From Saliphagus infecundisoli (GTDB lineage Archaea > Halobacteriota > Halobacteria > Halobacteriales > Natrialbaceae): DNA of 46,271 bases. The stretch is from NCBI RefSeq assembly GCF_020177375.1, contig NZ_JAIWHV010000028.1, positions 1-46,271 on the forward strand, given 5' to 3'. Position 1 is the stretch's first letter, and every line of letters begins with the position of its first letter. Both the position numbers and the translations under genes were made by a program. Of this stretch, positions 1 through 46,271 are shown piece by piece. The notes under the pieces are model-generated. The model ran no database searches and was not told where the DNA came from. It saw nothing but the letters and a program-made list of their open reading frames with translations.

Positions 1-120
1 GCGGAGGTTGCTGCGTGGGAACGCATCCGAAACGAGGATGACTCCGCTATCGACTGGCAGTTCACGACCGAAGATGCACGCATCAAACTCCGGCAGCTAT
101 ATCCAACAAATCACGATTGA
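1..120 (+). pseudogene. IS630-family transposase, C-terminal end (cut by window edge)
   Basis: Frame 1 is open from the first base to a TGA at 118-120. It reads AEVAAWERIRNEDDS followed by WQFTTEDARIKLRQLYPT, the typical C-terminal tail of haloarchaeal IS630 transposases, with a Trp-x-Phe-Thr-Thr-x-Asp-Ala-Arg stretch before the terminal LYPT. Only 39 codons are visible, so the DDE catalytic core would lie outside the window. Whether the element is complete upstream cannot be judged. No clear terminal repeat is visible just after the stop. Confidence 0.6.
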
Positions 121-616
121 ACCTGTACTAGGGGATTCTCAAGTAGCGACGACTCTTTGTATTTGCTTCGTTCTGCCCATGTCTGTGACTGTTGAGCGGG
201 TTTCGTTGGACGGCATCTACTGGCAATCAGCCAAGTCAGCGAGATATCCTCCCTAAATTAGCACTCAGCTTTGCACATTGGCGAAGTGACATATACACCA
301 AAAAATGGGGACGAGAAAGGCTCTTCTGGTGGTTTCGAGAATTCAGCGAGCCAGTGAGCCGGTTTTCACTGGAACGATCGTGCCAGCTTTCGCGTCAATC
401 GCGACTCCAGCAGGAGGGAACGGGATCCGACTTCGTTCTGAAGTCGCGTGAGAAGACCGAAAAACGGCCTTTTCGAAGACTTATATGTGAGATATTCAAC
501 GTGAAAAGCTGAGTTAGCACTCAATTAGATACTTGGACTGAAGCGAAGTGACCGACTGTTGACGTTATATGCTGAATATGGAAACAAGTGCAGATGCCTC
601 ATTAATTCAGAGCACA
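121..616. other. Gene-free leader region upstream of the halocyanin gene
   Basis: No convincing gene is seen here; the open frames have no family features. The last 85 bases, from about 530, are shared with the leader of the second halocyanin copy near 22000. They contain one copy of a 22-base unit (from 561, GACGTTATATGCTGAATAT) that is tandemly triplicated in the other copy. The promoter probably lies here. Confidence 0.5.
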
Positions 617-1312
617 ATGAATAATCAGCCATCTCGACGACACGTGCTTGGGATAACTAGCGTAATCGTAACTGGGCTTGCCGGGTGCCTTTCCGAAGAC
701 GACCAACCAGAGGACGATACGAGTCCAGACGAGAGTGCTGTTAACTCGAGCGAGGAAACCACTAACCAGACCGGTGGAGAGAATTCGGGCTCCGAGAACG
801 AGAGCGACCACGACGAAACAGACAGTGCGTCTAAGAGTACAGCCGAAGTGACTATGGTGACGAACGATTCTGGAACTCACTTTGAGCCCCATGTCGCTGA
901 AATCGAACCCGGAGAGACGGTTACGTGGACGCTAGAGAGTGGTTCTCATACGACGACCGCCTATGCACCGGCGAACGACAAGCCCCAGCGGATTCCTGAT
1001 GACGTTGAGGCATGGGATAGTGGGACGATTGACGACCAAGGGGCAACCTTTGAATACACTTTCGAAACCGAAGGAGTCTATGACTATTACTGTCGCCCAC
1101 ACGAAACCACAGGGATGATCGGGTGCGTTGTTGTCGGCGATCCTCAGCTCGATGATCAGCCTGGAATGGCCGAGCCGCAGTCTGAATTACCTGACAGTGC
1201 TCACGAGAAGATCCGCGAACTGAATGAGACGGTTCAAAGCGGTGGTGACAGTGGACACGGTGGACACGACAGTAGCGAGGACGAAGATGGCGACCACGAA
1301 GACGATCACTGA
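617..1312 (+). CDS. Halocyanin-like blue-copper lipoprotein (copy 1, intact)
   Basis: Predicted surface-anchored cupredoxin that would carry electrons or bind copper outside the membrane. The ATG at 617 is chosen over the one at 569 because it puts the twin-arginine signal SRRHVLG at residues 6-12, followed by a hydrophobic stretch and the lipobox LAGC. An Asp/Glu/Ser-rich linker follows. The plastocyanin-type domain starts at VTMVTNDSG. The copper ligands are visible: a His in SGSHTTTAYA, then Cys-His-Met in YYCRPHETTGMIG. The C-terminus is a His/Asp-rich tail (GHGGHDSS and similar) that may add metal binding. A nearly identical copy at 22133 is split by an IS. No operon partner is evident, because the next gene is convergent. 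Confidence 0.9.
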   Translation: MNNQPSRRHVLGITSVIVTGLAGCLSEDDQPEDDTSPDESAVNSSEETTNQTGGENSGSENESDHDETDSASKSTAEVTMVTNDSGTHFEPHVAEIEPGETVTWTLESGSHTTTAYAPANDKPQRIPDDVEAWDSGTIDDQGATFEYTFETEGVYDYYCRPHETTGMIGCVVVGDPQLDDQPGMAEPQSELPDSAHEKIRELNETVQSGGDSGHGGHDSSEDEDGDHEDDH

Positions 1313-1342
1313 CAGTAGCTGATTATATATTACTATAAGTAC

Positions 1343-2353
1343 TCAATCAGAGAAGATGCGCTGCCCGAGAACTACGGTCACGATTGTTGCCAGAAGACCA
1401 ACGAGGAGGGCAAGGAGACGTCGATGCATCGACGCCTGCAACTGATAGCTGTAATCATGTGCCTGGTCGTCAAACGGGCCATGAGCACCGAAGTCGCCTG
1501 CTACCGGCTCATAGAGATTATGTTTCCGATCAGGTGCGACCGGCTCGTCAGTCAGCTGGGAATCATAGCCACCACTTGCGAGGTAGTTATCAAGCCGCCT
1601 TGGGATTAACCGATTGCCAAGAATTGCCTTCACTGTCGAACGCCCGACCCATAGTTCGTCTTTGCCATGATCGACGGTCCACATGATTGCTCGAGCGGCG
1701 ACCTCAGGCTGGTAGATCGGGGGAACCGGCTGGGGTTTCTGTGGCAGTCGACTCTTTGACCACTCGAATTGGGGAGTGTTCATTGCGGGCATCTGTACCA
1801 TTGAGAGCTGTATGTCACAGTCCTCGTGGAGAAGTTCTGTTCGCACAGATTCTGTATATCCCTGGATCGCATGTTTCGCCCCACAGTAGGCTGATTGGAG
1901 CGGAATACCGCGGTAGGCAAGTGCCGAGCCGACTTGGACGATTGTTCCCTCATTGCGAGGTCGCATACGGTTGAGTGCGGCTTGCGTCCCATAGACGTAG
2001 CCCAAGTAAGTGACCTCAGTGACGCGGCGGTAGTCCTCGGCGGTCATCTCTGCGGCCGGCGAGAACACTGAGGCCATCGCATCGTTCACCCACACATCGA
2101 TTGGGCCGAACGCATCCTCGACAGTTTCGGCTGCGGTCTCAACTTGCTCAGGGTCGGCAACGTCCGTCGGGACAACGATCGCCTCGCCGCCGGCCCGTTC
2201 GACATCTTCGCACGCGCCCCTGAGACCGTCTTCGCCTCGCGCGAGCAGGCCAATCTTCGCGCCGCGCTCGGCGAACGCGCGAGCGGTGACTCGCCCGGCG
2301 CCGGCCGATGCACCTGTGATAACGACGACTTCCGAGTCGGTTGCGTTGGACAT
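1343..2353 (-). CDS. Short-chain dehydrogenase/reductase (SDR) with C-terminal membrane helix
   Basis: NAD(P)-dependent oxidoreductase of the classical SDR family; the substrate cannot be told. The Rossmann nucleotide-binding motif TGASAGAG is at residues 13-20. Ser143, Tyr156 and Lys160 (in YCGAK) form the catalytic set. At 336 aa it is longer than the usual 250-280 because of a C-terminal extension ending in a hydrophobic helix (LLALLVGLLATIVTVVLG), which suggests membrane anchoring. It follows the VKOR/SPW gene by 2 bases on the same strand, so the two, with the GH15 gene, probably form one transcript. Confidence 0.9.
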   Translation of the reverse strand: MSNATDSEVVVITGASAGAGRVTARAFAERGAKIGLLARGEDGLRGACEDVERAGGEAIVVPTDVADPEQVETAAETVEDAFGPIDVWVNDAMASVFSPAAEMTAEDYRRVTEVTYLGYVYGTQAALNRMRPRNEGTIVQVGSALAYRGIPLQSAYCGAKHAIQGYTESVRTELLHEDCDIQLSMVQMPAMNTPQFEWSKSRLPQKPQPVPPIYQPEVAARAIMWTVDHGKDELWVGRSTVKAILGNRLIPRRLDNYLASGGYDSQLTDEPVAPDRKHNLYEPVAGDFGAHGPFDDQAHDYSYQLQASMHRRLLALLVGLLATIVTVVLGQRIFSD

Positions 2354-2355
2354 GG

Positions 2356-3888
2356 TTAACTACTGAGGGGGTTCAGTCGGTCGGCCGCCTCGAGAGTGGC
2401 GTAGCGCTCCCAGCCGTCGTAGCGGTCCGCAATTGGCCCGCGCGGGACGCTGAGCAGCAGGACAAGCGTTCCGGCAACAGTGGCGTTGATTGCAGCGATC
2501 GTCGGAACGCCGGCGACCAACCACGGCACGATGATGATCCACACAGTGAGTGGGATGTTGAGGAATCGAATCGCACGAGCAGGTTCGGCGGTCGCGATCA
2601 CGGTGAAGGAGACGATCAACGAACCCACAAGGTGGCTACTATCGGCCATGATTCCCGATGTTCCGAAGACCGTCGGCGAGAGCATCAACCAAACGCCCAG
2701 AGCCATCGCGGCGAGCAATGTCCAGGGAATCGTGACGCCCCAGAACGGCTCGCTGACTGGCGAGTCACTGATCGGTCGTGTCTCGGTCTCGTCGACGCCG
2801 GACTCTTCCTCGGAGATCATTCCTCCCATCCAGAAGGCGGTCCAGAGGCTATCTCCCTGGCGCATCAGTCTGACGACGTACTGCCCCATCGCGACGACCT
2901 CGTCGACTGTCAGCGAGATCATCCACAGCATCCCGAATGCCGACAGGAGACAGAGCGTACACCACGTCCCGACCATGATGGGTTGCATGATGACCAGCAG
3001 CACTTGGACGAAGCCCAATGGGATCACGACGACGCCGAAGAACGCGACCATCCACGGCATAGTGCGCCACCGTCGCCGATCGCCCATGAATCCCATCAGG
3101 GCCTCGACCGAGTAGGCGACCGCACCGAGACCGGCGTCGGAGACTGGGAACGCTGCCGATACGTCGGAGGTGAGAATCTGCTCGGTGCCCGACCCGTACA
3201 GCGGGTCCCAGGCACTGGTGATGTACTCGAGCTGGTAGGCGGCCATATACCACGACGCGAAGAAGCCGAATACTCCGAGTGCGATCAGCGGTGCGCGCTG
3301 GGCGCCCGTCGAGGGGTTGTACGACCAGCCCGGCGGAACGGCCGGCCCTTCCATCTCTGAGCGCATTACGATGAGAACTGTGAATGTAATCACCATGATG
3401 CCGACGAGCGTATTGTTGGCGTACGCCGCGGCCGTCGGCGCCCAGAATGCGATCGGCGAGAACACTAGCCACAGGCCGACGAAGCCGTTGGCATAGTTGG
3501 CGTAGCCGCTCTCCCGGTAGATCGTGATGCCGGCGAGCGAGATCAGGACGAGTCCAGTGAGGACGGTACTCCAGGTCATCAACGCGTTCCCGTAGCCCAG
3601 TGTTGGCGGACTTGCGAGGAGCCAGAGCCCGAGCGAGATCACGGCGTACTGGGGCCAAATCTCCTCCGTCGGGTGGGAGAGCATCATGTCACCCGGACGC
3701 ATCGATCCGTTACCGTTCTGCTCGGTGTCGTCCCGATCCCGACCACCGTTCTCTCCGTTCTGACTACTGTCGGCGTCAGCACGTCGCGTACCGTCGTCGG
3801 TTCGCGAGTGTTGCTCTCTTGGTTCGGCTGGTACGGCGTCCGGTTTCGATTCTTCGTTTGAGTCGTTGTGTCTCTCGTCGTTGGTCAT
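2356..3888 (-). CDS. Membrane protein with VKOR-like CxxC domain between SPW repeats (copy 1)
   Basis: About 510 aa, polytopic. A hydrophilic N-terminus (residues 1-75, rich in Asp, Glu, Asn and Arg) precedes an SPW-type repeat (WPQYAVISLGLWLLASPP, near 78-95) and a second hydrophobic unit. The middle, about 200-345, resembles the vitamin K epoxide reductase fold, with a redox-type CTLC (Cys310, Cys313) in a membrane helix. The C-terminal third repeats the SPW pattern (LGVWLMLSPTVFG). Established knowledge: VKOR proteins reoxidise DsbA-like partners using a CxxC plus a loop cysteine pair. That loop pair is not visible here, where the region reads SDVSAAFPVSDAGLG, so disulfide-forming activity is uncertain. 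It overlaps the GH15 gene by 4 bases. A paralogue lies at 28847. Confidence 0.85.
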   Translation of the reverse strand: MTNDERHNDSNEESKPDAVPAEPREQHSRTDDGTRRADADSSQNGENGGRDRDDTEQNGNGSMRPGDMMLSHPTEEIWPQYAVISLGLWLLASPPTLGYGNALMTWSTVLTGLVLISLAGITIYRESGYANYANGFVGLWLVFSPIAFWAPTAAAYANNTLVGIMVITFTVLIVMRSEMEGPAVPPGWSYNPSTGAQRAPLIALGVFGFFASWYMAAYQLEYITSAWDPLYGSGTEQILTSDVSAAFPVSDAGLGAVAYSVEALMGFMGDRRRWRTMPWMVAFFGVVVIPLGFVQVLLVIMQPIMVGTWCTLCLLSAFGMLWMISLTVDEVVAMGQYVVRLMRQGDSLWTAFWMGGMISEEESGVDETETRPISDSPVSEPFWGVTIPWTLLAAMALGVWLMLSPTVFGTSGIMADSSHLVGSLIVSFTVIATAEPARAIRFLNIPLTVWIIIVPWLVAGVPTIAAINATVAGTLVLLLSVPRGPIADRYDGWERYATLEAADRLNPLSS

Positions 3889-5795
3889 TGGGTATCTGCC
3901 CTCTCGGTATTGTTCGGTTGACGGATGATCTCACCGCTCAAGCCGCTGTCCTCGGTCCACTCGTCGCGCCCGAGCGGCGCCCGTGATCCGCCGCTCGAGC
4001 TGTCCATGTCGGCGAGGTAGAGGACGCTGTTGATGAGTCCGATGTGACTGTATGCCTGCGGGAAATTGCCGCGCTGTTCGCCGGTCCCAGGATCGACTGC
4101 CTCGGCCAGCAGTCCGAGTGGGCTGGCATACTCGAGGATAGACTCGAAGCGATCGGTCGCCTCGTCGGTCCGTCCCGTCAGCGCGAGCGCGGTAACGAGC
4201 CAGAACGAGCAGACGACGAATGGGCTCGCCTCGCCGGGGAGTCCGTCGTCACCCTCGTAGCGCCGGACAAGGCCGTTCTCGGTCGCCAAGTGCTCAATCG
4301 TCGCGTCGATTGTGCCTTGGACGCGAGCGTCGTCAGGCGGGAGGAAGCCCATGACCGGAATGAGCAGATTCGCCGCGTCGAGGGTCTCTCCGCCAAACGT
4401 CTGGACGAAACTGTTTGCACGCTCGCTGTATCCGCGCTCGAGGATCGCCTTGCGAACATCCTCGCGGCACGTCCGCCACCGCTCAAGTGGGGCCGACACA
4501 TCGTCGCCGGCTGCCTCGGCGAGCTTGATCCCGCGATCTAGGGCCACCCAGCACATCACCTTCGAGTAAACGTAGTGCTGTGGGTCGTCGCGGGGCTCCC
4601 AGATGCTGACGTCGGGCTGATCCCATCCCTCGCAGATGTAGTCGATGAGATCGCACATGACTGCCCAGTCATCGGTTGTCACCGCTTCGCCGTAGCGGAT
4701 ACTCTCGTAGATCGCGAGGATCAACTCACCGTAGACGTCAAGTTGGCGTTGCTGTCGGGCCGCGTTCCCGACGCGAACGGGAGCCGATCCACGATACCCT
4801 TCGAGGTGATCGAGGACGTGTTCCTTGAGGTCGTCACCGCCGTGAAGGCCGTAGACTGGTGGGACGTCAGCAGGATCGTGATCTCGACAGTGGTCGAGAC
4901 ACAGTTGGAAGTACGAACGCGCCTCGTTGAGATGGCCCAATTCGGATAGTGCCTGAACAGTAAAGGCCGCGTCGCGGATCCAGTTGAACCGGTAGTCCCA
5001 ATTACGCACGCCACCGAGATCCTCGGGGATCGAGGTCGTCGGAGCTGCACACACCGCGCCTGTCCCCCGGTGAATGAGGAGCTTGAGAACGAGCGATGAC
5101 CGAACCGCCAGGTCGTGCCATGGGCTATCGAGGGGACAATCTGTCTTATTACAATCGTGGTTCCACTCTCGCCAGTAGGCGATGACTCCTTCGAGCATCT
5201 TCTGATAGTGCGACGGCTCAAGCGGGATCGCCTCATCGTAGCCTAGGCCTAGCCAGCGCGTCTCGCCGGCCTTGAGCGTCACTGTCGCGCTGGCCCTGTG
5301 GCCATCGGTCGACGGTCGGAGCGGTAGGTCGCTTGAGAGGATGATCCGCTCGTCAGCCCCGATTGCAACTACGCCGTCAGCCGCCGGTTCGATGATGGGC
5401 ACCTCTCGCGCGTAGTCGAACCGCGGCTCGAACGCGACTTCAAACTCGAGTGGTCCATTGTCACACTCGAGCTTTCGGTAGACGGCTGGCGGCCGGTCGG
5501 TGGACTCGGTCGCCTCGGCGACAGGCATGAAATCCGTTACCGTCGCGCTGCCGTCGGCGGTTTGAAACGCCGTTTCGAGGACGGCAGTCCGGTCGCGATA
5601 TCGTTGGACGGACTTGAACGACTGCGTCGGCCGGACGGCGAAGTGACCGCCGCGGTCGGCATCGAGTATCGCAGCGAAGACGCTCGGCGACTCGACGTGC
5701 GGGAGCGGACACCAATCGATCGAGCCGTCGCAACCAACCAGAGCGACCGTATTCCCATCGCCGATCGCACCGTACTCCGTGAGGTGTTTGTACAT
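3885..5795 (-). CDS. Glycoside hydrolase family 15 (glucoamylase/trehalase-like)
   Basis: 636 aa, the usual length of archaeal GH15 enzymes, which hydrolyse alpha-glucosidic bonds (starch ends or trehalose). The N-terminal beta domain begins with the family pattern YGAIGDGNTVALVGCDGSIDWCPLP. The catalytic (alpha/alpha)6 barrel is recognised by RNWDYRFNWIRDAAF in the middle and by SIWEPRDD with its likely catalytic acid. There is no signal peptide, so it is probably cytoplasmic. It is the first gene of a minus-strand run whose stop overlaps the VKOR/SPW start by 4 bases, which implies co-transcription. The substrate (trehalose versus malto-oligosaccharide) cannot be assigned from sequence alone. 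Confidence 0.9.
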   Translation of the reverse strand: MYKHLTEYGAIGDGNTVALVGCDGSIDWCPLPHVESPSVFAAILDADRGGHFAVRPTQSFKSVQRYRDRTAVLETAFQTADGSATVTDFMPVAEATESTDRPPAVYRKLECDNGPLEFEVAFEPRFDYAREVPIIEPAADGVVAIGADERIILSSDLPLRPSTDGHRASATVTLKAGETRWLGLGYDEAIPLEPSHYQKMLEGVIAYWREWNHDCNKTDCPLDSPWHDLAVRSSLVLKLLIHRGTGAVCAAPTTSIPEDLGGVRNWDYRFNWIRDAAFTVQALSELGHLNEARSYFQLCLDHCRDHDPADVPPVYGLHGGDDLKEHVLDHLEGYRGSAPVRVGNAARQQRQLDVYGELILAIYESIRYGEAVTTDDWAVMCDLIDYICEGWDQPDVSIWEPRDDPQHYVYSKVMCWVALDRGIKLAEAAGDDVSAPLERWRTCREDVRKAILERGYSERANSFVQTFGGETLDAANLLIPVMGFLPPDDARVQGTIDATIEHLATENGLVRRYEGDDGLPGEASPFVVCSFWLVTALALTGRTDEATDRFESILEYASPLGLLAEAVDPGTGEQRGNFPQAYSHIGLINSVLYLADMDSSSGGSRAPLGRDEWTEDSGLSGEIIRQPNNTERADTQ

Positions 5796-5890
5796 GAATT
5801 TCTTGATTCGTATTTGTTTTGTGCGCCGGCGTTTAGTCCATTACCGGGTAATTGGTTGAGTCTCTCCGAATCATGTTCCTTATTCGGCAG

Positions 5891-6253
5891 TCATATGAAA
5901 GGTGGACTACGGTCGGCAATAGTCGCGACGTAGGTGTTGTAGCTTCCAAAGCTCGCCACGATGGTTCCTGAGATGACGTCGTTCCATAGCGGTGGGCTCT
6001 CGAGACCAAAAACAAACGGTGCAACGACGAGCCAGCATCCGAGGACCGTGACGGACCCTGCGCCAAGCATATTTACAGGCCGTCGTCTGATAGACCTCGT
6101 GAAATTATAGCCGGCAACGAGAGCGATTGTAGCGCCGACAAGCACGTCGTGCCAGCGACTGACCGCCGGCGTATTGAAAACGAACGAAGCCACGATCAGC
6201 CAGCAGCCAAGGACAGTGTTGCCGCCAGAAGTGAATTCCGTTATCGTATCCAT
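5891..6253 (-). CDS. Small SPW-repeat membrane protein
   Basis: 120 aa from the ATG at 6253. The open frame extends further upstream, but that part is only the antisense shadow of the copper-binding gene. Two similar hydrophobic units are visible: VLGCWLIVASFVFNTP followed by a second helix, then VLGCWLVVAPFVFGLE followed by a fourth helix. These are the duplicated W-x2-x2-SP/AP units of the SPW family (PF03779), whose function is unknown. It lies 95 bases upstream of the GH15 gene and on the same strand, and shares the SPW motif with the VKOR-like protein, so the repeat recurs in this cluster. Confidence 0.8.
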   Translation of the reverse strand: MDTITEFTSGGNTVLGCWLIVASFVFNTPAVSRWHDVLVGATIALVAGYNFTRSIRRRPVNMLGAGSVTVLGCWLVVAPFVFGLESPPLWNDVISGTIVASFGSYNTYVATIADRSPPFI

Positions 6254-6324
6254 GTGCCAATGTCTATACTGGTTGATCGCGAGTAGTTGGCGCTCAGGCC
6301 GACGAATCGCGATGGACCGGGACC

Positions 6325-6678
6325 TTAGGCTGACGCCATGTTCCGGCAGGTCTCCGCACACTCGCGAAGGACCTCTGCACAGACCTGGCAGTGCTCGGCG
6401 TCGTGCTGCTCGCACTCGTCGGCACACGCTTCGCAGGCGTCGGCGGTGATCGCGGCAATATCCGTTCTATATCCTGAATCACGAGCCATGAACCGCGCGT
6501 GCATGCTTGCTAGGTCGGCCACGTCCCGGCAGAGCCGGAGACACTCGGCCATCTCCTCGCCGTCATCGGCACACTCGTCGGCACACCACTCGCACGCCTG
6601 GACACACTCAAGACAGCTGTCGATACACTCCTGCATCTCCTGGTTCTCGCTGACGTGGTCAATTTCGGTTAGTGCCAT
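6325..6678 (-). CDS. Cys-rich four-helix-bundle copper-binding protein (Csp-like)
   Basis: 117 aa with about 15 cysteines spaced as CxxxC and CxxC along helices (CIDSCLEC, CEWCADEC, CEACADEC, CAEVLREC). This is the pattern of the four-helix bundle copper storage family (PF03860, formerly called ferredoxin-like). Characterised members hold many Cu(I) ions in the core of the bundle. There is no signal peptide, so it should be cytosolic. The start at 6678 leaves an N-terminal helix MALTEIDHVSENQEMQEC typical of the family. It is the first of the minus-strand group leading to the SPW and GH15 genes. Its role as an intracellular copper buffer fits the copper content of the window. Confidence 0.92.
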   Translation of the reverse strand: MALTEIDHVSENQEMQECIDSCLECVQACEWCADECADDGEEMAECLRLCRDVADLASMHARFMARDSGYRTDIAAITADACEACADECEQHDAEHCQVCAEVLRECAETCRNMASA

Positions 6679-7131
6679 TGCACTCGACCCGTCGAGGACA
6701 ACCGACTTTATTATCCATACCGCATGACAATGCGACTAAACGGTGAGGAGTAATACTCGCACCAAGTCTCATAGTGTGACTAATCGGTGAGGCCATAACA
6801 GAAAGGGTTGTGATGAGTTAAATCGGCGTTTTCTTCAGCGCATAGCTGAGCCAGTTCTGCACTTCTTTCCCTATTACGGTATTAGCGTTGAATGATGAGA
6901 CGTTTCCCGACAGGACTTCAACTGTGAAGCCGAACTGTCCACAAAACGACGTCAATGTTCTGAAGAGTGCACACAGGCCTACTCTTGCGACGCTGGGAAC
7001 TATACTGGGAATCCGATCACCGATATCGGTTCCACAAGCGGGTCATTCCGTGTGCAGGACGTTCGTGCTGCCGCGCCATCGATGCAATCTCAAGCCGTAG
7101 TTTAATAACTCGGAAATCCATAGCTCGGTGT
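6679..7131. other. Gene-poor interval between divergent genes
   Basis: No convincing gene. Near 6825-6870 the minus strand reads EVQNWLSYALKKTPI before a stop, which looks like a small coding remnant, possibly of a transposase, but I cannot assign it to a family. The interval should also hold the promoters of the copper-binding gene (leftward) and of the membrane-protein pair starting at 7132 (rightward). Confidence 0.35.
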
Positions 7132-7452
7132 ATGATACCCCCTGACATTCAGATTCTCGGTATCCCTTTTGCACTCATCACCGGTACTGGTGCCGGGGTG
7201 TTCGCGCTCCTGTCATGGGGTATTTTCCGCGACTCACCATTCGGTTTGGCAATTGCTCTCCTTTCACTCGTGATGTGTATTTTAACAATTTACCACACAA
7301 TGTTGCTCATCGTCGGGCCAGATACTCTGGTTCTGCACGTGCTTCGAAGCTCGGCAAATACGATTATCGCAATATTCCTTGGTTTATTGATACTTAGACA
7401 CTACCAGGTTCGACAGGCCAGTCTGTGGGGTGAGCTGTCGTGGGCGGACTGA
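7132..7452 (+). CDS. Small four-helix membrane protein, probable partner of the downstream regulator
   Basis: 106 aa from the ATG at 7132. The longer open frame upstream is rejected because it lacks family features and hydrophobicity. Three to four hydrophobic segments are visible (IPFALITGTGAGVFALLSWG, then ALLSLVMCILTIYHTMLLIVG, then ANTIIAIFLGLLILRHY). This resembles small haloarchaeal membrane proteins that accompany winged-helix genes. Its last 13 bases overlap the GTG start of the next gene, so the two are translationally coupled. Function unknown. Confidence 0.65.
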   Translation: MIPPDIQILGIPFALITGTGAGVFALLSWGIFRDSPFGLAIALLSLVMCILTIYHTMLLIVGPDTLVLHVLRSSANTIIAIFLGLLILRHYQVRQASLWGELSWAD

Positions 7453-8021
7453 TACCCTTCGCCGAATACAATCTAGCAGTCGGATTTGTGGTTTCGCTCG
7501 AGTTGTTGTATTTCCTCTGGCTCGAGGCATCAGCGACGGCATACCGACGGTTCATGCTCCTCACGGTCGCCGGATTGGTCTTAGCCGTAATTGGCGGGCC
7601 AATCACCGAACTGTTTGCGCCATCTCTCATCCATTGGGTACACGGGATCGCTGCACTTCTGGTCATCCTCGGCTTCTATGATCCCGTACTGAACGATGTC
7701 CGAACGGCAGAGTGGGCACGGGTATTACTGACCGATCCCGGCCGGATCCGTCAACAAGATGATTGGATGACACCAATGGACGATAAAATCTTGGAGGTAC
7801 TTCACGGTGCCAATCTGACACTGACACCGTCGATTATCGCCTTCAATACCGGCTTCAGTCAGAAAGAGGTGAACCGGCGCTTGATCGAATTGGCTGACCA
7901 CGGGTTCGTTGAGAAGATCGAACGAGGAAAGTATCGGCAGACTCGACGCGGAGAACAATATCTTTGCGGACAGTTTGACACAGTTTCGCTAACAGATGAT
8001 GAAATTGGTGTTCAGAGTTAG
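7440..8021 (+). CDS. Membrane-anchored winged-helix protein
   Basis: 193 aa starting with GTG. The N-terminal half holds about three membrane helices (NLAVGFVVSLELLYFLWLEA, then LLTVAGLVLAVIGGPITELF, then HGIAALLVILGFYDPVL). The C-terminal half, from about residue 110, is a PadR/MarR-like winged helix (MDDKILEVLHG, FSQKEVNRRLIELADHGFVEKI, GKYRQTRRGEQYL). This suggests a membrane-tethered DNA-binding sensor coupled to the overlapping upstream membrane protein. The signal it senses cannot be inferred; its location next to copper and redox genes is only suggestive. Confidence 0.75.
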   Translation: MGGLIPFAEYNLAVGFVVSLELLYFLWLEASATAYRRFMLLTVAGLVLAVIGGPITELFAPSLIHWVHGIAALLVILGFYDPVLNDVRTAEWARVLLTDPGRIRQQDDWMTPMDDKILEVLHGANLTLTPSIIAFNTGFSQKEVNRRLIELADHGFVEKIERGKYRQTRRGEQYLCGQFDTVSLTDDEIGVQS

Positions 8022-8126
8022 GTGTTTTTCTATTCTTCTTCGTTGCTAAGGGCAAGGCTCCCACAGTGCGAGCCCCAGCTAGACTACCCCTCCAGAGATG
8101 ATTCTTAGTTATTGAAATAAATCAAT

Positions 8127-8345
8127 TTAGAGGGGCCATTCTCGAACATCAGAATTGATGGGACCGAGCAAGAGCTGTTGACGGTCGCTTCACTCCTCAA
8201 GAGACGAGGCGAATTCACCGTCGGAAACTGTTGGTCCATTTCTGTCCCAAGGAGATCCAGATTTGGTGGTGGCGGAGTACTGCCTGCAGGATCAATGAAC
8301 GTCTGATGAAGCGTTTCGAGGTAAGTTCGATTTTCCAGTTGTCGA
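8127..8345 (-). pseudogene. Remnant of ion-channel C-terminus
   Basis: On the minus strand the sequence reads YLETLHQTFIDPAG, then PPPPNLDLLG, QQFPTV, a frame change, EFASSLEE, a stop, and finally SDVREWPL before a TAA at 8127-8129. This matches, in order, the cytoplasmic tail of the intact channel at 19600-20601 (YLETLQNSFIEPA, PPPPNLDTLR, ELPTV, EFTAALED, SDQREWPSP). It carries at least one frameshift and one internal stop, and the membrane part is missing. Its upstream edge joins a DoxX remnant at about 8345. Confidence 0.7.
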
Positions 8346-8713
8346 GATAGAAAATGAGCATTATGAATGCATGCCAGAACCGGCCAAACGCGTCAGCGCG
8401 CCCAAGAGGATCCCAAGGCCGATCAGGAGTTCGCCCCATTGTACGGCAATATTTACGAATTCGACGAATTGCCCCGTCCGGACCATCGCAATGAACAGGT
8501 CCGCAACCGGACTGCCATTCTTGGATATTGCACCAGTCAAGTATTCGGCTGGGTCGACTCGCTGGCCAGTATCTTGTCGAGGTCGCTCTGGAAGAATGCA
8601 AGCCCCATCATCAGCCGCACTGCAAGGATGAACCAGACACTCAGGGTATAGAGTCTGCCGGTCGCGGTGAACCCGGTCACGGTGCTTTCGAGACGGACTT
8701 CGTCTGCGTTCAT
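8346..8713 (-). pseudogene. DoxX-family membrane protein, frameshifted and truncated
   Basis: From the ATG at 8713 the minus strand reads MNADEVRLESTVTGF and continues to MMGLAFFQSDLDKIL, then hits a stop after QPNT. The family sequence continues in another frame (EYLTGAISKNGSPVADLF, AVQWGELLIGLGILLGALTRL) and in a third frame (FIMLIFYLDNW), where it meets the channel remnant. The order of segments is that of intact DoxX proteins, small four-helix membrane proteins linked to quinone or thiosulfate redox functions. At least two frameshifts and loss of the last helix make it non-functional, unless these are assembly errors. Confidence 0.75.
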
Positions 8714-8775
8714 TGTCTCGAACTACTACTTCTTCGGCCAATAAGTCTCGGCACTGAATCCACGTGTAGGTGTCC

Positions 8776-9417
8776 TTATGCGCTCGACCGCCGATACGCG
8801 TCATAGAAAGCGGGGAGTCCAAGTGGAAACGCGAGGACGCCGAATGCAGCCTCAACGTAGATGCTGAGTGGCGAATCACGTAAGAGAAGAATGGATCCGA
8901 CGGCCCCCACGAACGCGACGGCGTACGCGAGATCACTCCACACAGGGTCGTACGTTGAACAGTAGAGCCAGCAGACGAAGGTATATGAAGGTGCATTCCA
9001 CGTCGCCGGCATTAGCTTCGGCCAGAAGAATCGGCAGTACGTCGTCCAGGCTAACATCGACAATGTGGGGAGCGCGATCAGCCACATTGTACCGCCTCGT
9101 CGCCACCGAACTCTGAGTTGTTCGTAGCCCCAGAGGAACAAGGCAGGAAAACCAGCAATCCACAGCCAGATGCCGACGGAATAGCTGACGGGCCAGTGCT
9201 CGATCCGTGGCTGCGTGATAGGTAGCCGGTACGATGGGGGCAGCGAGAACCAGGGGAATGACGGATCAGGTACTGGGTTTGTGAACAGAGCTAGAAAACA
9301 GAGACCTGTTCCGACGACGAGACCATACAGGGCATACTTGGTGTACCGCTGGAGCCAGAGTGGAAGCGAACGCTCGTTGCCCGCTTGAACGGTCATTGCT
9401 GGAATGCTTTGAGCCAT
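8776..9417 (-). CDS. Uncharacterised six-helix membrane protein
   Basis: 213 aa. Hydrophobic segments are at about residues 25-48 (KYALYGLVVGTGLCFLALF), 80-97 (VGIWLWIAGFPALFLWGY), 112-132, 158-178 (DLAYAVAFVGAVGSILLL) and 185-205. An extracellular-type Pro-rich loop lies between the first two helices. I do not recognise a named family. It is transcribed leftward, away from the following intergenic hairpin, and its start at 9417 is followed by a conventional N-terminus. The DoxX remnant lies 62 bases downstream on the same strand, so the two may once have been co-transcribed. Confidence 0.6.
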   Translation of the reverse strand: MAQSIPAMTVQAGNERSLPLWLQRYTKYALYGLVVGTGLCFLALFTNPVPDPSFPWFSLPPSYRLPITQPRIEHWPVSYSVGIWLWIAGFPALFLWGYEQLRVRWRRGGTMWLIALPTLSMLAWTTYCRFFWPKLMPATWNAPSYTFVCWLYCSTYDPVWSDLAYAVAFVGAVGSILLLRDSPLSIYVEAAFGVLAFPLGLPAFYDAYRRSSA

Positions 9418-9530
9418 GGTTGGTCAGTGGTGTCTCTATTCAAGATACGTTCCCCTATTTCAATGCACTTCCTATTTCGATATCAGGGTTAAAGGGGAGA
9501 CATATCATTGTGATCCAAAGTCGAGACTAA

Positions 9531-9553
9531 GACTTCGCCTAACGTGCGAAGTC
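9531..9553 (-). terminator. Hairpin downstream of the sulfatase gene
   Basis: A perfect 8-base inverted repeat, GACTTCGC and GCGAAGTC with a 7-base loop, lies about 50 bases past the sulfatase stop. It could end the leftward sulfatase transcript or be a binding site. There is only a weak T-run after it on the minus strand. Confidence 0.35.
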
Positions 9554-9603
9554 AAGTAGCTACTTAGAGAGCTATAGGACTGATATAAGATGACAACAGG
9601 AGG

Positions 9604-10953
9604 CTACATAATTCCATCAAACATTCGATCGTAATCCTGTGGTATCACCGGTCCATTGAGTAGAGGGTCGTCCGTCTCGTGCATCCACGTACTGAGCTTT
9701 GACATCAATTCAGTGCGGATCTGTGCATATGCCTCATCGTCAGCCACGTTTTCTTGTTCGTCTGGATCTGACTTGAGGTCGTAGAGTTCCTCGTATACTC
9801 GCGATGGGCGCCCGTAATGGCCGCGGACTTCACGACCAGCGAGGCTTGCGTAGACATCGTTTGGGAGAAACACCCGTGGAAGGTGCCAGAATTTCCTGAT
9901 ATACTTGAAACGGTTCGTCCTGATCGCACGCACTGGATTATACATGTCATGCCACGTGATCTCAGCGAAAATCTCGTCGCGAGGATAGTACCTAAGATCG
10001 CCATCGAAAATTGGTAAGAGGCTATGACCATCAACTTCATGCGGTACTTCGTCAGCGACGAGATCTACGAGAGTTGGCAGGATATCAACATTGCTCACCA
10101 AGTGCTCAGAGGCCATACCGGCATCAATCAATGGTGGATACCACATTAGTAAACAACCCTCAATACCGGGATCATAGCACGTCCCTTTTGCTCGCGGGAA
10201 AGCAATGCCATGTTCTGTAGTAAACAGTACAAGTGTCTCATCGTCAAGGCCAGCTGATTTGATAGCGTCAAGGATCTTTCCAACGGCGTCATCAATAGCG
10301 TACACCATTCCTCTCATCGCTGCCAAATCTTCGCGAATGCCTGATTCATCGGGCAGGAACGAAGGGATCTCGATACTATCAGGGTCATCCCCCTCGTAAC
10401 GGCCGCCAAATCCATAGAGTACGTCGCCCTCTTCCTCGTCTTCTTCCATCTCTATACGATGCGCCTCAAAGAATCCAACTGATGCGAAGAACGGAGACTC
10501 AATGCCGGCGTTCAGGTATGACGCTACCGTATCCGCAACGTCCTTTGCACGGTTAATCGAGTGGATTTCAGGGGAAACATCGGGAGAAAGGGAACCCGCC
10601 GTATGTATCTCATCGTAGCCAAGGTCGTCTGGCGTTTCGGAGATGTGCTGGAGGCCAAACAGGTGTGTCTCATAGCCGTGTTTGGAGAGTCGGTACGGTA
10701 CTGTCTGTTTGATATCGAGTTCCCAGTCAGTGTGAGCTAGCCCTAGAAGTCCGTGTCTGTGCGGGTAGAGCCCAGTAAAGAGACTACCGCGACTCGGGGA
10801 ACACTGTGGTGCGGCTGTGTAGTGGTTTACGAATCGTGCTCCCTCTTCAGCTAATTGGTCGGTATTTGGTGTCTCAATATCAACGCCATAACATCCTAAG
10901 TACTGCCCGAGGTCGTGGCAATGGATAAGGATGATGTTGGGGGAAGGTGTCAT
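9604..10953 (-). CDS. Sulfatase-family hydrolase
   Basis: 449 aa. It begins with the metal-binding pattern PNIILIHCHDLGQYLGCYG (Asp14 region) and carries the catalytic signature CSPSRGS at residues 51-57, where Cys51 is the residue normally converted to formylglycine. Later family features include LFTTEHGIAFPRAKGTCYDPG and a C-terminal substructure with YELYDLKSDPDEQENVADD. No signal peptide is seen, so it would act in the cytoplasm on an unknown sulfate ester or phosphonate-like substrate. It stands alone, with intergenic gaps of about 90-190 bases on both sides. No sulfatase-activating radical SAM gene lies in the window. Confidence 0.9.
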   Translation of the reverse strand: MTPSPNIILIHCHDLGQYLGCYGVDIETPNTDQLAEEGARFVNHYTAAPQCSPSRGSLFTGLYPHRHGLLGLAHTDWELDIKQTVPYRLSKHGYETHLFGLQHISETPDDLGYDEIHTAGSLSPDVSPEIHSINRAKDVADTVASYLNAGIESPFFASVGFFEAHRIEMEEDEEEGDVLYGFGGRYEGDDPDSIEIPSFLPDESGIREDLAAMRGMVYAIDDAVGKILDAIKSAGLDDETLVLFTTEHGIAFPRAKGTCYDPGIEGCLLMWYPPLIDAGMASEHLVSNVDILPTLVDLVADEVPHEVDGHSLLPIFDGDLRYYPRDEIFAEITWHDMYNPVRAIRTNRFKYIRKFWHLPRVFLPNDVYASLAGREVRGHYGRPSRVYEELYDLKSDPDEQENVADDEAYAQIRTELMSKLSTWMHETDDPLLNGPVIPQDYDRMFDGIM

Positions 10954-11041
10954 TGCACCATTCTACAGCAACGTCGTTTTTCACACTTATTGATTGCTTC
11001 GCCTTCCCCTGTTTCCGTAGCTTTCCGTAAGAGTATCATTG

Positions 11042-12046
11042 TTAGACCCCAAGCATCATTCGGAGCGACCCTCTGACTCCCATTGGTAGCCCGATGGCTC
11101 CGATGAAGAACGTCATGAGCCACCACCAGGTCCAGTTCAGTTCTCCCTTTGCATCAGCGAGATACCACACAATTCCTAGTGTGACAAGTAACTTGAGGAT
11201 GAACGTCGATCCCGAGAAGCCGGTCGCTTGATAGACGAGGTTCGTCACGACAAGCTTCGGCGAGTAGCCGAGGAATGTGACGCCAATGAGGTTCTGCGCT
11301 GCATCCCACATTTGCCCGAAGACGGCGAGCAGTAACAAGGGATGGCGGAGGTTCGCGACATCAACTATCTCTGCACTCCAATAATACAAGGCAGTAACGC
11401 CGAAGGCAATCCCCACCGTCGCGGCTGGGACCCAGAGACGAAGGGGGACTGACGTTGTCGTGCCGTACAGGAGTGCCCAGCTGATAGCACCAACCGCCCA
11501 GATAGTCCCGACTGTGCCGACCAGCGTTGGAATTAAGAGGACTCCTCTGTCACGGGTCACGGCTCCGACGCCGAGCACGATGACAGTGACGGCGGTGACA
11601 ACGAAGTAGATCGACGGCGTGATGAATAGGACGGCGTACTCTCCGAGTAGTCCGATATCCTCGAGTGCCCGCATTGCGCCGCCGGCGACAATGATCGGGG
11701 CGAATCCGTAGGCCAATCGGGCATCGAATGGGATGTTCAAGTGCTCGAGATACGCGCGCAGCCCGGGCAAACTGTACCCGACCGCTCCGATGTATATCAG
11801 TGTATTCACCGGATTGTACCCCCGGGCGGCGCGAATCCCTGCATGTGTCACAGGTTGGCCGGCGGCGTCAGCGACGACCGGTCCCCACAAATACTGCCAG
11901 ACGAAGCGATCGTAGATGAGCGTGGGGAAAGCGAGTAGTGCCGCACCGACGAGTACCATCGGGCCGAGAAGATACAGCCCCCACCACTCTCGAGAGCCAG
12001 TTTCAGGGAGGACCGTCTCGATCCGTCGAGTGAATGTGGTACTCAC
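11042..12046 (-). CDS. DUF63 integral membrane protein (intact copy in main copper cluster)
   Basis: 334 aa with about eight hydrophobic helices (for example LYLLGPMVLVGAALLAFPTLI, ALLYGTTTSVPLRLWV, LLLLAVFGQMWDAAQNLIGV, FILKLLVTLGIVWYLADA). It matches the archaeal DUF63 family (PF01889), which has no known function. Conserved-looking polar features within the membrane region are the GQMWDAAQN helix and the DAKGELN loop. Its start overlaps the stop of the 74-aa winged-helix gene by 4 bases, so it is the last gene of the lrp-copA-winged-helix-DUF63 transcript. Remnants of the same gene occur at 23941-24941 and 43327-43415, each time next to remnants of the same copper genes. This supports a role tied to copper handling (inference). 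Confidence 0.85.
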   Translation of the reverse strand: MSTTFTRRIETVLPETGSREWWGLYLLGPMVLVGAALLAFPTLIYDRFVWQYLWGPVVADAAGQPVTHAGIRAARGYNPVNTLIYIGAVGYSLPGLRAYLEHLNIPFDARLAYGFAPIIVAGGAMRALEDIGLLGEYAVLFITPSIYFVVTAVTVIVLGVGAVTRDRGVLLIPTLVGTVGTIWAVGAISWALLYGTTTSVPLRLWVPAATVGIAFGVTALYYWSAEIVDVANLRHPLLLLAVFGQMWDAAQNLIGVTFLGYSPKLVVTNLVYQATGFSGSTFILKLLVTLGIVWYLADAKGELNWTWWWLMTFFIGAIGLPMGVRGSLRMMLGV

Positions 12047-12267
12047 GGCTCATTCGCCTCGATTCGCCACGTCGTGCTCTTCGAGCGCGCCCACTGCTCC
12101 AGCGACACGTCCACGAGGTCATCCTGCAGTTGGCTGAGGTACTGCGCGACGGCTTTGGGTGACGCGTCAAGGTCGCGAGCGATCTCATGAGCCCGGATAT
12201 ATGTCGGTTCAGTTTCAGCTATCTCGAGCAGATACGTGCGGACCATTTGGCGTGTGATATTAGACAT
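12043..12267 (-). CDS. 74-aa winged-helix-like protein of the copA operon
   Basis: The sequence has an N-terminal helix (MVRTYLLEIAE), a helix-turn-helix-like stretch (IRAHEIARDLDASPKAVAQYLSQL) and a short C-terminal wing ending KSTTWRIEANEP. The shape is that of small haloarchaeal winged-helix proteins of unknown function. It sits 20 bases after the copA stop and overlaps the DUF63 start by 4 bases, so it is co-expressed with both. It could be a small DNA-binding modulator of the operon. A truncated copy in the second cluster keeps the same C-terminus. Confidence 0.75.
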   Translation of the reverse strand: MSNITRQMVRTYLLEIAETEPTYIRAHEIARDLDASPKAVAQYLSQLQDDLVDVSLEQWARSKSTTWRIEANEP

Positions 12268-12287
12268 GGGAAGTCGACCCCTGGCGT

Positions 12288-14894
12288 TTAGCGCAGTCGG
12301 CCTAGCAGTTCGTAGTCGTGGTCGGGCGTGTAGCGGCGGAATAGCAGGCTATTCGACAGCACGGATACCGACGAGAACGCCATCGCTGCCGCGGCCAATA
12401 CCGGCTGTAGGAGGCCAAGCGATGCCAGTGGGATTAGGGAGGTATTGTATCCGAGCGCCCACACGAGATTCTGCTTGATCTTCTGAAGTGTTGCGTCCGA
12501 GATACGGATGGCTTTCACCACGTCAAGTGGATCGTCGCGCATTAATGTGACATCCGCGGCTTCGATGGCAACGTCCGTCCCTGATCCAATGGCCGTCCCG
12601 ACGTACGCGACTGCGAGGGCCGGCGCGTCGTTGACGCCATCGCCGACCATCATGGCTTGCCGTCCTTCGTCCTGAATATTCTCGACCGCGATGGATTTGT
12701 CCTCGGGAAGCACCCCCGCACGGACGTTGTTCGGGTCGATACCCACTTGCTCGGCGACCGCGCGAGCGGTTCGCTCGTTGTCGCCCGTGATCATCATCAC
12801 ATCGATACCGCGCTTCTGAAGAGCCGTCACTGCCTGCTTCGAGCTGTCCTTCACCGTGTCGGCGTCGGCGACGACGCCCACGAGTTCACTCTCATAGGCG
12901 ACGATCATCGCTGTTTTGCCCTCGTTCTCGAGGCGTTCCATCGTCTCCTCGGCAGGCGAGGGATCGATGCCGTTGTCTCGCAGCAGCTTGCGGTTTCCGA
13001 CCAGCACTTCGCTCTCACCAACTGTCGCCCGGATTCCGTGGCCGGGGACGTTCTCGAACTCGTCGGGTTCGGTCACGTCCAGCCTGCGTTCTTCAGCACC
13101 GTCAACGATCGCTTGGGCGAGTGGATGCTCACTCCCGCTTTCGGCTGTCGCTGCCAGCCGAAGCACATTGTCCTCGGAAAGACGGTCACGGGAAGTAAGT
13201 TGTCCACCATCTGGTGTCGGTTCGCCGCCATCAGTCACTGCATTCCCATCGCTATCGAAGACGACCACGTCAGTCAGCTCCATTTCGCCTTCAGTGAGCG
13301 TACCCGTCTTGTCGAAGATCACAGTGTCAACGTCCTTTGCCCGTTCGAGGATATCACCACCCTTGAACAGGACACCGTTCTGTGCACCGATGGTTGTTCC
13401 AACCATCGTCGCAGCAGGCGTCGCCAGCCCCAGTGCACAGGGACAGGCGATGAGGACGGCGGATGCAAACACGATAACAGCGAACTCAAAGACTGAAACG
13501 GTACCACCGACTGGAGCAGGGCCGCCAGCGACTTGTCCCCACAGCGGGAGCCAGTCGACGAAGCCAGCGAGAGTTTCGGGGAACAGGAACCAGACGATGC
13601 TCCAGAGGAGCGCGTTGGCGATGACAGTGGGGACGAAGTACGCGGAGATACGGTCCGCGAGATTCTGGATGTCTGGCTGGCGGGATTGCGCTTCCTTGAC
13701 TGTCTGGACAATTTGCTGGAGCGCAGTGTTCTCTCCGACCTTTGTCGCTTGGACGATAAGGACGCCGTTCTCGTTGATCGTTGATCCGACGACCTCATCA
13801 CCTTCTTCCTTTTCTACGGGAACCGACTCGCCGGTGACCATCGACTCGTCGACGGCAGACTGGCCGTCGACGACAATCCCGTCGGTCGGGATCTTCTCAC
13901 CAGGGCGGACTTTCATTCGGCCACCGACCTCGACATCTTCGAGTGGGATTTCTTCCTCGTCCCCCTCATCGTCGACGACCGTGGCCGTCTCGGCCTCCAT
14001 CTCGAGGAGCTTCTGGAGTGCTTCCCCCGCTTGGCCTTTCGAGCGGGCTTCGAGGTAGTTCCCTAGCGTAATGAACACTAAGATGAGTGCGGCCGTGTCG
14101 AAGTACAGACCGCCAGCGATGAGACCAACCAGTACGACTACGCTGTACACGTACGCCGTGGACGACCCCAGGGCGATGAGGACGTCCATGTTGGCCCGCT
14201 TGTTCTTCACGAGTGCCTTGTAGGAGTTCTTGTAGAACTGCCAGCCGAGGATGGCCTGAACGGGCGTTGCCAGCAGGAACTCGACCCAACCAAACTCAAC
14301 GCCGAAGACGGCCTCCGGCAGGTACCCACCGCCGAGCAGGTAATTCTCAACAATGAAGAACAGCAGCGGGATCGACAGCACTGCCCCGAACACCGTCAAC
14401 CGAAACTGCTTTCGAATCTCGGCCTGTCGAGCGGCGTCTCGTCGCTCTTGATCGGACTCCTCGCTGTCGCTGTCCTCGCGAACAGCCGTGTAGCCCGCGT
14501 CCTCGATCGCGTCGTAGAGCGAGTCCCGGGAGACGTCCGCCGGATTGTACTCGACCTGTGCCTCGTCGGTGGCGTAGTTCACCTCTGCCTTAATGACACC
14601 AGGAACACTCTCGAGAGCGTCCTCGTTGGTGTCAGCGCAGTTCGCACACGTCATATCCGAGATGCCGATCGAGACCGTGGCACGCTGGGGCTCGTAGCCG
14701 GCATTCTCGATGGCATCGTAGATCTTAGCTAGCGATACCTCGTCCGGGTCATACTCGACGGAGCCCTCGTCCGTGGCGAAGTTGATATTCGCCTCCACGA
14801 CGCCCTCGAGTTTCTCCAAAGCATCCGTTATTGTCTGTGAGCAGTTCGCACAGCTCATGCCCTGGATTTCCAGGTGGGTGGTTTGCCGACTCAT
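12288..14894 (-). CDS. copA: Copper-exporting P1B-type ATPase CopA with two HMA domains
   Basis: 868 aa. It pumps Cu(I) out of the cytoplasm using ATP. Two N-terminal heavy-metal domains carry GMSCANC (Cys15, Cys18) and DMTCANC (Cys83, Cys86). The eight-helix core has the transport motif CPC at 484-486 ([11 protein letters not shown]), the actuator TGES at 354-357, the phosphorylation site DKTGT at 528-532 and the hinge [10 protein letters not shown] near the end. The CPC type is the Cu(I)/Ag(I) subgroup. It lies 87 bases downstream of the Lrp-TRASH regulator, with an inverted-repeat operator candidate between them. The 74-aa winged helix and DUF63 follow. Only a start fragment survives in the third copy of the cluster, and nothing in the second. 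Confidence 0.97.
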
Positions 14895-14963
14895 TGTTGT
14901 AGTATAGGGGGTCTTCGTTTACCCCTCTTTCTGAAAGTTTTCCAAAGAACTACGGCGTTAGCT

Positions 14964-14978
14964 CTTTTGAATCGAAAG
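14964..14978. promoter_or_regulatory. Candidate copper operator upstream of copA
   Basis: CTTTTGAATCGAAAG is an inverted repeat 70-84 bases before the copA start. It is closely related to CTTTGGAATGAAAG before the HMA gene (15637) and to the sites before the two other HMA copies. A second, shorter palindrome, CTTTCTGAAAG, lies at 14927-14937. The likely binder is the neighbouring Lrp-TRASH regulator (inference). Confidence 0.5.
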
Positions 14979-14981
14979 TGA

Positions 14982-15563
14982 TCAGACGCCCTCTTCGAGG
15001 CGGTTGTACCGCTCTTTGAACCGGCTTTGACAGGATGGACAGCAAAAGTGATACACCTGACCGTCCAGACGAGCCGATCGGCCCTCACTATCGACGGTAT
15101 TGTTACATTCTGCACAGGTGAGTGCGAACTCGGTACCGTCCAGCGACGGTCGCCATTCAATGTCGTCCATCAGCGTCACCATATAGCCGATGTCGTCGTC
15201 AAGAAGTCCATCGAGCCACCGACGGACGTTCTGGACCTGGGCGCGGGCGTAGAACCAGATCTCACCGTCGGCCGTGACGAAAAGGTGCTCAACGGCATCG
15301 GCGTCCCCAACGCGGTCTTTGAGTCCGTCAACATCGTCTGCGCCCATCACCTGGACGAAAATCGGAATGCCAGCGTGAAGCTGCGATCGGTCTACGTCGA
15401 CAGTAAACCGATTGATGATACCAACTTCCTGGAGACGGGTGACGCGGTCGGAAACGGCCGGACCAGAGAGGCCAACGACCTCGCCGATGGCGCTAAACGG
15501 ATGTCTGGCGTTCTCGCCCAATAGCGTGAGAATTTCCATGTCGGTCTCGTCCAGATCTCGCAT
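14982..15563 (-). CDS. Lrp/AsnC-type regulator with C-terminal TRASH metal-sensing domain
   Basis: 193 aa from the ATG at 15563, chosen because MRDLDETDMEIL is the normal Lrp start. The upstream extension in the same frame covers the promoter repeated in the other copies. The N-terminal winged helix (SAIGEVVGLSGPAVSDRVTRL) is followed by an Lrp-type alpha/beta domain (VEHLFVTADGEIWFYARAQ). The C-terminal TRASH zinc-finger-like domain has CAEC and HFCCPSC. TRASH domains of this kind sense copper in archaea, and Lrp-TRASH proteins regulate copA in haloarchaea. It lies directly upstream of copA and is divergent from the HMA chaperone, so it probably controls both. Decayed copies are at 25054 and 43721. 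Confidence 0.92.
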   Translation of the reverse strand: MRDLDETDMEILTLLGENARHPFSAIGEVVGLSGPAVSDRVTRLQEVGIINRFTVDVDRSQLHAGIPIFVQVMGADDVDGLKDRVGDADAVEHLFVTADGEIWFYARAQVQNVRRWLDGLLDDDIGYMVTLMDDIEWRPSLDGTEFALTCAECNNTVDSEGRSARLDGQVYHFCCPSCQSRFKERYNRLEEGV

Positions 15564-15690
15564 ATAGAAAGGTTGGTCTCCACAGCAATAATCCAACGGA
15601 TAGTACTTACGCCTGCAATGGATCACACATCATCAACTTTGGAATGAAAGCAGAAAACGACAAAAAATGGGATCCCGTATCCCTACTTGT
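15564..15690. promoter_or_regulatory. Divergent promoter region between regulator and HMA chaperone
   Basis: These 127 bases separate two divergent starts and must hold both promoters. The inverted repeat CTTTGGAATGAAAG is at 15637-15650. The stretch from about 15612 to 15690 is recognisably preserved in front of the HMA copies at 25310 and 44423, although the coding sequences around them have decayed. This marks it as the control region. Confidence 0.55.
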
Positions 15691-15888
15691 ATGAGCCAGA
15701 CAATCACCGTAGAAGGTATGGCCTGCGAACACTGCGAGCAGACCGTTGAAGAGGCACTCGAAGACGTCGACGGCGCCACGAGTGCGAAGGCCGATCGAGA
15801 GACCGAATCAGCTACTATCGAGGGAGACGCAGACCCTGACGCGCTCGTTAGTGCAGTCGACGACGCTGGGTACGACGCTTCAGCCTAA
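15691..15888 (+). CDS. HMA-domain copper chaperone (CopZ-like)
   Basis: 65 aa, a single heavy-metal-associated domain. The start ATG at 15691 gives the standard beginning MSQTITVEGMACEHC. The Cu(I)-binding motif is GMACEHC (two cysteines), and the C-terminal half ends with the conserved DDAGYDA. It should bind Cu(I) in the cytoplasm and hand it to the HMA domains of CopA. It is transcribed away from the Lrp-TRASH gene through a shared promoter region. Its close relatives are the remnant at 25310 and the still open copy at 44423. Confidence 0.93.
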   Translation: MSQTITVEGMACEHCEQTVEEALEDVDGATSAKADRETESATIEGDADPDALVSAVDDAGYDASA

Positions 15889-16050
15889 CTACCACGGAGA
15901 GTCCTCCATTCTAGGCGTCACGAAACGACAGTGCTAGTTTCGACGGGCGTCGTTGCATGCACGGCGGCGAGGAGCACAACCATCAAATGGCATTGGAATT
16001 GTACTAGATGAGATGGCCCAAGACATGAGTAACGGGGGCACGGCGGTGAG

Positions 16051-16164
16051 ATGTACGGGCAGGGACGGATGTTAGAATTCTCGGAGCAGATGATTCTGGT
16101 CCAGATCGGTCAGATCTACCAGCAATACTCGTTAGACCGGCTGGATATTGCCGCGTTGGGTTGA
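16051..16164 (+). pseudogene. Short coding remnant, unknown family
   Basis: A 37-codon frame reads MYGQGRMLEFSEQMILVQ and ends SLDRLDIAALG. An MAQDMSNGG start in a neighbouring frame at about 16014 suggests one frameshift in a gene of about 50 codons. It lies in the gap between the HMA gene and the CBS gene. The family was not recognised. The reading is plausible because composition and phase are gene-like, but support is weak. Confidence 0.3.
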
Positions 16165-16311
16165 ACAAGCGATCGGCACTGCGGTCAGCATTCCAAGGGC
16201 GTGACGACAGGGGTAATCGACGTCGAATTCGTCGAGGTGGCAGCAACTGGGACGGCGATAAATCCACTCACTGATACTCTGACGCCACGAATGAGACGGA
16301 CTAATGCCCAA

Positions 16312-16808
16312 TCACTCCTGCGGCGATTCAGAATGGATGACGCTAGCGACGTTGTCTATCTGGGCCGAGACGTGCGCGCTCTCTCCCCCCAGGTGAACCA
16401 TCACGTCGTCGAGCGCGATGATGCCCGCGAGCGTTCCGTCCTCATTGACGACCGGAATGCGTCTGGCGTGTGCCTTGTCCATGTGGTGGAGGACACGCGG
16501 GAGTTTGTCATCAGTCTGAACGACGAGCGGATCGGCCGTCATCACGTCTGCCGCCGTGATCTCTGCCGGGTCGACCTCATTTGCAAAGAGGTTCGTAGGA
16601 CCGTCCGCTGCGAGCAGTTCGACAACGAGGTCCCGGTCAGTGACGATACCGATGGGTTCGTCGTTCTCTACGATGACTACGCTTCCGACGGACGGTCGAA
16701 CATCGTCTCAGCGACTTCCTGGACGGGGGTCTCAGTCCCGACAGTGACCACGTCTTTCCGTGCGATTTTCTCGATCTGCATCGGAAGGTCAGAACGCTTC
16801 GATCCCAT
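16312..16808 (-). pseudogene. Two-CBS-domain protein with a single frameshift
   Basis: The first part, from an ATG at 16808 (alternative start MQIEKIARKDVV at 16781), contains ETPVQEVAETMFDRPSEA and then meets a stop. One base later in phase it continues VVIVENDEPIGIVTDRDLV, then DVMTADPLVVQTDDKL, and ends with IIALDDVMVHLGGESAHVSAQI. Together these make a complete protein of about 165 aa with two CBS motifs, which bind adenosyl ligands and act as regulators. A one-base loss near 16680 separates the halves. It could be a sequencing error or a real mutation. It sits between the HMA gene and copB and recurs, more decayed, at 44935-45196. Confidence 0.8.
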
Positions 16809-16896
16809 AATGAAGCGTTCGGTGGCCACTCCGAAAAAGCTAACTCGAATAACAGGCAGTGGCCGTCCACCTGATTCTAGAGGGGCTTCGGAATCG

Positions 16897-19158
16897 CTAG
16901 TCGGCAGGCCGAGCGTCCGCAGACGGTGACACGCCCGGCAGGTTCGGTATCGAGAGGTCAACGCGGCGGAGTAGCTGGGCGTTGATCGCGACGATTACCG
17001 TACTTAGGGACATCAGGAGTGCGCCGACGGCGGGTGACAGCAAGATCCCAATAGGTGCGAGGATGCCAGCTGCAAGCGGGATGGCGAAGACGTTGTAGCC
17101 GGCGGCCCACACAATGTTCTCCTTCATTTTCCGGTAGCTCGCCTTGCTCAATTTCACGAGGCGGACCACGTCCATTGGATTGTTCTGTACGAGGATGACG
17201 TCCGCAGACTGGACTGCAACGTCGGTGCCGCTTCCGATGGCAATGCCGACATCTGCTCTGGTGAGTGCCGGTGCGTCATTAACGCCATCACCGACCATTG
17301 CGACGAGTTTGTCCTGATCCTGCAGCTCTTGGACTTTCTCGTCCTTATCCTCGGGCAACACCTCGGCGAACACTGTGTCAATGCCCAGTTCGTCAGCGAC
17401 GGCGTTTGCCACGTCACGAGAGTCGCCAGTCAACATTGCTACTTCGATGTTGAGGTCGTGGAGCGCGTCGACGACCCGGTAGCTCTCCTCGCGGATGACG
17501 TCCGCCATTGCAAAGGCGGCGATTAGGTCTCCCTCGCGGACGAGGTACACGACAGTATGGGCATTTTTACCGGCCTCATCAGCAAATGTCCGGAGTGCAG
17601 GCGGGATGTCGCTATCGAGATGGTTCAGGAGATTTGGGCCACCCACGTAGACCTCGTTACCATTGACGGTTGCACGAACACCTCGCCCCTTCATCGCCTC
17701 GAACTCGTCCGCATCAGGTGCACTAATTTCTCGTTCGTCGGCCGCTTGACGGATCGCCCGTGCAATCATGTGTTCGGAGTCACCTTCCACAGCTGCAGCC
17801 AAGGCCAGCGCTTCATCTTCCTCAATGTCGTCAACGGTCGCCATATCGACCACACCGTGTTCACCTTCGGTGAGTGTCCCCGTCTTGTCGAAGATGATTG
17901 CGTCAAGGTTTCGTGCCTCTTCCATAGCGATACGGTCACGGATAAGCATCCCATTGCGAGCTGCGAGTGACGTATTAATGGCGACGACGAGCGGAATGGC
18001 GAGCCCGAGTGCATGCGGACAGGCGATCACGAGGACGGTGACGACACGCTCGATAACCTCTGCGTTAAATGATACTGCAACGGTCCATGCGAGAGCAGTC
18101 ACGGCTGCCGCTGCAACGGCGACGTAGAACAGCCATCCAGCTGCACGATCAGCAAGTACCTGCGTCTTCGATTTGCTTCCTTGAGCTTCCTCAACGAGTC
18201 GCATAATACCTGCGAGAGTTGTCTCTTCGCCCGTCGCGCCGATTCGAATCCGGAGGCTCCCATCACCATTGATCGTTCCACCGATTACCTCGTCACCGGG
18301 CTCCTTCGAGACTGGGCGGGACTCACCGGTGATCATCGACTCGTTGACATCCGAGTCGCCGTCTTCAACGACACCGTCGGCGGGGACGCTCGCGCCTGGA
18401 CGAACGAGGACGAGATCACCTTCAGAGAGTTCGCTTACCGGAACTTCTTCGGTGTCACCACTCTCGGTAATCCGTTCGGCGGTGTCGGGCATGAGCTTCG
18501 CCAGTTCGTCGAGCGCACTCGACGCCCGTCGTACCGAGCGCATCTCGATCCAGTGACCAAGCAACATTATGTCGATCAGGGTCACGAGCTCCCAGAAGAA
18601 CGCCGACTGTGTCGGGAAGACCACGCTCGCGAGGCTATAGACGAACGCGACCGAAATTGCCATCGAGATGAGCGTCATCATCCCCGGGGAACGGTCTTTC
18701 AGTTCAGGAATCGCCATCTGGAGGAAGGGGACACCACCGTACGCGAAGACGATTATCGCAAAGACAGGGTTGATCCACTCGCTCCCGGGGAATGCTGGGA
18801 CAGAGAAGCCAAGCCAATCTTGCAGGGCTTCGCTGTAGAGGAGGACAGGAATTGAGAGAACTGTCGAAATGAAGAATCGGCGGCGGAACATTTGCTCGTG
18901 CCCTTCATGCATCCCGCCATGGTCACCGTGATCGTGCTCTCCATCTCCGTGATCCATATGGTGCTCGGAGCGTTCGTGCAGTTCCTGCTCGGCCTCGTCT
19001 ACATCCTCGGCTTCTTCCTCAAGCAGCGACTGTTCGGTCCGAGGAACATCCTCGTCTAGTTCGTCTTCGCTTTGAGTATTATGGTCATGGTGGCTACTGT
19101 GGTCCGGCGGTTGATTCGACGGATCCTCGGTGTCTTCTGAGTGGTTGTGATCGTCCAT
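16897..19158 (-). CDS. copB: CopB-type P1B ATPase with His-rich N-terminus
   Basis: 753 aa. The N-terminus (1-90) lacks an HMA domain and is instead rich in His, Asp and Glu ([22 protein letters not shown] at about 66-87), a likely metal-binding antenna. The core has TGES at 277-280, the metal motif CPH at 380-382 ([11 protein letters not shown]), DKTGT at 424-428 and [13 protein letters not shown] with a His-rich N-terminus marks the P1B-3 CopB subgroup, which characteristically exports Cu(II) or Cu(I)/Ag(I). It is minus strand, 88 bases upstream of the CBS gene. A third-copy remnant at 45197 keeps the CPH and DKTGT region. Its 440-base upstream gap should contain its own promoter. Confidence 0.95.
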
Positions 19159-19599
19159 AGATGGGTTTCTTAGGTACTAATTTGAACTCAAGGGTGTTGG
19201 GTGTAGGGGTTATCCGACATTAGCGTTGAACATCCCCCGACTCATGTTCTATCGGAAACACTCTCCAAGAACTGTGTCTTGTTCATCTCGATAGAATATA
19301 CGGTTTTTTCTTTGATTACATTTCCTGCTTATTTTCTAGCGTCAATTGTAGCGGTGGCTTTAGATTCCAAATCATTTCTCACCAAGTCATATGGGTAGCA
19401 GAATGAGCTGTCAGAGGGTCCACAGATGAACTGATCTGCCTTTATGATCTAACCATCTTCATCACTTGATATCGTGTATAAAAGGGGATATGTGTCAAAG
19501 TAACATGGTGGAAGCCCATTAGCGCTAGCAAAATAGATTCTCTTAATGTAGGGAATTACAGAACAAGTACTATCCTAGTAAAAATTGTTTCGATTCTTT
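19159..19599. other. Gene-free interval upstream of copB
   Basis: AT-rich and without a convincing frame on either strand. It should include the copB promoter, which reads leftward from about 19159-19250, and the 3' end of the channel transcript coming from the right. No repeat or hairpin stands out. Confidence 0.4.
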
Positions 19600-20601
19600 T
19601 CAATTATCGTTAGGGGAGGGCCATTCTCGTTGGTCGGATTCTACGAGACCAAGGAGTGTTCGTCGCCGTTTATCCATGTCTTCAAGAGCTGCGGTAAACT
19701 CTTCATCAGAAACAGTCGGAAGTTCTTTTTCTCGAAGTGTATCGAGATTTGGTGGCGGTGGGGAACGATCAGCAGGCTCGATGAAAGAATTCTGGAGCGT
19801 TTCTAGATAGCTCTCGACACTCGATCGGGCGTTTTTAATAATTGTGTTAGTCGGATGGGATTGCTTGGAGAGCCCAAATTGGAGAAGTGACAATGTCTCG
19901 TCGAAGATGGCAACGCTCACAATCGGTGATTGGCCGGTTTGTTTGCTGTGGAAGTAATGGAGGATTGGATACGCCTTGTGATTCGACGTAAGTGTGTTCA
20001 GTTGGGTAGTAAAGGTGTTCAAGGGTAACTCAAGCCCCTCAAACTCCTCGCCGTTCCAGCTCGTAAATAGAATTTCGGTACCGTGTTCCCCGAGTCCGCT
20101 TACGCCACTGGCGAAAGACCGTTTCTGCGTGACTGCACTCAGAACATTGAGAACATACGTAACACTGAGTGTAATAAAGAGCATCCCGCTCGCCGTCGCG
20201 AGAGTCGTCATAATCTGCCAGACACCCTCTTGTGGGATGAAATCTCCGTTTCCTAACGTGAAGATTGTATATCCAGAGAAATAGATCCAGTCTGACCAGG
20301 AGATAGGGTTTCGATTCATGGTATCAATAATAGAGTTCTCACCACTGGCGAAAATGAACGCCCACCCGCTCCAAAGCAGCACAATCCACGTCGCCAAGCT
20401 AATAGTGAGAATTATCGGTCCCGAGAGGGTGAGGACTCGTGAATTTTCCTCCCCGAACTGTCGTAACACTCGCCATATCCATGCCATCAACAGGGAGGTC
20501 AGCGGTCCGGCGCCTCCCTCCACCCAGAGCGTTGTCCAGAGGAGATCAATGATGACACTGGCAAGGAGGAGCACACCGATCGCAAGTAGTAGTAAATTCA
20601 T
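19600..20601 (-). CDS. Two-helix pore-loop ion channel (probable K+ channel)
   Basis: 333 aa. There are four hydrophobic segments, at about 1-25, 60-88 and a pore unit of a pore helix (NPISWSDWIYFSGYTIF), the filter-like TLGNGDF (115-121) and an inner helix (GMLFITLSVTYVLNVLSAV). The filter differs from the usual TVGYGD of K+ channels by Leu and Asn, so ion selectivity is uncertain. The C-terminal half (about 150-333) is soluble and has no recognisable RCK/TrkA Rossmann motif. It ends in a Pro-rich stretch (PPPPNLDTL) also found in the remnant at 8127. No operon partner is adjacent. Confidence 0.75.
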   Translation of the reverse strand: MNLLLLAIGVLLLASVIIDLLWTTLWVEGGAGPLTSLLMAWIWRVLRQFGEENSRVLTLSGPIILTISLATWIVLLWSGWAFIFASGENSIIDTMNRNPISWSDWIYFSGYTIFTLGNGDFIPQEGVWQIMTTLATASGMLFITLSVTYVLNVLSAVTQKRSFASGVSGLGEHGTEILFTSWNGEEFEGLELPLNTFTTQLNTLTSNHKAYPILHYFHSKQTGQSPIVSVAIFDETLSLLQFGLSKQSHPTNTIIKNARSSVESYLETLQNSFIEPADRSPPPPNLDTLREKELPTVSDEEFTAALEDMDKRRRTLLGLVESDQREWPSPNDN

Positions 20602-20939
20602 CGCTTTTCACCTATTGAGCGGAATTGGTAGGTGCTCTGCTTCCTGAATGGTCTAACAGGTATATGGTTACTCGGGTCACTCTGTTTCATTCTTAGCTGG
20701 CTGTTCATCAAGCGCTGAGTCCTTTCATTGGAGAGTACTCCCTTCGTATTGAGCATAGGCACACTCACTGTCTCTTGGTTTAAACAAGGAGTGGTCCCAC
20801 TAGTTCAGACGCTCTCCACTGGAAAAGTCCCACCAAAGAGTGCGTGTGAATATCTTGCTCATTTGTTGCTTTGGATGGCAATTAGGGTTGGATCGAGCTA
20901 CCCAAAGCTGAAAACGGCCAGTTAGCTGGCCCAGGCCCG
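20602..20939. other. Gene-free interval, promoter of the channel gene
   Basis: No family-like protein is visible on either strand. CCTTTCATTGGAGAG near 20721 loosely resembles half of the copper operator but is too weak to call. Confidence 0.3.
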
Positions 20940-21668
20940 TACTCCAATTCTTGGTTGTCCTTCCAAGTGACGCTCCGTTCCCAGGTAGTTGCCTTACCCC
21001 AGAGGCAAGAGCGCATACATTGCTGTTCGATGATTTGGGGGTTATCCACAAACAGGTTAATCTCGGGACCGAAGTTCTTGATTACCACTTGAACATCTCG
21101 GAGCCCGGTGCCTCGAATACAAGGTTCTCGATCCCGAATTCGTTTGCGATCTAATATGCGACGTCGGTTCGCCACTCAGTCAACTCCTCAGTTATGCCCT
21201 CGGCCTCGACCATCAGCAACTCGGCACCGGCATCTAGGTGGCGACGCCCTCTTCGATAACCTGTTCGGGGTCCTGTTGGCCCTGCTCCTCGAGGACCTTG
21301 GGGTCGGTAGCGTCACCTGCTCCGAACTGGACATTGATCCCCGGTTTTGGTTTGATTTCATAGTCGTTCGCCACGACGTCTGTCATCTGTACCATGTCGT
21401 CGGTTCCAATTGCGAGGAAACCACTCAAAAGCTCTACAATGTCGAACCCGAGCCGTTCAGCCTCTTCGAAGTACTGCTCAACCTTGTCGTTGTCCCGGAT
21501 GATAACGTTCTCAACGAACCTACCCGTGGACACTTTGACATCGCACTCATGACAGATCGATCAGCTTTGTTACGGCCTCCTCTGGCATCAGCGCGAACGA
21601 CCTACCACTGAACTTGTAGACGTCCACGTACTGCCCCATCGTCTCGAGGATATCGCGCAGCTCGCACC
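20940..21668 (-). pseudogene. Phosphosulfolactate synthase (ComA) remnant
   Basis: Read from right to left on the minus strand, the segments follow the order of ComA: ELRDILETMGQYVDVYKFSG, FALMPEEAVTKLIDL, then after a frame change STGRFVENVIIRDND, ERLGFDIVELLSGFLAIG and EIKPKPGINVQFGAGDATD. After further changes come FIKNFGPEINLFVDN and CMRSCLWGKATTWERSVTW. ComA condenses phosphoenolpyruvate with sulfite in coenzyme M-type synthesis. Several frameshifts, and loss of the N-terminus where an IS transposase remnant begins (about 21668), show that it is dead. Confidence 0.75.
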
Positions 21669-21980
21669 ACGCTGTAAGATGAGTGGCTCAACACTCAGCG
21701 CGTAAAACTCGTATTTCGTGTGCCAGTTGTGGAAGGCTTTGTCAGCGGCTACCGAGAGCAGGTCGTCCACGTTCCGGCGGACAACCTGCAGCCCGATCTT
21801 CGGTATCGTGTTTCCACCGGGCTGAGATATGTACGTCAAGGACGCTAAGAGACTCTCTATCGGTTAATGTCGTGACCTTCAGCGTCTGCACATTACTGCC
21901 TGACCGCTGGCGGTAGTATGATGAGGCTGAGCGACGGTCGAAGAACGTGCTATCGAGTGCTGCGTGGCCAGACTACAGGT
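21669..21980 (-). pseudogene. IS5-type transposase remnant abutting comA
   Basis: On the minus strand the segment reads HAALDSTFFDRRSASSYY, VQTLKVTTLTDRES, SVLDVHISARWKHDT, then after a frame change GLQVVRRNVDDLLSVAADKAFHNW and SVEPLILQR. This parallels the intact transposase at 22799 (HAAIDATYFDRRQASNHY, VQTVQTTFLVDT, VIDVHCSAKWPNGT, LLSLAADKGYD, VRPLIKHR). The N-terminal third and the C-terminal third, including the catalytic Glu, are absent. It marks the breakpoint of the comA gene. Confidence 0.7.
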
Positions 21981-22032
21981 GTTGCTGTGCTGAAACTTAA
22001 ATACTTGGACTGAAGCGAAGTGGTCGACTGGT

Positions 22033-22098
22033 GATGTTATATGCTGAATAGGGCGATGTTATATACTAAATAGGGTGACGTTATACGCTGAATAAGGA
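22033..22098 (+). repeat. Three tandem 22-base units in the leader of halocyanin copy 2
   Basis: Units begin at 22033, 22055 and 22077, each starting GATGTTATATGCTGAATAGG or a variant with two to four changes. The corresponding leader at 561 has one unit. Each unit contains a TTATAT/TTATAC stretch, so the expansion multiplies a possible TATA-like promoter element (inference). Confidence 0.7.
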
Positions 22099-22746
22099 AA
22101 CCAGTGCAGATGCCTCATTAATTCGGAGCACGATGAATAATCAGCTATCTCGACGACACGTACTTGGGATAACTAGCGTAATCGTAACTGGGCTTGCCGG
22201 GTGCCTATCCGAAGACAACCAACCAGAGGACGATACCAGTCCAGACGAAAGTGCTGTTAACTCGAGCGAGGAAACCACTAATCAGACCGGTAGAGAGAGT
22301 TCGGACTCCGAGAACGAGAGCGACCACGACGAAACAGACAGCGCGTCTGAGAGTGCAGCCGAAGTGACTATGGTGACGAACGACTCTGGAACTCACTTTG
22401 AGCCTCATGTCGCTGAAATTGAACCCGGAGAGACAGTCACGTGGACACTCGAGAGCGGTTCTCATACGACGACCGCCTATGCACTGGCGAATGACAAGCC
22501 CCAGCGGGTTCCTGATGACGCTGAGGCATGGGATAGCGGGACAGTTGACGACCAAGGGGCAACCTTTGAACATACATTTGAAACCGAAGGAGTCTATGAC
22601 TATTACTGTCGCCCACACGAAACCACAGGGATGATCGGGTGCGTTGTTGTCGGTGATCCCCAGCTCGATGATCAACCTGGAATGGCTGAGCCGCAGTCTG
22701 AATTACCCGACGCTACTCACGAGAAGATCCGCGAACTGAATGAGAC

Positions 22747-23682
22747 GGATCTATTGAATCCACAGACTGCGTCGGGGTGAGTCGATAGAACGACAGAGAT
22801 GAAGCGGAAGAAGCCAGTTGTGGAAAAAGTCCTCTTCCGCTTCGTTAAACAGGCTGTCTCGATCGCACGAAAACTTACTGATGCTGCGGTGATGCAGGTC
22901 AGTCATCCTGCCGGCAACGGAGTTGCCGGCTGGAAGCACGCTGTCTTGCACTTTCTCCGGGTTCACATGGAAGCGACGCTCGTCGAGGTCATCGATTGGG
23001 CCGAAGAAATGGAGCGAGTACGAGCCGCGCTCGTCCTCGAGCGCGGCGAGTTCCCTGGCCCATCTGCGCTCTGCAAATCCTTCGACCGAGCACCGATGCG
23101 CATCTGGCGAGAGCTGCTCCGACTCTCGTCGGAGCTGCTCGATCAGAACGGTCACGCTGCCATCGACGCCACCTACTTCGACCGCCGACAGGCGTCGAAC
23201 CACTATCTCAAACGATGTGACCGAGACGTACAGACAGTGCAAACGACGTTCCTTGTCGATACCGCGCAGGGCGCGGTTATCGACGTCCACTGTAGCGCGA
23301 AGTGGCCCAACGGCACGAACATCGGCCCGCAGGTCGCTCTGCGAAACGCAGGCGACCTGCTCAGTCTCGCTGCTGACAAAGGCTACGACGACATGAGCTT
23401 CCGCGAACAGCTACGGGCTGAAGACGTCAGACCGCTCATCAAGCACCGCGTCTTCGCGCCGTACGATCACGCTCACAACGCGCGGATCGAAGACGACCTC
23501 TACAACCAACGGTCAATCTGTGAAACCGTGAACTCGGTGATCAAGCGCTCGTACGGCTCCGCCGTCCGAGCGCGGGCCTGGTACCGTCAGTTCCGAGAGA
23601 TCACGCTAACCGCCGCAGTCTACAACGTCGAACAGGCAGTCAAACAGTGAATCTCGCCGCCCTCTGCGGATTCAATAGAACC
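22747..23682 (+). mobile_element. Intact IS5-family insertion sequence in halocyanin copy 2
   Basis: A 936-base element. Its ends are imperfect inverted repeats, GGATCTATTGAATCCACAG at the left and, read inward from the right, GGTTCTATTGAATCCGCAG. It is flanked by the 9-base direct repeat GAATGAGAC at 22738-22746 and 23683-23691, a target-site duplication. One transposase gene fills it. The clean duplication indicates a recent insertion. Confidence 0.85.
22799..23650 (+). CDS. IS5-family transposase
   Basis: 283 aa, complete. The DDE catalytic residues are recognisable: Asp in AAIDATYFDRR, Asp in LLSLAADKGYDD, and Glu in SICETVNSVIKRSYG. It starts 52 bases inside the left end and stops 32 bases before the right end, normal spacing for this family. 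The element belongs to the haloarchaeal IS5 group, with an 8- or 9-base target duplication. The remnant at 21669 and the transposase at 30949 are related but distinct. Confidence 0.92.
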   Translation: MKRKKPVVEKVLFRFVKQAVSIARKLTDAAVMQVSHPAGNGVAGWKHAVLHFLRVHMEATLVEVIDWAEEMERVRAALVLERGEFPGPSALCKSFDRAPMRIWRELLRLSSELLDQNGHAAIDATYFDRRQASNHYLKRCDRDVQTVQTTFLVDTAQGAVIDVHCSAKWPNGTNIGPQVALRNAGDLLSLAADKGYDDMSFREQLRAEDVRPLIKHRVFAPYDHAHNARIEDDLYNQRSICETVNSVIKRSYGSAVRARAWYRQFREITLTAAVYNVEQAVKQ

Positions 23683-23830
23683 GAATGAGACCGTTCGAAG
23701 CGGTGGTGACAGCGGACAAGGTGGACACGACAGTAGTGAAGACGAGGACGACGGCCACGAACACGATCACTGACAGTAGCTGATTATTCTCCTGCCTCAT
23801 CAGAGGCCAGAACAGGAGTCCACGCTGAAT

Positions 23831-23850
23831 CCCGCGGCTTTAGCCGTGGG
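23831..23850 (+). repeat. Solo right-end hairpin of an IS200/IS605-type element
   Basis: CCCGCGGC and GCCGTGGG form an 8-base stem with a short TTTA loop, followed by TAGCTCAAC. This is the usual right end of haloarchaeal IS605/IS1341 elements. No tnpA or tnpB gene accompanies it, so it is a leftover end between the halocyanin and DUF63 remnants. Confidence 0.5.
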
Positions 23851-23940
23851 TAGCTCAACTCGGTGCCGGGACTAGATAGACAAAGACGATTGTCGCTCCG
23901 TACCGTCGTGGCGTACCGTTCGTTTTCACTATTTACATTG

Positions 23941-24941
23941 TCAAACCCCCAGCATCACCCCGAGTGATCCGCGAACGCCCATCGGCAGCTCGATCGCCCC
24001 GATGAAGAACGTCATGAGCCACCACTATGTCTGGTCCATCTCCTCTTTCGCATCCGCGAGGTACCAGGCGACTCCCACGGCCATGAAGAGTTTGAGGACG
24101 AACGTTGACCCGGCGAACCCAGTCACCTGGTACACGAAGTCTGTTACGACTAGTTTTGGCGAGTAGCCGAGGAACGTAACACCGATGAGGTTCTGGGCGG
24201 CGTCCCACATCTGCCCGAAGACAGCGAGCACAATCAAAGGATGCCGCAACGGCACACTCTCGATGGAGCCCGCTCCCCAGTAGTACAGGCCGGCCACCCC
24301 AAGTGCGACTCCCGTTGTCGCGACTGGTACCCACAGTCGAAGCGAAGCGGACGATGTTGTACCTTACCAAAAGGCCCATCCGACAGCACGGATTGCCCAG
24401 ATCGCTCCGACCGTACCAACTGTCTGAGGGACCGGAATGAATCTTTGATCACGGGTGAGTACTCCGATCCCGAGTGCGAAGATGGTGATCGGGATGACTG
24501 ACGAAGAGATCGACGGCGTGATGAACAGAACCGCGTAGTCTCCAAGCAGCCGATGTCCTCAAGCACTCGTATCACACCACCGGCGATAATGATCGGCGCG
24601 AACCCTTAGGCCGGTCGTACGTCAAACGAGACGTCCAAAGCATCAAGATACGCATGTAACCCGGGGTGGCTGTAGCCGACCGCAGCGAGATAGGTTAGCG
24701 TGTTCACGGTGTTGTAACCGCGGATGGCACGAATCCCCTCGTGCGCCACCGGTTGGCCGGCAGCGTCGGCGACGACCAGTCTCCAGAGATACTGTCCGAT
24801 GAACTGGTCGTAGACGAGCGTCGGGAATACGAGAAGCGCTGTACCGATGAGTACAACTGGAGCAAGCAGATATAGCGCCCACCATTCTCGGGTACTGGTC
24901 TCGGGGAGCGCAGTTTCGACGCGTCCGATGACGGTACTCAC
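23941..24941 (-). pseudogene. DUF63 membrane protein, second copy, decayed
   Basis: The N-terminal third is open from a GTG at 24941 (STVIGRVETALPETSTREWW to SHPGLHAYLDALDV) and then breaks. The C-terminal third reads HPLIVLAVFGQMWDAAQN to WYLADAKEEMDQT, then a stop in place of a Trp codon, then WWLMTFFIGAI to MLGV. It aligns along its whole length with the intact DUF63 at 11042. It carries at least two frameshifts and one nonsense change, so it is not functional. It is the left-most gene of the second copper cluster, as in the main one. Confidence 0.85.
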
Positions 24942-25053
24942 GATTCGCTCACCTCTACTCGCCACGTCGTGCTTTTCGAGCGCCCCCACTGTTCGAGTAA
25001 GATGTGAGTGAGTTCATCTTGGAGCTGGCTGAGGTAGTGCGCGACGGCCTTAG
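24938..25053 (-). pseudogene. C-terminal piece of the 74-aa winged-helix gene (second copy)
   Basis: The minus strand reads KAVAHYLSQLQDEL and EQWGRSKSTTWRVEVSES, equivalent to the end of the protein at 12043. It overlaps the start of the DUF63 remnant by 4 bases, as in the intact cluster. At about 25053 it joins directly to the C-terminal domain of an Lrp regulator, so copA and the front of this gene were deleted. Confidence 0.75.
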
Positions 25054-25236
25054 TCGATGTCGTCGTCAAGAAGTCCATCGAGCCACCGACGGACGTTCTG
25101 AACCTGGGCGCGGGCGTAGAACCAGATGTTACTGTCGGCAGTGACAAAAAGGTGCTCGACGGCGTCGGCGTCCTTGATACGGTCTTTGAGTTCATCGACG
25201 TCGTCTGCGCCCAACACCTGGACAAAATATGCCTGC
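25054..25236 (-). pseudogene. Middle fragment of Lrp-TRASH regulator (second copy)
   Basis: The minus strand reads YFVQVLGADDVDELKDRI, DADAVEHLFVTADSNIWFYA and RRWLDGLLDDDID, closely matching residues of the regulator at 14982. Both the N-terminal winged helix and the C-terminal TRASH domain are gone. Confidence 0.8.
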
Positions 25237-25256
25237 AGTGGATTACACGTCATCAA

Positions 25257-25270
25257 CTTTGGAATGAAAG
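25257..25270. promoter_or_regulatory. Copper operator candidate, second copy
   Basis: CTTTGGAATGAAAG is identical to the site at 15637. It lies in front of the decayed HMA gene and in an upstream block shared with the main cluster. Confidence 0.45.
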
Positions 25271-25309
25271 CAGGAAACGACAAAAATGGGATCCCGTATC
25301 TATACCCGT

Positions 25310-25470
25310 ATGAGTGGGCCAATCAGAGTAGAGGGTATGCTGCGAACACTGCGAGCAGGCTGTCGAGGAGGCGCTAGAAGACGTCGATGTCGTCATGAGT
25401 GCGAGTGCCGACCGAGAGGTCGAATCGGTTACTGTCGAGGGGAGCGCAGATACTGATGCTCTCGTCAACT
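25310..25470 (+). pseudogene. HMA copper chaperone remnant (second copy)
   Basis: From the ATG at 25310 it reads MSGPIRVEGM, then one base is missing before CEHCEQAVEEALEDVD and MSASADREVESVTVEG. It is cut at about 25470 where a hairpin-bearing insert begins. The frameshift falls inside the metal-binding motif, so no functional chaperone is made. Confidence 0.8.
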
Positions 25471-25472
25471 AT

Positions 25473-25508
25473 CCCGTGCTCGCCCCTCGGAACGGGGGCG
25501 AGCACGGG
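25473..25508. repeat. Perfect 14-base hairpin at the end of the HMA remnant
   Basis: CCCGTGCTCGCCCC (25473-25486) and its exact complement GGGGCGAGCACGGG (25495-25508) are separated by 8 bases. It begins where similarity to the other HMA genes stops, so it may be the end of a mobile element (IS200/IS605-like) or a terminator inserted with it. Confidence 0.6.
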
Positions 25509-25694
25509 TTCACGACCCACCAGAACTTCTAAAAGACGTCCTTCATTATTTCTATCACAACATCTACAAATGATGAGACTGAGTTGAGCAGGTACTGAAA
25601 GTGGGGTACAGTGGAAGAGAGCCAGATACAACGGTTCAGAGGGGTCCGGGGAGAATCAGGTCACTTATCACCGTGGATCTAATTCCACCCTCCA

Positions 25695-26945
25695 ATGGTT
25701 GATAAGCGGCGTGTCGGTCCTCGAGAAGGAGAGTCCGCGTCACGATCGGGACCGACCAGACGGTACCTCCTCACAGCGGCGGGGACGACCGCGCTTCTGG
25801 CCGGCTGTACCGACACACTATCCAACGACGAGGACGGGGCGAACGTCGCTGATCCGGAGACGATCGACGAGAACGCCAGCGATGACGAGGACGGGGGGGG
25901 CACCGACAAACCGACGGAAACGGAAACCCAGACGGAGACCGACGACGAAACCGAAGCGGGGACCGACAACGGGACGGAGACGGAAAACGAGACCGACGAG
26001 GAGACCGCAACCAGCAACGAGACGGAGACCAAACAGCGGACCGAAACTGAGGAAGAGACCGAGGAGCAGACGGAAACGGACGAAGAGACGGAAACCAAGA
26101 CAGAGACCGAAGAAGAGACCGAAACCGAGGAAGAGACCGAAACCGAGGAAGAGACCGAGACAGAGACCGAGGAGCCGACCGAAGAAAAGACGGAAACCGA
26201 GACAGAGACCGAAGAGCCGACCGAAGAAGAGACCGAAACTGAGACAGAGACCAAGGAGCAGACGGAAACGGACGAAGAGACGGAAACCGAGACAGAGACC
26301 GAGGAGACGACCGAAACCGAGGAAGAGACCGAAACCGAAGAGGAGACAGAGGAAGAGTCCGGGAACCCGCCGCTGAACGAGGTCATCGACCACCCCTCAA
26401 CGCGGAGCTCGGACCACTCGCCGGTCATCGGACCGTACCCGACTGAGACCGACGCGGCGATCGTCATGTTCGACGATCCGGGCTGTCCGGCGTGTGCGGA
26501 CTTCGACGCGGAGGTGATGCCCGACCTGCGCGAGCATACCGATAGCGGCGAGCTCTCGATCGTCTGGCGCGGGCTGGGGGTCATCTCGGACTGGTCGGAC
26601 GCCGCCCTGGCGATCCAGTGGGCGACCTACGACCGCGACGCCAACGCGTTCTGGGACCTCCGGGAACACGTCTTCGAGAACCGCGAGGCGATCGACAGCG
26701 ACGAGGGCGCTATCGAGGAGTCCGTCTCCTTCCTCGAGGAAAACACCGACCTCGATACTGACCCCATCCGCGAGGACGCCGAGTCTGGAGCCTACGAGGA
26801 ACGCATCGCTTTGGACGAGGACGCCGCCGCCCGCTCGAACGTCGACGCCACCCCGTATTTCCATCTCTTCCGGGATGGCGCGCACCGCACCGAGATCCGG
26901 GGCTACCAGGAGTACCAGGTCTTCGCGAACACCTTGGAGCTATAG
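25695..26945 (+). CDS. DsbA-like thioredoxin-fold lipoprotein with long Thr/Glu linker
   Basis: 416 aa. A Tat-type signal (TRRYLLTAAG) and lipobox (LAGC) anchor it outside the membrane. Residues about 45-225 are low-complexity Thr-Glu repeats (TETETEEPTEE and similar). The thioredoxin-fold domain follows: VMFDDPGCPACADFD holds the redox CPAC (Cys264, Cys267), and the cis-proline region is ATPYFHLFRDG. A helical insertion lies between (SDWSDAALAIQWATYDRD). It probably forms or reduces disulfides in surface proteins. It is followed after 81 bases by a membrane protein with an internal CxxC that could be its redox partner. GC content is higher than in the flanking genes, which suggests a separate origin. 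Confidence 0.88.
   Translation: MVDKRRVGPREGESASRSGPTRRYLLTAAGTTALLAGCTDTLSNDEDGANVADPETIDENASDDEDGGGTDKPTETETQTETDDETEAGTDNGTETENETDEETATSNETETKQRTETEEETEEQTETDEETETKTETEEETETEEETETEEETETETEEPTEEKTETETETEEPTEEETETETETKEQTETDEETETETETEETTETEEETETEEETEEESGNPPLNEVIDHPSTRSSDHSPVIGPYPTETDAAIVMFDDPGCPACADFDAEVMPDLREHTDSGELSIVWRGLGVISDWSDAALAIQWATYDRDANAFWDLREHVFENREAIDSDEGAIEESVSFLEENTDLDTDPIREDAESGAYEERIALDEDAAARSNVDATPYFHLFRDGAHRTEIRGYQEYQVFANTLEL
25910..26365 (+). repeat. Low-complexity Thr-Glu coding repeat
   Basis: The linker of the DsbA-like protein is built from imperfect 12-18-base units (GAGACCGAAACCGAGGAA and variants). The antisense strand therefore shows long open frames of Ser/Val or Leu/Phe, which are artefacts. 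The repeat is prone to slippage, so its length may vary between strains. Confidence 0.85.
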
Positions 26946-27026
26946 CCATGGCCGAAACTCGGCCGAACGTGACCGACAAGATTGATGGGACCGGGGACCG
27001 ACCGACCTCTATGGACGTGAAAGACG

Positions 27027-27617
27027 ATGCTCGGTAACCGCCTACTCCCGGGGGGCCGCGAGGACCTCCGTCTCGTCGGTCGGACCGTTGGTGCGGTCCT
27101 TTCGGGGCCGGCATACGCCGCCGTCGCGCTCGTCGCTGCTGTCGTCTCGCTTCTGGGAATCGTCATCGCACAGAACATGTCGCTTTTCACCGACGTGGTC
27201 GTCTTCGGGTCGCTCCCGATCGAGGCCCGCCTCGAGATCCTCTACTACATGCTGCCATTCGTCAGCGGCGGGGCCGATCCCGTCACCGGCACCGGAATGG
27301 CCGTGACGAGCCTCCTCGTCGGGGTCAACGTCGCGATGCTGGCCTACCACCTGAACACTCAGGGGCTCTCGGTCATCCACAGTTCGGGCAGCATCACCGG
27401 GGTCGTCCTGGGGACGATGGGCGCGGGCTGTGCGGCCTGTGGCGCGGCGATCGCAAGCGCCGTCCTCGGGTTGTTCGGCGCCGCCGGGATCATAACGATG
27501 CTTCCCCTCGGCGGCCTCGAATTTCTGCTCGGTGCGATCGTCTTCGTCCCCCTCTCGACGTTCTGGCTCGTCCAGGGGATCCAGTACGGCGACGCCTGTC
27601 CCGTTGATCTCTCCTGA
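27027..27617 (+). CDS. Membrane protein with intramembrane CxxC, next to dsbA-like gene
   Basis: 196 aa with about five hydrophobic helices (AAVALVAAVVSLLGIVIAQN, GTGMAVTSLLVGVNVAMLAY, SITGVVLGTMGAGCAACGAA, FGAAGIITMLPLGGLEFLLG). Cys135 and Cys138 (GAGCAACG) form a CxxC inside a Gly/Ala-rich helix, reminiscent of membrane thiol transporters such as DsbD/CcdA. The rest does not match them clearly, so the family is not recognised. It is probably co-transcribed with the DsbA-like gene. Inference: it passes electrons across the membrane to or from that protein. Confidence 0.7.
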   Translation: MLGNRLLPGGREDLRLVGRTVGAVLSGPAYAAVALVAAVVSLLGIVIAQNMSLFTDVVVFGSLPIEARLEILYYMLPFVSGGADPVTGTGMAVTSLLVGVNVAMLAYHLNTQGLSVIHSSGSITGVVLGTMGAGCAACGAAIASAVLGLFGAAGIITMLPLGGLEFLLGAIVFVPLSTFWLVQGIQYGDACPVDLS

Positions 27618-27843
27618 TACGGTCGGATAAACCGATTTACTCCTCGACCGTACCAGCAGGTCACGATCGAGGGTGCGATGATGTTCTTTCGACCCTATCA
27701 CCCACTCCAGTACCTGATCTCGATTTCATGAGTTATTTTCCGAGAGGGGGATGATTCACAATCTATTCAATAGAAATCAACCAGGTTATTATCTAATAGA
27801 TTATGACGAGAATCTCAGTGTATGATTGAACTGTGCCGCGAAA

Positions 27844-28767
27844 TTACTGAGTAGGTTGTTGAATCCGTTTCTGCTGTACAGATTCTACGCCTAGGTACTC
27901 TGAGAGCGGTTGTAAGTCAGACTGTGTGAGTCCGAACGCATCGATGTCATTGTGGTCCGTCACGTTTGACATCTGTAACGCACGAGCTTGGTCAACGCCG
28001 AGCGGGAAGGACGGAAGTGGATCGACTGCGTGTAGCGCTATCTCTGCAAGTCGCATCGGCACCGAGAACACGCGAACTGATTTCCCTTCTGCACGGTACA
28101 GCATCCGCGTGACTTCAGCGAATGTCATCACATCTGGCCCGCCGAGGTCATACGTCTTGCCGACGTGCTGATCGTTTTCCAGTGTTTCGGCAGTCATCTG
28201 AGCAAGGTCTTCGACATACAGCGGCTGGAAGGTCGGGTACTTCCCACCTTCAGGGAGGACCGTTACATATGGCGTGGTATACCTCTTGATGAACGCAAAC
28301 GTCTCACTTCCCTCGCCGAAGACGAACGATGGTCGAAGGACTACCCAGTCAAGGTCCGAGTATTGGACGACCATGTCGCCAAGTCCCTGTGTCCGCCAAT
28401 ACGCTATTGGGGAATTCAGGTCCGCGCCAAGGGAACTCATCTCGATGTACCGCTCGATACCGTGTTGGCTGGCAGCATGGGTAGCGTTCATTGCCCCGCC
28501 AGTGCAAACAGTGTCGTGAAACGTGCCAGGTCGGGGTTGGTGGAGTGGCGGTAACGCTGCGAGGTTTACGGCTCCCTCCTTCCCCTCAAAGGCTCCTTCT
28601 ATCGAGTCATAGTCCGTTACGTCACCGGTGGTCGTCTCGACATCATCAGGGAGTACCTCAGGGTCTGGAGATCGAGACAGCGAGGTGACTGTGTGGCCGC
28701 GTTCTACGAGTTCGGCACAGAGATATCGACCAACGAACCCATCACCGCCGATAACCAGTATTTCCAT
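27844..28767 (-). CDS. NAD(P)-binding epimerase-like protein (NDUFA9/NmrA type)
   Basis: 307 aa. The N-terminal Rossmann motif is GGDGFVG (residues 7-13), followed by GHTVTSLSRS. The usual Tyr-x3-Lys pair is replaced by YWRTQ, so it lacks the catalytic lysine. This is typical of atypical SDRs (NDUFA9-like) that bind nucleotide without known catalysis or act on quinone-related substrates. Other family features are VVLRPSFVFGEGSE and YDLGGPDVMTF. It is on the same strand as, and 79 bases downstream of, the second VKOR/SPW gene, so they may be one transcript. The same pairing of VKOR/SPW and an SDR occurs at 1343-3888. Confidence 0.82.
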   Translation of the reverse strand: MEILVIGGDGFVGRYLCAELVERGHTVTSLSRSPDPEVLPDDVETTTGDVTDYDSIEGAFEGKEGAVNLAALPPLHQPRPGTFHDTVCTGGAMNATHAASQHGIERYIEMSSLGADLNSPIAYWRTQGLGDMVVQYSDLDWVVLRPSFVFGEGSETFAFIKRYTTPYVTVLPEGGKYPTFQPLYVEDLAQMTAETLENDQHVGKTYDLGGPDVMTFAEVTRMLYRAEGKSVRVFSVPMRLAEIALHAVDPLPSFPLGVDQARALQMSNVTDHNDIDAFGLTQSDLQPLSEYLGVESVQQKRIQQPTQ

Positions 28768-28846
28768 GCCATCCCATACGTGGCGAGCATCCGTAAATCC
28801 TCAGTCGTACCCGTTCACGATGGTAGACCTAGGAGAAATAGCGGTT

Positions 28847-30220
28847 TCACATGACAGAGTACTTGGCTATTCTGTCCCAAGCACCGTAATTATCCCGTAT
28901 TGTACCGCGGGGGATGCTGATAAGGACGAGCAAGACGCCAACCGCCAGTGAATTTACTAACGTGAGTGTAGACGCACCCGTAAGTATCCACGGAGCCACG
29001 ATGATCCAAATGCCGAGCGGGACGTTGATGAAACGGACTATGCGTGCCGGCTCGCCCATCGCAATCACGGAGAAGGTAACGGCGAGTGCCCCGACCAGCT
29101 GATTACTATTAGCTGCTCCGCCAGTGGTACCAAGGATGGCTGGCGATGCCATCAACCAGAGGCCTAATCCCGTGGCGACGACAAGGTACCAGGACGTCGT
29201 CAGCCCCCAGAACATCGACCGGGGTGACCCAGCGTCGGAGCGAGTTTTTTCGTTCACGCCAGCTTCTGACTCAGGGAACGTTCCTCCCATCCAGAAGGCC
29301 CGCCACAGCGATTCACCCTCACGAGTACGTCGATAGAGGAACTGCCCCATCGCGACTACCTCGTCGACGGTGAGCGCAATCATGAACAGCATCGCCAGCG
29401 CTGACAGGAGACAAAGGGCACACCACGACCCGACAGCCAGCGGTTGTAAGATGATGAGAATAATGCTAACGAAACCAAGTGGAATCACGACAATACCGAA
29501 AAGCGTGACCATCCATGGCATCGTCCGCCACCGACGCTTATCGCCCATAAATACCATAAGGACCTCTATCGCGTAGGCAACGGCGCCGAGGCCGGCGTCA
29601 GAGACCGGAAACATCTCAGAGATATCAGAGGTGAGCACGTTCACGGTCCCCTGTCCAAAGAACGGTTCAAAAACAAAGTCAGTATAGCCAATCTGATACG
29701 TGGTCATATGCATTGAGAAGAAGAAACCGATGAGTGCAGCTATGAGAATTGGTGCCCGTTGTGCAGCCGTCGACGGGTTGTACGTCCAGCCGCGCGGAAC
29801 GTCCGGTCCCGACATCTCCATCCGCATCACGACGAGGACGGCAAACGTAATGACGAACACTCCAACGAGCGTATTGTTTAGATAGGCGGCACTGGTCGGG
29901 GCCCAGAAGAGTAGAGGTGCGAGGAGAAGCCACAGTCCTACAAAGCCGTTTGCGTAGTTCGCCCATCCACTCTGTAAGACCAGCACCATTGCGGCGAGCA
30001 CAATCAGGATGGTCCCGCTTATGATGTCGCTGACGGTCATTGCGAGGCTCTCGTATCCAAAGGTGAACGGACTTGCCAGAAGCCAGAGGCCAAGAATGAT
30101 AATGGGATACTGCGGCCAGGTCTCCATCGTCGGGTGCTGGAGCATCATGGTACCTGGCTCGTGCGACTCCTCGTGGTGGCTGGCCGTTCCATCTGACGAC
30201 GAGCCGTGGTATTCACTCAT
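28847..30220 (-). CDS. Membrane protein with VKOR-like CxxC domain between SPW repeats (copy 2)
   Basis: 457 aa, a paralogue of the protein at 2356. The first SPW unit is at about 35-55 (WPQYPIIILGLWLLASPFTFG). The VKOR-like middle carries CALC (Cys267, Cys270), and SPW-like helices follow (LGLWLMASPAILG). The hydrophilic N-terminus is shorter. The loop that should contain the second cysteine pair reads SDISEMFPVSDAGLG and has no cysteine, as in copy 1. Sharing of PVSDAGLGAVAY, RRRWRTMPW and VDEVVAMGQ shows a conserved family. It may act in disulfide or quinone chemistry, but this is not proven. Confidence 0.85.
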   Translation of the reverse strand: MSEYHGSSSDGTASHHEESHEPGTMMLQHPTMETWPQYPIIILGLWLLASPFTFGYESLAMTVSDIISGTILIVLAAMVLVLQSGWANYANGFVGLWLLLAPLLFWAPTSAAYLNNTLVGVFVITFAVLVVMRMEMSGPDVPRGWTYNPSTAAQRAPILIAALIGFFFSMHMTTYQIGYTDFVFEPFFGQGTVNVLTSDISEMFPVSDAGLGAVAYAIEVLMVFMGDKRRWRTMPWMVTLFGIVVIPLGFVSIILIILQPLAVGSWCALCLLSALAMLFMIALTVDEVVAMGQFLYRRTREGESLWRAFWMGGTFPESEAGVNEKTRSDAGSPRSMFWGLTTSWYLVVATGLGLWLMASPAILGTTGGAANSNQLVGALAVTFSVIAMGEPARIVRFINVPLGIWIIVAPWILTGASTLTLVNSLAVGVLLVLISIPRGTIRDNYGAWDRIAKYSVM

Positions 30221-30326
30221 AACGTACTCACTTGATGGTCTCTTTTCGATGGCAAGAGCAAAAGACTCACCGGCGGCAATCGCCAGCGACTGCTTCGACT
30301 GCCGTGCTAGAATAGACGCTATTTTC

Positions 30327-30701
30327 TTATGGCAGATTCTTTACAGGGCCCGTTTGTTGCCTATCGTTCTCCCCGTCATTCACATGGAAGTGAATCAGAG
30401 AGTGAGACATCGCCGACGAGAGTGAGACATCGCCGACGAGAATCACCCTGCACATCTCCTCTCCTTGGAGGCCGCAGTAGTACTCGTAGACCCCCTCTTG
30501 ATCAAACGCGTAGACGGCGCTGTCGCCGGATCGAAGGGTTTGCGTGCGGAACTGCCACTGGTCTGCGGCATCATGAAATTGTACACTGTCAACGAGGTGG
30601 TCGGCTAAACCAGTGTTTTTCCAGACGACCGTCGTCCCCGGTGCTACCGTCTTCTGAACTGGATCGAACGCCTCGTCCTTCATTTCTTGATGGGCCTGCA
30701 A
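30327..30701 (-). pseudogene. Truncated halocyanin with a 20-base internal duplication
   Basis: A cupredoxin domain lacking its signal: EMKDEAFDPVQKTVAPGTTVVW, TGLADHLVDSV, then EGVYEYYCGLQGEEMC and VILVGDVSLS. The expected second His ligand after Cys is Gln (CGLQGEEM), so copper binding should be impaired. A 20-base tandem duplication at 30401-30440 shifts the end of the frame. Without it the protein would stop after GDVSLSDSLPCE. Upstream it runs toward the IS at about 30905 without a signal peptide. Probably inactive. Confidence 0.7.
30401..30440 (+). repeat. Exact 20-base tandem duplication
   Basis: Two adjacent identical copies of AGTGAGACATCGCCGACGAG lie at the 3' end of the halocyanin remnant. 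The length is not a multiple of three, so it alters the C-terminal reading frame. Confidence 0.9.
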
Positions 30702-30904
30702 ATAGCTCTCTCTCAGAGCGTGAACTTGATGAGTAACTGCCTTGTTGAACGCAAGACAGCGGCGGGGTGGGGCTAACAGCCTGCAGCGTCACGGCCTCAG
30801 AGACGAGCTTTCGAACGCAGAAGATGCAATAGCCCCCTCTACCGTCGGTTTCTGAAGGGTCAGAACTATGGTATCTAGCGTTGTCTTTTCGATGACGACG
30901 GCGA

Positions 30905-31830
30905 TGCCTCTCCCGGATATATCCGGAGAAAGAGAGCAGGTGGCGAGCCTAACTCGCCGCCTGCGTGAGGTTATGCACGATACACTTCCGTGTGAGCTCC
31001 CGAAACTGGCCATGCCACGTTCGGGAGCGTAACTTCTCGCCGCCGTCTTCCTTCAGTTGCGAGAAGCCTGTTTCACTCATCCAGCGCTGGTTGTAGTCCT
31101 CGTTCATCCGGGCGTTGTGAGCCTTCTGTAACGGTGTCTGCTCCCTGTGCTTGACCAATGGTCGCGTTGATTCGGAGCGACACTCCTCACGGAGGTCGCT
31201 CCACGAGTAGTTCGCGTCAGCAGACATCACACGCAGGTCTTCCGCATTCCGGCGGAAGACCTGCATCCCGATATGGCCGTCCCACGCTTTCTGCGTCGTG
31301 AAATGGACATCTTTGATCGCGAGCGAGTGCACGTCGATCAAGATCGTTGTCTTCATTGACTGGAACGAGTAGTTCGCGCGATCGCGGTAGTGGTAACTCG
31401 TTTGATCGCGCTGGAAGCCACTCGCGTCAATAGCCGCTTCTCCGCTCCAGCCCGCCTGCTCCGCCGAAGCGCGGAGCAGGCGGCGGAGTTCACGCATCCG
31501 GTATTCCTGTTCCCAGCGACAGAGCGAGCTGTAGTGGGGTGGCGCATCGAGATCAAATACAGCGAGGACGCCGGGCATTTCATCAAGATAGTCCTCGGTC
31601 TCACGGAGGCTCTTCTCCAGTTTGACGCGGAACAGAATCAACGCGATCTGTGCCCACTCGGCGTACCCGTCCGCGCCATCCGGCGCGGCGGGTACGTCCG
31701 GATCATCAACATGCTGTTTGGCAAGGTCTCGACACATCCGCGCCAGCCGTCTGAGCGATGCCATATCGCCAGACGGCGTCCAAATCCTGGTTAGCCTGAC
31801 GGAATCTTCCCGTAAGAGCGTCTGAAGCTT
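30905..31830 (-). mobile_element. IS5-family insertion sequence (ends approximate)
   Basis: The transposase gene is complete. Loose inverted-repeat candidates are CTCTCCCGGATATATCCGG near 30912 and, read inward from the right, CTCTTACGGGAAGATTCCG near 31815. The match is imperfect and no target duplication was found, so the boundaries are uncertain. Confidence 0.5.
30949..31764 (-). CDS. IS5-family transposase
   Basis: 271 aa, complete. The catalytic set is Asp in AAIDASGFQRD, Asp in RVMSADANYSW and Glu in WMSETGFSQLKED. The N-terminal part, with YAEWAQIALILFRVKLEKSL and HYSSLCRWEQEYR, is typical of haloarchaeal IS5 transposases. It differs from the one at 22799. It separates the halocyanin remnant from the gene at 31856. 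Confidence 0.92.
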   Translation of the reverse strand: MASLRRLARMCRDLAKQHVDDPDVPAAPDGADGYAEWAQIALILFRVKLEKSLRETEDYLDEMPGVLAVFDLDAPPHYSSLCRWEQEYRMRELRRLLRASAEQAGWSGEAAIDASGFQRDQTSYHYRDRANYSFQSMKTTILIDVHSLAIKDVHFTTQKAWDGHIGMQVFRRNAEDLRVMSADANYSWSDLREECRSESTRPLVKHREQTPLQKAHNARMNEDYNQRWMSETGFSQLKEDGGEKLRSRTWHGQFRELTRKCIVHNLTQAAS

Positions 31831-31855
31831 CCGTCAATCGGCGGCAAAACAAGGC

Positions 31856-32206
31856 ATGAGTAACCCAAACACGCAAAGGCAACAGGACACTAGGGAGCCT
31901 ATGGCAACTGAAACCGTCGACGGCTACGTTATTGACGTTGGGTGTATTCGGAAGAACGCTCGCGATAAGCTCTTTGAGAAGGCCCGAACGCACTCACGAG
32001 AGTGTGCACTGATGGGCCACTGCGTCGAAAGTGGCTACGGTATTGTGACTGACGACGATCGGTTGACTGTTCTGGACCCAGAAGCGACCCCGAAAATAGT
32101 GAACACGGTGGAGGGAAGCGATACCGAGGAAGGGATACGACTCCGCGTCCAGAGAGAAGAGCAGGATGGGTCGATGGAAACAACCAGTATTGAGGAAATC
32201 AGTTAG
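31856..32206 (+). CDS. Small conserved protein with spaced cysteines, function unknown
   Basis: 116 aa, or 101 aa from the alternative ATG at 31901. The core reads VDGYVIDVGCIRKNARDKLF, then THSRECALMGHCVESGYGIV, with three cysteines that could bind metal. The second half is polar and acidic. I recall similar short proteins in bacteria and archaea that start by a G-x-V-x-D-x-x-C pattern and contain CALMxHC, but no function is known to me. There is no signal peptide in the chosen frame. The copper context suggests a metal-binding role (inference). Confidence 0.6.
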   Translation: MSNPNTQRQQDTREPMATETVDGYVIDVGCIRKNARDKLFEKARTHSRECALMGHCVESGYGIVTDDDRLTVLDPEATPKIVNTVEGSDTEEGIRLRVQREEQDGSMETTSIEEIS

Positions 32207-32273
32207 GGTAGTAGTTCAAGACCCAGACTGGTCGATGGCTGAGCTCTGACTGTATCTACCTCACTAGAAGACA

Positions 32274-33152
32274 ATGTATTCGGGCTCACTTTCAATTCCG
32301 GACAGCATTGACCGACTCGATTTACAGGTGATACTCGAGAGCGCCCAGTCGTTTCTCTGACAATGTATTGATGGAGGGATATACGAGGAGAAAACTGCGT
32401 CTAGTGGTGACCACTGGTACTATACGGTCGTTGAGGATGACCTTATCTTCACCTGGCAGCAATCAGGCCAGTTAGACTGGCGAGCAACAACGGATGCAGC
32501 TGCCATTCTTCGTCACCGACTTAGACTCGACGACGATCTTGACGAAATCTTTGCCAGCTTCCCCGAGGATCATACAGTCGAAAAGGCCAGACGCCAGCAC
32601 TCCGGTCTCTGAGTAGTCCGTGATCCGTTCTTCCCCTGCCTCGTCTCGTTTATCTGTTCAGCACGGATACCTGTCAAACGAATTTACGTCCTTCAGACTA
32701 CCCTCGCACAGGAGTTTGGCAGTCGCGTCTACGTTGATGCGTCCAGGTACTATGCTTTTCCGCCCCCTGAACAGTTAGCGGCCGCATCGGGAAGCGAACC
32801 CCGAGATCTCGATCTGGGATTCCGTGCACCATACATTGAGCAGACGACTCAGATGGTTGTAGAGGAGGATATCACGTAGGCATTCCTGCGTAGCAGATCG
32901 TACGAGGAGGTCCACGAAAACCTTCAATCGTTCCCCGGAGTTGGTCCCAAAATAGCTGACTGTGTTTCATTGTTTGCCTTTGGTCACCTACAAGCAGTCC
33001 CAATCGATACGTGGACACAACGATTTATCGAGCAGTACTTCCCTGACGATGTGGCGGATTCCTATAAGACTACAGCTACGGCATTTCGAGAGCGGTTCGG
33101 TGGGTACGCGGGTTATGCTCAAACCTACCTCTTTCACTACGAACGGTCGTGA
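32274..33152 (+). pseudogene. OGG1-type 8-oxoguanine DNA glycosylase with three in-frame stops
   Basis: One reading frame runs 293 codons, from an ATG at 32274 to the TGA at 33150-33152, with no frameshift but three internal stops: TGA after SAQSFL, TGA after RRQHSGL and TAG after VVEEDIT. The protein is a complete DNA glycosylase/AP lyase: N-terminal domain, CLVSFICSARIPVKRI, RYYAFPPPEQL, and the helix-hairpin-helix region FPGVGPKIADCVSLFAFG. The catalytic Lys (GPKIADC) and Asp (VPIDTW) are present. It would remove 8-oxoguanine. All three stops could come from single transitions (CGA or TGG to TGA, CAG or TGG to TAG), so decay is recent. Confidence 0.85.
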
Positions 33153-33312
33153 CTCCGATGACCTATCGATAGATAAATCCTCAGGCTTGATTTTTAACCC
33201 AGATGAACCTCATTCGATTAGTGCTAAGTGGCAGAGAAGCTATGATATCTCCCAATTGGTTGTTTTAGTTTGACGTGATAAGACGGAAGGGGGCTGCGGG
33301 CGAACAGCAGGT

Positions 33313-34104
33313 ATGGGCGAGGACCACCACGACATAGGGCCTAAGGATTCAGACAACCACGGAGTGGAGCATTCCCGAGGAGACACTGGCGAGGGGAGCC
33401 ACGCGCTACCGGGCGGACTGACCGTCGCTACGGATGGTCTACGGCTTGAGACAGCCGAAACCCGGCTTAACCCAGGTGTCGAACAGGGGTGGTCGTTCCA
33501 GATAAAAGGCGAAAACGGGGAAATTGTAACCAAGTTTGAGGAGACGCACGATCAGCTCGCTCACCTAGTTCTCGTCCGGCGTGATCTCACACGTTTTCAG
33601 CACTTACATCCAGAGATGACCCAAGATGGGGCATGGTCAGTTGAGTATACTCTCCCAGATCCAGGCGTCTATCGAGCGTTCGTCGATGTTCTTGTTGAAG
33701 GCCAACCGACTACACTTGGTGTCGACCTCCTCGCATCAGGGTCTGCGGACTATGAGCAGCGTCCTCAGACATCACGAGAGGTCACAGTCAGTGGATACGA
33801 AATCCAGATGTCCCCGGCGAGTATTCCACCAAGCGAGAATACCGTACTCGATTTCGAGATACGCCGTGATAATCAGGTCGTACAGCTCAAACCGTATCTC
33901 GGGGCATTGGGTCATCTCGTAGCGATTCGAGATGGCGATCTTGCCTATCTTCATGTTCACCCTGAGGAGAGGCATCCAGCTGGCGGAATTGTCCGATTTA
34001 GAACACGCTTCCCGACAGTTGGTCGATATCGGCTGTTTCTTCAGGCGAAACCGAACGGAGAACTCATTACAACTTCGTTTGACCTGCAAGTTACAGAATC
34101 GTAG
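33313..34104 (+). CDS. His-rich protein with two similar beta-type domains
   Basis: 263 aa. The N-terminus (MGEDHHDIGPKDSDNHGVEH) is rich in His and Asp. Two related halves follow. In the first, LAHLVLVRRDLTRFQHLHPEM precedes a beta stretch ending PGVYRAFVDV; in the second, LGHLVAIRDGDLAYLHVHPEE precedes VGRYRLFLQAKPNGE. The HLHPE/HVHPE motifs suggest metal sites, and the fold pattern resembles YtkA/FixH-like domains found in metal-efflux loci. No signal peptide is seen in this frame, so either it is cytoplasmic or the true start is elsewhere. It lies near the DUF411 and multicopper oxidase genes. Confidence 0.65.
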   Translation: MGEDHHDIGPKDSDNHGVEHSRGDTGEGSHALPGGLTVATDGLRLETAETRLNPGVEQGWSFQIKGENGEIVTKFEETHDQLAHLVLVRRDLTRFQHLHPEMTQDGAWSVEYTLPDPGVYRAFVDVLVEGQPTTLGVDLLASGSADYEQRPQTSREVTVSGYEIQMSPASIPPSENTVLDFEIRRDNQVVQLKPYLGALGHLVAIRDGDLAYLHVHPEERHPAGGIVRFRTRFPTVGRYRLFLQAKPNGELITTSFDLQVTES

Positions 34105-34602
34105 GTTAGAGGAGAAACTCAGTTAGTAGAGGTACTGAATTCTCTCATCTGTGTTTGTCGGGGTTACTCGTGGTACTGGATCGGGGACTGTGTTCCGTTC
34201 CATGAGCAGCATTGGGCCATGCTTGCCCCGATGACTCTCCACAACTGAGGGGATCGCACTTTGCCAATTCTCCGGGGTGGCAAAGATAAAATTTTGGCCA
34301 CTCTCAGCGATTCCCACCCCATGTCTCGGGGGACTCGCCGAACCACCAGCCGGAGTTGCGACCTTAATCCTTGTATCCGGTAAATCCCAATTTGTCTATT
34401 ATGATAAGAATGGAACCATATATATGACAAAATGGTGTGATGAAGAAGTTCAAAACCGATGTTGGCGAACTACTTCGGACGGAGAGCTCGTGACCAGCTT
34501 GCCGGCCACAACAGGTCATCCGAGACGCGTTCAAGAGCGACAGAGCGGGCCCGTAGCACGTCGAAACACTCTTAGCTGCTGGGGAGCCCACTATCTGCAT
34601 TG
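34105..34602. other. Gene-poor interval with a possible cell-wall-binding-repeat remnant
   Basis: On the minus strand, 34123-34317, a short frame reads FATPENWQSAIPSVVESH and GPMLLMERNTVPDPV, reminiscent of cell-wall-binding repeat 2 proteins (ENW-x-A-I, GP-x-LL). It is too short to be a gene and is rated weak. An AT-rich block near 34420 (CCATATATATGAC) may be the promoter for the DUF411 gene or a decayed spacer. Confidence 0.3.
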
Positions 34603-35133
34603 ATGCCCCGCTCTTCGCCACACGACGCCACAGACGCGGCGGACCTCAGTCGCCGCTCGTTTCTGGGCGCTGCTGGTATCGTTGCCGCGGGATTCTTCGC
34701 TGGCTGCCTCGGCTCGGACGAACCGTCCGAAGCCGAGGTCTCGCCAGCCGCTGCGTCCCTCCTTGACGGCGCGGTGCTCTACAGGTCCCCGAACTGCTCG
34801 TGCTGTCTCGAGTACACTGAGTACCTGGAGACGAACTCCGGCGTCTCCATTGATGTCCAAGAGGTCTCGGACCTCGCGGAGGTGCAAGACGAATATGCCG
34901 TGCCCAGAGACGTAGAGAGCTGTCACACGGTGAGCGTGGGCAAGTACTACGTTGAGGGCCACGTCCCGCTCGAAGCGATCAACGAACTCGCGGCGGAGAC
35001 GCCAGACGTCGCGGGGATCGCGCTCCCGGGAATGCCGGCGGGGTCGCCAGGGATGCCTGGAACGAAAGAGGAACCGTTCCTCGTTTATGCGACGTACGAC
35101 GACGGGTCATACGACAAGTTCGTGCGAGTTTAG
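34603..35133 (+). CDS. DUF411 metal-binding lipoprotein
   Basis: 176 aa from the ATG at 34603 (a TTG directly in front is less likely). A Tat signal (SRRSFLGAAG) and lipobox (FAGC) anchor it at the surface. The DUF411 domain (PF04214) is seen in VLYRSPNCSCCLEYTEYLE, with the family CxCC, and in DVESCHTVSVGKYYVEGHVP, with a further Cys-His pair. The C-terminal Met/Gly motif LPGMPAGSPGMPG is the family's usual metal-ligand-like stretch. DUF411 proteins often sit with copper resistance genes and are thought to bind copper. It is convergent with the multicopper oxidase. Confidence 0.9.
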   Translation: MPRSSPHDATDAADLSRRSFLGAAGIVAAGFFAGCLGSDEPSEAEVSPAAASLLDGAVLYRSPNCSCCLEYTEYLETNSGVSIDVQEVSDLAEVQDEYAVPRDVESCHTVSVGKYYVEGHVPLEAINELAAETPDVAGIALPGMPAGSPGMPGTKEEPFLVYATYDDGSYDKFVRV

Positions 35134-35198
35134 ACGGCGAACAACTGTCCGCGGATGAAATGGAGAGTGACGCTCCCTACTGAAATCTTCCGATACCG

Positions 35199-36653
35199 CT
35201 ATTCGTACTTGAACAGGCGGGCCATCCCGGTGTGGAGATGGTAGAGGTTGTGGCAGTGGAAGAACCAGTCGCCCGGATTGTCCGCGACGAAGTCCATCAT
35301 TCGCTGGCCCATGTGGCCCGGAACCGTCACGGTGTCCTGAAGCGCGCCCTTGACCACGAAGTGGTGTCCGTGGAGGTGCATCGGGTGGCGCATGGGGCTG
35401 TGGTTGACCACGCGAAGCCGAACGTGGTCGCCCTCCTTTATGTGAATTGGGTCCGCGTCCGGGTACACCTGCCCGTTGATCTGCCACTCGCCCTCGTCGC
35501 CACCCATCATCCCGCCAGTGGACAGGTCGACCTCGATCGTCTGGTCCGGTGGCCCATCGTACTGATCGAGCGCCCCGACGGCCGTGAGGTCGCCGTACTC
35601 GAGCCGTCTCGTGCCGACCGATTCACGGCGCGGCTCGTCGGCGTCGGACCCGTCGTAGTGGAGCAGCGTGCGCCCCGATGGCGTCTTGTCGTCAAGCGGG
35701 CGAGCGCGGATTTCCCACGTACCGGGCCGGTTAGCCTCGATCACTGCGTCGAAGCGCTCGCCCATCCCAAGGTCGAACGTGTCGACCTCGACCGGCTCGA
35801 CCGCCGGCCCGTCCGCGTGCGTTACCTGCATCGTGTGGCCGCTGACGCTGACGCGATGGCTCTTGATCGATCCCGCATTGAGGAATCGCAGCCGAACCCG
35901 CTCGCCGGCTTCGACCGAGAGGATGTCCGGGTCGCTTGGGAGCTTGCCGTTAACCAGCGTTCCGTCGTACGCCGGGCCGCCCGGGAAGCCGCTCATCATC
36001 CCCCGGTCGACCGACGTTATCTTTGGTTCGCCGGTGAGGTACTCGTCGACGACGATCGTGTGCTCCCGGTCGTACGCGACGTGCGGATCATTCTCCTCGA
36101 CGATCAGCGGCCCGAGCAGGCCGCGATCGAGCTGTAGCCCGACGTGGCTGTGGTACCAGTGGGTGCCCGTCGGTGCTGCGTCGAACTCGTAGACGAACTC
36201 TTCGCCCGGCTCGATCGATGGCTGCGTGACGCCCGGCACGCCGTCCATGGCGTTCGATCCCAGCTGTTTCATACCGTGCCAGTGAACTGTCGTCTCCGTG
36301 GGAAGTTCGTTGCGAATGGTGATCCGCACGCGTTCGCCTTCCCGGACCCGTAGCTCCGGGCCCGGATACTGGCTGTCGTAGAGCCACGTCTCGACGGTCT
36401 CGCCCGGTGCTGCCTCAATCTCGCCGGTCGTGACGGTCAGCTCGTACTCGCGGTCTGAACTTCCATAGGATGGCTTAGGGTTCGACCGTGGACCCTGCGA
36501 ATCCGATCGCGGATCATCGTTGGCTTCGAGATAACGCGTTGCGACGTAACCGGCGCCGCCCAAGCCGGTGGCGACTGCGAGCCCCGCTCCCACGACCGCT
36601 CGTCGAGTAACCCGGGACGTGCTGTTCGGCGGTGAGCCCGACGAATCGGTCAT
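35199..36653 (-). CDS. Multicopper oxidase, Tat-exported
   Basis: 484 aa, a two- or three-cupredoxin oxidase of the CueO/laccase type. It would oxidise Cu(I) or organic substrates with reduction of O2 to water. A Tat signal (TSRVTRRAVVGAG) without lipobox starts the protein. All four copper motifs are visible in order: HWHG, HWYHSH, HPMHLHGHHF and FHCHNLYHLHTGM (type 1 Cys followed by the axial Met). Met-rich spots (GMMSGFPGG, GGMMGG) may bind Cu(I). It ends 66 bases from the convergent DUF411 gene. Upstream on the same strand are the SHOCT and Lrp-TRASH genes, suggesting one copper-controlled block. Confidence 0.95.
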   Translation of the reverse strand: MTDSSGSPPNSTSRVTRRAVVGAGLAVATGLGGAGYVATRYLEANDDPRSDSQGPRSNPKPSYGSSDREYELTVTTGEIEAAPGETVETWLYDSQYPGPELRVREGERVRITIRNELPTETTVHWHGMKQLGSNAMDGVPGVTQPSIEPGEEFVYEFDAAPTGTHWYHSHVGLQLDRGLLGPLIVEENDPHVAYDREHTIVVDEYLTGEPKITSVDRGMMSGFPGGPAYDGTLVNGKLPSDPDILSVEAGERVRLRFLNAGSIKSHRVSVSGHTMQVTHADGPAVEPVEVDTFDLGMGERFDAVIEANRPGTWEIRARPLDDKTPSGRTLLHYDGSDADEPRRESVGTRRLEYGDLTAVGALDQYDGPPDQTIEVDLSTGGMMGGDEGEWQINGQVYPDADPIHIKEGDHVRLRVVNHSPMRHPMHLHGHHFVVKGALQDTVTVPGHMGQRMMDFVADNPGDWFFHCHNLYHLHTGMARLFKYE

Positions 36654-36735
36654 CGGTCGGCGAGATCGAACCCGTTCTGGGCGGTGACGATCGACACTTC
36701 GGAAGCTGGCCCCGATCGACGGTCGAAGGCCGTCT

Positions 36736-37092
36736 TCATTGCTCGCCCTCGCTCGTTATCTGTTTCTTCCGGTTCACGTACTCCTCTTCGTCGATCTCGC
36801 CGTGGGCATAGCGCTTGTCGAGAATCTCCAGAGCGCTCTCTCCCGTGGCGTCAGCCGCGGACTCACCAGCTGAGCCGTCGCTCGAGGAGCCGAAGAGCTG
36901 GGAGTAGAGCCAGTACACCCCGCCGGCCAGAGCCAGCAGGACTAGGATCCAGAAGACCATCATCAGCAGCCACATCATCATTCCCATCCCGCCCCACATG
37001 CCCCCATCCATCCCGTTCATCTGGAGCGGTAGCTGGCTGGTCGCCAGCTCGCCCATTCGACCGCCGAAAGCCGCCCGGAGTGCCTGTCTCAT
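36736..37092 (-). CDS. SHOCT-domain membrane protein, Met-rich
   Basis: 118 aa. The N-terminal half has a Met/Gly-rich stretch (GMDGGMWGGMGMMMW) leading into a single membrane helix (WLLMMVFWILVLLALAGGVYW). The C-terminal part is the SHOCT motif (ALEILDKRYAHGEIDEEEYVNRKKQI), a short domain common at protein ends and thought to mediate assembly. It lies between the second Lrp-TRASH gene and the multicopper oxidase on the same strand. A surface Cu(I)-binding role is possible from the Met content (inference). Confidence 0.85.
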   Translation of the reverse strand: MRQALRAAFGGRMGELATSQLPLQMNGMDGGMWGGMGMMMWLLMMVFWILVLLALAGGVYWLYSQLFGSSSDGSAGESAADATGESALEILDKRYAHGEIDEEEYVNRKKQITSEGEQ

Positions 37093-37174
37093 GTAATACC
37101 TCTATGTACACCGTATTTAACCATATTCCCATTTAGAAATCAAACCGTTGCACTGTACCTGGGCACGCCGGCGA

Positions 37175-37768
37175 TCAGGCGTTCTCGCGGAGCTGTTCGT
37201 ACTTCGCCTCGAAGTCCGCTTCGCACCGCTCGCAACAGAAGTGATACAGCGTCCCGTCGATCTGGGTCTCGACCCCATTCTCGCTGACGACCTGGTTGCC
37301 GCACGTGGTGCACTCGACAGAGAACTTGACGTCGTCAATTGATGGGTCCGTCCTCGTATCCGCAAGGAGCTTCACCTCGTACGCGGAGTACTGCGGTTCC
37401 CTGAGCGTCTCAGCGACGAGCTCGTGGACGTCGTTGGGGCGACAGGTAGCCAGCACAATCGCGTGTGCGTCGGCCGTCATGTGGACCGTGTGGACGCCCT
37501 CTCGCTGCTTGAACGCGCGAGCGACGTTGTCGACGGTGGATGCAAACGTGTCGATGTCTATCAGCACCGACACGCCCTCGTTGAGGATCGACCGGTCGAG
37601 ATCGAGCGTGAATCTGTGGATGACGTCCAGCTTGCGGAGGCGTTCGACCCGATTGGTCACCGTCGGCTGAGAGACGTCCGCCCGCTCGGCGATCTCGCTG
37701 TACGACCGGCGGGCGTCTTCGTTGAGGAGCCGCAGGATTTGGATGTCGACTTCGTCGAGGCCGCGCAT
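37175..37768 (-). CDS. Second Lrp/AsnC-TRASH copper-type regulator
   Basis: 197 aa. Winged helix (EIAERADVSQPTVTNRVERL), Lrp ligand-type domain (GVHTVHMTADAHAIVLAT) and TRASH domain with CTTCGNQ and HFCCERC. It has the same architecture as the regulator at 14982 but a clearly different sequence, so the two are not recent duplicates. It sits upstream of the SHOCT and multicopper oxidase genes on the same strand and probably regulates them. The start ATG at 37768 gives the typical MRGLDEVDIQIL. Confidence 0.92.
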   Translation of the reverse strand: MRGLDEVDIQILRLLNEDARRSYSEIAERADVSQPTVTNRVERLRKLDVIHRFTLDLDRSILNEGVSVLIDIDTFASTVDNVARAFKQREGVHTVHMTADAHAIVLATCRPNDVHELVAETLREPQYSAYEVKLLADTRTDPSIDDVKFSVECTTCGNQVVSENGVETQIDGTLYHFCCERCEADFEAKYEQLRENA

Positions 37769-38165
37769 ACCCCCTCGTTCGTCCTGAGGGCGAATAGGTG
37801 TTGAGGAATGTGGCTAGTGAGATTTGAATTTATTACTAGGCCTGGATTGTGCTTTTTATCTATAATAAGGGTGTCATAGAACGATTCTCATAGGGTTGTT
37901 TTCATACCGGTTTGGTGAATCTACTGATACGTAGATGTTCATATTGATCACCGAAGTTTCTAGCAGGACCCGATAATATTCGTGGCTACGTGTAATGAGC
38001 AGGGCATGTCATCAGTAAGTCAAGAGATATTGAAAGTCGCTGGCGAAGTAATCCACCCCGACCACACGCTGTCCGACGTAGCGTCTTCTTCCCGAGACGG
38101 TGCTTAAAGGCATGTTGGATACTAAAGAGTCAGACTGAATCGAGTAGTAGACTACGTTACTCGTA
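37769..38165. other. Gene-free interval with a solo MITE end
   Basis: No gene is visible. At 37869-37882 the sequence GGGTGTCATAGAAC equals the terminal repeat of the small element at 43503-43643, but no opposite end is found nearby, so this is a relic or half-element. The remainder is AT-rich and should include the promoters of the flanking divergent genes. Confidence 0.45.
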
Positions 38166-38525
38166 ATGGATGAGGGCCCGAGCAACTTTGCCACGGTACT
38201 CGATCTCTGTCGAGATGAGCATCGTCGAATCATTCTTGCGGTACTCGCAGAAGAGCAGCACTCGTTGACGGTGAACGACCTCACGAAGGTGATTCTCAAA
38301 TATAATCATCGGACGCCAGTTACAGAGGTTTCTGAGGAGGTGCTCACACAGATCCAACTTTCGTTGCATAACGTCCACATCCCAACGTTAGAATCGGCGG
38401 GGGTCATCGAATACGATCCGGAGCGCCAACACGTAGAACTGACAGCGCAGTTCGACCAGTTACAGCCGTATTTGGATGTGATCCTCAATGCCGATCCCGG
38501 TCTCGAAGAACCTATCGAGTTGTGA
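38166..38525 (+). CDS. Haloarchaeal winged-helix protein (DUF7344-like)
   Basis: 119 aa. The start (FATVLDLCRDEHRRIILAVLAE) and body (QIQLSLHNVHIPTLESAGVIEYDPERQHVELTAQ, given here only to mark the winged-helix pattern) match small haloarchaeal regulators of the DUF7344 type. HNVHIPTLE-x-AGVIEYD is characteristic. Its target genes are unknown. It stands alone, with intergenic gaps on both sides. The name of the family is from memory and should be verified. Confidence 0.7.
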   Translation: MDEGPSNFATVLDLCRDEHRRIILAVLAEEQHSLTVNDLTKVILKYNHRTPVTEVSEEVLTQIQLSLHNVHIPTLESAGVIEYDPERQHVELTAQFDQLQPYLDVILNADPGLEEPIEL

Positions 38526-38713
38526 TATCGTGCAGTACGGGTCTTTTTCCCAGTACATTGTCTTTGATAAATACCGGATAGATCACCGCCCCTCGTCGTG
38601 CCGTAGACAGGCTGAGAGATTCTTCGTTTCGACATGAAGATGGCGATCGAGTAGTGTGTGTTCAAGCCGTACTGTGGTCTGGGTCGGCAAGACAAAAAAG
38701 AACGTTCTTGTAT

Positions 38714-38853
38714 AGGAAATTGTTGATGGACTGCTGGTTGGCGATTTGCTGATCAAGCCACTAATTAAGGATGGCGTTCTTGAGACGATTCCCTGTCAAT
38801 CTAAAAGGGAATTCAGAATGGGATCGTTGTATCAACAATCTCAGTCAGAAGAG
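38714..38853 (+). repeat. 140-base direct repeat, copy A
   Basis: It begins AGGAAATTGTTGATGGACT and ends near TCAGAAGAG. It aligns over about 140 bases with 41649-41787, at roughly three-quarters identity by eye. Both copies encode a similar short peptide (FLRRFPVNLKGNSEWDRCIN here; FLGLFPYRFRGRSEWDRRIN in copy B), which suggests decayed coding sequence of unknown family. Confidence 0.6.
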
Positions 38854-38886
38854 CGAAAAAGAAAGCGTGCGTCTGGGATCGACCGA

Positions 38887-40614
38887 TCAGTGGTTCTCAG
38901 TGCGCATCTGCCAGAGCTCCTTGACGGTGATGACCTCGACGTTGTCGGTTTCGACGATGTACTGGAGAAGCTCCTCGTACTCGCCCTCATTGATGGTATT
39001 ATCGAGATCGAAGTCGTGGAAGTTGAGGACCGTACACTGGTTATACTGGGCTGCGGTGTCGACACACTGCTGGCAAATCTCGAGGTCGTAGCCGATCGTC
39101 CGTGGAAGGACGAGGGGGTCGAAGCCATAGACGGCAGTGAGATTGACGCTTCCGGCCTGGTTGTAGCCGCCGGCGTAGTAGTAGTCGGAGACGATATCAA
39201 GGACGGTGCTGTTGAAACTGTTGTGAGGGAATGTGATGAAGTTCGCGCCCTCGAACCCGCTATTGACCTTGAACTGCTTGTCGGTTTCGACGGTGTCGGC
39301 GAGGTCGTCGGGGTCCATCTCCGCGAAGCGGGCGTGGGTCCCGTGGGCGACAATCTGATCGCCTGCTTCCTGGCGCTCCAAGAGTTCCCCGCGGGTCATC
39401 ACGTCCTCGCGGCCGTTGATCGTCCATTGGCGGACGGCCGACTGGACGGCGTTGACGCCGTACTCGTCGTGCAGCGGCGATGCCTCCTCGTAGAAGCCCC
39501 GCAGGCCGTCGTCCCAGCTGAGGACGAGGTACCCCGAGTCGGGTTTCTCGTGAGTGCGGATGTCGTCGACCCAGACCTCAGCGCCTTCGCCGGTGTGGTG
39601 GATCCGCACCTCGAGACGGTCGAGGAAATCCATCTCTGGGGGATATTCGTCCTCCTCGAAGACGCCGGGGGCGGTCCGGAACCAGCCGGGATCATTGCCA
39701 CGGTAGGCGATCGAGGGAAGCTGGTAGATCCGGCTGCTGCCGTAAACATCGACGAAGCGGAACTCGACGGCGATGTTTTCCGGCGTCGGCGTCCGGACAG
39801 CCATCGAGAAGTCGAGATCGGTCAGGTCGGGGTTGTCGCTTTCGAGATCGCGCTCGATGACCATATTCTCGCCTTCTTCCTCGGTAAAGAGGCGGACGCT
39901 CTGGGAGCCGGTAAAAGAGACGTCGGCGTCCTCCTCGGCGTTGCCTTCGGTGATCGACCATGCCGAGAGGTCTTCGAAGTCGTCGAAGGAGTCACCTGGC
40001 TGGGCGTACTCCTCGCGGCTGTTGTACTCCGTCTCGACGGCGAGATTGCTTCCACCTTCCTCGAGAACAATCGTCACTTCCTCATCGTCACCGTCGATTT
40101 CGACGTTTTCCTCGCTTTCTGCATAGTCCTCGGCACTGGCGAAGATGGTGTATTCGCCGTCGACTAGGCCGGTGAACTCGATCTGGCCTTCGCTATCGGT
40201 ATCGCCATTGTATCCGTTTTCGGCTTCTTGGTTGGCGGTTTCGTTCCCGCTCTCGTTGCCGGCAGTTTCGTTCCCAGTGGTCTCCTCCCCAGCCAACTCG
40301 TCACCCCCGAGTTGGACAGTCGCTCCCTCAATTGAGTTTCCATCCCCGTCTTCGACGGTGATGCTCAGTATGTGGCCGTTCTCGTTGTCCTCATCGGTCT
40401 CGTTCGCCTCGCCGTCGGACGTGTCGTTGTTCTCGTCATCTTCGTCCGTGCTGTTTTCCTCGGACGTATCGGTGGTAGCCTCGCTGTCGTTAGTATCATC
40501 GGGTTCGTTGTTGCCATTGTCTCCGCCAAAGTCGGTGCATCCGGCGATTCCGGAGAGAGCTGCGACCCCGGAAGATGCGAGCAGCTGCCGCCGTGTCGAA
40601 GGCTCAAGGGTCAT
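38887..40614 (-). CDS. Polysaccharide deacetylase-like lipoprotein
   Basis: 575 aa from the ATG at 40614, chosen because it yields a Tat signal (STRRQLLASSG) and lipobox (IAGC) near the start. An acidic Asp/Asn/Glu/Thr linker follows, then a carboxypeptidase-regulatory-like beta domain (SITVEDGDGNSIEGATVQLGG), a jelly-roll-like region (SWSITEGNAEEDADVSFTGSQ), and the C-terminal deacetylase barrel. The barrel has LSWDDGLRGFYEE for the catalytic Asp pair, and HGTHARF and FPHNSF for later motifs. Such enzymes remove N-acetyl groups from surface polysaccharides. It stands alone and is flanked by direct repeats and an IS110 fragment. Confidence 0.85.
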   Translation of the reverse strand: MTLEPSTRRQLLASSGVAALSGIAGCTDFGGDNGNNEPDDTNDSEATTDTSEENSTDEDDENNDTSDGEANETDEDNENGHILSITVEDGDGNSIEGATVQLGGDELAGEETTGNETAGNESGNETANQEAENGYNGDTDSEGQIEFTGLVDGEYTIFASAEDYAESEENVEIDGDDEEVTIVLEEGGSNLAVETEYNSREEYAQPGDSFDDFEDLSAWSITEGNAEEDADVSFTGSQSVRLFTEEEGENMVIERDLESDNPDLTDLDFSMAVRTPTPENIAVEFRFVDVYGSSRIYQLPSIAYRGNDPGWFRTAPGVFEEDEYPPEMDFLDRLEVRIHHTGEGAEVWVDDIRTHEKPDSGYLVLSWDDGLRGFYEEASPLHDEYGVNAVQSAVRQWTINGREDVMTRGELLERQEAGDQIVAHGTHARFAEMDPDDLADTVETDKQFKVNSGFEGANFITFPHNSFNSTVLDIVSDYYYAGGYNQAGSVNLTAVYGFDPLVLPRTIGYDLEICQQCVDTAAQYNQCTVLNFHDFDLDNTINEGEYEELLQYIVETDNVEVITVKELWQMRTENH

Positions 40615-40952
40615 TTTCGACTTAGAGCCTCGTGAGTATGCTATTATAGTTTGCGCATCTATTCTGGACCAAGCTGAGAACGGAAGGCTGATCGCCAAAA
40701 TGTCAGCTGTTCGATTGAGAGCTTTCTCAATAGGTAGTGATGGGATGAAAGCTTGCTAAGCCCCCAGAGTACGGAGGAAGACTGGGGTGGCAAAGGCTGA
40801 TAACTAGACAGCGCACCAAGCGCGCGGTAGTGAGTAGCCGATGTGCCAAGGAAGCACCATCGTGAAGCCAAGCCCCACTGCTTGGCGGGCAGTCGGGCGA
40901 CGACCTCGAATAGGTGTGGCTCCCTCCATACATTTCCCATCCTAGAGGAAGC

Positions 40953-41287
40953 ATGTACTATCTCGGAATCGACGTTCATAAGCGTGACTCGTACACCGCT
41001 GTCTTGGACGACGACGGTGACGTCATCGAAGAGGTTCGCGTCCAAAACGCGAACCTCGACAATATCGCGAAGCAGTACGCCGGTTCCAAAGCAGCGATCG
41101 AAGCAACCAGCAACTACTACGCGATCTACGACACTCTCGATGAGTATCTTGATATTGTTGTCGCGGATCTGTACCAGACCAAAGCGATCGGCATCGCGGT
41201 GGTGAAAAATGACCGGCTCGACGCGAAGCTGCACGAGCAGCTTTGCCGAATATGATTGCTGAGAGTTACGTCCCACCAGAGGAGATA
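40953..41287 (+). pseudogene. IS110-family transposase, N-terminal fragment
   Basis: The ATG at 40953 begins MYYLGIDVHKRDSYTAVLDD, the DEDD motif start of IS110, and continues KAAIEATSNYYAIYDTL and VADLYQTKAIG to a stop after LHEQLCRI. After a frame change MIAESYVPPEEI follows to about 41287. The C-terminal two-thirds, including the Ser-rich domain, are missing. The sequence from about 40760 to 40950 may be the element's left end. Confidence 0.8.
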
Positions 41288-42119
41288 ATAGGCCTTGATG
41301 TTCGGTTCATCGTCGTAGATGTAGAGCATTATCATGAGGGCGATCCCTAATGTGGACTTCCTGACTTGACCTCTGCTCCCTCCTTGCCATCGATTCTGGT
41401 GGCGCAAAAGCTCTGCCCTCTGGCGTCCTCATTGGCGGTTCGACAGTCTCACACGGCAAGACGGAATAGCTCTGATGTTAAAAGCGATGGCGGTTGTTAC
41501 AGTAGCACTAATGTAACAGGCGCAAATCTCGAAGACTGAAATTTCAAATCCATAATAGCGCTCTAGGTCATCTTCTCTCCTACCGTTGCTCTATAGGGAA
41601 TTAAATATAAAATAAATTTAATTATCTAATAAGGATACTCTATTGTGGAGGAAATTGTTGATGGACTACCGTCTGGCGGTTAGCTGAGCAAGCCGTTGAT
41701 TGAGAATGCCTTTCTTGGGACTATTTCCCTATCGATTTAGAGGAAGATCAGAATGGGATCGGCGTATCAACCTCTCCATCGGAAGAGGGTACAATGAAGT
41801 AGCTCCATGGCAGGACGGATTCCCCGGCTTCACCCCTTCTAACCCATCAATATTGACTGAATCAGTCGCTCTTCAACAAGGCAGTCTACACCTCTTTCGC
41901 TGATCCGTAGATAGATGAGCGTGACACCTCCCAACGCCACCCCCCTGGAGTAACACTGTACTCAGGCTAAGACACAACGCTGGCCGATTCTGGATTTGAA
42001 TTCCGACGGTGGTGAGCGACTGTGAAACGAGCGCCCTAGGAGAATCATTCTAACAACGAAACTCCCGAACGCAATCCCGAGAGTAATCCCCACGGCATGG
42101 ATCCGTTCTTGGAGGTTCA
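41288..42119. other. Gene-poor interval with decayed sequence
   Basis: On the minus strand near 41280-41380 there is a readable stretch KSTLGIALMIMLYIYDDEPN and IKAYYLLWWDVTL, membrane-like but unassigned. From 41600 to 41640 the sequence is strongly AT-rich. The second copy of a 140-base repeat is at 41649-41787. Nothing else supports a gene. Confidence 0.4.
41649..41787 (+). repeat. 140-base direct repeat, copy B
   Basis: Counterpart of 38714-38853, with the same orientation. The two flank a segment of about 2.8 kb containing the deacetylase gene and the IS110 fragment. Neither copy has obvious inverted ends. Confidence 0.6.
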
Positions 42120-42851
42120 TCACGACTCGAACCCTCCGTCAGGTATGCCGGTTGTTGGGTTCTCTTCAGGGGAGGTAGAAGACCGCTGAATCTGGACCTT
42201 CTTCACCCGGGTGGCGAGGGCGAGGAACGTCGCCGCAAGTGTGAGCGCCACTGCTGCCGCCGCGGCGAGATCGTGGGCTCGCAGGGAATGATCGAGTGTC
42301 GTGCCAACGAGTTCGGCCCATAAGAACGTGTGGTGATAGTTTCCGGCCAACGGGATGAAATAGTCCACGAGATCGTTGAATCCGTACCAGATGGTCGCGG
42401 CTGCGACGGCCCGGATTGGAAACGTCGCGTATCGATAGATCACGAACGCCTGCAGAGCCATCGCCAGATGGCTAACGACCAGGAACACGTAGAGCCAGGG
42501 CGAAATACCCTCGGGGCCGTTGAGCACGAGCTGGACGTACGTCGTCCAGATACCGAGTTTGATATTCCCGTAAAATGCGAATGCGTGAAGCCACTCCTGC
42601 GTGTAGTCGAGTTTCCACGCGGTGAGACTAAGTGCCATGAACAACGTCGCTACAGGGCTGTCTGGGACGACTGGCCACATCATAAGTGGAGTCTGAGCGA
42701 ACTGGAAGCGATAGTACCAAAAGCCGAACACGGTTCCCGCGAGATTGATCGCCACGATGACCCATGCGTACCGGAGCGCGATGTCTTCGATACGCTGTGG
42801 GAGTGGTGCTAGGTAGGTAGGCAGACGGGCTGACTGTGTTGGAGTTGGCAC
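42120..42851 (-). CDS. DUF1405 membrane protein
   Basis: 243 aa from a GTG at 42851. This start avoids overlap with the upstream gene, which stops at 42860, and keeps the family's beginning (RIEDIALRYAWVIVAINLAG). Five to six membrane helices are visible, with WPVVPDSPVATLFMALSL, FYGNIKLGIWTTYVQLVL, VSHLAMALQAFVIYRY and NDLVDYFIPLAGNYHHTFLW. This agrees with PF07187 (DUF1405), whose function is unknown. A His-His in NYHHTF and the His in VSHLAM are within membrane regions. It is coupled to the Met-rich gene upstream. Confidence 0.82.
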   Translation of the reverse strand: MPTPTQSARLPTYLAPLPQRIEDIALRYAWVIVAINLAGTVFGFWYYRFQFAQTPLMMWPVVPDSPVATLFMALSLTAWKLDYTQEWLHAFAFYGNIKLGIWTTYVQLVLNGPEGISPWLYVFLVVSHLAMALQAFVIYRYATFPIRAVAAATIWYGFNDLVDYFIPLAGNYHHTFLWAELVGTTLDHSLRAHDLAAAAAVALTLAATFLALATRVKKVQIQRSSTSPEENPTTGIPDGGFES

Positions 42852-42859
42852 GATAATAG

Positions 42860-43324
42860 CTACATCCCGGAATCGTTTGTGCGTCGATTCGTCATGATGA
42901 GCCCGCTGATAAGCATCAGGACCGCAAGGGCCACCATCCCGAGATCCCACCCCATCCCTGCGGTCACCGTTGAGCCCATACTATCCCCCATTCCACCGTT
43001 CATCCCCGATTCCATACCACCGCCCATTCCCATCCCCCAGTTCGCACTTCCGGTGACGCCCACTAGTATCTGATTGAGCAGCATCAACACCGAATAGCCA
43101 ATCATCAGCGGGCCACTCGCATTCCCGAGTCGGTCCGCATAGGGTGTTAGCAATACGACGCCGTGAACCACAATCACCACGCCGAGGAACGCCATCAGGA
43201 GGCCACTATTCGAGCCCATCATCCCACTACCGCCTATCACCGCAAGAAGCGAGTAAAGGCCCGAAATTAGTGCGATTGCTGCACCGTACTGCCGTGTCGT
43301 ATTGTTCGTATTCATCAAATCCAT
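42860..43324 (-). CDS. Met/Gly-rich membrane protein
   Basis: 154 aa; MNTNNTTRQYG at 43315 is a likely alternative start. Four hydrophobic helices are visible: AAIALISGLYSLLAVIGGSG, LLMAFLGVVIVVHGVVLLTP, LMIGYSVLMLLNQILVGVTG and LGMVALAVLMLISGLIMTN. Between the last two is an outward-type loop packed with Met (WGMGMGGGMESGMNGGMGDS), a pattern typical of Cu(I)-binding loops. It is followed by the DUF1405 gene 8 bases later. Upstream it directly abuts a DUF63 remnant of the third copper cluster. A role in copper uptake or buffering is an inference. Confidence 0.65.
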   Translation of the reverse strand: MDLMNTNNTTRQYGAAIALISGLYSLLAVIGGSGMMGSNSGLLMAFLGVVIVVHGVVLLTPYADRLGNASGPLMIGYSVLMLLNQILVGVTGSANWGMGMGGGMESGMNGGMGDSMGSTVTAGMGWDLGMVALAVLMLISGLIMTNRRTNDSGM

Positions 43325-43326
43325 TA

Positions 43327-43415
43327 TTAGACCCCCGACATCATCCGAAGTGGCCCTCTAATACCCATTGAAAGCCCAGTCGCCCCGATGAAGAACGCCA
43401 TGAGCAGCCACCAAC
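43327..43415 (-). pseudogene. DUF63 C-terminal remnant (third copy)
   Basis: The minus strand reads WLLMAFFIGATGLSMGIRGP and MMSGV before the stop at 43327, matching the last 30 residues of DUF63 at 11042 (WWLMTFFIGAIGLPMGVRGS, MMLGV). Everything before that is deleted up to the copA start fragment. Confidence 0.75.
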
Positions 43416-43419
43416 CGTG

Positions 43420-43484
43420 ATTGTCTGCGAGAAGCTCGCACAGCTTATCCCCTGAATCTCCAGGTGAGTGGTGCTCTGATTCAT
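43420..43484 (-). pseudogene. copA N-terminal remnant (third copy)
   Basis: From the ATG at 43484 it reads [17 protein letters not shown], equivalent to [17 protein letters not shown] of CopA at 12288, and is then fused to the DUF63 remnant. About 3.7 kb (most of copA, the winged-helix gene and most of DUF63) is missing between the two. Confidence 0.75.
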
Positions 43485-43502
43485 TGTTTTAGAATAGGGC
43501 TA

Positions 43503-43643
43503 GGCGTCATAGAACGGTTAGCATGATTTTCTACTATTAGACGAGAAGTTTGCTACTGCTGGTCCTGAATACCGGCAACAATACCTACTTCTCAGACACT
43601 GTTTCTCGGGCTGCTGAGACATGGGAAGAGTTCTATGACACCC
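43503..43643. mobile_element. MITE with 14-base terminal inverted repeats, TA-flanked
   Basis: The left end GGCGTCATAGAAC and right end (read inward) GGGTGTCATAGAAC bracket 141 bases with no gene and an internal imperfect hairpin. TA dinucleotides flank it (43501-43502 and 43644-43645), as expected for IS630/Tc1-type mobilisation. It sits in what was the copA leader. A matching solo end is at 37869. Confidence 0.65.
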
Positions 43644-43720
43644 TATAGGGAGCCTGTACTTAACCTTTTACTGGGAGAATCCAAAGTACAGGCAAACCTA
43701 ATTCTTCACATCCAAAGCGC

Positions 43721-44294
43721 TCAGGCGTCCTCTTCAAGGCAGTAGTGCCTGTCCTCAAACCGGCTCTGACACAACAGAAGTGATAGACTCGACCATCAAG
43801 CTGGGTCGACTGGCCCTCGCTGTCGCCGATATTGTTCTACACTCTACGTAGGTGAGTGTGAACTCGGCACCGTCGAGCGACGGTCGCCATTCAACGTCGC
43901 CATCAACGTCACCGAGTAGTCGCCATCGTCGTCGAGGAGACCATCGAGCCACCGACGGACGTTCTGGACCTGAGCGCGAGCGTAGAACCAGATCTCACCG
44001 TTAGCTGTGGTGAAGAGGTGTTCGACGGCGTCGGCGCTCCCAATTCGATCTCTGAGTTCGTCGTCATCGCTTCCGCCCATCACCTGAACGAAGACTGGTA
44101 CACTGGCGTGGGGCTGGAGCCGGTCCACGTCGACAGTGAATCGGTTGATGATTTCAGCGTCCTAGAGACGAGTAACGCGATCGGAAACGGCCGGGCCAGA
44201 GAGGCCTACAACCTCGTCGACACCGCTAAACGGACGCTGAGCGTTCACGCCTAAGAGCACGAGAATCTCCATGTCTGTTTCGTATAGATCTCGT
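43721..44294 (-). pseudogene. Lrp-TRASH regulator, third copy, decayed
   Basis: Segments in order on the minus strand: ETDMEILVLLG, VVGLSGPAVSDRVTRL followed by a stop, FTVDVDRLQPHASVPVFVQV, DAVEHLFTTANGEIWFYA, RRWLDGLLDDDGDY, then frame changes through the TRASH cysteines to TGA at 43721. The initiator ATG is also lost. It is clearly derived from the regulator at 14982 and sits between the copA and HMA remnants, as expected. Confidence 0.82.
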
Positions 44295-44369
44295 AAACAC
44301 CGACGTTGGCCTCTGCTATCATGATTCAATATACTGTGCTTATGCCTGAAATAGGATCGACACCACTCA

Positions 44370-44383
44370 CTTTGGAATCAAAG
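44370..44383. promoter_or_regulatory. Copper operator candidate, third copy
   Basis: CTTTGGAATCAAAG, a perfect inverted repeat around GAAT, lies 40-53 bases before the HMA gene at 44423. Compared with the 15637 site it is even more symmetric, although the adjacent regulator gene is dead. Confidence 0.5.
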
Positions 44384-44422
44384 CAGAAACCACAAAGAAT
44401 GGTCTCCCGTATCTATGCCTGT

Positions 44423-44620
44423 ATGAGTGAGACAATTAGAGTAGAGGATATGATCTGCGAACATTGCGAGCAAACTGTCGAGGAGTCGCCAGAAGATGTC
44501 GACGGTGTCATGAGTGCGAGTGCCGACCAAGAGGTCGAATCGATTACTGCCGAGGGGAGCGCAGATACTGACACTCTCGTCAGTATAGTCAATGACACTG
44601 GCTGCGATGCCACAGGGTAA
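44423..44620 (+). CDS. HMA copper chaperone, third copy (open frame)
   Basis: 65 aa, MSETIRVEDMICEHCEQTV to NDTGCDATG, uninterrupted. It keeps the CxxC (CEHC), but has Asp-Met-Ile in place of the usual Gly-Met-x, Pro in EESPEDVD and a Cys near the end where the family has Tyr. This suggests relaxed selection. With a preserved operator candidate it may still be expressed. Whether it is functional is uncertain; all its neighbours are dead. Confidence 0.7.
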   Translation: MSETIRVEDMICEHCEQTVEESPEDVDGVMSASADQEVESITAEGSADTDTLVSIVNDTGCDATG

Positions 44621-44690
44621 TTAGTGCGGAGATTCATATATTTCTAGACAATGAGAGACAACTCGTATTAACAGCCCTATTGAAAGCACG

Positions 44691-44905
44691 GCTGTGTTCA
44701 AGGCAGATCTCGACGAACTTAGTCCCTGACCGGTCGATACACCCTCGCTCATCATACCATTACCGATCCTACGGGCGGACGCCTCGGCTTTCTCTCTGTT
44801 ACGCCCCGCGATTGTTAGGAGGGCCAGTCCACCCGTCGCGGTAACCAGTTTTCTCACGATAGTTCGTCCTGCTGACTCGTCTCCTCCAACGATGAGTGTG
44901 CGCAT
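44691..44905 (-). pseudogene. Saccharopine-dehydrogenase-like N-terminal remnant
   Basis: The minus strand begins MRTLIVGGDESAGRTIVRKL with a Rossmann-like start, then TIAGRNREKAEASARRIG, typical of saccharopine dehydrogenase-type NAD-binding proteins. It then loses similarity after about 45 residues. The first Gly-rich loop (GGDESAG) is damaged. It lies between the HMA and CBS remnants, a place where the main cluster has only the short remnant at 16051. Confidence 0.5.
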
Positions 44906-44934
44906 CCTAGTCATCGCCATGGAGATTCAGATCG

Positions 44935-45196
44935 AAGGATGCTGGCCACTTGTCGAGCTGGGCCGAGACGTGAGCGCCCTCTCCCGCTAAGTGAACCACC
45001 ATGTTGTCAAGCGCGATGATGCCTGCGAGCGTTCCGTCCTCATTGACGACCGGAATGCGCTTAGCGTGAGCCTCGTCCATGTGGTGGAGGACGCACGGGA
45101 GTCGTCGTTGGTCTGGACGACGAGCGGATCAGCAGTCATCACGTCCGCTACCGTGATCTCTGGCAGATCGACAGCGCCTCAAAGAGGTTCGCGAGA
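44935..45196 (-). pseudogene. CBS-domain protein remnant (third copy)
   Basis: The DNA matches the C-terminal half of the CBS gene at 16312 (RIPVVNEDGTLAGIIALD is still readable, and the HLGGESAHVSAQ region is present with a stop). At about 45196 it is joined to copB sequence. The upstream half of the CBS gene and the copB end were deleted between them. Confidence 0.75.
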
Positions 45197-45534
45197 CTGG
45201 TTGCTTCGCGGATGGTGCGAGCGATTTTGTGCTCGGAGTTGCCCTCAACTGCCGTAGTGAGCGCCAGCACCCCGTCGTCGTTCACACTGTCGACGGTGAC
45301 TATGTCGACCACACCGTGTTCGCCCTCGGTAAGCGTCCCCGTCTTGTCGAAGATGATCGCGTCCAGGTTACGTGCCTCTTCCATAGCGATGCGGTCGCGG
45401 AAGAGCATTCCATTGCGAACTGCGAGTGACGTGTTGATCACAACCATGAATCGCTAGGCCAAGCGCGTGTGGACACGCGATCATGAGGACGGTAGCGGCA
45501 CAGTTGATGCTCTCTGCATTAAACGAAATGATCC
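45197..45534 (-). pseudogene. copB remnant (third copy)
   Basis: The minus strand carries CPHALGLA followed by a stop and frame change, then [38 protein letters not shown] and EGNSEHKIARTIREA. It is equivalent to about residues 365-480 of CopB at 16897 and is then fused in frame to the CBS remnant. The rest of copB is missing at both ends. Confidence 0.85.
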
Positions 45535-46271
45535 TACCACTAGTAGGCGATTACAATGTTGGTGCTCTCTGAGGGCGCTTGGATCCAAAGCTATGCGTGG
45601 ATATCGCTATAATTGAGGATTTTCCTGCAACGTCTCGCTGGAGGGTGGCGAGGATAGAGAGACAGACTGAGATGGAGAATTCCACTGGCTCATCGATTCT
45701 TGATTCGAGGCACATCGCCACTGTTACATCCGTGATCCTTGTTCTGGTCATCGCCATTACCGTTGCTGTGGCTATAGCGTTCTTGTGGTCCACGCAGTAC
45801 TCGTGTATCTCCTGCTTGACCTCCTCCTCGCCTTAGCCTCGTCTTCAACTATAGGCTGCTTCACTCGATCTCTTCTTTTTCGTTAATGAACGACCCTCGC
45901 CATCCTCGGTTCTGTTGTAATTGTCGCGGCCACAGTTATGGTCGAAGAGACATCGACGTGTTTCAAGAGTGATTCTTTCAATATCCCGTTAAAACTGAGT
46001 AAGACCTGGCTTGTTGGACTACCTGTTTCGCGTCAAAGCTGATGTGAGGTGCCGTTTCAATGAAGAATATATCTCTCATGTAATACCCTGTAAATGCAGC
46101 CAGTACTTTGATAGTATCTAACAGCGAGGAAAAGTATGGGTACGCTGTTGCGTTCTGAGTTGATAAAGCTGGGGAGAGCGAGACCACTGCGAGGGGCACT
46201 GGAAAGGGGTGTGTAGACTGCGCAAGCTCAACCTGATGCGAGCAAATAGACCCAGAACCAAGAGATACGTC
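45535..46271. other. Decayed region at the right edge, no supportable gene
   Basis: Similarity to copB stops at about 45534. A plus-strand stretch near 45705-45790 (HIATVTSVILVLVIAITVAV) resembles the hydrophobic N-terminus of an archaeal pilin but has no processing site or downstream protein. On the minus strand a short frame ends FDAKQVVQQARSYSVLTGY at about 45978. Neither is enough to call a gene. Confidence 0.4.

Follow-up and report, generated by a model that had tools for sequence, protein, structure and literature searches.

The window, that is, the whole stretch of 46,271 nucleotides from Saliphagus infecundisoli analysed here, carries one intact copper operon. In it copA is followed by a gene for a 74-aa winged-helix protein (wHTH) and by a DUF63 gene, with a gene for an Lrp-TRASH regulator upstream and a divergent gene for an HMA metallochaperone (Table 1). 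The DUF63 protein matched Pfam profile PF01889 with 136.3 bits (gathering cut-off 25), covering profile positions 13-269 of 269, and the wHTH matched PF23438 (DUF7123) with 33.2 bits (cut-off 27). The true start of the Lrp-TRASH gene is likely at 15563. The original prediction had the wHTH gene placed 20 bases behind copA and coupled to DUF63 by a four-base overlap, and both junctions read accordingly: 20 nt separate the copA stop codon from the wHTH start, and the TGA of the wHTH and the GTG of DUF63 share the bases GTGA. Hardly any space is left within copA-wHTH-DUF63 for an additional promoter.

Table 1. Positions of the intact copper operon and of the relic copies of the copper cluster in the window.
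Feature	Coordinates	Strand	Remarks
DUF63 protein, copper-operon clade	11042-12046	minus	334 aa, GTG start
Winged-helix protein (wHTH, DUF7123)	12043-12267	minus	74 aa, between copA and DUF63
copA, copper P1B-type ATPase	12288-14894	minus	two N-terminal HMA domains, CPC motif
Palindromic operator-like site CTTTCGATTCAAAAG	14964-14978	minus	upstream of copA, position conserved across loci
Lrp/AsnC-type regulator	14982-15626	minus	C-terminal TRASH domain (HVO_1752 type)
HMA-domain metallochaperone	15691-15888	plus	divergent
Second DUF63, relic	23944-24938	minus	frameshift and in-frame stops
Second wHTH, relic	24944-25057	minus	codons 36-73 only, first 35 gone
Second Lrp-TRASH, relic	25074-25226	minus	residues 90-140, deletion-fused to wHTH relic
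Second HMA gene, relic	25335-25469	plus	residues 9-53 only
DUF1405 (LhaT-family) protein	42120-42950	minus	intact, in third decayed copy
Met-rich membrane protein	42860-43324	minus	154 aa, intact, in third copy
Third DUF63, relic	43330-43431	minus	residues 296-334 (last 39 codons)
Third copA, relic	43416-43484	minus	first 23 codons
Third Lrp-TRASH gene, relic	43730-44353	minus	
Third HMA gene	44426-44614	plus	probably decaying

In 29 loci, a palindrome close to CTTTGGAATCCAAAG, with 2.9 mismatches on average, was found at a distance of 84-88 bp upstream of copA, and similar palindromes were often present also in the HMA/lrp promoter. In the window, the degenerate form of the palindrome gave 12 matches against 1.6 expected, some of the matches being one site counted on both strands. 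The CTTTGGAATCCAAAG-like palindrome is likely an operator of a copper regulon, and it is the putative operator of Lrp-TRASH. Palindromes of this kind were seen also at 44370-44384, in the HMA/lrp promoter of the third relic, and at 19358-19372, about 200 nt upstream of a second P-type ATPase gene (16897-19158).

Two further copies of the copper cluster, delimited by tblastn and by self-alignment of the window, are decayed. The DUF63-wHTH pair had been predicted to recur in the second copy with the same overlap. The GTGA is indeed still readable there, but the copy is a relic from which copA has been deleted and in which both genes of the pair are broken. DUF63 had been reported from the third cluster as well, where only its 39 terminal codons remain. 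The intact membrane gene of that cluster was ruled out as DUF63, since its product matched DUF1405 (PF07187) with 164.6 bits (gathering cut-off 25), and it was probably this gene that was mistaken for DUF63. The third relic retains the Met-rich gene and DUF1405, both of which are missing from the end of the intact operon.

The window is rich in transposases and includes several duplications, one of them being a pair of near-identical genes for Tat-lipobox cupredoxins (halocyanin-like) at 569-1312 and 22133-22780, with 93% identical DNA over 676 bp. A further copper cluster at 34600-37768 encodes a DUF411-like lipoprotein, a multicopper oxidase, a SHOCT-like protein and an Lrp-TRASH regulator of a second type. 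It is without DUF63, which is present in its counterpart on contig C31 of the same genome. The Cys-rich DUF326 protein encoded at 6325-6678 (Pfam, 30.9 bits) presumably resembles the cytosolic copper-storage proteins.

The DUF63 clade of the copper operon was represented in 40 of the 391 haloarchaeal genomes by 43 full-length genes with identities of 76% or more. By coordinates, the wHTH gene adjoined all 43 and copA 42 of them, the remaining locus (L101) having a copA split by frameshifts. The GTGA overlap was retained at nearly every wHTH/DUF63 junction read, and the gap between copA and the wHTH gene was 17-22 nt in nearly all loci. The sole apparent exception was Halobellus rufus (L055), where our own reading of the sequence placed a transposase-like ORF immediately upstream of DUF63. 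Several loci of the clade are located on annotated plasmids. Because many of the loci belong to related plasmids, the locus counts overstate independence, and the fairer figure is the 23 distinct loci to which the 39 three-gene loci were reduced by removal of near-copies. Among these 23, the protein distances of DUF63 were correlated with those of CopA (r = 0.76) and of the wHTH (r = 0.84), with a permutation p-value of 0.0001. The dN/dS values of DUF63 and the wHTH, 0.08-0.29, indicate purifying selection. Membership of the DUF63 clade and the wHTH in the copper operon, as suggested by the original prediction, is strongly supported by the constant position behind copA-wHTH (43 of 43), the purifying selection, the divergence that tracks CopA and the promoter palindrome.

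CopA, the TRASH regulator and the HMA chaperone are common to this operon and to the haloarchaeal copper module of H. salinarum (yvgX-VNG1179C) and H. volcanii (HVO_1752 type). In H. salinarum, deletion of CopA results in sensitivity to copper but not to nickel (PMC6978704). Compared with this standard module, the operon has in addition the wHTH, DUF63 and often the Met-rich protein and DUF1405, and is found mostly on plasmids or small contigs, whereas most related copA genes are without the wHTH and DUF63.

Across Halobacteria, the expected linkage of DUF63 to copper genes held for this one clade, always linked to copA, but generally not for the other paralogs. Each of the 116 sampled haloarchaea had two DUF63 genes or more, as a rule two chromosomal paralogs, and the canonical loci examined had generally no copper genes nearby, one locus (L119) being exceptional with a copA operon at a distance of 3-6 kb. 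Since these divergent paralogs are universal in the sample and generally unlinked to copper, one clade has been recruited, and the family as a whole is not a copper family. Another intact copper-linked DUF63 gene, the product of which is 54% identical to that of the window, was present on contig C31 among genes for Lrp-TRASH, a multicopper oxidase, DUF411, cupredoxins and a secreted Met-rich protein. On this contig, a secreted Met/Cys-rich protein is encoded shortly downstream of the DUF63 gene (L065:5366-6082). The copper clade joined the C31 paralog in the tree with full support, but its stem was very long, at 3.1 changes per column, because of which the activity of the clade may have shifted.

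At least one DUF1405 gene was found in every sampled haloarchaeon. Together with the two or more DUF63 genes per haloarchaeon, this fits a core pathway plus an extra plasmid copy. The two chromosomal DUF63 genes fit also the pair AliA and AliB, which are putatively DUF63 proteins: the two paralogs in H. volcanii are matched by at least two DUF63 genes in each sampled haloarchaeon, whereas the copper clade comes as a further, divergent paralog. Lipidation of lipoproteins in Haloferax requires both AliA and AliB (PMC12186497, PMC13251419). A search of NCBIfam gave no match to a DUF63 model, and no DUF63 was found in viral contigs.

The wHTH shows a tighter link to copA than DUF63 does. It stays behind copA, sometimes truncated, in loci without DUF63 (L125, L126, L127, L131, L133 and L134), and the Met-rich gene comes immediately after it in L125, L132 and L134. 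Several lines without DUF63 were nested in the CopA tree among lines with it, which fits a loss of DUF63. As the wHTH has no Cys, it is probably not itself the metal sensor. No copper genes were seen near its chromosomal DUF7123 relatives (35-46% identical), and thus DUF7123 is not a copper-specific family either. These patterns bear also on whether DUF63 could be a passenger that hitch-hikes on a successful copper plasmid without any role in copper handling. Lineages that keep copA without DUF63 would agree with such a passenger, as would the many near-identical copies among the 39 three-gene loci, but we regard it as very improbable in view of the 23 loci that remain distinct, the purifying selection, the conserved GTGA coupling and the sister paralog on C31, which occupies a second copper-cluster location.

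The idea that DUF63 takes part in copper export or sensing as a membrane partner, with which the analysis began, received no positive support. The DUF63 of the window has no Cys, and the family alignment showed no conserved metal-ligand motif of the CxxC, MxxxM or HxxH type. The family-invariant residues (D60, R126, E129, D130, D248, K264, R325 and R329) are shared with the generally copper-unlinked paralogs. Three methionines, M125, M322 and M330, are invariant in the aligned representatives of the copper clade, including the C31 paralog, at positions where L, P or A is the commonest residue in canonical DUF63. They form no recognisable motif and were not adopted as a copper site, being only three of 36 clade-specific changes. 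The structure model was poor for the window DUF63 (pLDDT 57) and moderate for a canonical one (pLDDT 69, pTM 0.69). Foldseek and VIA-align gave no convincing relative for either, the models being too weak for identification of the fold. Lgt was absent from the matches, which excludes nothing, and a PDB sequence search gave no match.

It is therefore unlikely, in our judgement, that DUF63 is a membrane partner of CopA with a role on the outer side in accepting, channelling or sensing Cu(I). The invariant linkage to copA would agree with such a partner, the three methionines offer weak hints at the residue level, and in more than half of the distinct loci the next gene encodes a Met-rich membrane protein. 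Against this stand the missing Cys and ligand motif, the invariant residues common to copper-unlinked paralogs, and the related copA-wHTH operons that have lost DUF63, according to which CopA does not need it. Furthermore, the next downstream genes belong to families of lipoprotein- or isoprenoid-modifying enzymes.

These downstream genes were tallied in 22 distinct loci, the window not counted. Behind DUF63, 12 loci had the Met-rich gene and DUF1405, one had the Met-rich gene alone, five had a gene for a geranylgeranyl-reductase-type FAD enzyme, two had DUF411 and two had nothing recognised; both DUF1405 and the Met-rich gene were missing from nine. In its full form elsewhere the operon reads copA-wHTH-DUF63-Met-rich protein (hyp154)-DUF1405, with DUF1405 last. 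In copper operons the Met-rich protein is conserved at its place between DUF63 and DUF1405; it includes the stretch NWGMGMGGGMESGMNGGMGDSMG and matched no Pfam or NCBIfam family. The reductase-like product gave 29.5 bits with GGR_cat (cut-off 27) and 105 bits with TIGR02032, the latter below the cut-off of 158.8. In Haloarcula marismortui pNG600 the gene following DUF63 (L012:13802-14977) is geranylgeranyl-reductase-like and annotated only as an NAD(P)/FAD oxidoreductase. Homology between DUF63 and DUF1405 was rejected at the sensitivity of hhalign (probability 0.1%).

In Bacillus, LhaT (YpjA, DUF1405) has been shown to N-acetylate lipoproteins with acetylated polyprenylglycerol, an archaeal-type lipid, as the donor, and it has been placed, as one branch, in a lipid-metabolising superfamily (PMC12345273). 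The DUF1405 protein of the operon shares the Pfam family with LhaT of Bacillus subtilis and matched the NCBIfam LhaT model NF052528 (4e-28, 98.8 bits), but it remained below the equivalog cut-off of 255 and sits with copA and DUF63. By sequence it is a homolog of LhaT, not filed as LhaT proper. With a strict lipobox pattern, nine matches in 235 kb near copper clusters stood against three in 332 kb, a weak enrichment among related loci that carries little weight.

The downstream genes could also mean that DUF63 and the genes around it serve a general remodelling of isoprenoid lipids or quinones in the membrane, as repair of copper or oxidative damage, and do not act on lipoprotein N-termini. 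The reductase-like enzyme as the alternative downstream gene and the superfamily of LhaT would agree with this, as would the appearance of HVO_2859, a DUF63 gene of Haloferax, in a tabulated set of genes at binding sites of OxsR, a regulator of oxidative stress (PMC9426492). However, the lipoprotein activity of DUF1405 is experimentally established in Bacillus, and Tat-lipobox copper lipoproteins are present in these clusters, if in small numbers; general remodelling is accordingly given a low probability.

The best reading is that DUF63 is an enzyme tailoring lipoproteins or isoprenoid lipids, induced along with copper export, and we consider its chances about even. It is preferred because of the downstream LhaT-family and reductase genes, the Cys of halocyanin, the lgt2-lit2 precedent and the Ali paralogs. 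Against it count the long stem of the copper clade, the nine distinct loci without DUF1405 and the Met-rich gene, the LhaT score below the equivalog cut-off and the failure of the structure searches to give a fold match. In halocyanin, a haloarchaeal blue copper protein, the Cys is diphytanylglyceryl-modified and N-acetylated (PMC2945643). On mobile elements of Listeria and Enterococcus, copper-induced lit2 is co-transcribed with lgt2 and copper-resistance genes (PMC8275575).

Under this tailoring model, lrp-TRASH, copA-wHTH-DUF63 and the divergent HMA chaperone gene would form one copper-responsive unit. At high copper Lrp-TRASH would act on the palindrome, CopA would export Cu(I), and the wHTH would serve as an operon-specific DNA-binding co-regulator. 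DUF63 of the copper clade would be a membrane enzyme of the outer face that acts on isoprenoid lipid, on the N-terminal Cys of lipoproteins with a Tat lipobox, or on both, and DUF1405, acting together with it, would N-acetylate that Cys. Such a copper-induced extra tailoring set could prevent copper from binding to surface lipoproteins at the S-lipidated N-terminal Cys with its free amino group, and/or mature the cupredoxin and DUF411 lipoproteins produced under copper stress.

As counterparts in the bacterial copper elements, DUF63 may correspond to Lgt2 and DUF1405 to Lit2. By analogy, both systems would place extra lipoprotein-modifying membrane enzymes inside a mobile copper-resistance operon, with the Lgt2 and Lit2 families there and DUF63, DUF1405 and archaeal lipids here; the bacterial operon is copper-induced, and the haloarchaeal one is predicted to be. 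It is conceivable, at somewhat less than even odds, that a copper-induced set of a DUF63 lipidation-type and an LhaT-type enzyme with a dedicated wHTH evolved on haloarchaeal plasmids independently of bacterial lgt2-lit2. If so, bacteria and archaea would share, by convergence, the protection of lipoprotein N-termini as a general component of copper resistance, and DUF63, an uncharacterised archaeal membrane family, would gain a testable chemistry. The lipoprotein reading, if true, would link copper toxicity to archaeal lipoprotein N-termini, as already proposed for Gram-positive bacteria, suggest an origin for the archaeal lipoprotein N-acetylation known from halocyanin, and mean that unrelated enzymes have converged in mobile copper operons.
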